A stretch of 41,314 nucleotides of DNA from Ignavibacteria bacterium (GTDB taxonomy: Bacteria > Bacteroidota > Ignavibacteria > Ignavibacteriales > Ignavibacteriaceae), in the NCBI GenBank assembly GCA_021286645.1, contig JAJTBZ010000018.1, forward strand, positions 1 to 41,314. The letters are read 5' to 3'. The position numbers and the translations under genes were made by a program. The notes under the pieces are model-generated. The model had not been told where the DNA came from and searched no databases. It worked only from the letters and a program-made list of their open reading frames with translations. How positions within the stretch are numbered: position 1 is the stretch's first letter; each line of letters starts with the position of its first letter. Below, piece by piece: positions 1-41,314 of this stretch.

Positions 1-2
1 GT

Positions 3-86
3 AAATATAAAAAACATGGCGGGTCTGCTGAAGAAGAAACACCAGGGGAAACTGGTCTCCAATTAAGAGAACAACCTGCCGAATAA
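3..86 (+). CDS. possible C-terminal tail of an upstream gene (partial)
   Basis: The third reading frame is open from the window edge to a TAA at 84-86. It encodes about 27 residues, rich in Glu, Pro and Gly and ending in REQPAE, which is plausible as a hydrophilic protein tail. Frame 1 is also open to a TAA at 64-66, so the frame choice is uncertain. The gene body lies outside the window and no function can be given. Confidence 0.22.
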   Translation, partial: KYKKHGGSAEEETPGETGLQLREQPAE

Positions 87-159
87 AACACCGTAAAGAA
101 AATAACCGGCCGTGTCTATGGTAAGGTAAAATACCATGTACACGGAAAAAAGGGATTCT

Positions 160-1179
160 ATGAAATACATTTCAGTATTGTTATTACTATTTGTTCTTAT
201 CTGTGGCTGCAAAAGCAGCATAAATGAACTTGTCCTCCCGGAACAGGAGGGGCCTCCCCCGCCCCCCGGCCCGAGAAATTACACGTGGACAATTGATACC
301 GTAAGGGAAGTGAACGGGCTCTGGAGTATTAGTGCCAGTTCTTTGAATGATATCTGGGCAAGTACTCCTGACGGCTATTTATATCATCATGATGGTAAAA
401 CTCTAAAAAAACTGATTGGTTGGTATGGGGACGAGATATGGGGAGAGACATCTCAAAGTGTATGGTCGGCATCAATTGATCATATATTCCACTTTAACGG
501 TGTCGAGTGGAAATTGGATACTGCCCTTTTTATTTCAAAAAAATACCCAAATGCCTTTTTTAATACCATGTATGGTGTATCTGATTCTGAAATATATCTT
601 GGAGGGAGTACCAATGGTGATAGTTCTAATCATGGCCATTCACTATTGCTTAGATATGACGGCAAGCACTGGCAAAGGTTAGCTTTTCAGGAGGATTCTT
701 TTAGCATTGAGAGTATCGCAGGGGGTGAAAACGATATATATATAGCTGGTACGTTTGTAACACCAACCAAACAAAATATAGAAAAACTGTATCGGTTAAA
801 AAACAATGAAGTTTTTTTAATATCAGATAACTTACGAGGGACAAGTTTAGTGCGGATGATAGGTAATAATATAATGATAAGCTACGGGAAAAAAATATTC
901 AAAGTTCGCAATGGCGGAATAAACTTATTTAAAGATTTATCCGGAACTGATTTTAGAGGCGGTATATGTGGACGCAGCGAAAACGATATATTTTGTGGTA
1001 TGATTGATTTAAGACTTGCTCATTATAATGGTATTGATTTTCATTATTTCGATGAAATTTCAAAACCCAACTTTTTTAGATATGGTGCTGTTCTCCTTCC
1101 TGAAGGAGTAGTCTTTCTTATGTGGGACAGAGCTACAGGTAATAGTTTAATAGTAAGAGGCAAATTAATTAACAAATAA
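160..1179 (+). CDS. surface/periplasmic lipoprotein, propeller-like, unknown function
   Basis: A 339-residue lipoprotein. The start at 160 gives a normal lipoprotein signal (MKYIS, hydrophobic stretch, LICGC lipobox with Cys at residue 17) and has an AAAAAAGGG stretch just upstream; an in-frame ATG at 136 would add eight charged residues and is less likely. After the Cys comes a short Pro-rich linker (PPPPPGP) and then repeated short units of the type 'D-I-W-A-S..G-x-L-Y-H-H-D-G', 'S-E-I-Y-L-G-G', 'N-D-I-Y-I-A-G', 'N-D-I-F-C-G'. These read like blades of a beta-propeller (sensor-like or glycan-binding lipoproteins of Bacteroidota have such repeats). No catalytic motif was recognised. The gene is strikingly AT-rich: one 60-base line (841-900) has about 28% G+C, against about 48% in a sampled line of the efflux operon, suggesting recent acquisition. 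Function unknown. Confidence 0.8.
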   Translation: MKYISVLLLLFVLICGCKSSINELVLPEQEGPPPPPGPRNYTWTIDTVREVNGLWSISASSLNDIWASTPDGYLYHHDGKTLKKLIGWYGDEIWGETSQSVWSASIDHIFHFNGVEWKLDTALFISKKYPNAFFNTMYGVSDSEIYLGGSTNGDSSNHGHSLLLRYDGKHWQRLAFQEDSFSIESIAGGENDIYIAGTFVTPTKQNIEKLYRLKNNEVFLISDNLRGTSLVRMIGNNIMISYGKKIFKVRNGGINLFKDLSGTDFRGGICGRSENDIFCGMIDLRLAHYNGIDFHYFDEISKPNFFRYGAVLLPEGVVFLMWDRATGNSLIVRGKLINK

Positions 1180-1191
1180 AAGGAAGAATAT

Positions 1192-1332
1192 ATGAAAGGA
1201 AAAAGGAGCCACAATCGTGCAAGGATTGTGGCCCCGAAAAGCACTAAGTGCCAGCAGCCGGTTAAAGCAGAGGCGCAAAATGCCTTTGCTATTTTACATA
1301 TTTCTCAATTAAAAACAAAAGGAACGATATGA
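1192..1332 (+). CDS. possible 46-residue leader ORF overlapping the next gene
   Basis: ATG at 1192 follows a good Shine-Dalgarno (AAAAGGAAG, about 6 bases away). The frame stays open for 46 codons and its TGA (1330-1332) overlaps the ATG (1329) of the large secreted protein in an ATGA arrangement, the classic layout for translational coupling. The product is basic (MKGKRSHNRA at the N-terminus), with no signal peptide and no recognised family. The region also contains two hairpins, so this may be a non-coding spacer in which the frame is open by chance. The large gene has its own ribosome site (AAAAGGAACG), so coupling is not required. Confidence 0.3.
   Translation: MKGKRSHNRARIVAPKSTKCQQPVKAEAQNAFAILHISQLKTKGTI
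1208..1251 (+). other. two consecutive hairpins between genes
   Basis: GCCACAATC (1208-1216) pairs perfectly with GATTGTGGC (1224-1232) across a 7-base loop. It is followed by GCACT-A-AGTGC (1241-1251). There is no U-tract, so this is not a standard intrinsic terminator. It could be a weak or factor-assisted terminator for the lipoprotein gene or a structured leader for the gene at 1329. Confidence 0.4.
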
Positions 1333-4300
1333 AAAAAATAGCATTTTTGTTTGTCTTCCTGATAGCATATATGTTGCATGCTGAAGGAACTAACATACAG
1401 GGATATATACCATGTCAGGTAAAATCGGTTTATAAATATATTACAACATCCGGAGGAACCGATTATGATTCCACGCGATCTGACCAGTATTATCTGGGCC
1501 GGGAAGACGGAAAACTTGGGCGCAGTAAACCAACGTTTCGTATAATTTTACGGCTCGATTTATCCCAAATCCCGGATAGCGCGGTGATAAGCCGAATATA
1601 CTTCAATTATAGCTTTTATACTGACTCAGCGGCGTCAAATTTTAATTATAAGTTCAAATCATTTCCCTATGCTACAACAGGGCTTTCTAATGAATTTGAC
1701 CAATGTGGAAATGTTGCTAACCCGGCATTCAGGGCAGGTGTAAATACGTCTGCGCCTTTCGGGCCATCATTTTTGCGATCGAGTAATGCAGACACTGCAT
1801 TCCTAAACTCAGTTGAAAAATCACTATCGCAAAAGAAATACGCTGTATGTCTGATAGGGGACCCGGATACAATTAATCACAAATTCGCGGAAATGAGAAG
1901 TGTATTAGTTTATGTCGAGTATATGATCCCAACAATTACGATACGTAACTTATTTGGCGGAGGAACGCTGAAAGTGAATGGGAAATTATATCCTTCGGGA
2001 ACATCAATCTCAGCTAAAATCGGGAGAACATTTACTTTTGAAGCGTACGATCAGCAATATAATAATCAACTGAAATACTTTGATAAATGGCAATATGGCG
2101 GTAACACGTATTCAGGCAAAACATTCACGTTTACTTTCGATAAATACAATGCATATATCTCAAATAATCAGTTAATTGCCCTTTTTAACGATCCGGCTCG
2201 TACAATTGCCGAAAATGATATTTTGATGGGGACGATGAAAATTGACAATAACGTTCAAACAACTCCAATCCAAATTTCAAGAGCGCCAAACACAACTGTT
2301 CGATTGGATGCAATTAACCAGACCTTGGGAGATTATGAATATATTTGGAATAGTTCCTCGCCTCAACAGAGAAGTAATTGGTTCAAAGTTAAATTAGATG
2401 ATAATACTCCAACAAACTTATATCAGGAGACTAATCCAACACTTTCCTTTAACATTACCGCGAACGATTCAAACTATTCATATCGGTCAATGATGCGTAA
2501 AAACTATCACATAGCCCGAAAAGATAGTTTACTGGAAAATGCACAAAGCGAGCAATGTCTTAATATCACCCAGGTAGTAGAACAAAATACTGGCCAGTTA
2601 ACGGCTCCTTACGGAAAAAACATCGCCGGTTATCCTGTTACTTTTTTCAGCTGGGCTGATGGTACAGCGGGTACATTAAACAACGTTAATGGTACGCTGG
2701 TGCCAACACGTGATATTACGCCTACCGATAACCTTACCTACACGGCAAAATATAAAGCCATACACCGGAGCAATAACGACAGTACATACAAGAACAACTC
2801 GGCCAAGAAGATGGCGCGTTCGAAAGACGGCTACCTGTTCACCGTGTACGAAAGTATGGGTTCAATATGGCTGGAGCGCAGTACTGATAATGGCAGCAGC
2901 TGGCAGATAATGAACAGCGGCAAACCGCTCAATACGGCGCCTGCCAAAAACCCGGCACTGGATGTAAACCCGTATGATATAGCAGTAACCTTTGAACAGG
3001 AAGGTAATGTATGGATGAAGTTCTATACACGCGATGGTGTATACACGCAGGAAAAACAGGTATCTTCACAATACGCGAATGAAAAGAAACCGGTACTATG
3101 CTGGAACACATCGCTGGGCCTGGTAATATGGGCACTACCCTGCACGAACACATTTACCCGTGGATTCGGGTATTATCTGTTCAGCTATCAGGGCTGGTCA
3201 GGTGCAGGCGGCCCGGCAGTAACAACACTGGATTCGGGAATTTGTTTAGTGGCGGGTTCGAACCTGAGTTACGATAATTTCGCTTTGGATATGGTAAATG
3301 AAAGCGGCGTGAAGAGATTTCATCTTGCCTGGACGGCCCGCTCTGCGACAGGGGCAGATATTTATTACAAAACAATGGATGTGGCCTCTGGTACCAACAC
3401 GCTGGATCGCTCGGTTCCGGTACAGAATATATCCTCCGGCAGCGGGTACACGTATAATACCAACCCTTCGATAATCTGCGGGTTGGCCGGAGCGCGCGTC
3501 AGCTGGTTAGGCGAGCGGCAGGTAAATACGCCCCCGCCCGATGGATTAGGCCGTCAGTCAGCCGGAGCCTCAACCTATACAACGGGAACAACAGAACGGA
3601 AAGTTATCGTGAAAGACCCGACATACTACCGGTTCTGGGATTTTGGTAACGATGTAAATCCGCCGAGTATGGCTCACACCGATTCAGTATACGTATTCGC
3701 CTGGACCGAACCCCGGGCAACAGGCTATGCCGCCTATTACGGGTATCATAACTTAAGTACGATATATACCATACCCGGTACATGGGGTCGGGATATACAG
3801 GTTGGCAACGCCCGTCAGAACCAAACAGCGGGTTTTGGCCACCTGTTTGCCGGTAACCTATACCCGCAGGCATTGCCATACGAGATAAAAACAACACCGG
3901 ATTTCCAGAGCATACAGGGATTACAGAAAACAGATGCTGCCGGCAGTATAAATAGCGGTCGGGAAGGTGTTGTTGCAAAAGACTCGGCACAGTTCTGGTT
4001 CTGTATCGGTGATGTGAGTATTAATGGTAAGCATGTAGAATTTACCGAATTACCGATGAATTTGCATATACAGGATGTTGACGGTTTAAATAGCGCAATG
4101 GAAACACGGGTTTTCCCGCTAACCCCGGGAAGTAAACTTTCCTACAGCGTTCAGTATGGAGTAAATGATTCTGCATTCGCTTCTGTAGTTTTAGCAGGGA
4201 ACAATGAGGTACATTTCAGGGTAGAACTGGTGGAAGCCGTGAGCGGCAAAGTACTGGAGGCATTCGATAATGTGACCTACAACAGCCTGAATGTACAACA

Positions 4301-4745
4301 ATATAATAATATCGCCTACGAAGTGCAGAATGAACTCAGCGGCAGTAAAGAAGTATTTTTACGCCTGAGGACACAAAGCACAATAAATGGAGAACTGAAT
4401 ATCAGTGATAAATACGCATCGCAGAGCGTGTTGCCTAAAGCAGCGGCTAAACGCGTGGTAATGGGCGGGAAAGATAAAGTTACAAATTATGCATTAGAAC
4501 AAAATTATCCGAACCCGTTTAACCCGACAACGACAATCAATTATCAGATACCAAAGTCCGGGCACGTAATATTGAAAATCTATGATATGCTTGGCCGGGA
4601 GGTAGAGACACTGGTAAACGGCCAAATGACCGCCGGAAGGTACAGTGTAGTATTTAATGCAGCACATCTGGCAAGCGGTGTGTACGTATATGAATTGCGC
4701 TGTGGAGAGTTCTCAAGCAGCAGGAAGTTATTGCTAATGAAATAA
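1329..4745 (+). CDS. large secreted protein with T9SS C-terminal sorting domain
   Basis: An 1138-residue protein expected to cross the inner membrane by Sec (signal MKKIAFLFVFLIAYMLHAEG) and the outer membrane by type IX secretion. The C-terminal sorting domain spans about residues 1050-1138: an EQNYPNPFNPTT motif at about 1057-1068, then ILKIYDMLGREVETLV, SGVYVYEL and a terminal KLLLMK. Residues about 25-200 resemble the beta-sandwich found next to secreted repeats (RIILRLDLSQIPDSAVIS, reminiscent of DNRLRE-type domains). Residues about 490-700 contain BNR/Asp-box-like stretches (LERSTDNGSSWQIM), suggesting a propeller. No enzymatic residues were identified, so it is probably an adhesin or surface protein. 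Composition changes sharply near nucleotide 2640: sampled lines upstream run about 32-43% G+C and lines at 3181-3540 about 58-72%, so the gene looks chimeric. Start supported by AAAAGGAACG seven bases ahead. High confidence in the T9SS domain, low in the function. Confidence 0.9.
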   Translation: MKKIAFLFVFLIAYMLHAEGTNIQGYIPCQVKSVYKYITTSGGTDYDSTRSDQYYLGREDGKLGRSKPTFRIILRLDLSQIPDSAVISRIYFNYSFYTDSAASNFNYKFKSFPYATTGLSNEFDQCGNVANPAFRAGVNTSAPFGPSFLRSSNADTAFLNSVEKSLSQKKYAVCLIGDPDTINHKFAEMRSVLVYVEYMIPTITIRNLFGGGTLKVNGKLYPSGTSISAKIGRTFTFEAYDQQYNNQLKYFDKWQYGGNTYSGKTFTFTFDKYNAYISNNQLIALFNDPARTIAENDILMGTMKIDNNVQTTPIQISRAPNTTVRLDAINQTLGDYEYIWNSSSPQQRSNWFKVKLDDNTPTNLYQETNPTLSFNITANDSNYSYRSMMRKNYHIARKDSLLENAQSEQCLNITQVVEQNTGQLTAPYGKNIAGYPVTFFSWADGTAGTLNNVNGTLVPTRDITPTDNLTYTAKYKAIHRSNNDSTYKNNSAKKMARSKDGYLFTVYESMGSIWLERSTDNGSSWQIMNSGKPLNTAPAKNPALDVNPYDIAVTFEQEGNVWMKFYTRDGVYTQEKQVSSQYANEKKPVLCWNTSLGLVIWALPCTNTFTRGFGYYLFSYQGWSGAGGPAVTTLDSGICLVAGSNLSYDNFALDMVNESGVKRFHLAWTARSATGADIYYKTMDVASGTNTLDRSVPVQNISSGSGYTYNTNPSIICGLAGARVSWLGERQVNTPPPDGLGRQSAGASTYTTGTTERKVIVKDPTYYRFWDFGNDVNPPSMAHTDSVYVFAWTEPRATGYAAYYGYHNLSTIYTIPGTWGRDIQVGNARQNQTAGFGHLFAGNLYPQALPYEIKTTPDFQSIQGLQKTDAAGSINSGREGVVAKDSAQFWFCIGDVSINGKHVEFTELPMNLHIQDVDGLNSAMETRVFPLTPGSKLSYSVQYGVNDSAFASVVLAGNNEVHFRVELVEAVSGKVLEAFDNVTYNSLNVQQYNNIAYEVQNELSGSKEVFLRLRTQSTINGELNISDKYASQSVLPKAAAKRVVMGGKDKVTNYALEQNYPNPFNPTTTINYQIPKSGHVILKIYDMLGREVETLVNGQMTAGRYSVVFNAAHLASGVYVYELRCGEFSSSRKLLLMK

Positions 4746-4759
4746 GAGACCGAATAAAT

Positions 4760-4787
4760 AACCGGCACCGGTAAAAGGGTGCCGGTT
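4760..4787. terminator. hairpin terminator, probably bidirectional
   Basis: AACCGGCACC (4760-4769) pairs with GGTGCCGGTT (4778-4787) across an 8-base loop: ten perfect pairs just after the stop of the large secreted protein. The flank on the plus side is ATACAATAAA rather than a U-run. On the minus strand it lies directly behind the possible small gene at 4786-4863. Confidence 0.6.
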
Positions 4788-4863
4788 ATACAATAAACTG
4801 CCCGAAAAGAGCGCTCATGTCAACCGATCCCGATTCTCCAATCATTGTAATAATCAAACTCAT
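4786..4863 (-). CDS. possible 25-residue small protein with strong ribosome site
   Basis: On the minus strand a near-ideal Shine-Dalgarno (GGAGGAGA) sits about 6 bases ahead of ATG at 4863. A 25-codon frame follows (MSLIITMIGESGSVDMSALF, then GQFIV) ending in TAA at 4786-4788, immediately followed by the 10-pair terminator hairpin at 4760-4787. Ribosome site, short hydrophobic/acidic product and terminator together look like a genuine small gene. A longer minus-strand frame upstream (start 5162) ends in a TGA overlapping this ATG. No family recognised; coding status rests on signals, not homology. Confidence 0.4.
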   Translation of the reverse strand: MSLIITMIGESGSVDMSALFGQFIV

Positions 4864-4882
4864 ATTGTTTTCTCCTCCGGTT

Positions 4883-4987
4883 CATTTCGATACATCCGGC
4901 CTGGGTTTGCCACGGCGTAAGTTTTACCGCAGTTGGCCGGACACTCAATGACCTTTCGTTTGTGTGCTGCATGGTATCTCAGAATTT
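4883..4987. repeat. diverged direct repeat, copy A
   Basis: About 105 bases that align by eye with copy B at 5237-5333: shared landmarks are CATTTCGATAC/CATTTTGATAC, TTTGCCACGGCG/TTTGCTACGGCG, GTTTTACCGCA/GTTTTGCCGCA, GGCCGG and a final GAATTT. The two copies are in the same orientation, separated by about 250 bases. On the minus strand both can be read as a short peptide containing CGKT..AVA, but copy A has a one-base difference that breaks a common frame, so it is more likely a non-coding or decayed repeat. Confidence 0.55.
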
Positions 4988-5070
4988 GGTGGCTGAGTAG
5001 CCGCAGGCGTATCGAAGCCACTAACAGCGGCGAATATAAAGAAACAAGAAAACCCCGCAACAGCATTTCT

Positions 5071-5145
5071 AAGTCCCATGGGGACGATATATCTGTAGAA
5101 AACAGACACCCAAAAATCATAAAAAGATCCGTAGGATCGACACAG
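5071..5145. repeat. pair of small covarying palindromic units
   Basis: Two units about 53 bases apart share the layout AAG-xxCC-3-GGxx-CGA. Unit 1 has stem GTCCC (5073-5077) with GGGAC (5081-5085); unit 2 has GATCC (5126-5130) with GGATC (5134-5138). Two stem positions differ between units and both differ on both arms, so pairing is kept. Such compensatory change points to selection for a palindrome or RNA hairpin. A possible third, weaker unit (GCC-GCA-GGC) lies near 5000. They sit between repeat copies A and B. Confidence 0.5.
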
Positions 5146-5236
5146 AATTTTGCTGTAATCATATTCCCCCATTGTACGCGTACACACTATTCAGGACGGC
5201 TCGGGGTTTGGGAGGATAATCTTCTATTGCCCGGGG

Positions 5237-5333
5237 CATTTTGATACGCACGTCCCATGTTTTGCTACGGCGCGCGTTTTGCCGCACCGGGCCGGGACCA
5301 CAATGCCCCTTTTGTGGTGCGCGTTTGGAATTT
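5237..5333. repeat. diverged direct repeat, copy B
   Basis: Second copy of the repeat described at 4883-4987, roughly two-thirds identical by eye and more GC-rich. The whole 4746-5505 spacer (760 bases) otherwise holds only the possible small minus-strand gene, the covarying palindromes and, after 5340, AT-rich sequence (including ATGCA...TGCAT at 5375-5391) that probably carries the promoter of the GH3 gene at 5506. Other open frames here on both strands show no ribosome site and no recognisable family. Confidence 0.55.
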
Positions 5334-5505
5334 CGTCCGCCAGTCTGCCGAAAATATATTCCTGAATGAATACGATGCAATAAATATGCATTGGAGGTTT
5401 TCATTTCTGTAGAGATAAGCTTATTCCGCGTGCAGTTTCACCTGCTTTCAATTATATTACCGGTGATAATTAATTCAATTCTATATATCCAAAAGAGAAA
5501 TCTTT

Positions 5506-6879
5506 TTGACAAAAAATAATTCGTTCTTTCTATTTATAATAGTTTCTATGCTCTGGGGTGGTTTTGGGGAAGCGCAATCATTGCGCGACAAGATCGGACA
5601 AATGATAATGGTTGGTTTCGCGGGTACAACAACAATACCCGACAGCCTTTCGTACGATCTGCAAAAACGTAATCTGGGCGGCGTTATTCTGTATGGTAAT
5701 AACGTTGTTAGTGCCGCGCAGGTTAAAAAACTAACTGATACGATTCGTTCACGCTGCATGGTAACGCCGTTTATTTCAATCGATCAGGAAGGCGGTAAAG
5801 TTGCCCGTTTTAACCGTAGTAATGGTTTCGATACCAGTTATACGGCATATAATCTGGGAGTGCTTATCGGGCGTGAAGATTCTGTACGCATACAGGCGGC
5901 GCGCATGTCGGGCTGGTTGGTACAGACTGGTATTAACGTAAATTTCGCGCCTGTTGTTGATGTGAATGTTAATCCGCTCAGTCCCGCCATTGGCAAGTTG
6001 GAGCGCAGTTTTTCTAAGTTCCCCGATACCGTGGCGAAATATGCCGGGTGGTTCATTGACGAAAGCATGAAAAAAAATGTGGTCACCTCGCTGAAACATT
6101 TTCCGGGGCACGGCAGCGCGGCAACTGATTCGCATCTTGGCTTTACCGATATTACGAATACCTGGGCTGATAGTGAATTGGTGCCGTACCGCAAATTGAT
6201 AGGCGCCGGTTACGGTGGCATGGTAATGGTCGGCCACCTCTTTAACGCCAAAATCGATTCGGTATATCCTGCTTCGTTATCCGATAAAGCGGTTAAAGGC
6301 CTGCTGCGTAACACTCTCGGTTACAAGGGTACGGTAATTACGGATGAATTGTTCATGCAGGCAATTGCTTCGAATTATACATTTGAGCAGGCAGTGGTTC
6401 GTGCTGTTCTGGCAGGCGATGATATTTTGCTGTTTGGTACAAATATTAAAAATAAACTATCGGTTGCCGGCTCGGCGATTGATATAATAGCGGCTAACGT
6501 GGCAAGCGGGGTTATCCCGTCGGCAGTAATCGATTCAGCCTATAACCATATAATGAATATGAAACGCCGCTACAATATTGTTGGTGTTGAAGAACCTCTG
6601 CTGGCGGCAAAACCCGAACGGTATGAGTTAATGCAGAATTTCCCGAATCCGTTTAACCCTGTAACTACTATTCGGTATCAACTGCCTGAGCGCGCGTTTG
6701 TAACTCTTGCAGTGTACGATATAACGGGAAGAAAAATTGCCGAACTTATCCGCGGCGAACAGGGCGCGGGCCGGCATGAAGTGAACTGGAATGCATCTTC
6801 AATGGCTTCGGGCGTGTATTTATACCGACTGGAAGCCGGTACGTTTTCACAGACGAAAAAACTTATATTACTAAAATAA
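5506..6879 (+). CDS. secreted GH3 beta-N-acetylhexosaminidase with T9SS sorting domain
   Basis: A 457-residue NagZ-type glycoside hydrolase family 3 enzyme, expected to remove N-acetylhexosamine from the non-reducing end of amino-sugar glycans. Domain order: signal peptide (1-23, ending GEAQ), GH3 catalytic barrel (about 24-350), linker, T9SS sorting domain (374-457; ELMQNFPNPFNP ... SGVYLYRLE ... KKLILLK). Diagnostic motifs are SIDQEGGKVARF, KHFPGHG at 197-203 followed by the Asp208-Ser-His210 dyad typical of NagZ, and the nucleophile Asp280 in VITDE. The start is TTG at 5506 with AAAGAGAAAT upstream; the next ATG (codon 15) would remove most of the signal peptide. NagZ is usually cytoplasmic in Gram-negatives, so export to the surface points to degradation of external peptidoglycan or chitin-type material rather than recycling. 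Confidence 0.93.
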   Translation: MTKNNSFFLFIIVSMLWGGFGEAQSLRDKIGQMIMVGFAGTTTIPDSLSYDLQKRNLGGVILYGNNVVSAAQVKKLTDTIRSRCMVTPFISIDQEGGKVARFNRSNGFDTSYTAYNLGVLIGREDSVRIQAARMSGWLVQTGINVNFAPVVDVNVNPLSPAIGKLERSFSKFPDTVAKYAGWFIDESMKKNVVTSLKHFPGHGSAATDSHLGFTDITNTWADSELVPYRKLIGAGYGGMVMVGHLFNAKIDSVYPASLSDKAVKGLLRNTLGYKGTVITDELFMQAIASNYTFEQAVVRAVLAGDDILLFGTNIKNKLSVAGSAIDIIAANVASGVIPSAVIDSAYNHIMNMKRRYNIVGVEEPLLAAKPERYELMQNFPNPFNPVTTIRYQLPERAFVTLAVYDITGRKIAELIRGEQGAGRHEVNWNASSMASGVYLYRLEAGTFSQTKKLILLK

Positions 6880-6898
6880 CTTATCAGGAAAATGTGGT

Positions 6899-7375
6899 AT
6901 GATTATCTACACAACTCTGGAACAACGTTTACAGAACCAGCATGAGATAATTGATGAGGTTCTGAAGAAAATATCGAAGGAACGCGTTATGGCCAAACCG
7001 GCACCGGATAAATGGTCCATACACGATAATATTACGCATCTGGCAAAATATCAGGTGTTGTTTCTCGAAAGAATACAAGCGATTCAGGAAGTTGATGATC
7101 TATATCTCGCCCCGTATATACCGGAAGAGGACCCGTTGTTTGCCGAGTGGAATTCATGGGAAACATCGGAATTGATTAACCGGATGAAGGGAGACCGCGA
7201 AAGTATAGCGACCTTTATATTGCAACTATCCACCAGTCAGCTTGCCCGTACGGCGCAGCATGCAAAATTTGGCGCGCTTACCGTACCCGAGCTGGTAGAA
7301 TTTTTCTTGTTGCACGAGGCGCACCACATATTTACCATGTATAAACTGGCACATAACGCGCAGCTTCCGTTATAA
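6899..7375 (+). CDS. DinB-like four-helix protein
   Basis: A 158-residue protein of the DinB/YfiT-like superfamily: four-helix bundles that usually bind a divalent metal through three histidines and act in thiol (for example bacillithiol) transfer or unknown stress roles. Visible features are the N-terminal helix with KPAPDKWSIHDNITHL (conserved 'K-W-S-..-E/D-x-x-x-H-L' region) and the C-terminal HEAHHIFTM helix, which supply His ligands. AGGAA lies nine bases ahead of the ATG and only 19 bases separate it from the GH3 stop, so the two may be co-transcribed; the terminator at 7418-7454 closes the unit. The specific substrate cannot be told. Confidence 0.82.
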   Translation: MIIYTTLEQRLQNQHEIIDEVLKKISKERVMAKPAPDKWSIHDNITHLAKYQVLFLERIQAIQEVDDLYLAPYIPEEDPLFAEWNSWETSELINRMKGDRESIATFILQLSTSQLARTAQHAKFGALTVPELVEFFLLHEAHHIFTMYKLAHNAQLPL

Positions 7376-7417
7376 AGTTCGGTAACGCTGCCGGTTTATA
7401 ATTCGCTGTGTAATTGT

Positions 7418-7454
7418 ATAGCCGTACGCGGGCTTTCTGCCTGCTTACGGCTAT
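7418..7454. terminator. bidirectional terminator between convergent genes
   Basis: ATAGCCGTA (7418-7426) pairs with TACGGCTAT (7446-7454), with further GC-rich pairing possible inside the loop, followed by TTT on the plus strand. It sits between the convergent stops of the DinB-like gene (7375) and the YitT-type gene (7456), so it can serve both. Confidence 0.7.
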
Positions 7455-7455
7455 T

Positions 7456-8310
7456 TTAATATCGTATCTTTTCGAAACCACGGCCGTACACGCCCATAAC
7501 CGAGTTCACTGAAATAAATGAGCTGTGATCGACGTGCTTCACGATGCGCAAGGTATCGTGCAATTCCTGTTTTTTTATCACCATTAATAACACTTCTTTC
7601 CGTTCCTGGGTGTACCAGCCTTTCCCGTCAATCATGGTAATACCCCGACCGATATTTTCGCTGAGTTCTTTTGCCATTTCTTCGTGCTTATCGGTGAATA
7701 TAAAGACCTGCAACGATTGTTTTGAGCCTTCGATTATTAAATCGATGCTGTAGGTGCAAATTGCCATGGAAACAAAACCGTAAACAATTTTCTCAACATC
7801 CCTGAAAACCAGGTAAGACGAGAGGATGATAACAATATCGATATAGAGAATAACACGGGCGGGACTAATATTCCGGTATTTATTAATCATCATTGCAATA
7901 ATATCGGTGCCGCCTGTACTGCCGCCTTCGGCGATGCATATTCCAATTCCGGTGCCGGCCAAGGATGCCCCGATTACGGTAGCCAGAAAATTATCCTTAA
8001 TTATTGGTTGTGGAACAAGGTATTGAAACAAGCCGAAGAAAACCGAAAGGCCAAACATGGCCAAAACGGTTTTAAAGGCAAACTTTAGACTTAATACCTT
8101 TAATGAAACGGAAATGAGTAGTAGGTTAATGGCAAAAAATGAAAGTCCCACGGGTATTTTTGTCGAGTAGAATATAAGAGTTGCTACCCCTGTTACGCCG
8201 CCGCCGGTAATTTTCGCGGGTATCAGGAAGCCTGCCGTGCCGAAAGCGGTAATAAGCAGCCCGATAACTATCAATATATACGAACGTACCCGTTCAAATA
8301 GTGTTTCCAT
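7456..8310 (-). CDS. YitT family membrane protein (DUF161 plus DUF2179)
   Basis: A 284-residue inner-membrane protein of the YitT family. Five or more hydrophobic segments lie in residues 10-195 (for example YILIVIGLLITAFGTAGFL, VPVGLSFF-type segment, GTGIGICIAEGGSTGGTDII). The Gly-rich motif AEGGSTGGTDIIAMM is typical of the family. Residues about 200-284 form the soluble DUF2179 domain (KSLQVFIFTDKHEE..., GRGITMIDGKGWYTQ..., KEVLLMVIKKQE). Family members are unassigned transport-like proteins. Convergent with the DinB-like gene and divergent from the membrane protein at 8504, with a 193-base intergenic region that must hold both promoters. Confidence 0.9.
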   Translation of the reverse strand: METLFERVRSYILIVIGLLITAFGTAGFLIPAKITGGGVTGVATLIFYSTKIPVGLSFFAINLLLISVSLKVLSLKFAFKTVLAMFGLSVFFGLFQYLVPQPIIKDNFLATVIGASLAGTGIGICIAEGGSTGGTDIIAMMINKYRNISPARVILYIDIVIILSSYLVFRDVEKIVYGFVSMAICTYSIDLIIEGSKQSLQVFIFTDKHEEMAKELSENIGRGITMIDGKGWYTQERKEVLLMVIKKQELHDTLRIVKHVDHSSFISVNSVMGVYGRGFEKIRY

Positions 8311-8503
8311 ATTTCATCTAAATTGTGTACCGCAAGATATTTGATAAATTTCGAATGTAAAATTGTGGAAAGAAAAAAATATGGAGCCGTGGGGCAGTCG
8401 GGTAAGGAATTGCTGCCCGGCCGCGAGGGTGAGTGTTTCTTTTACCATAATTGTTAGTATATTGCATATAAAAATTACGTAATCAAAGTATTCAGGATTC
8501 AAT

Positions 8504-9163
8504 TTGCAGAAATCAGTTTTTTCATCCGATGCATATTTGAAAGATGCACTCACGGATATCAGCGCGGTAAAAAGAGCAGGCTTCCCCGATGAGGCGGTCC
8601 CCCGTGAATTAGCAGAAAAGTATCGGGAGCGTGAAGTGTTCCGGGTGCTTCGTCACGTGCGCGAATTCCAAAAAGGGCGCTCAATTGAGGGTTTGCATGC
8701 ATTGTTGCAGCTTGCATTATGGATATTGTTATACGTAAAAATCATTTCTGCCGGCCAGTCTGTTATGGATATGGCGGGTCCTGTAGCATGGCGCCTTACC
8801 GTGTACGGTTTTCTGCTTTTGGTAAATGTTGTAATGTTATTGCTGATATACTTTCCCCTTCCCTACTCATACGAGGCAGTTCTGGGAATACTTGCATCGT
8901 TAACAATAATCGGGTATCGTGATACTATAAACTCAGTGGTGATGGTGTTTTTTCACCCCTCTTTCAGCAAGTCGTACATCCTCGTGCTGCTATGGCTGGT
9001 AAACTGGGTTTTGGCTATTGTAGCATCGTGGAATATCTGGAGAAGAGCCCCGTATGAATACTTGCGCATAGCCCGACTGCTTCCTCAACTTCAATTGGAG
9101 TTTGACACGGATTTTACCACGGCACACCGCGAGGATACCGAACCGGATAATACACAGGAATAA
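8504..9163 (+). CDS. integral membrane protein of unknown function
   Basis: A 219-residue protein with a charged cytoplasmic-looking N-terminus (about 60 residues, rich in Arg/Lys/Glu), four hydrophobic segments (about 64-82, 95-118, 123-150 and 156-176) and a short acidic tail (EDTEPDNTQE). The start is TTG at 8504; no ATG lies near enough to keep the N-terminal region, so this start is provisional. Only five bases separate it from the downstream methyltransferase, suggesting a two-gene operon. No family recognised. Confidence 0.75.
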   Translation: MQKSVFSSDAYLKDALTDISAVKRAGFPDEAVPRELAEKYREREVFRVLRHVREFQKGRSIEGLHALLQLALWILLYVKIISAGQSVMDMAGPVAWRLTVYGFLLLVNVVMLLLIYFPLPYSYEAVLGILASLTIIGYRDTINSVVMVFFHPSFSKSYILVLLWLVNWVLAIVASWNIWRRAPYEYLRIARLLPQLQLEFDTDFTTAHREDTEPDNTQE

Positions 9164-9168
9164 CTGCG

Positions 9169-9822
9169 TTGCTCTCCATAATTCGTACTGCTTTCCGTAA
9201 TTATCTTGCCGGCCAGTTCCGGAAGCCGAGGGGAATCGCCGGCCTCTTTGCCATCCGCGCCATGGCCCGCCACAATAGCTATGTAACCCGCTGGACAATT
9301 GAGAATTGTGAAATTTTACCCGGTGATACCGTACTTGAAATTGGTTTTGGCCATGGTTTGGGGCTGCTGCTTTCGGCAGAACGGACGAATACGAAAGTGT
9401 ATGGTATGGATTTTTCACTCGATATGGTTCATCGCGCGGCGCACCGTTATAAAGAGCTTATACATGCCGGCCGCCTGGAGCTTGCCTGTGGCGCGGTTGA
9501 TACGGCACCATTTCAGGAAGGAATGTTTCATAAGATATATAGTGTTAACGTGGCCTGTTTCTGGAAAGAACCGTTGGTGGAATTGCGGGAAATATACCGG
9601 ATGCTTAAGCCGGGCGGTAAAGCGGTCTGCAATTTTTCCGAGAAAGGGTCGGAACACTCATATAAATTTCAGCAATCGCCGGTATTTATACGGTTTACCG
9701 GCGAAGAGTTTGCCATGTTAATGACGCGGGCAGGTTTTACCGGTGTACAGGTAGTACGGAAAACAGGTAAAAAGCACGCGGGACACGTAAGTTGTTGTGT
9801 AATTGGGCAAAAAGCGCGTTAA
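9169..9822 (+). CDS. class I SAM-dependent methyltransferase
   Basis: A 217-residue methyltransferase of the UbiE/Methyltransf_11 type, using S-adenosylmethionine on an unknown substrate. Motif I is VLEIGFGHGLGLLLS (about residues 55-69), the acidic end of strand 2 is in VYGMDFS, and post-motif III is YRMLKPGGKAVCNFSE (about 142-157). The N-terminal extension resembles that of small-molecule or phospholipid methyltransferases. The start is TTG at 9169; an ATG at 9261 would still keep motif I, so the N-terminus is uncertain. Co-transcribed with the membrane protein upstream. Its TAA overlaps the stop of the convergent aminotransferase through a shared GTTAAC. Confidence 0.88.
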   Translation: MLSIIRTAFRNYLAGQFRKPRGIAGLFAIRAMARHNSYVTRWTIENCEILPGDTVLEIGFGHGLGLLLSAERTNTKVYGMDFSLDMVHRAAHRYKELIHAGRLELACGAVDTAPFQEGMFHKIYSVNVACFWKEPLVELREIYRMLKPGGKAVCNFSEKGSEHSYKFQQSPVFIRFTGEEFAMLMTRAGFTGVQVVRKTGKKHAGHVSCCVIGQKAR

Positions 9823-10967
9823 CGAACCGAATTCTGTATTTCCATCATACTTTCTACAACACAATCAATTTCCTCGCGGGTGTTATAATAGTGCGGTGAA
9901 AAGCGAATCATTCCTTCGCGCAATGAGCAAACGATATTTCGCGCGGAGAGATTATCAAACAGTTGCTGCCCGTTTCCGGTTCGGATTGTAACAATACCCG
10001 AAAGATTTTCGCGTCGAACCCCGTGCAGTACCGTATTAAAACCTTTAGCCGTTAGTTTTTCCAAAAAATACCCGGTATTATCCAGAATCATCCGTTCGCG
10101 GTTTTCTGCCCCGGTGAGCTCGAAAGTTTCAAGCGCGCCGTTGAGTGCAAAAATACCCAGTGAGTTTAGCGTGCCCGTTTGGAATACATCGGCGGTATCT
10201 TTTAGGGTAAGCCGAAAATCCAATAAATTCCAGGCATCCTTTACGGAAAGCCAGCCCACGTAATGGGGCTGAACCCGCTGTTGCAGTTCCTCTGAAATAT
10301 AGATGAATCCCGTTCCCATATCGCCCATGAGCCACTTTTGGGTGCCGGTTGCCAGAAAGCTGATATTACAGTCAGTTACATCCAACTGAATAGCACCCAG
10401 CCCCTGAATGCCATCAACGCAAAAAATAATATCGTGCTGCCGGCAAAAATCACCCAACAATTTCAGATCGGCACGGTAACCGGAAAGGAACTGTACAAAC
10501 GACAGGGAAATGAGTTTTGTGCGTGGGGTTACTGCCTGAATGATTGATTCGGCGCTGACAATGCCTCCACTATCCGGTATAAACCTGATGGACACGCCTT
10601 CGGACTGTAGATTCATGAACGGATACACGTTTGAGGGGAATTCAATTGAATTAAGCAGAATCTCGTCTCTCGTTTTCCATTGCAGGCCGCGGGCCAGTAT
10701 GTTCAGTCCGTTGGAAGTATTATCGGTAAAAGCCACCCGGCGCGGGTCGCAGTTAAGCAATTCGCCAATTTTCACCCTGGTTCTTTGGATGGTATCTAAA
10801 ATCCACGGGTAATCATCGATAGTAGATTCAGAGCGCATTGCAATAAACGCGTTCATTTTATCGAGCACCGGCCGAGAAAGCGGGCTGCATGCCGCGTGGT
10901 TAAAATATATTTTACCCGTTTGCAAATAGGGATAAAGTGAGCGGAGCTCTGCCAGAGTTTTTAACAT
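9819..10967 (-). CDS. class V aminotransferase / cysteine desulfurase-like PLP enzyme
   Basis: A 382-residue fold-type I PLP enzyme of the class V aminotransferase superfamily (isopenicillin-N epimerase / NifS-like). The Schiff-base lysine is Lys211 in ATGTQKWLMG; Asp185 in FCVDGIQGLG contacts the pyridine nitrogen; TDNTSNGLN (81-89) binds phosphate; YFNHAACSPLSRPV is the typical N-terminal motif. I chose the ATG at 10967 (MLKTLAEL) because the 30 residues added by a start at 11057 do not look like family sequence. The conserved cysteine loop of true cysteine desulfurases is not obvious, so substrate is uncertain: epimerase, desulfurase or kynureninase-like roles are possible. Confidence 0.88.
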   Translation of the reverse strand: MLKTLAELRSLYPYLQTGKIYFNHAACSPLSRPVLDKMNAFIAMRSESTIDDYPWILDTIQRTRVKIGELLNCDPRRVAFTDNTSNGLNILARGLQWKTRDEILLNSIEFPSNVYPFMNLQSEGVSIRFIPDSGGIVSAESIIQAVTPRTKLISLSFVQFLSGYRADLKLLGDFCRQHDIIFCVDGIQGLGAIQLDVTDCNISFLATGTQKWLMGDMGTGFIYISEELQQRVQPHYVGWLSVKDAWNLLDFRLTLKDTADVFQTGTLNSLGIFALNGALETFELTGAENRERMILDNTGYFLEKLTAKGFNTVLHGVRRENLSGIVTIRTGNGQQLFDNLSARNIVCSLREGMIRFSPHYYNTREEIDCVVESMMEIQNSVR

Positions 10968-11203
10968 ACGATTACCTGAATTACTTACCCTGCAAATATA
11001 CAGGGTTTGCAGGAAACGGTTGTACCCGCCGGAAGCATGAAATTTTTTGCAATGCACTTATTCGCAGGAAAATTCATTTTACCGACATAAATCCTCAGTT
11101 CATCCTTTCTATACTCCGTTTAACCGAAAATAGCTTTCATATATTCAGTAAAAATGCAATTTTTGAAGTATCAATATTTGGTAGTGATATCGAAAAGGCG
11201 TAA

Positions 11204-11239
11204 TTTTGGAAACGAAATATACGAAAACCGTTTCCAAAA
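11204..11239. promoter_or_regulatory. operator-like inverted repeat 1 upstream of tetR-type gene
   Basis: TTTTGGAAACG (11204-11214) and CGTTTCCAAAA (11229-11239) are perfect 11-base arms around a 14-base spacer. The first 15 bases of the core (GGAAACGAAATATAC) recur exactly in the second box at 11280. Length and symmetry fit a TetR-family dimer site; autoregulation by the gene at 11391 is inferred. The 423-base stretch 10968-11390 otherwise holds only the promoters of the aminotransferase (leftward) and efflux operon (rightward). Confidence 0.6.
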
Positions 11240-11247
11240 GTGATTTG

Positions 11248-11269
11248 CCCGATGAATTCGGGTTTTTTT
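11248..11269 (+). terminator. intrinsic terminator lying between the two operator boxes
   Basis: CCCGA (11248-11252) pairs with TCGGG (11258-11262) across a 5-base loop and is followed by seven T (11263-11269), reading rightward. There is no rightward gene upstream of it (the flanking gene is on the minus strand), so it would act either as an attenuator in the leader of the efflux operon or as the end of a short RNA started near operator 1. Confidence 0.6.
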
Positions 11270-11279
11270 AGGGATATGG

Positions 11280-11307
11280 GGAAACGAAATATACAAATTA
11301 CGTTTCC
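11280..11307. promoter_or_regulatory. operator-like inverted repeat 2 upstream of tetR-type gene
   Basis: GGAAACG (11280-11286) and CGTTTCC (11301-11307) flank a 14-base spacer, the same geometry as box 1, which lies 72 bases upstream. The spacer begins AAATATAC in both boxes. Box 2 ends 83 bases before the TetR-type ATG. Confidence 0.6.
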
Positions 11308-11390
11308 TTAGGGGTTTTTCGTGAACTTTCTTCATTTCCCTCTGGTTAGGGATGTGAATAGGCAAAAAGTGACAATATTGTAGAAGTACC

Positions 11391-12035
11391 ATGCACGAAG
11401 AACATGAAATAAAAAACAGGATTTTAACCCGGGCGAACGATTTGTTTATGCAATATGGCTATAGCAAGGTTCGGATGGAAGAAATTGCCATCAGCCTGGG
11501 AATCAGCAAAAAAACGCTGTATAAATATTTCAGTAATAAGGATCAGATAGTTCGGCAGCTGGTTTATAATGCCAAATGCGAAGTTACTGAACGGATCGAC
11601 CAGATTATTGATGACGAGAATGTAACGTATGTGGAAAAATTGCGCAACCTGTTCGACTTTATAGGAACTCAAACCCAGAAATTCCATTCCCGGATGATTG
11701 AGGAACTGATGCGTTCCCATCCGGAAATCTGGCGCGAAATCCTCGAAATTCGAAAGAAGCATACGTACGACAGAATGAGTAAACTGATTAAGGAAGGTGC
11801 AGAGAAAGGCGTGCTGCGGAGTGATATTAACCAAAATATCATAACCCTTATCTACATTGGCGCAATTAATACAGTTTTCGTTCCGGACTCATTTGAGCAT
11901 CTTTCATTTGTTCCGGAACCGGTGTTTAAAGATATAATTAAAGTTATTTTCGAGGGGATTCTTACCGATAGCGGTAGAAAAGAATATATGAATCACAGTT
12001 CAGAAGTAATTCACGAGGAGACGATCGAACGATGA
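11391..12035 (+). CDS. TetR/AcrR family transcriptional regulator of the efflux operon
   Basis: A 214-residue repressor-type protein. The N-terminal DNA-binding domain (about residues 8-55) has the expected helix-turn-helix: ILTRANDLFMQYGYSKVRM, then EEIAISLGISKKTLYKYFSN with the characteristic 'K-x-T-L-Y-x-Y-F' recognition helix and KDQIV after it. The C-terminal helical ligand domain (about 60-205) is family-variable. It is the first gene of the efflux operon and overlaps the TolC-like gene by four bases (ATGA). Two GGAAACG inverted repeats upstream are probable binding sites. Ribosome site is weak (TAGAAG). Confidence 0.92.
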   Translation: MHEEHEIKNRILTRANDLFMQYGYSKVRMEEIAISLGISKKTLYKYFSNKDQIVRQLVYNAKCEVTERIDQIIDDENVTYVEKLRNLFDFIGTQTQKFHSRMIEELMRSHPEIWREILEIRKKHTYDRMSKLIKEGAEKGVLRSDINQNIITLIYIGAINTVFVPDSFEHLSFVPEPVFKDIIKVIFEGILTDSGRKEYMNHSSEVIHEETIER

Positions 12036-13366
12036 GAACAAGAAATATAATAGCTGTGCTGCTGGGTTTAATGATTTGGTCATTGCCCGGTTACGCGCAG
12101 AGTAAACTGCCACTAAGCATGAACGAAGCGATTTCAACGGGGTTGAAAAACAGTAAAACTCTTCGCATAGCGGATAGTAAAGTGAAACAGAGCAAAGCCC
12201 GCCTGTTTGAAATTAACACGAATAAATATGCCTGGCTGAAATTTTCGGGTACCTATACCCGTTTAAGCAGTGTCGACCCGGCCATAATTGATATGCATAT
12301 ACCCGGCGTGCCTGCTTTTAATATTAGTCCTTCTATTCTGGATAACTACTCGCTCAAACTTTCAGCGGTACAACCGCTGTTTACCGGATTTAAGCTTTCT
12401 GCCGGATCCGATGCTGCCGAGTTTACCTGGAAGGCAACAGAAGCCGACTATAATAAAGAACGTGAAGACCTGGTATTTACCATCCGTACCAGTTACTGGA
12501 ACCTTTTCAAGGCAATTGAAATGAAAAAGCTGCTCGATGAAAATGTTCAGCAGGTACAGGCACATGTTAACGATGCGAAAAACATGATGAATAATGGAAT
12601 GGTAACCAATAATGATGTACTTAAACTGGAAGTACAGCTTTCAGATATTAAGTACAAACAGGTTGACGCGGCAAACGGTGTTCGCCTCGCCGTAATTGCA
12701 TTAAATAATGCTCTGGGAATTCCCTTAAGCACGGGCACACAGATAACGGAAACCGCCGGCCTGCCCCGGGCAGGATATGACAACCTTGACCAATTGCTGG
12801 ATAATTCATACAGCAAACGTGCAGAGTTAAAAGCGGCTGAGTATCGCATTAAAACCGGCGAAGCCGGGGTTACCGCGGCTGAAGCCGGCTGGTACCCGCA
12901 GGTTGCCCTGGTTGGTAATTATAACTACGCGCGCCCGAATCAACGTATCTTCCCGACCAAGGATGAGTTTACCGGCACCTGGGATGCAAGCGTTTCTGTT
13001 TCATTTGATATATGGGACTGGAATTCGCGCAGCCACCAGACTGAACAGGCAGAAATGCAGTTGCTTCAGGCTAAGGACGGTCTTTCGGTTGTAAAAGATG
13101 CTATTACGCTGGAAGTAACCCAGAACTTTCTGAATATGAATCAGGCGAAAGAACGGATCGCAATTTCTGAACTCGCTAAGCAGCAGGCAGAAGATAACTA
13201 CCGTATGACTACGGATAAGTTTAAACAGGGACTGGCATTAAGCAGTGAGCTTATAGATGCAGAAGTGGCCTGGCTGCAGGCAAAAACTAATTACACCACC
13301 GCGCTGGTTGATTATGAACTTGCCGTTGCACGGCTTCAGAAATCGGCGGCTGAAACAAGTTTTTAA
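12032..13366 (+). CDS. TolC family outer-membrane efflux channel
   Basis: A 444-residue TolC/OEP protein that would form the trimeric outer-membrane duct of the RND pump encoded downstream. Signal peptide 1-22 ends at GYAQ. The mature chain starts with LPLSMNEAISTGLKNSKTLR, typical of OEP domain openings, and shows the internal duplication of the family: two sets of long helices (about 45-220 and 260-440) separated by strands containing the Asn/Tyr-rich NYNYARPNQR and WDASVSVSFDIWDWNSRS. Translationally coupled to the TetR gene by ATGA. The efflux substrate is not evident. Confidence 0.93.
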   Translation: MRTRNIIAVLLGLMIWSLPGYAQSKLPLSMNEAISTGLKNSKTLRIADSKVKQSKARLFEINTNKYAWLKFSGTYTRLSSVDPAIIDMHIPGVPAFNISPSILDNYSLKLSAVQPLFTGFKLSAGSDAAEFTWKATEADYNKEREDLVFTIRTSYWNLFKAIEMKKLLDENVQQVQAHVNDAKNMMNNGMVTNNDVLKLEVQLSDIKYKQVDAANGVRLAVIALNNALGIPLSTGTQITETAGLPRAGYDNLDQLLDNSYSKRAELKAAEYRIKTGEAGVTAAEAGWYPQVALVGNYNYARPNQRIFPTKDEFTGTWDASVSVSFDIWDWNSRSHQTEQAEMQLLQAKDGLSVVKDAITLEVTQNFLNMNQAKERIAISELAKQQAEDNYRMTTDKFKQGLALSSELIDAEVAWLQAKTNYTTALVDYELAVARLQKSAAETSF

Positions 13367-13385
13367 TTATAGGAGATTAAACAGA

Positions 13386-14435
13386 ATGAAAAATCTGAAA
13401 TATATCATAATTGCAGTAGTCGTTATTGTTGCTATCGCGGTAGTGTTGGTTAAAAACCGCGCACAGATACAGGCAACGAAAAAGGCTGTTAACATTGTAA
13501 CGTATTATGTTTCTGTTGCAAAAGCAGAAATGAAAAAACTGAACGAGGACATTTCGTTCGTGGGTACTGTAAGCGCGAATAACGATGTAAACGTTATTTC
13601 TGAAACGCAGGGAAAAGTAACTCATATTTATGTTAAAGTAGGTGATTTTCTTAAAGCAGGGTCACCGCTTGTGCAGGTAGATGATGAATTAAAGAAAGCA
13701 TCGTATAATCTGGCAGAAGCTAACCTGGATAAAGCAAAGAAAGATTACGAGCGCTTTAAGCAGTTGTATCAGCAGAAATCTGCAACAGAATCGCAGCTCG
13801 ATCAGGCAAAGCTGGCATTTGTTAATGCAGAAAGCCAGTTTGTTGTTGCCCGCCGCCAGTTGCAGGATACAAAAATAAGCGCACCGGTTTCGGGTATTGT
13901 TACCTCGCGCCTGGTTGATATGGGTACAATGGTTTCGCCGGGTACAAACATTGGTAATATAGTTGATGTATCTCGGTTAAAAATTAAAGTGAGTGTATCA
14001 GAGGCAGATGCCGTAAAATTAAAAACCGGCGATGCTGTCACGATTACATCAGATGTTTTTAAAGGTGCAAATTTTGCCGGTAAAGTAGAAACGATAAGCG
14101 CGAAAGCTGATGAAGCGCATACATATCCCGTAGAAGTTACAGTACTAAATAACGGTAAACAGCAATTAAAGGCCGGTATGTTCGCGCGCGTACATTTTAC
14201 AACCATTAACAGGAATGAAATGCTTGCCATACCGCGCGCCGCCGTGCTGAACAGCGCGAAAGATGCAAAAGTATATGTAATTGATAATGGCATTGCCCGC
14301 TTTCGCCCGGTTGTCTTAGGCAGCGAGTTCGGTACATTCGTTGAAGTGCTTGGCGGCCTTACCGCTAATGAACAGGTGGTTATCAGCGGTCAGAATACAC
14401 TGGTACCCGATGTAAAAGTAGTTATTGCTCAATAA
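13386..14435 (+). CDS. RND efflux periplasmic adaptor (membrane fusion protein)
   Basis: A 349-residue HlyD/AcrA-type adaptor linking the inner-membrane pump to the TolC-like channel. Start at 13386 (MKNLKYIIIAVVVIV) has AGGAGATTAAACAG upstream; a longer in-frame start at 13257 would lie inside the TolC gene in another frame. Features: N-terminal anchor helix (4-23), lipoyl-like half motif (GTVSANNDVNVISETQGKV, about 58-76), alpha-hairpin coiled coil (about 100-160), second lipoyl half (KISAPVSGIVTSRLVDMGTM), beta-barrel (about 195-280) and membrane-proximal domain ending VISGQNTLVPDVKVVI. Not a lipoprotein, unlike AcrA. Confidence 0.93.
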   Translation: MKNLKYIIIAVVVIVAIAVVLVKNRAQIQATKKAVNIVTYYVSVAKAEMKKLNEDISFVGTVSANNDVNVISETQGKVTHIYVKVGDFLKAGSPLVQVDDELKKASYNLAEANLDKAKKDYERFKQLYQQKSATESQLDQAKLAFVNAESQFVVARRQLQDTKISAPVSGIVTSRLVDMGTMVSPGTNIGNIVDVSRLKIKVSVSEADAVKLKTGDAVTITSDVFKGANFAGKVETISAKADEAHTYPVEVTVLNNGKQQLKAGMFARVHFTTINRNEMLAIPRAAVLNSAKDAKVYVIDNGIARFRPVVLGSEFGTFVEVLGGLTANEQVVISGQNTLVPDVKVVIAQ

Positions 14436-14459
14436 GTTGTTTAGAATATAGGTAAAACA

Positions 14460-17400
14460 ATGACGTTAACGGAATTATCAATAAAACGGCCTTCGCTGAT
14501 AATTATTATCTTTACAGCGCTGGGCGTGCTGGGAATTTACAGTTATTTCCAGTTGCAGTATGAATTATTACCCAAGTTTTCAACGCCTATCCTCACGGTA
14601 ACAACCATTTATCCCGGTGCATCGCCGAGCGAGGTGGAAACAGGCGTTTCGAAAGTACTTGAAGACGCTCTTTCGGGGCTCGATAAAGTAACGGCTATCC
14701 GTTCTACTTCCTCCGAAGGTGTATCGTTTGTAATTGTTGAGTTACAGCAATCAGCAAATTCGGATATATCGTTGCAGGATGCGCAGCGGAAAGTAAGCGA
14801 GGTAGCCTCGAAACTGCCGACCGGCGCCAAGGCCCCGGCTATTTCTAAAATAGCCCTCGATGAAATACCCGTCCTTCGCATGGGTGTTACCAGCGATATG
14901 AATAAAAAAGAGTTCACCACGTTTATGACCGACCAGATAAAACCGCAAATTACCAAACTTGCGGGAGTTGGTCAGATAGCCATTATTGGCGGTGAAGAGC
15001 GGGAGATTAAGCTGAATCTCGATATGGCGAAACTCCGCTCGTATGGTCTTTCCATATCCGGTGTAACGCAAACAATTAAAAATGGGAACCTCGATTTCCC
15101 GACCGGAAATATTAAAGATGCCGACGGGCAGTATGTGGTTCGTATTGCCGGTAAGTACACTTCACTGGAGCAGCTGCGGAACCTGAGTATCGGGAAATCC
15201 AAAAGCGGCGGCCAGATTTTGCTGAAAGACGTTGCGGAAATTGAAGATGGTATTAAGGAAACGACGAATATCAGTCGTATTAACCTGAAACCTACGCTTG
15301 CAATGACAATTGTAAAGCAAACCGATGCAAACTCTGTTGATGTTAGTAAGAGAGTTCGCGCTGAAATTGCAAAGTTGGAAGCAAAGTATAAGCACATTAA
15401 TCTGAAATTTGATATCGCGCAGGATAATTCAATTTATACAGTTGATGCTGCAAACGCGGTGAAAGAAGATTTATTACTCGCCGTTGTGCTTGTTGCATTG
15501 GTAATGCTGTTGTTCCTGCATAGCATGCGAAACTCGCTTATTGTTATGGTTGCTATTCCGTCATCGATGATCTCTACATTTATTGCCATGTACGCGTTTG
15601 GTTTTACATTAAACCTGATGACGCTACTCGGGCTTTCGCTCGTGGTTGGTATCCTGGTGGATGACTCCATTGTGGTGTTGGAAAATATCTATCATCACCT
15701 GGAAAATGGAGAGCCCCGCAGGAAGGCCGCGCTTAAGGGTAGAAACGAAATTGGTTTCGCGGCGCTTGCTATTACTTTTGTTGACGTTGCAGTGTTCCTG
15801 CCGCTGGCATTGGTATCGGGTATTATTGGTAACATTATGCGTCAGTTCTCTATAGTAGTTGTAGTTTCTACATTGCTAAGCTTGTTTGTATCGTTTACCA
15901 TTACGCCAATGCTTGCTTCGCGCTTTGCTAAACGCGAACGCCAGAGCGATAAAAATATATTAGGACGATTCACTATCGCGTTCGAACGTGGTTTTCAGGT
16001 AGTTCGCGATGACTATGTAATGTTGTTAGGCTGGGCGCTGCGCCACAGGTTAATGGTATTTATAACAGCAGGCATGCTGTTCTTTGGCTCGTTCATGTTA
16101 ATCGGGTTCGGATTCATCGGCTTCGATTTTATGCCCCAGACCGATAGTGGCGAGTTTGCCGTAACGCTTGAATTGGCACCGGGTGTAAAACTTGAAGAAA
16201 CGAACAGAATTTCGCACAAAGTTGAACAAATTATTCACCAGAAAACAGAAGTGGTTCGTACTTTCGTAAACGTGGGTGTTTCCAATGAAGGACTTATCGG
16301 GTTTAACTCGAACAATGTTTCGGAAATTAACGTGAAACTTGTCGATAAAAAACTCCGGAAGCGCTCAACTGAAGAAGTTTCGAATGAAATAAAAGCTGAA
16401 GCAATGCGGATACCCGGCGTGAAGGTACGCGTTAACCCTATTGGTATATTTGGTACTGCTAACCAGTCGCCAATCCAGTTGGTATTCACCGGTCCGAGTG
16501 TTGATGAAGTAAATACATGGGCGAAAAAATACCGTGAGGAATTTGCACGTATACCCGGTTTAACCGACGTGCGGCTTTCATCGGAAGATGGTAAGCCTGA
16601 AACTCGTGTTATTATTGACCGCGATAAACTGAATTACTATGGCTTATCTATTGCAGAAGTGGGCGGCTCGTTACGTACCGCGCTGGCAGGCGATGATGAT
16701 TCCAAATACCGTGACGGTGCAAATGAATATGATATTCGTGTGCAGCTGGATCAGTTCGACAGGAACAATACCGCCGATGTTGGCAGAATAACATTCATGA
16801 ATAAAAAGAATGAACAGATTGAGTTACAACAATTTGCAACCGTTCTTTCTACCGATGGCCCGACCAAGTTACAACGCCAGGACCGTAACGCTGCAATTTA
16901 TTTGTATGGACAGGTAGCAGGCAGAACAACGGGCGATATAGCGAAAGAAATTGAAACGCGCATTGCAAAAATGAATCCGCCGCAATCGGTATCATACCAG
17001 TTTCTTGGTGACGTTAAGAATGCGCGTGATTCCAATTCGGATCTCGGCGTGGCGATGTTGTTTGCTATATTGTTCGTGTATATGATCATGGTTGCTTTGT
17101 ATGATTCATTTATCTACCCGCTCGTGGTATTATTCTCAATACCGCTTGCAATGATCGGTGCTTTGCTCGCGTTGGCATTAACCATGAAGTCATTGGCAAT
17201 CTTTACCATTCTGGGTATTATCATGCTCATTGGTTTGGTGGGTAAGAACGCTATTCTGCTCGTAGACCGAACCAACCAGATGATACTCGAAGGCATGGAT
17301 GTGCATACCGCGTTACTGGATGCCGGTAAAATGAGGCTTCGCCCGATTATCATGACTACATTAACCATGATTTTCGGTATGCTTCCCATCGGGCTTTCCA

Positions 17401-17612
17401 ACGCGCCGGGTGCCGAGTGGAAATCGGGTTTGGCCTGGGCACTAATTGGAGGTTTAACCAGTTCATTATTGCTTACCCTGCTGGTTGTTCCGGTAGTATT
17501 TTCCAAAGTTGAAGAACTTCGGCTTTCAATACCGGCGTTTTTCAGGCGGGTACTGAAGTTAAAACAAAAAACCGTTGAAGAAGAGACTGAAGCAGTTGCA
17601 GAAACTGAATAA
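14460..17612 (+). CDS. RND family multidrug/hydrophobe efflux pump (AcrB/HAE type)
   Basis: A 1050-residue proton-driven inner-membrane transporter, normal length for HAE-type RND pumps. The N-terminus TELSIKRPSLIIIIFTALGV is typical. The porter domain carries YPGASPSEVETGVSKVLEDA (about 50-69). The proton-relay acidic pair is Asp401-Asp402 in GILVDDSIVVLENIYHH on TM4; the matching lysine is in LIGLVGKNAILLVD on TM10. Twelve membrane segments are arranged as 1+5, periplasmic loop, 1+5. The C-terminal tail is acidic (EEETEAVAETE). Last gene of the efflux operon, 24 bases after the adaptor; terminator at 17635-17665. Confidence 0.96.
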   Translation: MTLTELSIKRPSLIIIIFTALGVLGIYSYFQLQYELLPKFSTPILTVTTIYPGASPSEVETGVSKVLEDALSGLDKVTAIRSTSSEGVSFVIVELQQSANSDISLQDAQRKVSEVASKLPTGAKAPAISKIALDEIPVLRMGVTSDMNKKEFTTFMTDQIKPQITKLAGVGQIAIIGGEEREIKLNLDMAKLRSYGLSISGVTQTIKNGNLDFPTGNIKDADGQYVVRIAGKYTSLEQLRNLSIGKSKSGGQILLKDVAEIEDGIKETTNISRINLKPTLAMTIVKQTDANSVDVSKRVRAEIAKLEAKYKHINLKFDIAQDNSIYTVDAANAVKEDLLLAVVLVALVMLLFLHSMRNSLIVMVAIPSSMISTFIAMYAFGFTLNLMTLLGLSLVVGILVDDSIVVLENIYHHLENGEPRRKAALKGRNEIGFAALAITFVDVAVFLPLALVSGIIGNIMRQFSIVVVVSTLLSLFVSFTITPMLASRFAKRERQSDKNILGRFTIAFERGFQVVRDDYVMLLGWALRHRLMVFITAGMLFFGSFMLIGFGFIGFDFMPQTDSGEFAVTLELAPGVKLEETNRISHKVEQIIHQKTEVVRTFVNVGVSNEGLIGFNSNNVSEINVKLVDKKLRKRSTEEVSNEIKAEAMRIPGVKVRVNPIGIFGTANQSPIQLVFTGPSVDEVNTWAKKYREEFARIPGLTDVRLSSEDGKPETRVIIDRDKLNYYGLSIAEVGGSLRTALAGDDDSKYRDGANEYDIRVQLDQFDRNNTADVGRITFMNKKNEQIELQQFATVLSTDGPTKLQRQDRNAAIYLYGQVAGRTTGDIAKEIETRIAKMNPPQSVSYQFLGDVKNARDSNSDLGVAMLFAILFVYMIMVALYDSFIYPLVVLFSIPLAMIGALLALALTMKSLAIFTILGIIMLIGLVGKNAILLVDRTNQMILEGMDVHTALLDAGKMRLRPIIMTTLTMIFGMLPIGLSNAPGAEWKSGLAWALIGGLTSSLLLTLLVVPVVFSKVEELRLSIPAFFRRVLKLKQKTVEEETEAVAETE

Positions 17613-17634
17613 AAAGAACAATTGGTAGTAACTA

Positions 17635-17665
17635 CATGCCCCGGCGCGCGATGTGCCGGGGCATG
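17635..17665 (+). terminator. strong hairpin terminator of the efflux operon
   Basis: CATGCCCCGGC (17635-17645) pairs perfectly with GCCGGGGCATG (17655-17665) across a 9-base loop, 22 bases after the RND pump stop. The following bases are TGCATTTTAAA, so the U-tract is weak but the stem is very stable. Confidence 0.75.
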
Positions 17666-18210
17666 TGCATTTTAAACACACCCTTCTCCGGCTGCACGTA
17701 AATAAAATCTTAAAAATCACACTTTTGTTGTATAGAATAATTCGCGGAATAGTAATAAAATCAGTAATCGCCTGAAAAATATTACTTGATATAGGGACAA
17801 ACCGGGTGGCTGCTGACGTGACTAACTTCATATTTTAGGCGGCCCTGCCAGGCAGAAAAAACATTTTTGTTGTAATTTTAGATAATTATATATAAAATAA
17901 ATTCATGATAGGATAAATTATTTTAAACTATTAAACGAGAGAGTCCCTAATCTTATAGTTCTTCAAGAACAATTTCGGGGTATGAGATAGTGCAGAGTGT
18001 TTACTGCTGTAAGGCTTACTCTTAAAAAAGTGCATCGAACAACAGCAAATCAAAAGAAATTCTCCTCCCCGTAGCAGGTGTAGTATAAAAACATAATATA
18101 ATAAAGAGAATGCTGTGGCCCTCATTGTCTTTCAATGATATTGATGGTTATGGCATTGTTGTCTCTTTACGAAAATAAATACATCTATCTCCAATAACAA
18201 GGAAGGTTAT
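17666..18210. other. long AT-rich intergenic region upstream of the envelope operon
   Basis: About 545 bases without a convincing gene. It contains a GGCAG/CTGCC mini-hairpin near 17845, a very AT-rich block (about 17865-17935) suited to a promoter/UP region, a 13-base palindrome GTTCTT-C-AAGAAC (17958-17970) that could be an operator, and CATTG...CAATG (18123-18137). A 64-codon minus-strand frame at 17931-18125 has no ribosome site and odd composition. The promoter of the operon starting at 18211 must lie here, but I cannot place it exactly. AAGGAAGG is the ribosome site at about 18200. Confidence 0.5.
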
Positions 18211-18741
18211 ATGAAGCTACTAACATGCATTGCAGCCATAGTATTGGTACTTACTACAGGTTTCGCGCAATCTATTGATAAAAATGGTTTTTTTACAATT
18301 GGCGGGGGTATTTCATCGCCTACGGTTACCAATTATAAGGTAGGGCCGGAGGTTCATGTTTCCCTTACGAAACCATTTAAGAGGACAGTACTCGGCACTA
18401 TCCGTGCTGATTTCTCATTCCCTCAGCATGAAAATTCCGATGTCTCCATTTTTAATTATTCGGTATTTGGCGAAATGTCTTTACCCTTTGCACCTGAAGC
18501 AGCAAGTACATTTTATGTTACTGCCGGTGCCGGTGTTTTCCAAAGCCGTATTACGTACAACTCAAAAACCAACACATCAGATTTGGCTATGGGGCTGAGA
18601 GGCGGACTGGGTTATTTAATTGTTCCCGAAAGCTGGAGTGGTGTTTTGATTGATCTTCGCGCAGAATATATGAACGCGTTTTTTGCCGGAGATGACTGGA
18701 ACGAATTAACAATTACAGCTGGCGTTGGCTTTTTCTTTTAA
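18211..18741 (+). CDS. small outer-membrane beta-barrel protein
   Basis: A 176-residue protein with a Sec signal (MKLLTCIAAIVLVLTTGFAQ) and a mature part made of alternating amphipathic strands, about eight, ending in the aromatic TAGVGFFF, where a C-terminal Phe is the classic signal for outer-membrane insertion. It fits the OmpA/OmpX-like 8-stranded barrel class without a peptidoglycan-binding domain. Strong ribosome site AAGGAAGG. First gene of a tightly spaced six-gene operon (next gene 15 bases on), so it is probably co-expressed with the LpoB-like lipoproteins. Specific role unknown. Confidence 0.82.
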   Translation: MKLLTCIAAIVLVLTTGFAQSIDKNGFFTIGGGISSPTVTNYKVGPEVHVSLTKPFKRTVLGTIRADFSFPQHENSDVSIFNYSVFGEMSLPFAPEAASTFYVTAGAGVFQSRITYNSKTNTSDLAMGLRGGLGYLIVPESWSGVLIDLRAEYMNAFFAGDDWNELTITAGVGFFF

Positions 18742-18756
18742 TCTATAGGTACTACT

Positions 18757-19425
18757 ATGAACAGGATATTAATTGCATTATTACTTGGTGTTTACTGTTT
18801 TGCATTCGGGCAATCGGGCGCCAATAAAGTGGCCGTGTGCTATATCGAACGGGATATAGAGAAGGCCGAAAGAGTAAATTTTTCGCCCGTGGCGGAAGGA
18901 AGCTTAATGAACCAGCTGCAGGCAAGTCCATACAGTATTACCGTGCTTACGCCGCTTCCGCTTATGAGTAAAGAAACAGTGGAATATACACTTGCTAAAA
19001 CAGTTGGGCATTTATCTACCTATAGCGGGTATGTACATCTGGAAGCAGGAAGCGACGGTTCGATAAATTTCCATTCTGATAAGGGACAAAATGTTTTACT
19101 GAAAACTGAAGTTTCTGCAGTTCACTGGATGATCGATCGCGAACAGGCAATCCGGCTGGCAAAAGATAAAGGGTATAACTATATATTAATTGCAGAAGTT
19201 ACCCCGAAAGATTTTACCGCAGAAATAAAGAAAAACTTTGAGACCAGTTCTCAAAAGTCAATTAATGTTGCCATGAATCTGATATTGCTTAATCTTAAAA
19301 CAGATAAGGCTGAAGCCACGTTTGCCGATGATGTAAGCAGAATGGATATACAGTCAGGCACAGCAATCCGTGATGGAGTAAAATACTTAACATCTAAATT
19401 CGTAAAAAGTCTTAATAAGGAGTAA
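18757..19425 (+). CDS. secreted protein of unknown function in lpoB-like operon
   Basis: A 222-residue protein with signal peptide 1-19 (MNRILIALLLGVYCFAFGQ). The mature chain has mixed alpha/beta character: KVAVCYIERD strand, a long middle domain, then YNYILIAEVTPKDF and AMNLILLNLKTDKAEATFAD near the C-terminus. This order (strand with 'Y-I-L-I-A-E', then 'L-N-L..T..A' strand) resembles the ligand-free core of CsgG/LpoB-type domains as seen in the next gene, but similarity is only structural impression. No lipobox. Three bases separate it from the LpoB-like gene, indicating translational coupling. Confidence 0.72.
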   Translation: MNRILIALLLGVYCFAFGQSGANKVAVCYIERDIEKAERVNFSPVAEGSLMNQLQASPYSITVLTPLPLMSKETVEYTLAKTVGHLSTYSGYVHLEAGSDGSINFHSDKGQNVLLKTEVSAVHWMIDREQAIRLAKDKGYNYILIAEVTPKDFTAEIKKNFETSSQKSINVAMNLILLNLKTDKAEATFADDVSRMDIQSGTAIRDGVKYLTSKFVKSLNKE

Positions 19426-19427
19426 CA

Positions 19428-20021
19428 ATGAAATACAGGATCTATCTGCTCTTCTCTCTGCTAACTTTCGCTTTGTTCTGTGCCGGCTGCGGCAGCTCGG
19501 TTTATGTATCGAACGATGATACAACACAGAAGGACGATAAGTATAGCGATACAGATTTAAAAATAATGGCTTCAAAAATGTATGAATCCATTATCGAACG
19601 GTTAAACGTATTGCGCAACGGGCAGACCAAACCTCCGGTAATAGCGTTTTTAAATATTACCAACAAAACAAGCGAATTCATTAATACTTCTGAAATCGCT
19701 GATAAGTTACAGATTCAGTTAATTAAGGCAGGCGCGCTTCGCTTTGTTGACCGCCAGCGCCTAAAAGATTTAACGGCACAATTCGATCTCTCTGCTTCGG
19801 GATTGATGAATCCGGAAACAGCAAAAAAAGCAGGAAAAGTATTGGGTAATGACTATTTCCTCGTTGGCGATTTAAGCTCTATTAATAAATCAGATCGTTC
19901 ATCAAGCTTAACTTTCTACCGTCTTTCATTACGCCTGGTTGATGCAGAAACCAGCGAAATTGTATGGGCAGACGAAAGTGAAATTAAAAAAGAAAAAAGT
20001 AAAAACTTCCTGGATTGGTAG
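19428..20021 (+). CDS. LpoB-like penicillin-binding-protein activator lipoprotein
   Basis: A 197-residue outer-membrane lipoprotein: signal with lipobox LFCAGC, lipidated Cys21. The mature domain (about 45-195) matches the LpoB/CsgG-like fold: conserved PPVIAFLNITNKTSEFINT, IADKLQIQLIKAGALRFVDR, GLMNPETAKKAGKVLGNDYFL (split here) and RLSLRLVDAETSEIVWADE. In enterobacteria LpoB spans the periplasm to activate PBP1B. The linker before the domain is short here, so reach may differ. The nearby YcfL-like gene (21739) supports the call because ycfL and lpoB are neighbours in Escherichia coli. No PBP gene is in the window. Confidence 0.85.
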   Translation: MKYRIYLLFSLLTFALFCAGCGSSVYVSNDDTTQKDDKYSDTDLKIMASKMYESIIERLNVLRNGQTKPPVIAFLNITNKTSEFINTSEIADKLQIQLIKAGALRFVDRQRLKDLTAQFDLSASGLMNPETAKKAGKVLGNDYFLVGDLSSINKSDRSSSLTFYRLSLRLVDAETSEIVWADESEIKKEKSKNFLDW

Positions 20022-20036
20022 AAAGGCTGGTAACTT

Positions 20037-21287
20037 ATGCGCGTAAATATACTTAAAAAATTATTGGTTCTATGCAGCGCGGCGCTTATCCTTATACAGT
20101 TAACGGGGTGTACGAATCCCCAATTAGTTATGTATGAAGGAACGGCGAAGTACGGAAGCGGGCATCCTGAGCAGGCTCTGGCAACATTGGATCCGCTGTT
20201 AAATGAACAATCACATCAGACCTACCCGTTGTTTCAGTTGAACGACGCGTATGTACAACTGACATTGGGTAATTATATAAAAAGTGCCGATCTGATGCAG
20301 AAGGGTTTAAAAAGCCTTGAAGTTGAATTGGGCACGATGACTACTATTACCGATTTGTTTGGCAGTGAAGGCAGCATGCATTACCGCGGCTTCCAGCACG
20401 AACATGTTATGGCCTGCTATTATATGGGTCTTAGCTATTTCCTCGCCGGTGACTATAGTAATGCTGAAAAAGGTTTCCGTCAGGCAATAGAGCAGGATAT
20501 TAAAAAAGCAGATAACCTTACCAATACATATTGCAGCGTTAACTTCTTTTTAGGCGAAACCTATTTACGTCTGAAGGAATATGACAATGCAACGGTAGCA
20601 TTTACAAACTGCACCAAATTGAATCCGAAATTTGATTTGGCAATGTATAAGCTTGCATACGTATTAAATAAACAGGGCCGGAAAGATGAAGCAACCGATG
20701 CTTATACAAAATATAAAGCAATGGTTGCCCCCGAAAGCCTGTTGCCGATTGATGGCAGCGGTTCTTACCTGTTTATGGTAATTGATGCCGGTTACGGCCC
20801 CTATTTAAAACCCGATCCTATTACCGGTGGTTTTAGTTCATATGAGCCTGCAATGTACTTCGAAAGAACAGTTTCTGTTACGGTAAACAACAAATCAAAT
20901 AACTCTGTTATTTCCGATAACCTATATGACCGTTCGAAAGAAGAAGCTAACGCTGTTGGCGATATAACGAAAAAAGCTGCTTCACTCGCGGTAAAAAAAG
21001 CTGCAAGTATGATCCCGATTATTGGCGCGTTTGTTGGTAATACCGACGCTGATTTGCGTAAATGGAATTTATTGCCCGGCGATATTCATGTTGCTTATGT
21101 ACCGGTTGAAAAAGGGTTGTATGATGTAAACTTACAGCTTAAGAATACGGAAGGCGAAAACCTGGTTAATTTTGAACAGTCGTACTACTACCTGCCCGCA
21201 GATGTAGAAGGCGCAAATAAAGTTATCTATGTTCGAAGCATATTCCAAAAACATAATCAAAATCCCGCTTTCCTGGAGATTAAATAA
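20037..21287 (+). CDS. TPR lipoprotein, COG3014-like, in lpoB-like operon
   Basis: A 416-residue lipoprotein (lipobox QLTGC, Cys25). Residues about 35-235 form TPR-type helical pairs: 'YGSGHPEQALATLDPLL', 'MACYYMGLSYFLAGDYSNAE', 'NFFLGETYLRLKEYDNATVA', 'AMYKLAYVLNKQGRKDEATD'. Residues 240-416 are a beta-rich domain with a hydrophobic AVKKAASMIPIIGAF segment. The combination of an N-terminal TPR and a C-terminal domain in an lpoB neighbourhood matches the uncharacterised COG3014 lipoproteins as I remember them; this should be confirmed by profile search. Probably acts as a scaffold in the outer membrane or periplasm. Confidence 0.8.
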   Translation: MRVNILKKLLVLCSAALILIQLTGCTNPQLVMYEGTAKYGSGHPEQALATLDPLLNEQSHQTYPLFQLNDAYVQLTLGNYIKSADLMQKGLKSLEVELGTMTTITDLFGSEGSMHYRGFQHEHVMACYYMGLSYFLAGDYSNAEKGFRQAIEQDIKKADNLTNTYCSVNFFLGETYLRLKEYDNATVAFTNCTKLNPKFDLAMYKLAYVLNKQGRKDEATDAYTKYKAMVAPESLLPIDGSGSYLFMVIDAGYGPYLKPDPITGGFSSYEPAMYFERTVSVTVNNKSNNSVISDNLYDRSKEEANAVGDITKKAASLAVKKAASMIPIIGAFVGNTDADLRKWNLLPGDIHVAYVPVEKGLYDVNLQLKNTEGENLVNFEQSYYYLPADVEGANKVIYVRSIFQKHNQNPAFLEIK

Positions 21288-21296
21288 GGATATACA

Positions 21297-21755
21297 ATGA
21301 ATAAGAAATTTATCTATTTAGGTATAATTGTTACAATATTATTTGTAATACAGGGTTGCGTTAGCGCGCCGGAATTTACGCCCCGGGCAAAAAAAGGTCC
21401 GGCAATTAAATATTGCAATGATATCACGGGTCACGTAAAAGGCGCCGCACCGTTTATTTTAGGCGGAACCTGCTGCTGCACCCCGACCAAAAAAATGTAC
21501 GATGTTAATGTTGCCGAAGGCACCATTGCAAAAACCGTCAGCTATGAAGAATACCTGAAAATGTATAAGGATAAAGGAATAACAACTGACTTAGATCATA
21601 AAGGCTGTAATAATGCCTGCGAACACGGCCCCCATGTAGTATTGGGAGGTAAGTGTATGGCAACACCATCAGTCGGTACATTGAATTACGAAAAAGTTGT
21701 TTCCGGAAATTCTGCTTTGACAAACGTGGAGCGTAATCATGAAAAATTATATTAG
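21297..21755 (+). CDS. cysteine-rich lipoprotein with an internal duplicated motif
   Basis: A 152-residue lipoprotein (lipobox VIQGC, Cys21). It has two copies of a motif: residues 40-64 (CND, then HVKGAAPFILGGTCCCTPT) and 104-125 (CNN, then EHGPHVVLGGKCMATPS). The shared pattern is C-N-x...P-[FH]-[IV]-[LV]-GG-x-C-x-x-TP. Cys and His spacing suggests metal binding or disulfides but no known domain was recognised. AAGGA precedes the ATG. Its 3' end overlaps the YcfL-like gene by 17 bases, so translation is probably coupled. Confidence 0.78.
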   Translation: MNKKFIYLGIIVTILFVIQGCVSAPEFTPRAKKGPAIKYCNDITGHVKGAAPFILGGTCCCTPTKKMYDVNVAEGTIAKTVSYEEYLKMYKDKGITTDLDHKGCNNACEHGPHVVLGGKCMATPSVGTLNYEKVVSGNSALTNVERNHEKLY

Positions 21756-22149
21756 AATCTTTTGTGTATTGGTTGCAGCAGTGCTGTTTGCATCATGCGG
21801 CGGTACGTACGAGTCAACCAAAGTTACAAAACAGACTCTGGAGTCGAAAGAAAAAGTTATCTATACCAGCTTCTGGTTAAAAACTAATCTTGGCGTTGTT
21901 TCTACCGAAGACGTTACGGAAAACGGAATGTTGAAAACAGTTGCCAAGTTCAAGAACTTAACATCATCGCAGATAAAAGCTGAAATAAAAGTAAAATTTA
22001 TTTCCGGCGATGGTGAAGAGTTTGAAGATTCTGTAGGCTGGAACCCCTTCATTATCGATGCAGGCGAAATTAAATCATTTCATAAATTCGCCGTTTCGCC
22101 CCGTGCAAAATCGGCAAAAATTTATGTACGTTTAGCGAGTGAAGGTTAG
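21739..22149 (+). CDS. YcfL-like (DUF1425) lipoprotein
   Basis: A 136-residue lipoprotein (lipobox LFASC, Cys20). The mature domain reads as one beta-sandwich: VVSTEDVTENGMLKTVAKFK, a KAEIKVKFISGDGEEF strand and a closing FHKFAVSPRAKSAKIYVRL. The pattern of a strand pair describing 'corrections to tonal length', W after 'G', and final 'A-..-..-Y-V-R' matches DUF1425/YcfL as I know it. ycfL neighbours lpoB in enterobacteria, which supports the call here (LpoB-like gene at 19428). Last gene of the operon, with a terminator at 22180-22207. Confidence 0.75.
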   Translation: MKNYIRIFCVLVAAVLFASCGGTYESTKVTKQTLESKEKVIYTSFWLKTNLGVVSTEDVTENGMLKTVAKFKNLTSSQIKAEIKVKFISGDGEEFEDSVGWNPFIIDAGEIKSFHKFAVSPRAKSAKIYVRLASEG

Positions 22150-22179
22150 GTAACAGAACCGAACAGGTTTGATTTACAG

Positions 22180-22207
22180 AGCGGGTACATACTATTATGT
22201 GCCCGCT
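22180..22207 (+). terminator. terminator of the envelope lipoprotein operon
   Basis: AGCGGGTACATA (22180-22191) pairs with TATGTGCCCGCT (22196-22207), one T-G pair inside, across a 4-base loop, followed by TTTGTTTT. A good intrinsic terminator 30 bases after the YcfL-like stop. Confidence 0.8.
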
Positions 22208-22247
22208 TTTGTTTTAAATGGAGTTGCAACAATAGAATGTGCGCTAA

Positions 22248-23084
22248 TTAATACACGGGCCTGATGCCGTATTTGCCGCACGCGTACAGGGTAAGTAAGC
22301 ATGCCAGATCGGTAAGTACGCGTTTTTCATCGGTACAATACACGAGCAGGTTGTATGTTGTTGCAACGTAACTCAAATTACCAAGCAGCTTTTGAAGTTC
22401 TTTATAGGAGGGTGAGCCGTGCCAGTATGCTGCCTGCCTGGTAAGTACATGCTCGTTGCGCCTGATGAACTCTGCAAACGTAATAGTTTTTTTTGCATGC
22501 GGTGTAGCCGGTTTGCATATTGCAATAAGGTCATTAAGGTATTCATTCCATTTATTTGCCAGGTCGGCGTTGCTTTTCCGCATTATATAATGAGCCATCT
22601 CAATTGTCAGTCGTGCCTTTACTTTTACCCGGTGATCAGGAATAATTGCATAACCATCATAGCTGATCTTATGGGTTTCTGAATCGGTATAAAGCCATCG
22701 GTTAAGCAGAGTTTTTTGCGTGCAGACGAGAATAACCCGGTCCTGTTTGCTATCAATAAGGACATATTTGCCCGCGCTTTCGCTTACCACAGTAAGCCAA
22801 TGTTCCCAATTATCCACGCTGAGTACACAGGGAATGCCGCGGTTTAAGAATGAATGCAGGCGTTTTACAACTACAAGGGCGTTGCTGCTGTGGAAATAAT
22901 TCATTTTACAATTACACGCCCGGGCTGCTTTTGCCAGCCCGATTTCATCGGTGCCGTGCCACCAGGTACTGCCGGCTTTTCGGGCGATAAAATGCTCATC
23001 GCGGGTTTCGCCGAGCATAATCAGGGCGTATTTTAATGCGAATGGACCGCACGAATAGGTATCAGGTTGTGGATAAAAGCTCAT
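22248..23084 (-). CDS. papain/C39-like cysteine peptidase-fold protein
   Basis: A 278-residue protein whose first 120 residues have the peptidase C39-like layout: catalytic Cys12 in DTYSCGPFALKYALIMLG, His95 in DNWEHWLTVV and Asp111 in YVLIDSK, in the right order and spacing. The helical C-terminal part (about 150-278) is unfamiliar. I chose ATG at 23084 because the family begins just before the Cys motif; an in-frame start at 23171 would overlap the divergent gene. No signal peptide, so cytoplasmic. Divergently transcribed from an ATP-grasp ligase with 72 bases between starts: ligase plus papain-like peptidase pairs are known from predicted peptide-tagging or amidoligase systems. Confidence 0.82.
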   Translation of the reverse strand: MSFYPQPDTYSCGPFALKYALIMLGETRDEHFIARKAGSTWWHGTDEIGLAKAARACNCKMNYFHSSNALVVVKRLHSFLNRGIPCVLSVDNWEHWLTVVSESAGKYVLIDSKQDRVILVCTQKTLLNRWLYTDSETHKISYDGYAIIPDHRVKVKARLTIEMAHYIMRKSNADLANKWNEYLNDLIAICKPATPHAKKTITFAEFIRRNEHVLTRQAAYWHGSPSYKELQKLLGNLSYVATTYNLLVYCTDEKRVLTDLACLLTLYACGKYGIRPVY

Positions 23085-23156
23085 GGAACTGCCCGCGTGT
23101 TTCCTGTGTTGAATGAATGTTGTAAATTGCAAAGACAATAATATTAATTTATACTC
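23085..23156. promoter_or_regulatory. short shared divergent promoter region
   Basis: Only 72 bases separate the peptidase-fold and ATP-grasp start codons, so both promoters must overlap here and the genes are probably co-regulated. The segment is AT-rich near the ligase side (AATATTAATTTATA). I could not assign -7/-33 boxes with confidence. Confidence 0.5.
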
Positions 23157-24224
23157 ATGGTGCCCATGCAAGAAAATGTACCGGTTGTACTGTTAGCGTA
23201 TAATGAAACAAATCCGGAAATGTATATTTACAAATCCGAATTGGAAAAATCAAATTTAAATTTCACGCCGTACTTCGAAATTGATAATACTACTCCCATG
23301 GAAGAGTTTGTTCAAATGGCAGATGCTATTCGGGCGCAGGGATTTATCGTTCATACATTGAATATGAATGACGATTTTTCGGTTTTGTACCAAACAGTTC
23401 AGGATATAAAACCCGATGTTATATTTAACTGCGTGGAAATATTATATGGCCAGGCGCGCCTGGAAATGGCTGTTGCCGGTTTTCTGGAATTAACCGGTAT
23501 TCCATATACCGGCGCACCGCCGATGGCTTTGGCTAATTGCCAGAATAAATTACTCACCAAAGAAATTCTTCTGAGCGATGGAATACAAACACCTGAATAC
23601 AGGCTCGTTGAGCATCCTTCGCAGGTGGCAGGGATGGTATTTCCCCCGTTTCCGCTGATAGTAAAACCCCTGTATGAAGATGCCAGCGTAGGAATTGAAA
23701 ATGCTTCGGTAGTAAACTCTGTTGAAGAACTTACGCGGCGGGTCGAGTTCGTGCTTAGCGAGTTTAAAGAACCTTCTTTGGTTGAAGCATATATCGAGGG
23801 CCGAGAATTAAATGTAGCCGTATTCGGCGATACAAACCCCGTTGTATTGCCCATTAGCGAGATAGATTTTTCCACTATGCCCGAAAACCTGGCGCACATT
23901 GTAAGTTACCAGGCTAAATGGGACCCGACACATGAGTCATATCATAAAACAATACCTGTATGCCCTGCCAATCTTAGTGAAGAGCAGCGGGTTCAGGCCG
24001 AAAAAGTAGCATTCAAAGCATTTAAAACTCTTGGTCTGCGCGATTACGCGCGGGTAGATATGCGTTTAACCAATGATAATGAAATTTATGTATTGGAAGT
24101 AAATCCTAATCCGGATCTAAGCGATGGTGCTGGATTTATGCGCTCGGCCGATGCCGCTGGTTATCCGTATGCCGTGATGTTGGGTATGCTGATTCGATTG
24201 GCGCTTAATCGGAAATTAAACTGA
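23157..24224 (+). CDS. D-Ala-D-Ala ligase-like ATP-grasp enzyme
   Basis: A 355-residue ATP-grasp ligase, which would join a carboxylate to an amine through an acyl-phosphate. Visible motifs: GIPYTGAPPMALANCQNKLLT (pre-grasp region, quoted in part), ATP-binding FPLIVKPLYEDASVGIE, LVEAYIEGRELNVAVFGD, and the Mg/ATP site YARVDMRLTNDNEIYVLEVN with Asn-Pro-Asn following. The order matches D-alanine--D-alanine ligase, but the N-terminal domain is different and no housekeeping mur/dcw genes are nearby, so a different substrate is likely. Start at 23157 or 23166 (both ATG, weak ribosome sites). Partner gene: divergent C39-like peptidase. Confidence 0.88.
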   Translation: MVPMQENVPVVLLAYNETNPEMYIYKSELEKSNLNFTPYFEIDNTTPMEEFVQMADAIRAQGFIVHTLNMNDDFSVLYQTVQDIKPDVIFNCVEILYGQARLEMAVAGFLELTGIPYTGAPPMALANCQNKLLTKEILLSDGIQTPEYRLVEHPSQVAGMVFPPFPLIVKPLYEDASVGIENASVVNSVEELTRRVEFVLSEFKEPSLVEAYIEGRELNVAVFGDTNPVVLPISEIDFSTMPENLAHIVSYQAKWDPTHESYHKTIPVCPANLSEEQRVQAEKVAFKAFKTLGLRDYARVDMRLTNDNEIYVLEVNPNPDLSDGAGFMRSADAAGYPYAVMLGMLIRLALNRKLN

Positions 24225-24609
24225 ATTAATTTTTGGTAAGGATATCTCGAAGCCTTGTTTCGGCACCATGATTGGTTTGCCGAAACATAGCTCCAAGTGT
24301 TGTAACGGCTTAAGCCCGTTAATCTCCACCCAGTGCCTGTTCAACAACGACCCGTCTTCTCAGTTTAATACACACCTCAATTCGGTAGTAGTAAAAAAAC
24401 TATGTAGTAAATATACGACATAAATAAATCCGGAAATATGGGGTAAAAACTGATATTGCTGAACCCTGCGCAACTATTAATAGCAGAAAGGGCGCAATTT
24501 TGCATTATTCTTAGGGCAAAACAGCAGAAACTGACGGGATTTTGACGGGTGAAGTGAATGTGACAGGTTCTCAGGCGGCCACATACGGTTATTTTACCCG
24601 TTTGAACTT
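24225..24609. other. intergenic region with two long palindromes
   Basis: 385 bases between the ATP-grasp gene and the convergent porin gene. TGTTTCGGCA (24256-24265) pairs perfectly with TGCCGAAACA (24278-24287), 12-base loop; it is a likely terminator of the ATP-grasp gene though it lacks a T-run. A second palindrome, TAACGG...CCGTTA around GGCTTAAGCC (24303-24321), follows at once. On the minus strand an open stretch of about 45 codons covers both (it includes HWVEINGLKP) without a good start; it may be a decayed repeat. The remainder, 24330-24600, shows nothing I can assign. Confidence 0.45.
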
Positions 24610-25824
24610 TTAGAAGGCATATATCATAGCGAATAGGGGACGTACGTTGGTTACGGTGTACGTGTTGGTTATTTTGCCTTTATCTGCTTTGTTTACTGTT
24701 CCGTATGTCGCGTTATCAACGTTCACTTCAAGTGTGCATTTTAATTTAGAGAAATTGAAGCTGACATTAGGGGCAATACGCAACAGGTTATCTAACCCGG
24801 TAACGCCGTTGTTCAGGAACCCGTAAACGGTACCAATATTATCATCGGCTCCTAAATATTTAGAATAGCCCAGGAACAGGTTGTAGGTGGTGGTTTTTCC
24901 ATACGAAAACTCACCCCAGACAGTCATAGCGCTCATGTTAGTGTACTTATCGGGGTTATTGGCCAAAGTTGCATAGCCGCCATTCATGGTCATATCTACC
25001 ATATTCTGGCCATAGACGAATTGCAATTTCAGGTTCGCTTCGTCATTAAATAAAAATTTACCATAGGCAGTAGTGGTAAAGCTGTTAATTGTTTCTGTCG
25101 ATTTCAGTCCGGTAGAAGTAGTCGGGCTGGGGAGAAGTGATTTATAGCCGCCGCCAACGCCCGCGTATAATGACTTTGTTTTGAAGAATATTTCTGCATC
25201 GAGCATCGGGAGCGCGGCATTCTTCAGGTACACGTTCGATTTCTGGTTTGGCCCGTTACTCAGAAAATCGCGCTGAGTCATTGCAGTAAGGCTAAAATTA
25301 AACTCATCGTGAGTGTGGGTGTACCGAATTTGCGGGTTGCGTGAATACGGAATAAACGGGGCTGCGAAGCTGAACGATGGAATCATATCTGTTTGGAACA
25401 TTGGATGCCAATATTGGCCGAAGAGCAGGGTTGAATGGCCCCAGTCAAATTTTATATATGCATGACGAAGCCGGAAGCCATTAATATCGTTATCGGACAT
25501 GCCGAAGAATTCGCCTTCCATATATCCTATTACCTTAGCTCCCAGAGCTTCTATACCACTGGCTTTACCACCAAGACGTGTATGGAAAGCTAACATCGTG
25601 GTATTTGTCCGCGCGTTAATATCATCCTGGTTTTTATCCAATGATTTTTCGGCGGGGGCCACGATAATAGCATTATCGCGCAGCGAAACTGTTTGCCTGG
25701 TATCAACAAATGCATCAGCCCGAACAAAACCGCTTAATTCGAATTTAACTCCGGAATTGTCTTGTGCATAGCTGCTGATAGTAGCAAGGCAAAGCAAAAA
25801 TGTAATTAGTACGTTACGCATCAT
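24610..25824 (-). CDS. outer-membrane porin-like beta-barrel
   Basis: A 404-residue protein with a signal peptide (MMRNVLITFLLCLATISSYAQ) and a mature chain of alternating polar/hydrophobic strands: FELSGFVRADAFVDTRQ, RLRHAYIKFDWGHSTLLFGQ, FNFSLTAMTQRDF, AYGKFLFNDEANLKLQFVYG, and a final PLFAMIYAF ending in Phe. The 'G-Q-Y-W-H-P-M-F' stretch after the 'F-D-W' strand is typical of DcaP/OprB-like porins of Bacteroidota. It would allow passive diffusion of small solutes across the outer membrane. Strong ribosome site (AAAGAGGAG). Located next to the nucleoside transporter on the same strand, so a joint uptake role is possible but unproven. Confidence 0.8.
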   Translation of the reverse strand: MMRNVLITFLLCLATISSYAQDNSGVKFELSGFVRADAFVDTRQTVSLRDNAIIVAPAEKSLDKNQDDINARTNTTMLAFHTRLGGKASGIEALGAKVIGYMEGEFFGMSDNDINGFRLRHAYIKFDWGHSTLLFGQYWHPMFQTDMIPSFSFAAPFIPYSRNPQIRYTHTHDEFNFSLTAMTQRDFLSNGPNQKSNVYLKNAALPMLDAEIFFKTKSLYAGVGGGYKSLLPSPTTSTGLKSTETINSFTTTAYGKFLFNDEANLKLQFVYGQNMVDMTMNGGYATLANNPDKYTNMSAMTVWGEFSYGKTTTYNLFLGYSKYLGADDNIGTVYGFLNNGVTGLDNLLRIAPNVSFNFSKLKCTLEVNVDNATYGTVNKADKGKITNTYTVTNVRPLFAMIYAF

Positions 25825-25985
25825 ACGGTGCTCCTCTTTAAGTGAATGTTAATACATAGAACCCAAATCCTTAGCTTATTATCGGGGGAAAGGATATAAA
25901 AGTTGAGCAGAGGCAGTACCGTTCGGTATCAAAAAAGTGTTACCGGATACAGGATGTATAAGAATTAGGCAGGGGAAGAAAAGTG

Positions 25986-26010
25986 GCCCGGGCAGTTTTC
26001 ATGCCCGGGC
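25986..26010 (-). terminator. terminator of the nucleoside transporter gene
   Basis: GCCCGGGCA (25986-25994) and TGCCCGGGC (26002-26010) form a 9-pair stem with a 7-base loop. Reading leftward it is followed by CACTTTTCTT. It lies 8 bases after the transporter stop. Confidence 0.75.
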
Positions 26011-26018
26011 ATGGATAA

Positions 26019-27344
26019 TTAAAAAAGCATGCCTGCAATTGTTGCAGTCATTAGTGTTACAATAGTGCCGCCCAGTACAGCCTTTAGCCCGAATGATACG
26101 ATATCGGCCCGGCGATTTTCAGCGAGTGGACTTAACCCGCCAATCTGAATGGCAATTGAGGAGAAGTTAGCAAAACCGCAGAGAGCGTAGGTTGCAATAG
26201 TAATGGATTTTTCGGTCAGCATGCCGGCGTTCAGGTAATCGGCAAATTTTGAGTAAGCTACAAACTCATTTAATACCAGCTTAACGCCCATCAGGCTTCC
26301 TACAGGCATGGCATCATTCCACGGCACACCGATAAGATAAGCGAAGTATTGAAAAATGAGGCCGAAAATTACTTCGAGAGATAATTTCTGATGAACATTC
26401 CAGTGTGTTAACATCCAGGAATTTATACCGCTAATATCGCCAATATATCCCAGTATGCTATTTAATAAAGCGATAAGAGCAATAAAAGCAAGAAGCATAC
26501 CGGCAACATTTAATACAAGCCGCACACCGTCGGATGCACCCGAAGCTGCTGCCTCGATAACATTCGCGTGCGTTTTTTCGACGGAGAGCTTAACTTTGCC
26601 CTGTGTAAGCGGGGAACCCGTTTCGGGTACGAGCATTTTTGCAACCACGAATGTAGCCGGCGAGGCGATAACACAGGCAGTTAACAAGTGCCCCGCGAAA
26701 TGAATTTGAGCTGCATCAAGCGCGACACCGCGTGAGTGAGCGTAGGCCGATCCTAATATTTGTACATACGCGGCCATAACGCCTCCTGCAATATGTCCCA
26801 TGCCACTTACCATAATGGTAAACAGTTCCGAGCGGGTCATTGAGGCTATATAGGGACGGATAACAAGCGGCGCTTCGGTTTGCCCGATAAAAATATTGGC
26901 GGCTACTGAAAGGGTTTCTGCCCCGCTGGTTCCGAGCAGTTTTTTCATTACCCAGGCTATTCCCTGAACAACACGCTGCATTATTCCCCAGTGGTAGAGA
27001 ATTGCCATCAGGGAGGCAAAGAAAATGATTGTTGGTAACACCTGGAAGACGAAAAAGAAGCCAAGTGAACCATTTTGGCCGGGACTTATTGCCAAGGCGC
27101 CAAAAACGAAGTTTGCACCCTCGGTAGTAAAGCTAAGCAGCGAAACAACACCTTTGCTGAGTGTGGAGAAAATGGCGTTACCGAGCCATGTTTTTATTAC
27201 GAAAAAGGCAAAGATAAATTGTAAGATGATACCAATTACCGCCTTTTTCCAGTTAATATTTTTCCGGTCCGATGAAAATACAAATATCACGGCGAGCAGG
27301 AACGCGAGTCCGGCTATACCGCGAATTATTGATTCTACATTCAT
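26019..27344 (-). CDS. NupC/CNT-family concentrative nucleoside transporter
   Basis: A 441-residue inner-membrane transporter (CNT/NupC family; Escherichia coli NupC is about 400) that would import nucleosides with H+ or Na+. Family signatures are GQTEAPLVIRPYIASMTRSE, MVSGMGHIAGGVMAAYVQIL and the C-terminal IATYALCGFANFSSIAIQIGG (all quoted in part). About ten hydrophobic segments. I chose ATG at 27344 (MNVESIIRGIAGLAFLLAV) because AAAGGAATTTTC precedes it; the longer in-frame start at 27419 has no such site. Divergent from the histidine kinase gene at 27579. Confidence 0.93.
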   Translation of the reverse strand: MNVESIIRGIAGLAFLLAVIFVFSSDRKNINWKKAVIGIILQFIFAFFVIKTWLGNAIFSTLSKGVVSLLSFTTEGANFVFGALAISPGQNGSLGFFFVFQVLPTIIFFASLMAILYHWGIMQRVVQGIAWVMKKLLGTSGAETLSVAANIFIGQTEAPLVIRPYIASMTRSELFTIMVSGMGHIAGGVMAAYVQILGSAYAHSRGVALDAAQIHFAGHLLTACVIASPATFVVAKMLVPETGSPLTQGKVKLSVEKTHANVIEAAASGASDGVRLVLNVAGMLLAFIALIALLNSILGYIGDISGINSWMLTHWNVHQKLSLEVIFGLIFQYFAYLIGVPWNDAMPVGSLMGVKLVLNEFVAYSKFADYLNAGMLTEKSITIATYALCGFANFSSIAIQIGGLSPLAENRRADIVSFGLKAVLGGTIVTLMTATIAGMLF

Positions 27345-27578
27345 GAAAATTCCTTTATTGCTAACGGGGCAAAATACAGAATTTATTTGGAAAGCAGAGA
27401 CAGAGGAGGCCGGAAACATGCAGAAACTATGGGAAAGAATAGCCCAAATTGGTGGTTTTATGTGTAAACGGGTATAAATAAATGAGTTAGCGGTCTTTAT
27501 TAATATTGTAATTCTCCTTATTTTTTATTCTGGTTCGAGGATTTTCTTTCAGTGTTCGGGATAATAGGCTTTTATACA

Positions 27579-30500
27579 ATGCGCTTTTGGGTTACGGCGT
27601 GTGTAGTATTCCTTTGTGCTTCCGTTATATATTCACAGAAGTTCTTCGTGCAAACTTATACGAATGAGAAGGGATTAAACACTCAGTTCATAAATGATGT
27701 TACTCAGGATCTCAGCGGCCGAATATGGGTAGCAACAGATAAGGGGGTATCGGTATATGATGGTTATTCCTGGCGAAGTTACGAGTTCGTATATAAGCAG
27801 GGAGTTAGCCGGATATTCCGTGTATTTTGCGATCCCTCGGGCATTGTATATGCTGTTCCTTTTGATGAAAACACCCCCATTTCTATTATCTCCGGTTCCG
27901 TAATTGACACAATTTCGCGTATGCCTGCCCCAAATGGCTTGGGAGCGCGCGATTATTGCTACCTTGCCGGAAAAAGCAGACAGATAATAGGCATTATTAA
28001 CCGCTCAATTCTGAAGATCTATAAAAATGGCTCCTGGTCAATTCAGCAGCCGGTTGCCAATGGTATTCGGTTAACTTACCTGAGTTCATGTACTACTATT
28101 GGCGATAAATGCTATATTACCGGCGATAACGGTATTATTGTATATGATGGTGAACTGTTCACCTTGTTGAATAAACTCTACCCCGGCATTACCCGTCAAC
28201 CGGTACACGCGATAACTTCATATGTTGCCGGTAAGGATACGATATTATATTTATTATTCAAATCGGCCATTGGAAAAATTGAAAATGGTAAGTATTCGCT
28301 GGTTACGGGAATTACCCCGTTATATTCTACGGCCGGCTATGATTATTATTTTATAGGGTGCCGGTACCCGTTTATAATATATGGCTCAGTGCGTGAAAAA
28401 CGAGCCTATCATCTGGAACATACAACAACACAACCAATGTTGGTGGATAACGGATTCTCTGCCCTGGGAGGGAACCGGATTTTTATTGATAAAGAACAAA
28501 ATATTTGGTTTGGTGGTACCCGTGGGCTTGACAGGCTGAGTAATCCGAATTTAACCCGCTACGATAAAGAAACGGGAATGCTTCTTTCGGAGGTCTCGGC
28601 GGTTACACGGCTAAATCCAACAACTTTACTGGTCGGGCATAATTACGGCTTCTCTTTTATTCGTGGGAATACAATTACGGTAAAGGACTATCTTGCCCGG
28701 TACCCGTTCTCGCGGTATTCCGGCAGGATTTTGCAAATTTATAAAGAGAACGCGGAAAACTTTTGGATTGCCGCAGGCAACATAGGCCTGTTTCATATGA
28801 ATTCATCCGGTACCATCAGGCAATATCTTACCGGCGATTCAGTATCCTATAATTCACTCGTAGTATTACCCGATGGCCGAATTTTTACCGCGAGTCCCCA
28901 GGGATTGCTGTTATGGCAAAAAAACGGCGAAAAAGGGCTGACATTAAATAAGAGAGTATATAAGGCCGAATTCCGTAAATTGTATTATCCCGGCGGCAGG
29001 TTCATCTATCTCAGTGGTTTATATGGTTTCGGGCGGATCGATCTTACAACCAATGTGTTTAACTGGATGATTACCGGCGGTAATCAGGATTATAACATTA
29101 CCTGTTTATATCCAACGAAACATGATTCGGTTCTGGTAGGCGCCCAACAGGGATTATTTGTTTACCATAACGGTACATACTCCAAAGCGCTGCTGTCCGG
29201 AAAAGAAATAGATAATTCCGTATATACAATAGATTATGATGTGTATGGTAATTTATGGCTGGGAACGAACAACGGGGTTATTCGTTGGGATCCGAAACGG
29301 GGATTAAAGCATATTTCAACTTTCGATGGTCTGGCAGGAAAAGAAGTTAACAGGGGGGCGGTGTTTTTTGATGACGCGCATCATTTATGGCTGGGTACGG
29401 ATAAGGCCTTAAACTGTATTAATGATTATAATCAGGATTTTATCGTTCCGATACCCTCCCGGGTAATGATTAATCTTGTTGTTGGTAACGAGCAATTTGA
29501 TCTGAACAGCGCGTCGGTGCCACTTTCAGCCGATAAGAACTACCTGCAATTTCATATTCGGGCTCTTTCATTTTATAATGAAGATTATCTTGAGTACCAG
29601 GTGCGGCTAATTGGTGCAGATACTGTTTGGCGAACAATAAAACAGTCGGAAGTGAACCTGATCCGGTACGATAACCTCCCGCCCGGTAATTATTGCATGC
29701 ATGTTCGCGTGCGGAATGGAAATGGCGAGTGGAGTAAGATATTCACATCAACACTTATTACTATCAAACCAACGTTCTTCCATACAACATGGTTTTTTAT
29801 TCTGTTAATAATGGCCATAAGCGGCATGGCCTATTTAGGTTTTGAACTGTTGTTCCTTCGGAAGCACCGGAAAATACTGCGTCAGGAAGTGAACAGACAG
29901 ACACAGCAATTGCTGCAGTCAGAGGAAAAACTCCGGAAGATAAATGATGAACTGGAAATGCTTGTTCAGGAACGGACGCGGGAACTGGAAACCGCTAATG
30001 CAACACTGAAAGAAGACCTGGCGGAGCGCGCTAATATGCAGCGTGCAATATTGGAACTGGGGCAGAAATATCAGTCAATCTTTATGACCGCGGCAGATCC
30101 GATGCTGCTGGTTGACATCGCGTCGGGCCTGATTTTAGAGGCAAATGTGTCAGCCGAGCGTGTTTACGGATACGATCATTTCGAATTTAGGGAACTTACT
30201 TTTGAAGTGTTATTCAGCGATGCCGCCATATGCACAAATGCCCTGCAACTTATGGAGCGCCATATACCCTATACAGATCACGTGCGTAAAGATGGGAGTA
30301 TTATTCCGGTTGAAGTGTTCGCTGATTATTTTAATCAGGAATCTACTACTGTGGGTGTAATTAACATTCGTGATATCAGCAGGTTTATTGATACGGAGAA
30401 CCGGCTGCATGAGTATAACAGAGCGTTGGAAGAACTGAATGTAAGCAAGGATAAATTCTTTTCTATTATCGCGCATGATCTGAAAAGTCCATTTCATGGT

Positions 30501-31151
30501 CTGCTCGGTTTATCGGAAATTCTGGTTACCGATTATGATGTTCTGGAAAAGGAAATGATAGTTAATCTGCACAATCGGATTCATAATTTATCACGCCGGC
30601 TATTTAGTTTGGTGGAAAGCCTGCTTAGCTGGTCGCGTTTACAGACAGGCAGGATTGATATGACATTGGAAAATATTTCTGCCGTAAGTGTTGCAGAGGC
30701 GGCAAAAGGTGTTCTTACTGAAAATGCCTCGGTGAAGCATATTGCAATTGTGAATGGTGTACAGCAGGGCCATGTAGTAGTAGCAAATGCCCAGATGGTA
30801 TTCCAGATATTCCAGAACCTCATGGGCAACGCGATTAAGTTTTCTCGTATCGGTTCGGAAGTCCGGGTAGAATCGCAGCGGCTTGATAACGGTTTTATAG
30901 CATTTCGGGTCATTGATCATGGTGTAGGCATCGCGCCGGCAGATATCGATAAAGTGTTCCGCATTGATATACATTTCACCTCACGGGGAACCAATAATGA
31001 AGAAGGCAGCGGGCTGGGCCTGAAACTATGTAAGGAAATGATTGAAAAGCAGGGCGGCAGCATATCGGTACACAGCGTGCCCGAAGAAGAAACAGTATTT
31101 ACCTTTACACTACCGGCAGCCGATATACCGGAGCTGAATACGGGTGCATAA
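27579..31151 (+). CDS. giant propeller sensor histidine kinase with PAS domain
   Basis: A 1190-residue membrane sensor kinase. Order: signal peptide (1-20), periplasmic two-component-regulator propeller with repeated 'G-x-I-W-V-A-T-D-K-G-V-S' type blades (about 25-640; LWLGTNNGVIRWD, IWFGGTRGLDRLS), Y_Y_Y domain (about 645-725; RLIGADTVWR, LPPGNYCMHVRVRNGNGEW), one TM helix (about 736-758), coiled coil (about 765-830), PAS domain (about 835-940), HisKA with His966 in IIAHDLKSPF, and HATPase with N-box NLMGNAIKFS, G1 DHGVGIAP and G2 GSGLGLKLCK. There is no receiver or AraC domain, so it needs a separate response regulator, not found nearby. Start at ATG 27579 gives a clean signal peptide; an upstream GTG at 27552 is possible. 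Confidence 0.92.
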   Translation: MRFWVTACVVFLCASVIYSQKFFVQTYTNEKGLNTQFINDVTQDLSGRIWVATDKGVSVYDGYSWRSYEFVYKQGVSRIFRVFCDPSGIVYAVPFDENTPISIISGSVIDTISRMPAPNGLGARDYCYLAGKSRQIIGIINRSILKIYKNGSWSIQQPVANGIRLTYLSSCTTIGDKCYITGDNGIIVYDGELFTLLNKLYPGITRQPVHAITSYVAGKDTILYLLFKSAIGKIENGKYSLVTGITPLYSTAGYDYYFIGCRYPFIIYGSVREKRAYHLEHTTTQPMLVDNGFSALGGNRIFIDKEQNIWFGGTRGLDRLSNPNLTRYDKETGMLLSEVSAVTRLNPTTLLVGHNYGFSFIRGNTITVKDYLARYPFSRYSGRILQIYKENAENFWIAAGNIGLFHMNSSGTIRQYLTGDSVSYNSLVVLPDGRIFTASPQGLLLWQKNGEKGLTLNKRVYKAEFRKLYYPGGRFIYLSGLYGFGRIDLTTNVFNWMITGGNQDYNITCLYPTKHDSVLVGAQQGLFVYHNGTYSKALLSGKEIDNSVYTIDYDVYGNLWLGTNNGVIRWDPKRGLKHISTFDGLAGKEVNRGAVFFDDAHHLWLGTDKALNCINDYNQDFIVPIPSRVMINLVVGNEQFDLNSASVPLSADKNYLQFHIRALSFYNEDYLEYQVRLIGADTVWRTIKQSEVNLIRYDNLPPGNYCMHVRVRNGNGEWSKIFTSTLITIKPTFFHTTWFFILLIMAISGMAYLGFELLFLRKHRKILRQEVNRQTQQLLQSEEKLRKINDELEMLVQERTRELETANATLKEDLAERANMQRAILELGQKYQSIFMTAADPMLLVDIASGLILEANVSAERVYGYDHFEFRELTFEVLFSDAAICTNALQLMERHIPYTDHVRKDGSIIPVEVFADYFNQESTTVGVINIRDISRFIDTENRLHEYNRALEELNVSKDKFFSIIAHDLKSPFHGLLGLSEILVTDYDVLEKEMIVNLHNRIHNLSRRLFSLVESLLSWSRLQTGRIDMTLENISAVSVAEAAKGVLTENASVKHIAIVNGVQQGHVVVANAQMVFQIFQNLMGNAIKFSRIGSEVRVESQRLDNGFIAFRVIDHGVGIAPADIDKVFRIDIHFTSRGTNNEEGSGLGLKLCKEMIEKQGGSISVHSVPEEETVFTFTLPAADIPELNTGA

Positions 31152-31159
31152 CCTCCGGG

Positions 31160-31741
31160 CTATTGAAGGCTAAGGCGTTTTAACGCCTGTTTAATTACCT
31201 CTTCGAGTTTCATATCCGGTGAAGAATCGGCAATTTCACGTACAATTTTCTCTGCATTCCGGGCATTATATCCCAACGCGCTCAGAGCGGCAATTGCTTC
31301 GGAGCGAACCGGATAGGCATCGTCTTTACCGGAAGCCGCAATATGATCAACCTTGCCCCTGAGTTCCAGAACTAACCGCTCGGCAGTTTTTTTACCGATA
31401 CCGGGTACGGCAGTAATACGGGAAGTATCGCCGGCCTGAATGGCATTGCGCAGGTCTTCGGGCCGAATACCTGAAAGGATACTGATAGCAGATTTTGGTC
31501 CTATGCCCGTTATGCTTATCAGCAGTTCGAACATTTCTTTTTCGGTAGCACGTGAAAAGCCAAACAGTAGAATAGCATCTTCGCGGACTATGGTATGAAT
31601 CAGTAACTCAACCTCTTGTTTCCCTGATATTTCTTCGAATGTTGACAGGGTAATGAATACCTGATAACCGACTCCCTGGACATCGAGTATAAGCTCGGTG
31701 GGCAAGCTGCTGAATACTTTTCCGCGTAAATATGCAATCAT
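31160..31741 (-). CDS. ruvA: Holliday junction branch-migration protein RuvA
   Basis: A 193-residue RuvA. It binds Holliday junctions as a tetramer and loads the RuvB motor. Domain I is the OB fold (MIAYLRGKVFS..., LDVQGVGYQVFITLST, HTIVREDAILLFGF). Domain II has the two helix-hairpin-helix motifs, LISITGIGPKSAISILSG (about 72-89) and ITAVPGIGKKTAERLVLELR (about 108-127). Domain III is the C-terminal three-helix part (EAIAALSALGYNARNAEKIV) that contacts RuvB. Normal length. Overlaps ruvC by four bases; ruvB is not in the window. Confidence 0.97.
   Translation of the reverse strand: MIAYLRGKVFSSLPTELILDVQGVGYQVFITLSTFEEISGKQEVELLIHTIVREDAILLFGFSRATEKEMFELLISITGIGPKSAISILSGIRPEDLRNAIQAGDTSRITAVPGIGKKTAERLVLELRGKVDHIAASGKDDAYPVRSEAIAALSALGYNARNAEKIVREIADSSPDMKLEEVIKQALKRLSLQ
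31173..31192 (+). terminator. terminator for the histidine kinase gene inside the ruvA 3' end
   Basis: AGGCGTT (31173-31179) and AACGCCT (31182-31188) form a 7-pair stem with a TT loop, followed by GTTTAATT. It reads rightward, 22 bases after the kinase stop, and overlaps the last codons of convergent ruvA. Confidence 0.5.
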
Positions 31742-32274
31742 CGTACTATTCTTTCGGGGTTCTGTTCAATAAAAGTTTTCCAGGATTTATTTTTTGAAGT
31801 GAACGACTGGTTACGGAAGGCATGGCAAATGGCCGCCGCCAGGGCATCGGTTTCATCGAACCGGATGGAATCGTGCCGTAAGCTCAAGAGGGAGATGACC
31901 ATACCGCTTACCTGTTCTTTCGAAGCTGCGCCGTTCCCGGTTACGGCTTTTTTTATTTCACGGGGGGCGTATTCGGAAATAACCAACCCTCTGTGCCTGC
32001 CAACCAGCATGGCAGCGCCACGGGCTAACCCAATTTTTAGCGCAGACTGCACGTTTTTGCCATAAAAAGCCGTTTCAATGGCCATGCATTCCGGCTTAAA
32101 CTGATCAATAGCCGCGGCAAGTTTTTCATAAATTACTTCAAGCCGCTCGGGTATTACTTCCAGGTTGTTTAAGCGAATAAGCCCGAACCCAACCGGATGA
32201 ACCGATTTTCCATCTGTTTCAATAATACCATATCCGGTTCGTATTGTACCGGGATCGACGCCAATAATTCGCAT
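31738..32274 (-). CDS. ruvC: Holliday junction resolvase RuvC
   Basis: A 178-residue RuvC endonuclease, which cuts Holliday junctions symmetrically with the RuvAB complex. Catalytic acids expected for the RNase H-like fold are visible: Asp7 in RIIGVDPG, Glu67 in AIETAFYGKN, and Asp140/Asp143 in FDETDALAAAICH. GYGII and KIGLARGAAM are also family motifs. I chose the ATG at 32274 (MRIIGVDPG), the usual family start, over an ATG seven codons earlier at 32295; ribosome signals do not separate them (AGGA lies about 14 bases before the inner ATG). Translationally coupled to ruvA by ATGA; the two probably form an operon. Confidence 0.97.
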   Translation of the reverse strand: MRIIGVDPGTIRTGYGIIETDGKSVHPVGFGLIRLNNLEVIPERLEVIYEKLAAAIDQFKPECMAIETAFYGKNVQSALKIGLARGAAMLVGRHRGLVISEYAPREIKKAVTGNGAASKEQVSGMVISLLSLRHDSIRFDETDALAAAICHAFRNQSFTSKNKSWKTFIEQNPERIVR

Positions 32275-32421
32275 GGGTAAAAGAAAATCCTGCATATACG
32301 TTCTACAGGAATTGTATGCATTGATTCAATTAATGCTGCAATTCATGGTACAACGTGTTATCTAATGAGTGTTTATTCCACTTTTGTGTACAGGTTTGGC
32401 CGGACTGATCTGTGCACTGAT

Positions 32422-32649
32422 TTATTTAGCAAACATGGGCTTAAAGAATAAAAACCACAATACAGTTGCCGCGGAGGCAAATATTAACATAGCTTTTGCC
32501 CAATTGGATTTACTTGGGTTTTCATCTTTAACCAATGCCCAAAAAATAAGCATGCCAACACCAACAACGGGAATACACGCGACACAAAATGTGATAAGCC
32601 ATTCAGAAACACTAACCGGGGGTTTTACATCCTGCTCAATTCGATACAT
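32422..32649 (-). CDS. small two-helix membrane protein
   Basis: A 75-residue protein (MYRIEQDVKPPVSVSEWLIT at the N-terminus) with two hydrophobic helices, about 17-37 (WLITFCVACIPVVGVGMLIF, plus W) and about 52-70 (AMLIFASAATVLWFLFF), joined by the polar loop VKDENPSKSNWAKA. A short polar N-terminus, 'S-V-x-E/D-W', a PxxG-containing first helix and an 'NPSK.N.AKA' loop are typical of a widespread class of small Bacteroidota membrane proteins. GAAGGA sits about 8 bases ahead of ATG 32649; the first ATG of the longer frame is not needed. Function unknown. The frame on the opposite strand at this position is a shadow. Confidence 0.75.
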   Translation of the reverse strand: MYRIEQDVKPPVSVSEWLITFCVACIPVVGVGMLIFWALVKDENPSKSNWAKAMLIFASAATVLWFLFFKPMFAK

Positions 32650-32864
32650 AACCAATCCTTCGGTTCATGGAAAAACAACTTGTTTATGAGTACAAATCTA
32701 ATGAAGAAAAAGAAAAATCCAAATGGCAGGTAATGCTTTACCCGGTAGAATTTTGCAGTGGCGGTCAGATGCCGGTTGCGAGCGTAGTGACTTGTTGTAA
32801 ATAGTTTCATCTGTTCATTAAAATGAGGGTTTTCCCGGATACCGCCAGGACAAATTTCCCGGTA

Positions 32865-32885
32865 TTTTAGTACCAGATACTAAAA
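32865..32885. promoter_or_regulatory. operator-like palindrome before a small unknown gene
   Basis: TTTTAGTA (32865-32872) and TACTAAAA (32878-32885) are perfect 8-base arms around CCAGA, ending 31 bases before the ATG at 32917. The position fits a repressor site overlapping a promoter; the regulator is unknown. A hairpin role is less likely because of the low GC. Confidence 0.5.
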
Positions 32886-32916
32886 TTGATTGTAAACGGT
32901 AAAATGGTATAGGAAA

Positions 32917-33396
32917 ATGGAAGATAATCTGGTTCCCCTTTCTCCAGAACTGAAGGTGAAAGTTGAAGAAACAATAGAGGCCCTGTATAAAGAGCTGGAT
33001 TTTACAGTTTCATTAACTTCTGCGCAGAGAAAGTACTATACGAAGATTGGAATACTGCTGGAGCCATTCATCCGGAATACATATCATTTGAGTAAGGAAG
33101 AAGATCGGTTAACGCGAAATATCGAAGCCAGGGATGAGTTTTTTAAGAATTATGAACTTTGGAATGGTTTGGATGGCATTATGCAGAAATTAAAATTATT
33201 AACCGAAGCCGTTGAAGACACTTCAATGCTATCGGGGTATAATGCTATGATGGGGGCCTTCCAAATATATCGTGATGCCTTAATAAACAAAGAAGGGCTT
33301 CCGGAGAAAGATAAAATTCTGCGTGAAATGGAAGACTACCTGCCTATGGGGAATTTTCCATTGCGCGATTACGGGATGATGGTTAGTAATAAATGA
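32917..33396 (+). CDS. hypothetical alpha-helical cytoplasmic protein
   Basis: A 159-residue protein, highly charged and predicted helical by composition (KVKVEETIEALYKELDFTVS, KLKLLTEAVEDTSML). No signal peptide, membrane segment or recognised domain. An internal stretch LPEKDKILREMEDYLPMGNF looks conserved-like but is not known to me. AGGA precedes the ATG at tight spacing (about 2 bases), so the start is not certain; an upstream ATG at 32904 runs into a stop after one codon. Probably forms an operon with the small gene 58 bases downstream. Confidence 0.7.
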   Translation: MEDNLVPLSPELKVKVEETIEALYKELDFTVSLTSAQRKYYTKIGILLEPFIRNTYHLSKEEDRLTRNIEARDEFFKNYELWNGLDGIMQKLKLLTEAVEDTSMLSGYNAMMGAFQIYRDALINKEGLPEKDKILREMEDYLPMGNFPLRDYGMMVSNK

Positions 33397-33454
33397 TTAG
33401 TTACAGTCAGGGTTTGTAGTGCCTTGGCTAAGAGTGAAGAATGGAGATAATAGC

Positions 33455-33697
33455 ATGGATTTTGCCGAAGTAAAGAATGTACCGATGACCGGAGTGATTG
33501 AATCGAGTATATCTGCATCTGTAGCCGATGAGATGAGGGAAATAGCAGATAGATTACAGGTTGAATACCCGACACATGCCCCGGCAAAAATTGAAGCAGC
33601 AGTAGATTTTGCTTCAAAAATTGCAAAAACACGGGTGTATGACGATCGCTTCGCCCGAATTGCACGGCTATATCTTTCTATTTGTAATATACAATAA
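33455..33697 (+). CDS. hypothetical 80-residue protein
   Basis: A small soluble protein (MDFAEVKNVPMTGVIESSIS at the N-terminus) with a basic helical C-terminus (AVDFASKIAKTRVYDDRFARIARLYLS). GGAG lies eight bases ahead of the ATG at 33455, which is better than longer in-frame starts. No family recognised. Downstream of the 159-residue hypothetical gene on the same strand; the pair may be functionally linked. A minus-strand frame overlapping it (33397-33846) is considered a shadow. Confidence 0.6.
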   Translation: MDFAEVKNVPMTGVIESSISASVADEMREIADRLQVEYPTHAPAKIEAAVDFASKIAKTRVYDDRFARIARLYLSICNIQ

Positions 33698-33871
33698 GTA
33701 TCATGTGAGCTTTCAGGGGATGGACAAAACTTATCGAGGGGCGGGGTAACCCGCCCGCGGTGAGGATTTTCCATGGTATTCATTGTTTCTTGGCTGCCTG
33801 ATGTTCTGCTTTTTACCCTGCCTGTTTTTCCTTTTGAGTATAACAAGTATTCGCTGCTATGTATTTGCTTA

Positions 33872-33897
33872 GGTTGTACAGTATAGACCGTACAACC
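33872..33897. promoter_or_regulatory. operator-like palindrome upstream of the CPPYCY-repeat gene
   Basis: GGTTGTAC (33872-33879) and GTACAACC (33890-33897) are perfect 8-base arms with a 10-base spacer, 81 bases before the ATG at 33979. The half-sites face each other on opposite helical faces about one turn and three-quarters apart, as in many dimeric repressor sites. Regulator unknown. Confidence 0.5.
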
Positions 33898-33978
33898 GTA
33901 AAGTGGTATATTCAGGTAAGCAGCAAATAATATCCGTATCAGCGGCTCTAATTATTCACTTAAATTAAAGGAAAATTC

Positions 33979-34791
33979 ATGAGTACAGGAAAAATCTATC
34001 GTTCCGGTTTGTTTGTAGTTTCGTTATTGCTGATGCTTTCGGGGTATTTGCACGCGCAAACTTTCGGTACAATTTTTACCAGCGATGAAGCTTACGTAAA
34101 GTTCGGGCCAGTGCTGGATTCTGTGGTGATTTCTACCGACGTGGTGAATGCTTTAATGAAGCAGACTACCGGGGTAATGATGTTTAATATCGAAAATGGT
34201 AAACTTACCATATTAGGGGCAAATCGTGTGGTACTGTATCCCAAAGAGGCTGTTGTGCCCGATAGTGTTGTCTTTCATTCGTACAGCATTAGCCAGATTG
34301 TAGAGTTGGAAAAGAAAGGCGAGGCGAAAAACCTGCAGGTGGAAGCCAGAAAGTCTGTTCTTTCAATAAGCAATGGTACATTCGTTATGGAAATCGGTGC
34401 GCCTTGCCCGCCTTACTGTTATGAAACCTTAGGAACGCTGTTTACTGCCGAGAAAGCGAACGAGTTGTATGGAAAGGTTCTGACTTCTGTATCGATGAAG
34501 ACTGATGAACTGACCGCGCTGCTTGATAAAGCAGGAAGTGTGATAATGTTTAATATTGAAAAAGGCAAAGTGCAGGTATTGGGAAGTAACCGGGTTGTTT
34601 TAGTGCCCGCAGGTGCAGATATTCCGGCCAGTACAGTATTTACCGTATATAGCTCCGGTCAGGTTAAATTATTACTCACTCAGGGCGGAGCTGCGGAAAC
34701 CTTTATAGAGCAGCGGCAGAACGTATTAACCATTACGAATGGCGCTACTACTATGGAAATTGGCGCACCCTGTCCACCATATTGCTATTAA
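33979..34791 (+). CDS. secreted protein of two tandem ~120-residue modules ending CPPYCY
   Basis: A 270-residue exported protein: signal peptide 1-27 (ending HAQ), then module 1 (about 28-148) and module 2 (about 149-270). The modules align over their whole length: T-[FL]-G-T-[IL]-F-T, [GS]-V-[MI]-M-F-N-I-E-[NK]-G-K, [VL]-L-G-[AS]-N-R-V-V-L, [VS]-x-S-Y-S..., and both end in M-E-I-G-A-P-C-P-P-Y-C-Y. The two Cys per module (C-P-P-Y-C) may bind metal or form a disulfide. A single gene made of two copies of the same domain is a clear internal duplication. No known family recognised. Ribosome site AAAGGAAA precedes the ATG. Confidence 0.85.
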   Translation: MSTGKIYRSGLFVVSLLLMLSGYLHAQTFGTIFTSDEAYVKFGPVLDSVVISTDVVNALMKQTTGVMMFNIENGKLTILGANRVVLYPKEAVVPDSVVFHSYSISQIVELEKKGEAKNLQVEARKSVLSISNGTFVMEIGAPCPPYCYETLGTLFTAEKANELYGKVLTSVSMKTDELTALLDKAGSVIMFNIEKGKVQVLGSNRVVLVPAGADIPASTVFTVYSSGQVKLLLTQGGAAETFIEQRQNVLTITNGATTMEIGAPCPPYCY

Positions 34792-34813
34792 TACTGTTAA
34801 CTTCAATTCGAAG

Positions 34814-34844
34814 TATAAGGCCTTGTAAGTAACAGGGCCTTATA
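34814..34844 (+). terminator. terminator after the CPPYCY-repeat gene
   Basis: TATAAGGCC (34814-34822) pairs with GGCCTTATA (34836-34844) across a 13-base loop, 22 bases after the stop. The following TTAGAAAAATAA is not a clean U-tract. The rest of 34845-35026 shows only AT-rich sequence suitable for a promoter. Confidence 0.55.
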
Positions 34845-35026
34845 TTAGAAAAATAATTGCTGCATACCCCAAAAGTTGATTATAATACTGCATCGTTCTA
34901 TTGCGTAACCAGTGGAATTCAGTTAATATTATATATTGGAATTTTTTACTGTCTGTTGAGCCGTTCGAACCAATGTGGCAGCGGCACGATTTTTTTTATG
35001 CACTTTAATAAGCAATAGTTTGGGTT

Positions 35027-35641
35027 ATGCTCTATCATCATGTAGATATCTTTATTATTTTGGCTTTAGGGGTAACTTTCTTATGGATGCTTACACCTTT
35101 CAGGCAGGTAAAAACAGGGTATTTTTATTTCTTTCTGTGCCTGTCGCTTATGGAGGTAACCACACATATTGCAAAGCTTGCATTTCATTACTCCGGTAAT
35201 GTCTGGTATATGTTCTTCAATTATTTGATTCTGGCGACACTGCAACCCGAGTTGTTAATGAAGAAGCAATACCGCTACTGGTACATACTGGGCGGGGTAA
35301 TTTTGCTTGCTCTCAATTTTTATATTCTTGCCTTTAAAGAACAATTGCTTATTATAGCATTATTGCAGGTAATAATCTCGCTTATTATCTTCACCAGATT
35401 TATTAAACAGCTTACACTTACCGGTAACCTCTCGGTATTTTTGCTTATTCTAATTGCAAGCGGACTTATGGATGCCCTGAAGTTATTTAATTTACTGCTC
35501 GGCACACCGCTGGGGCTATACTACTTTTATATAAATCAGATAAGTTCGTTAATTGCCGGAATTATTTTCTGCATGTTTACGGATTCGCATAAGTGGCTCA
35601 ATTTTAAGATACATCAGCATCCGCCGCAAATACAGGCATAA
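35027..35641 (+). CDS. multi-pass membrane protein upstream of a two-component system
   Basis: A 204-residue integral membrane protein with about seven hydrophobic segments (IFIILALGVTFLWML, YFYFFLCLSLMEVTTHIA, YWYILGGVILLALNFYILA, LLIIALLQVIISLIIFTRF, VFLLILIASGLMDALKLF, FYINQISSLIAGIIFCMF). The helical arrangement resembles 7TM sensory modules, and only 4 bases separate it from the histidine kinase gene, so it may supply an extra sensing or membrane-anchoring part to that kinase. No family recognised; ATG at 35027 has no clear ribosome site. Confidence 0.7.
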   Translation: MLYHHVDIFIILALGVTFLWMLTPFRQVKTGYFYFFLCLSLMEVTTHIAKLAFHYSGNVWYMFFNYLILATLQPELLMKKQYRYWYILGGVILLALNFYILAFKEQLLIIALLQVIISLIIFTRFIKQLTLTGNLSVFLLILIASGLMDALKLFNLLLGTPLGLYYFYINQISSLIAGIIFCMFTDSHKWLNFKIHQHPPQIQA

Positions 35642-35645
35642 TAAC

Positions 35646-36863
35646 ATGGTTTTACATTGCATATCGTTCGTTATTGCCGCGTTTCAAATTTCGCAACAGG
35701 AGGAATTCCGTTTCTGGCGTTGGGATAACCCTGTTATTTTTACCGTATTATTTGTTTCGTTTTTGGCAATTCTGGTGTATTATATATCGATGAAGGTTGT
35801 AGTGCCCGAGCGCTTAAAAATGCAGGAAGAGCTATATAAGAAGAAGCTGGAAAATATGCGGATGATGTCGTTGTTTGCCGAGAAGGATCCCAACCCGCTA
35901 CTCCGTATAGATAAACAGGGTAATATTTCGTATTGCAACGATGCGGCAATTGAGATTTTTTCCGATAACCAGTTGATCGGCCGCCCTTTTGCCGAAATAA
36001 TTATTGAGGGAACCAGCGAACGTATTGGAAAACTGATTGAACAGGACGAGTCCTTTGCCCGGGAACTTGCTTTGCGTGGTAAATACTTTTGGTTGAATGT
36101 TATTGGATTTAAGGAATTAGGGTTCGCTCAGAGTTATTTTTCGGATATCACGGACCAGAAAAACTTGAATATCCGTCTGGCAAATACCAACACGCAACTG
36201 CGTGAACTTTCCAATTATCTGAATATAGCGGGAGAAAGCGAACGAAAAAAGATCGCGAAAGAATTGCATGATGGTGTTGGCATGTCACTTTCGCTTATTA
36301 AATTGAAACTGAATGCTATAGGTGAAGTTTTAAAAGATAACCAACTGGCCACCGCTGCTTTTGGTGAAATTGCCGCATTTACCGATAGTGTATCCGCTGG
36401 TATAAAAGAGATTATGGCGGGCCTGCATCCACGCATACTTGAAGATTTTGGACTCGATGCCTCCTTTCGGATTTACGTAGAAAAGGTTACCGAGAAAACA
36501 GGTCTGTCGGGGAAATACCATACAAACAGGTTCGCGGACCGCTTCCCCCCGCAGTTTGAAATTACCGTGTACCGACTCGTACAGGAATTAATTAATAATA
36601 TTGTGAAACACGCCAGGGCAAGTTGGTTTAGTGTAACTGTTAGTTACATAGATGGCGTGCTGCAAATTACTGTGGATGATGATGGCGTAGGTTTCGATGA
36701 GGCAAAAATTCGCGAAACAAAAAAGGGGATGGGCTTGCGCAATTTACGCGAGCGGGTTACGGGTTTTAATGGCGAAATAGAAATTGACTCTTCTCCCGAA
36801 GAAGGCACGCATGTTACTATAGAATTCCTGAAGGAGCATATAGATGCCGGACAGAATAGTTAA
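35646..36863 (+). CDS. NarX/DegS-like sensor histidine kinase with PAS domain
   Basis: A 405-residue kinase. Start at ATG 35646 (MVLHCISFVIAAF) removes a long frame that would overlap the upstream gene. Order: TM segment (about 30-50, VIFTVLFVSFLAILVYYISM), coiled coil, PAS domain (about 72-170), HisKA_3 dimerisation domain with His208 in KKIAKELHDGVGMSLS, and HATPase_c with ELINNIVKHA, DDDGVGFDE and KKGMGLRNLRERV (about 310-400). This class pairs with NarL/FixJ regulators, and such a regulator follows with a 20-base overlap, so the two are a cognate pair. Confidence 0.94.
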   Translation: MVLHCISFVIAAFQISQQEEFRFWRWDNPVIFTVLFVSFLAILVYYISMKVVVPERLKMQEELYKKKLENMRMMSLFAEKDPNPLLRIDKQGNISYCNDAAIEIFSDNQLIGRPFAEIIIEGTSERIGKLIEQDESFARELALRGKYFWLNVIGFKELGFAQSYFSDITDQKNLNIRLANTNTQLRELSNYLNIAGESERKKIAKELHDGVGMSLSLIKLKLNAIGEVLKDNQLATAAFGEIAAFTDSVSAGIKEIMAGLHPRILEDFGLDASFRIYVEKVTEKTGLSGKYHTNRFADRFPPQFEITVYRLVQELINNIVKHARASWFSVTVSYIDGVLQITVDDDGVGFDEAKIRETKKGMGLRNLRERVTGFNGEIEIDSSPEEGTHVTIEFLKEHIDAGQNS

Positions 36864-37524
36864 TGTTGTAATTGTTGACGACCACCGCCTGCTTCGTGAA
36901 GGGCTTAAATCACTATTATCCGAAGTTACCGGAATTACCGTTATTGGCGAGGCCCCCGATGGCGAACAGGGGCTTGAGGTGATCTCATCGTTACAGCCCG
37001 ATGTGGTGCTGATGGATATTTCGCTGCCCGGTATTTTTGGGTATGAAGTTGTAAGCCGGATAAAAGCAGAGTCCCCGGCAGTTAAGTTCCTGATGATTAC
37101 CAATTTTGATAATGATATGTATTTTTATAAATGCGTTCATGCCGGAGCCGGCGGAGTTATTCATAAAAACCCGACCCGGGATGAATTGAAAAATGCAATT
37201 TTGCAGGTATTTGAAGGCACTGACCTGTTTTATAATAACAAATCACCGAAGGAAATTGAAACGGTATTACGCAGGTACGATCAGGAACCCGCGTATGCTA
37301 TTAATGTAGAGGAAGTACGCCTTACTCCACGGGAAAAAGAAATTTTGAAGCGCGTACTTATGGGTAGATCGTATAAGGAAATAGCGGCTGAATTATTTAT
37401 CAGTGTAAAAACAGTTGAAAACCATCGCAGGGTATTACTGACGAAGTTCAACGCGAAATCCGCTTATGAACTCATGTCTATATTTACCGTGAATGAAAAG
37501 CTGCGCCGAAAAGTATATGAGTAA
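36844..37524 (+). CDS. NarL/FixJ family response regulator
   Basis: A 226-residue regulator. Receiver domain (about 5-120): acidic pair in VVIVDDHRLLREGL, phospho-acceptor Asp58 in VVLMDISLPG, and a Thr/Lys pair in LMITNFDN and VIHKNPT. The C-terminal LuxR-type helix-turn-helix (about 160-215) has LTPREKEILKRVLMGRSYKE and IAAELFISVKTVENHRRVLL. Overlaps the kinase gene by 20 bases. Target genes are unknown; no obvious binding repeats nearby. Terminator at 37546-37578. Confidence 0.95.
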   Translation: MPDRIVNVVIVDDHRLLREGLKSLLSEVTGITVIGEAPDGEQGLEVISSLQPDVVLMDISLPGIFGYEVVSRIKAESPAVKFLMITNFDNDMYFYKCVHAGAGGVIHKNPTRDELKNAILQVFEGTDLFYNNKSPKEIETVLRRYDQEPAYAINVEEVRLTPREKEILKRVLMGRSYKEIAAELFISVKTVENHRRVLLTKFNAKSAYELMSIFTVNEKLRRKVYE

Positions 37525-37545
37525 ATACCGGTATTGAGTAAAAAA

Positions 37546-37578
37546 AATGGCTGTCGGGTTTACCACCGGACAGCCATT
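37546..37578. terminator. bidirectional terminator between convergent genes
   Basis: AATGGCTGTC (37546-37555) pairs with GACAGCCATT (37569-37578), a 10-base perfect stem, with an A-run on the left (a T-run for the leftward gene) and TGTTTT on the right. It separates the response regulator from the convergent BI-1 family gene. Confidence 0.85.
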
Positions 37579-37598
37579 CGTGTTTTAAATTTATGAGT

Positions 37599-38306
37599 TT
37601 AGCGGCGATCGCCGAGTAACCTAAGGAGGAAGAGGAAGAGGTTAATGAAATCCAGATATAACTGTAGTGCCCCGAAAATAGAACCTTTTACTGCAGCCTC
37701 ATTACCTTCGGTCATTACGTAAGCCATTGCTTTCAGTTTCTGGGTGTCATAGGCGGTTAAACCGGTAAATACAATTACGCCAATAAATGAAATAATCCAT
37801 GATAAACCGGAACTTGCCAGAAAGATATTTACAAAAGAAGCAATCACTATACCGATCAGACCCATCATCATAAAAGAACCCATGCCATTCAGATCGCGCT
37901 TTGTAGTATACCCGAACACTGCCATAACAGCAAACATACCAGCGGCGGTAATAAATGTACTGGCAATTGATGAAGCGGTATATACTAAAAATATTACTGA
38001 TAAGGTAAGACCATTGAGCACGGCATAAATAATAAATGAAGCGGCAGCCGCGCTGCTGCTCATCCGGTTTATGCGTGCAGATAAAAATACTACCACGCCC
38101 AATTCAGCTACAAGCAACAATAAAAATGTAATCCTGGTCCCTATAACCGCTTCCAGAATTGCAGAATTTGAAACAGTAATAATTGATACCAGTGCCGTTA
38201 ATAATAAACCTAAACCCATCCAACCATATACTTTTGCAAGAAAAGCTCTCTGGATGCGCGCGATATCCTTGTCTATAGTAGCGTACTCTACTGTGTAATT
38301 TTCCAT
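37599..38306 (-). CDS. Bax inhibitor-1/YccA family membrane protein
   Basis: A 235-residue seven-helix membrane protein of the BI-1/YccA (TMBIM) family. Features: N-terminal soluble part (AFLAKVYGWMGLGLLLTALV), consecutive hydrophobic helices, SFIGVIVFTGLTAYDTQKLK with the typical Asp-rich 'T-A-Y-D-T-Q' motif linked to a conserved Asp pair, and a final ALQLYLDFINLFLFLLRLLG. Bacterial members modulate FtsH or leak Ca2+; no substrate can be set here. Excellent ribosome site (ACGAGGAG). Convergent with the response regulator. Confidence 0.95.
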   Translation of the reverse strand: MENYTVEYATIDKDIARIQRAFLAKVYGWMGLGLLLTALVSIITVSNSAILEAVIGTRITFLLLLVAELGVVVFLSARINRMSSSAAAASFIIYAVLNGLTLSVIFLVYTASSIASTFITAAGMFAVMAVFGYTTKRDLNGMGSFMMMGLIGIVIASFVNIFLASSGLSWIISFIGVIVFTGLTAYDTQKLKAMAYVMTEGNEAAVKGSIFGALQLYLDFINLFLFLLRLLGDRR

Positions 38307-38360
38307 AATATGCTCCTCGTAATTTGTTTTATTAGACGCAAATATAATGAAAAAGTTGCG

Positions 38361-40838
38361 TTATCGTATATTAGTAAATGAGCGGAAGTTGTAACCCCGT
38401 TCTTTTAATGTTGTTAGTAACTGATCGAGAGAATTACAGAACAGATCAGTCCGCTCCGGGTGCGTGCCAATGTGCATTAACAGCAGTGCCCCGTTGAGCG
38501 CGCCGGGCTTTTGCGCTTCCTTGCGTAATACCGCATCGAGTATTGCTTCACTCGTTTTGTATGATTTCATCGAGGGTATCGTATAATCTGCATTAGTAAA
38601 CCAGCCGGGGGTTATATTTACCAGTTGCAGCCCTGCCATGCCTGTCCACCTGCCGATAGTACCATTATGCCATTCATACGCGGGCAGGAAATACGGTGAT
38701 GTAATTTTGTTTAACCCGAATGGTGCCATGGCCCGGTAGTTATTGGCTATATCGGCGAAGAACGAATCGCGTGAAACGAGCAGGGAATCGCGTTTGTTCC
38801 AATCGGCATACAAAATATGCTGCCCGGAGTGCCCGCCAAGATAGTGACCTGCCGCCAGCAACTGCCTGATTGTACCTTCGTGCGCGGGGTTGCGGTAAAA
38901 ATCACCGGTTAGAAAGAAGGAGGCGGTAATTGAGTGCTTTGCCAATACACGGGTAATTGTTTCAGCGGCGTTATCGAATTCATGCCCGGTAAAACAGAGA
39001 TAAATTGTTTGTTGTGTAGAATCCATGCGGGTAAGGGCTCCGGATTCAAACGTACATTTTTCTAAGGCACGGGTAACCCTGCTCTCGGCCTCAATGGCCG
39101 AAAATATATACGTTAGTCCGGCAGTGCCATCCATTGTTGGTTCGTTGGTGGAGTAATCGCCAAAGTCATTATGGTAAACTGCCAAATCTGACTGGAAGTT
39201 CTTACCCTCATCGGGGTGGTGTAGCTGAATACCGAGTAATTTTTGGTAGATTGAATTATACACGGGGCCGTCAACCAGTCCGCCATCCAGGGCGTAGTGG
39301 TTAAGCACGTGCAATGATGAATGCGGGTCGGTAGGTGTGGGCATATCTACCGGCAGGTTGCATATCATGCTGGTGCCCCATGGATTGCAGCCCAGCAGCC
39401 AGTCGCGAGCGGCGAATTCAATTTCAATGAAAGCAGAATCACCAGTCATAATGCGGTACAGGCGAGAGAGAGTTGCTTCGGCAGAGGTAAGGTTATTTGA
39501 GCACCAAATAAATGGTACGCCGTTACGAAAAGGATTATGCGAAGCCCGGCGCGAAAGTTTCTGTAACGCGCTTTTTATGAAAAGCAGCATTGAATCACGT
39601 TCCGGCCCGTTGGAATTGGCCGCGAGGTAGTAATGCCCCAGATTAATAAACGGGTAATACTGGTAATGCCTTGCTGTATCGGCCCCCATCCAGGGAGAAA
39701 CGGGTTCCCGGAGCGCGTAGTTGTACGCTTCATTACGGGCAGTGGTATCCGCTGTTAGTTTGTACATCTGTACGGCCGCGAGTTCCATATCATCAACCCA
39801 GTTTTCCTCTTCATAAAAATAGGGTGAAACGCACGGTGCGGTTTGGCAATAACCGGGATGTAATTTGCTATATGCATACGCGGCTCGCGCCTTCTCCCGT
39901 AAAGTATCGGCATAACCGGGGCAAAAGGGAGCCAGTACCTGAGCCCCGAGAGAAAATGATGATGCAAACTTAGCCACGATAGAGGCAGAACCTGTTGTTC
40001 TGTTCTGATACTTTAGTAATCCTTGCGGCTGATCGGTAACGCGGTACACGGGGCGACCCGGAAAGGGGCCATAAGTTACCGTATCTTTATTCGGAAGCCT
40101 GAATCCCCGGTGGTCGCGATCATCGGCAATTTGATGATAATACTCGCCTTCGTTCGGGTTAAGGCGCAGCAGCCAGTTTAAACCCCACTTCGCCTCATCC
40201 AGAATATCCGGAATGCCATTTGAACCGGGCAGCCCGGCAGCAGTGTAAAAATCGCCAAAAGCCGAAGGGTTTTGCTGGTAAGCAAAAAGCATATGGAAAA
40301 TGGCAGTGGCAGAGGTGGTTGCATATTGCAAATAGTCTGTCGCGTCGTGCCAACCGCCCCGCGCATCGATATGCTGCCCGACGCGGGTTGAATCGTATAT
40401 TATAAACCCGTCCTTGGTGTGGCAAGAATCCTTAAGGAAAGGATTATAGCCGCAGCGTTGCTGCCGCATATAGCGAAGCAGGAAATCGGCAGTGCCATTA
40501 TAAAGGTCATAACCGATTGCAAATACGGGGGAAGAGACATTCCCCGCGGTAATGCGGTACCTGCCGGGCCGGGTAAGCGAACTGAAATTAATTCGAATTG
40601 CCTCGGGAAAGGAAGCGAAACTGCCACAGGATGTGCAGTGGATAGTTACCGGTTCGGCAAGGCCGGTTTCATCGTCTATTATTGTAATTTTATCATTCCC
40701 GTGACCGGTTTCGGCCAAATAAACTGCTGTTTTATAGTCTCGTGGCAGGTAACCCATAAGGTTAACCCGTATTGCGCCGGGAGCCGCGTATATACCATAG
40801 GCGCAGAACAGCGTGAAGAATAGTATGTATTTTTTCAT
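38361..40838 (-). CDS. GH9 glycoside hydrolase fused to a polysaccharide-deacetylase-like domain
   Basis: An 825-residue secreted protein (signal peptide MKKYILFFTLFCAYGIYAA). Order: CelD N-terminal Ig-like domain (about 22-108), GH9 (alpha/alpha)6 catalytic domain (about 112-590) and a C-terminal NodB/CE4-like domain (about 610-825). GH9 motifs: catalytic Asp pair in GGWHDATDYLQY (Asp165, Asp168) and the proton-donor Glu region STNEPTMDGTAGL. GH9 enzymes are mainly beta-1,4-glucanases. The CE4-like part has the H-x3-H motif (GGHSGQHILYADW), but motif 1 reads FTGHEFDN rather than TFDDG, so it may be a catalytically altered deacetylase domain. Such GH9-CE4 fusions are known in Bacteroidota as I recall. 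No sorting domain. Confidence 0.9.
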   Translation of the reverse strand: MKKYILFFTLFCAYGIYAAPGAIRVNLMGYLPRDYKTAVYLAETGHGNDKITIIDDETGLAEPVTIHCTSCGSFASFPEAIRINFSSLTRPGRYRITAGNVSSPVFAIGYDLYNGTADFLLRYMRQQRCGYNPFLKDSCHTKDGFIIYDSTRVGQHIDARGGWHDATDYLQYATTSATAIFHMLFAYQQNPSAFGDFYTAAGLPGSNGIPDILDEAKWGLNWLLRLNPNEGEYYHQIADDRDHRGFRLPNKDTVTYGPFPGRPVYRVTDQPQGLLKYQNRTTGSASIVAKFASSFSLGAQVLAPFCPGYADTLREKARAAYAYSKLHPGYCQTAPCVSPYFYEEENWVDDMELAAVQMYKLTADTTARNEAYNYALREPVSPWMGADTARHYQYYPFINLGHYYLAANSNGPERDSMLLFIKSALQKLSRRASHNPFRNGVPFIWCSNNLTSAEATLSRLYRIMTGDSAFIEIEFAARDWLLGCNPWGTSMICNLPVDMPTPTDPHSSLHVLNHYALDGGLVDGPVYNSIYQKLLGIQLHHPDEGKNFQSDLAVYHNDFGDYSTNEPTMDGTAGLTYIFSAIEAESRVTRALEKCTFESGALTRMDSTQQTIYLCFTGHEFDNAAETITRVLAKHSITASFFLTGDFYRNPAHEGTIRQLLAAGHYLGGHSGQHILYADWNKRDSLLVSRDSFFADIANNYRAMAPFGLNKITSPYFLPAYEWHNGTIGRWTGMAGLQLVNITPGWFTNADYTIPSMKSYKTSEAILDAVLRKEAQKPGALNGALLLMHIGTHPERTDLFCNSLDQLLTTLKERGYNFRSFTNIR

Positions 40839-41037
40839 GTTTGCGTAATAACTGTGTGAGTTTTCATTGCAAAACTACGGAATGCCGGCTTCCCGATTGT
40901 ACGAATAAAACAGGGTAAAGATTTTTCTCTAAAATATTTTGAACAAAAATGAACTTTCGGTAAAACGGGGGTGTTAGTATGGTATTAACTAAAATATTTC
41001 GATATAAAACTAATTTTAACTTTAATCAGGAGTAAAT

Positions 41038-41314
41038 ATGAAACGTGTACAATTAGCAGTTGCAGTATTGGCATTATTGCCGGCTTTATTATTCGGGCAG
41101 ACGAAATGGAAATTTGATCAGGCACATTCCGGTATCGGGTTCAGTGTTTCGCACATGGTTATTTCCGAAGTAACCGGAAATTTCCGTTCATTCGATGGCA
41201 ACGTCGCTTCGGCCAAAGATAATGATTTCAGCGATGCGAAGGTAGATTTTGTGGTAAAGGTTGGCAGTGTGAATACCGATAACGAAAAACGCGATCAACA
41301 CTTGAAATCAGAGG
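41038..41314 (+). CDS. YceI family protein, 5' part only (gene runs off the window)
   Basis: The first 92 codons of a YceI-family protein. Signal peptide MKRVQLAVAVLALLPALLFG(Q); mature start TKWKFDQAHSGIGFSVSHMV is the conserved YceI opening (W-x-x-D-x-x-H-S), followed by EVTGNFRSFDGNV and VNTDNEKRDQHLKS. Members are lipocalin-like proteins binding isoprenoid or quinone-type lipids in the periplasm. AGGAG lies 5 bases ahead of the ATG. The gene continues beyond 41314. Confidence 0.93.
   Translation, partial: MKRVQLAVAVLALLPALLFGQTKWKFDQAHSGIGFSVSHMVISEVTGNFRSFDGNVASAKDNDFSDAKVDFVVKVGSVNTDNEKRDQHLKSE

Follow-up and report, generated by a model that had tools for sequence, protein, structure and literature searches.

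Among the described systems closest to the locus analysed here, the Rcs phosphorelay (RcsF–IgaA–RcsC/D–RcsB) and LiaFSR–LiaX both use NarL-type regulators, RcsB and LiaR; RcsF has disulfides, and LiaS is a kinase of the HisKA_3 type. HbpS–SenS–SenR is not known to include a separate seven-helix (7TM) protein. According to the sections of the literature cited here, LiaFSR–LiaX combines a surface protein with a membrane accessory protein and a kinase, and the locus is induced by its own regulator (PMC10269926, PMC3543457), with LiaF carrying PF09922 and LiaX carrying PF13349 (PMC10269926). In Streptomyces, as described in the cited sections, the secreted protein HbpS, an octameric iron/haem-related protein, passes input to a sensor kinase and regulator as part of a redox response (PMC4991794, PMC3754957). 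The cited section on BtsS, a protein of the LytS type, describes a seven-helix input domain of a kinase, with the 7TM part and the kinase joined in one protein (PMC10653868).

The stretch of DNA analysed here, referred to as the window, covers 41,314 nucleotides of contig JAJTBZ010000018.1 (assembly GCA_021286645.1, Ignavibacteria bacterium). It contains all four genes of a putative signalling operon, which encode a protein of two modules, each ending in a C-P-P-x-C (CPPxC) motif, a 7TM protein, a histidine kinase and a NarL-type response regulator (Table 1). The original prediction described the doubled CPPxC ORF and overlooked its three partner genes. Because the module stands almost always beside a 7TM gene, and usually with a kinase and a regulator, its unnamed family probably supplies one component of a so far undescribed signalling device in bacteria. 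With some reserve, the ORF product is judged to be an accessory component, extracytoplasmic in the window genome, of a four-gene signalling operon with feedback. At the level of sequence, this device is marked by a conserved gene set, a near-constant pairing of module and 7TM protein, kinases with one N-terminal helix as their sole predicted membrane part and, in several relatives, clustered N4 dyads. No description of the module family or of the gene set was found in those parts of the open-licence PubMed Central literature that were available.

Table 1. Coordinates of the features of the four-gene locus in the window.
Feature	Position	Strand	Basis
Inverted repeat GGTTGTACAGTATAGACCGTACAACC, candidate operon operator	33872..33897		Ends 81 nt before the ATG; putative role
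Two-module CPPxC protein (270 aa), the reported ORF	33979..34791	+	Sequence, BLASTP, module alignment, census
Signal-peptide-like segment, residues 1-26	33979..34056	+	Sequence and hydrophobicity rule; putative cleavage site
Module 1, residues 27-148, ending CPPYCY	34057..34422	+	BLASTP, alignment, AlphaFold2 model (pLDDT 94.8)
CPPYC of module 1 (C143-C147)	34405..34419	+	Sequence, alignment
Module 2, residues 149-270, CPPYCY at the C-terminus	34423..34788	+	BLASTP, alignment, tree
CPPYC of module 2 (C265-C269)	34771..34785	+	Sequence, alignment
Seven-helix membrane protein (204 aa), no known family	35027..35641	+	Profile, model, TM/charge analysis
Histidine kinase (405 aa): one N-terminal TM, PAS, HisKA_3, HATPase_c	35646..36863	+	Pfam scan of the longer frame 35553-36860; TM count
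NarL/LuxR-type response regulator (226 aa): receiver and GerE DNA-binding domain	36844..37524	+	Pfam

The original prediction recognised no family in the doubled ORF. Correspondingly, a known Pfam domain over each half was looked for and none was found, and neither half is covered by a family model or match in Pfam, NCBIfam, PHROGs or the PDB sequences. The full ORF left only two Pfam traces, DUF7349 (E 0.11) and DUF4369 (E 0.14), both far under the cut-off. BLASTP bore out the end-to-end tandem alignment, with 61 of 121 residues identical (50%), no gaps and E = 3e-43, and both modules close with MEIGAPCPPYCY (encoded at 34387-34422 and 34753-34788). Of the 12 codons for this ending, 9 differ between the modules, and every one of these changes is silent. 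Across the two modules, 43 of the 61 codons for shared residues are different and dN is 0.46, while dS is saturated and not computable. The duplication had been described as recent or constrained. As silent changes are saturated and 9 of the 12 ending codons differ, the doubling is old as well as constrained, so that only the second term stands and the identical ending is no mark of recency. Judged from the codons, selection has kept this ending the same since an old duplication. Modules 1 and 2 adjoin in a tree built from 78 modules, with a support of 97/63, of which the second value is weak, and are together in 96% of bootstrap trees. The most likely origin of the doubling is therefore in the window's own lineage.

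By whole-genome search, 61 of the 97 related genomes, among them the window's own, were found to carry module relatives. A profile search over 395 genomes of the phylum gave 33, all of them in the window's order except three, which belong to one genus outside the window's class. Scanning of genome contigs with the window protein as query returned no relatives in named genomes, and with three close relatives as queries it returned four loci in Ignavibacteria metagenome assemblies. The matches of both genome searches, minus the fragment G088:C137, gave 80 regions (window included), from which a census of 79 module ORFs was drawn, region L136, which runs into N, giving none. Among these 79 members, only the window's ORF has the two-module form. 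The module is normally single and is common in the order, so the doubling, which is seen in the window, is an odd point of one ORF and not a signature of the family. Five further ORFs that gave two profile pieces were rejected as two-module members, as they are too short at 168–173 aa. L136 (G076:C1) was rejected as a fusion, its 451-residue open frame running through N. The module model shows two similar halves, but an internal repeat inside one module found no support in the sequence (profile score 12.2, the highest of 30 column shuffles reaching 15.1).

The CPPxC motif is kept in 76 of the 79 members, lying at most six residues from the C-terminus in 75 of these; the remaining three are one CLPLC, one motif-less at its end (L126) and one cut by its contig (L132). 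Residues G4, R57, E96, R98, E112, C117, P119 and C121 are invariant across 28 aligned modules, which contain no further invariant Cys or His. The C-terminal Cys pair would be the working end of the module, serving as a disulfide switch, a metal site or a contact tail, and the tandem copy would give a single chain two of these ends. Copper sites such as those of Sco1 and CuA have a Cys-x3-Cys spacing. This spacing, and the invariance and terminal position of the Cys pair, would suit a motif that binds Cu(I) or another soft metal in a protein acting as metal sensor or carrier for the system. Such a role is quite unlikely, as a disulfide fits the pair equally well, the rest of the module offers no invariant Cys or His ligand, and no metal transporter or oxidase was seen among the annotated neighbours, which represent part of the recurrent clusters.

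By a hydrophobicity rule, the starts of the 79 members are leader-like in 63 cases, lipobox-like in 5 and neither in 11. Among these 11, L122 is truncated and L134 has a leader after a later Met. In eight of the 79 members the start coincides with that of the module; no more than 15 codons are open ahead of the ATG, and there is no room for a leader. L082 is probably a ninth such member, read from a later Met. Leaderless members are scattered across the tree of 78 modules. The window's ORF has a signal-like N-terminus, as judged from its sequence and the hydrophobicity rule. The description of the module as secreted fits the window's copy, but at least eight, probably nine, leaderless members contradict a fixed extracytoplasmic role.

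The AlphaFold2 model of the module, built from 28 sequences, has a pLDDT of 94.8, which falls to 74 over its final residues. Among the 50 Foldseek matches listed, at least 41 are sliding clamps by title (E 0.11 or worse), and all 50 VIA matches listed are sliding clamps, the best with Z 8.2 and rmsd 3.1 over 103 aligned residues. A protein of real DNA-clamp type, acting on DNA, would explain why clamps are the best PDB fold matches, but it is scarcely credible for a family in which no clamp Pfam match was found and in which 68 of 79 members have leader-like or lipobox-like starts by the hydrophobicity rule; a Z near 8 is also the level reached by unrelated models. Given Foldseek E values no better than 0.11 and a Z such as chance arrangements reach, only a borderline resemblance of the predicted fold to sliding clamps is claimed. 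A relation to SseB, prompted by a shared FTSxxA stretch, was rejected (hhalign probability 0.1 over 8 columns, against a single SseB member).

The 7TM family consists of membrane proteins of about 190 aa, usually encoded by a stand-alone gene. It has no Pfam or NCBIfam family, only single weak matches, the best of which was HTTM at E 1.8e-4 in one of 35 members; the Pfam model of 7TMR-DISM matched none of the 35 at E 0.1. The structural model has seven helices (pLDDT 92.4). Mean K+R counts, unscaled for length in a protein whose inner segments are the longer ones, are 2.4, 2.7, 2.5 and 2.9 for the three inner loops and the tail vs 0.1, 0.7, 0.3 and 0.3 for the outside. The model and the positive-inside rule predict an N-out/C-in topology. 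Columns W20, F33, F36 and F181 are invariant or near-invariant. For the 7TM model, all 50 VIA matches listed are GPCRs or GPCR-like proteins, the best with Z 12.1 (below the 13 advised for helical bundles) and rmsd 3.8 over 188 aligned residues, and Foldseek gave E 0.39 or worse.

A membrane protein of about 190 aa next to a kinase and a regulator, together with a constant Cys motif at a C-terminus, also recalls Agr-like systems. The C-terminus of the CPPxC protein would then be cleaved to release a CPPxC peptide pheromone, with the module as its carrier. This is very improbable, given that no Cys or His is invariant in the 7TM family, that AgrB gave no Pfam match, that the module is modelled as one folded domain up to last residues of confidence 74, and that one copy of the motif is internal in the window protein.

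The stretches fetched around further 7TM matches number 14 and represent part of those matches. In regions L176–L179, a weaker 7TM match (E 7e-15 to 3e-11) shares its chain with a GerE/LuxR domain that comes after it (E 3e-18 to 9e-10, in each case above the Pfam cut-off), so that the 7TM part is an input domain. From their sequences, these chains of 287–299 aa (L176:2004-2867, L177:1973-2872, L178:1967-2866 and L179:1992-2855) are possible membrane-bound transcription factors. Nine of the ten module-free 7TM regions L180–L189 hold kinase and/or regulator genes, L181 holding neither, and some contain two or three 7TM genes in a row. As sets of 7TM protein, kinase and regulator exist without the module, the module is not required by that core. 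Two to four stand-alone 7TM genes stand in tandem in L184, L185, L188, L075 and G081:C39 (L126).

At the 79 module loci, the gene next to the module belongs to the 7TM family in 68 and encodes another protein with at least four predicted TM segments in 7; it is something else in 2 and lies beyond the contig in 2. Within four genes on the same strand, a kinase profile matched at 62 of 79 loci and a regulator profile at 57 of 79, both profiles having been built from the neighbours themselves and being able to catch unrelated kinases or regulators as well. No kinase lies within four genes at 17 of 79 loci, in some cases due to contig ends. With thresholds of 0.01 for the module and 1e-6 for the 7TM family, 58 of 97 genomes have both and 34 have neither; the module occurs without the 7TM family in three (G034, G065 and G078) and the 7TM family without the module in two (G025 and G074).

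Among the kinases of the main neighbour cluster (n = 33), the rule used counted exactly one TM segment within the first 200 residues for 28 and none for 5, so that most have little beyond the membrane with which to sense. The module/7TM pair is accompanied by HisKA_3 kinases in the window, L060 and L063 and by HisKA kinases in L075, L084 and L088. The HisKA kinases come with short receiver-only regulators, classified by Pfam in L084 and by length in the others.

Several further genes were seen around the loci. A conserved small protein of 76–90 aa is encoded in L062, L070, L073, L078, L086, L092 and L119, directly preceding the kinase in six of the seven, L119 being the other. The window ORF 33419-33697 has no match to the small helical ORF (c10) that precedes some kinases. 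In L084, scanned genes for a LonB-like protease, a pyruvate kinase and a radical SAM protein precede the module; in L088, L091, L095, L096 and L097, the genes before the module cluster with those of L084 or are placed like them, as seen from clustering and position only. At 38361-40838 on the minus strand, the window encodes CelD_N, glycosyl hydrolase family 9 and polysaccharide deacetylase domains in one chain.

The inverted repeat upstream of the doubled ORF had been taken as a sign of regulated expression, and it may well be regulatory. It consists of GGTTGTACAGT-ATAG-ACCGTACAACC, with arms that are 91% complementary, and the full pattern has one copy in the window and 0 matches in 100 shuffles. 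The window holds the sole perfect copy of TTGTAC-N10-GTACAA in the 3.72 Mb genome; with at most one mismatch, this pattern has 11 genome sites vs 5 for the reversed pattern. Upstream copies of TTGTAC-N9..11-GTACAA occur at 2 of 79 loci (window and L076) vs 0.005 expected, which are too few to claim. The window repeat has its GTA half-sites at N12 spacing (GTA-N12-TAC), whereas relatives have GTA-N4-TAC at the same place, so that an operator role for the window repeat, used by the local regulator, is extrapolated from them.

The N4 dyads, defined as GTA-N4-TAC with three matching flanking bases, were sought in the 250 nt upstream. They stand before the module gene at 12 of 79 loci, spread over nine genera, vs 3 of 448 control upstream regions and a shuffle mean of 0.08; the other 67 loci lack them, and no other spacing from N2 to N13 rises above 1 of 79. 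The 448 controls came from the first 41 regions, all fetched for module loci. Of the three control dyads, one precedes a gene close to the module in L066, whose near-twin in L170 scans as MauE, one a c15-type gene in L080 and one a gene beside the kinase in L086. With regulators classed by length, a dyad is present at 11 of the 33 loci that have a full-length regulator, at 0 of the 22 that have a receiver-only regulator and at 1 of the 24 that have none nearby (L140, near a contig end). No N4 dyad was seen in nine of the ten module-free 7TM regions.

As the motif was found in the regions later counted and the loci are related by descent, the p value of 1.9e-8 is optimistic, and whole-genome scans are the better test of a motif seen before counting. 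In a scan of nine genomes, 24 of 31 exact sites lay at most 11 kb from a module gene on the same contig; the reversed pattern, used as a control, had 5 sites. When the 10 sites counted before are set aside, 21 are left, 14 of them near a module gene. Both sites in G066, a genome that made no contribution to the motif, are near a module gene, as is one of six in G014; G024 has no site. Four dyad pairs are exactly 31 bp apart. Dyads also stand before the kinase gene in L078 and L142 and beside small DUF3892-kind genes in L063, L078 and L142; the L063 protein passes the Pfam cut-off and the related L061 protein falls just below it, those of L078 and L142 being named by likeness only.

At the distant sites in G014 (L163, L164 and L166), the start-to-dyad distance is 68 nt and the genes are three paralogues encoding leader-bearing proteins; L164 is cut by its contig, and L163, the paralogue scanned, matches Sortilin-Vps10 and Por_Secre_tail. 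A dyad in G062 stands before a cluster (L170:3298-5623) made up of a MauE gene, a gene for a 6-bladed propeller and three consecutive small ORFs, which encode leader-bearing, cysteine-containing proteins of 61–66 aa.

The dyads before module genes suggest direct feedback control by the regulator, as read from their sequence and placement; such regulation of the module is no proof that the module feeds back. The CPPxC protein might instead be an output, an envelope protein that is induced by the 7TM protein, kinase and regulator and has a job of its own without feedback. The position of the dyads before module and 7TM genes would agree with this, as would the leader-bearing proteins encoded by the other dyad-bearing genes (the G014 paralogues and the MauE/propeller/small-ORF cluster of G062). 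An output role is unlikely all the same, since the module is tied to the 7TM gene (68 of 79 loci) even when the types of kinase and regulator change.

The simplest account is that of a split receptor system: the CPPxC protein would tune a 7TM protein, the 7TM protein would in turn drive the kinase, and feedback would be transcriptional. The 7TM protein, with its predicted N-out/C-in orientation, would act as a detached sensor of the kinase. Binding of the CPPxC protein to the outer face of the 7TM protein would decide whether the kinase phosphorylates the NarL-type regulator. The regulator would then bind the dyads before the CPPxC and 7TM genes, before its own kinase gene in some genomes and before a few secreted-protein genes, so that the accessory partner would be made in proportion to signalling. 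A more specific proposal, put forward tentatively, is a ligand/receptor cassette. In this cassette, the ligand would be a dedicated, secreted and folded protein, and its CPPxC tail would act on a 7TM protein that is free-standing and has a GPCR-like topology; the 7TM protein would drive interchangeable kinases or be fused directly to a LuxR-type DNA-binding domain, and the ligand gene would be under direct feedback from the regulator.

An apparently common signalling system of one order has at its core two families that Pfam and NCBIfam do not recognise. With its free-standing, kinase-coupled and GerE-fused forms and its dedicated CPPxC partner, the 7TM protein raises a testable question, namely whether a separate 7TM protein that has a protein partner can gate a histidine kinase, and the dyad provides a ready reporter for it.

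Compared with described proteins, the predicted module is like the sliding clamps (PCNA, DnaN) in its strand and helix arrangement, a borderline fold match, and unlike them in that Pfam, NCBIfam and other family searches of the module found no sequence match. In contrast with AgrBD-type pheromone systems, the 7TM family has no catalytic-type invariant His or Cys and no AgrB Pfam match. The Rcs phosphorelay differs in having enterobacterial parts, to which no Pfam match of the module or 7TM protein points. HbpS–SenS–SenR shares the combination of a secreted protein, a kinase and a regulator, but HbpS is an iron/haem-related octamer in the sections cited.

LiaFSR–LiaX of enterococci and Bacillus, as far as the cited sections describe it, has the division of labour that is proposed for the window operon and is built from unrelated parts. 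In both, the kinase is of the HisKA_3 type; that of the window has one N-terminal TM segment and no large extracytoplasmic sensor domain, and its relatives include two HisKA_3 kinases and three others that scanned as HisKA. The window regulator is likewise NarL-type (Response_reg and GerE), that of L084 being receiver-only. In contrast with LiaF, neither the window 7TM protein nor any of the 35 family members carries PF09922, and PF13349 of LiaX was found neither in the window protein nor among the matches listed for 28 modules. As the LiaF and LiaX domains were not found, the window system falls outside LiaFSR–LiaX, and its membrane partner is a bare seven-helix protein. In having a seven-helix part, it is like the 7TMR-DISM proteins and the LytS-type BtsS, signalling proteins with a seven-helix input domain. 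In BtsS, as described in the cited section, this domain is part of the kinase, whereas here the 7TM protein is usually encoded by a separate gene of about 190 aa, although 7TM–GerE chains exist as well.
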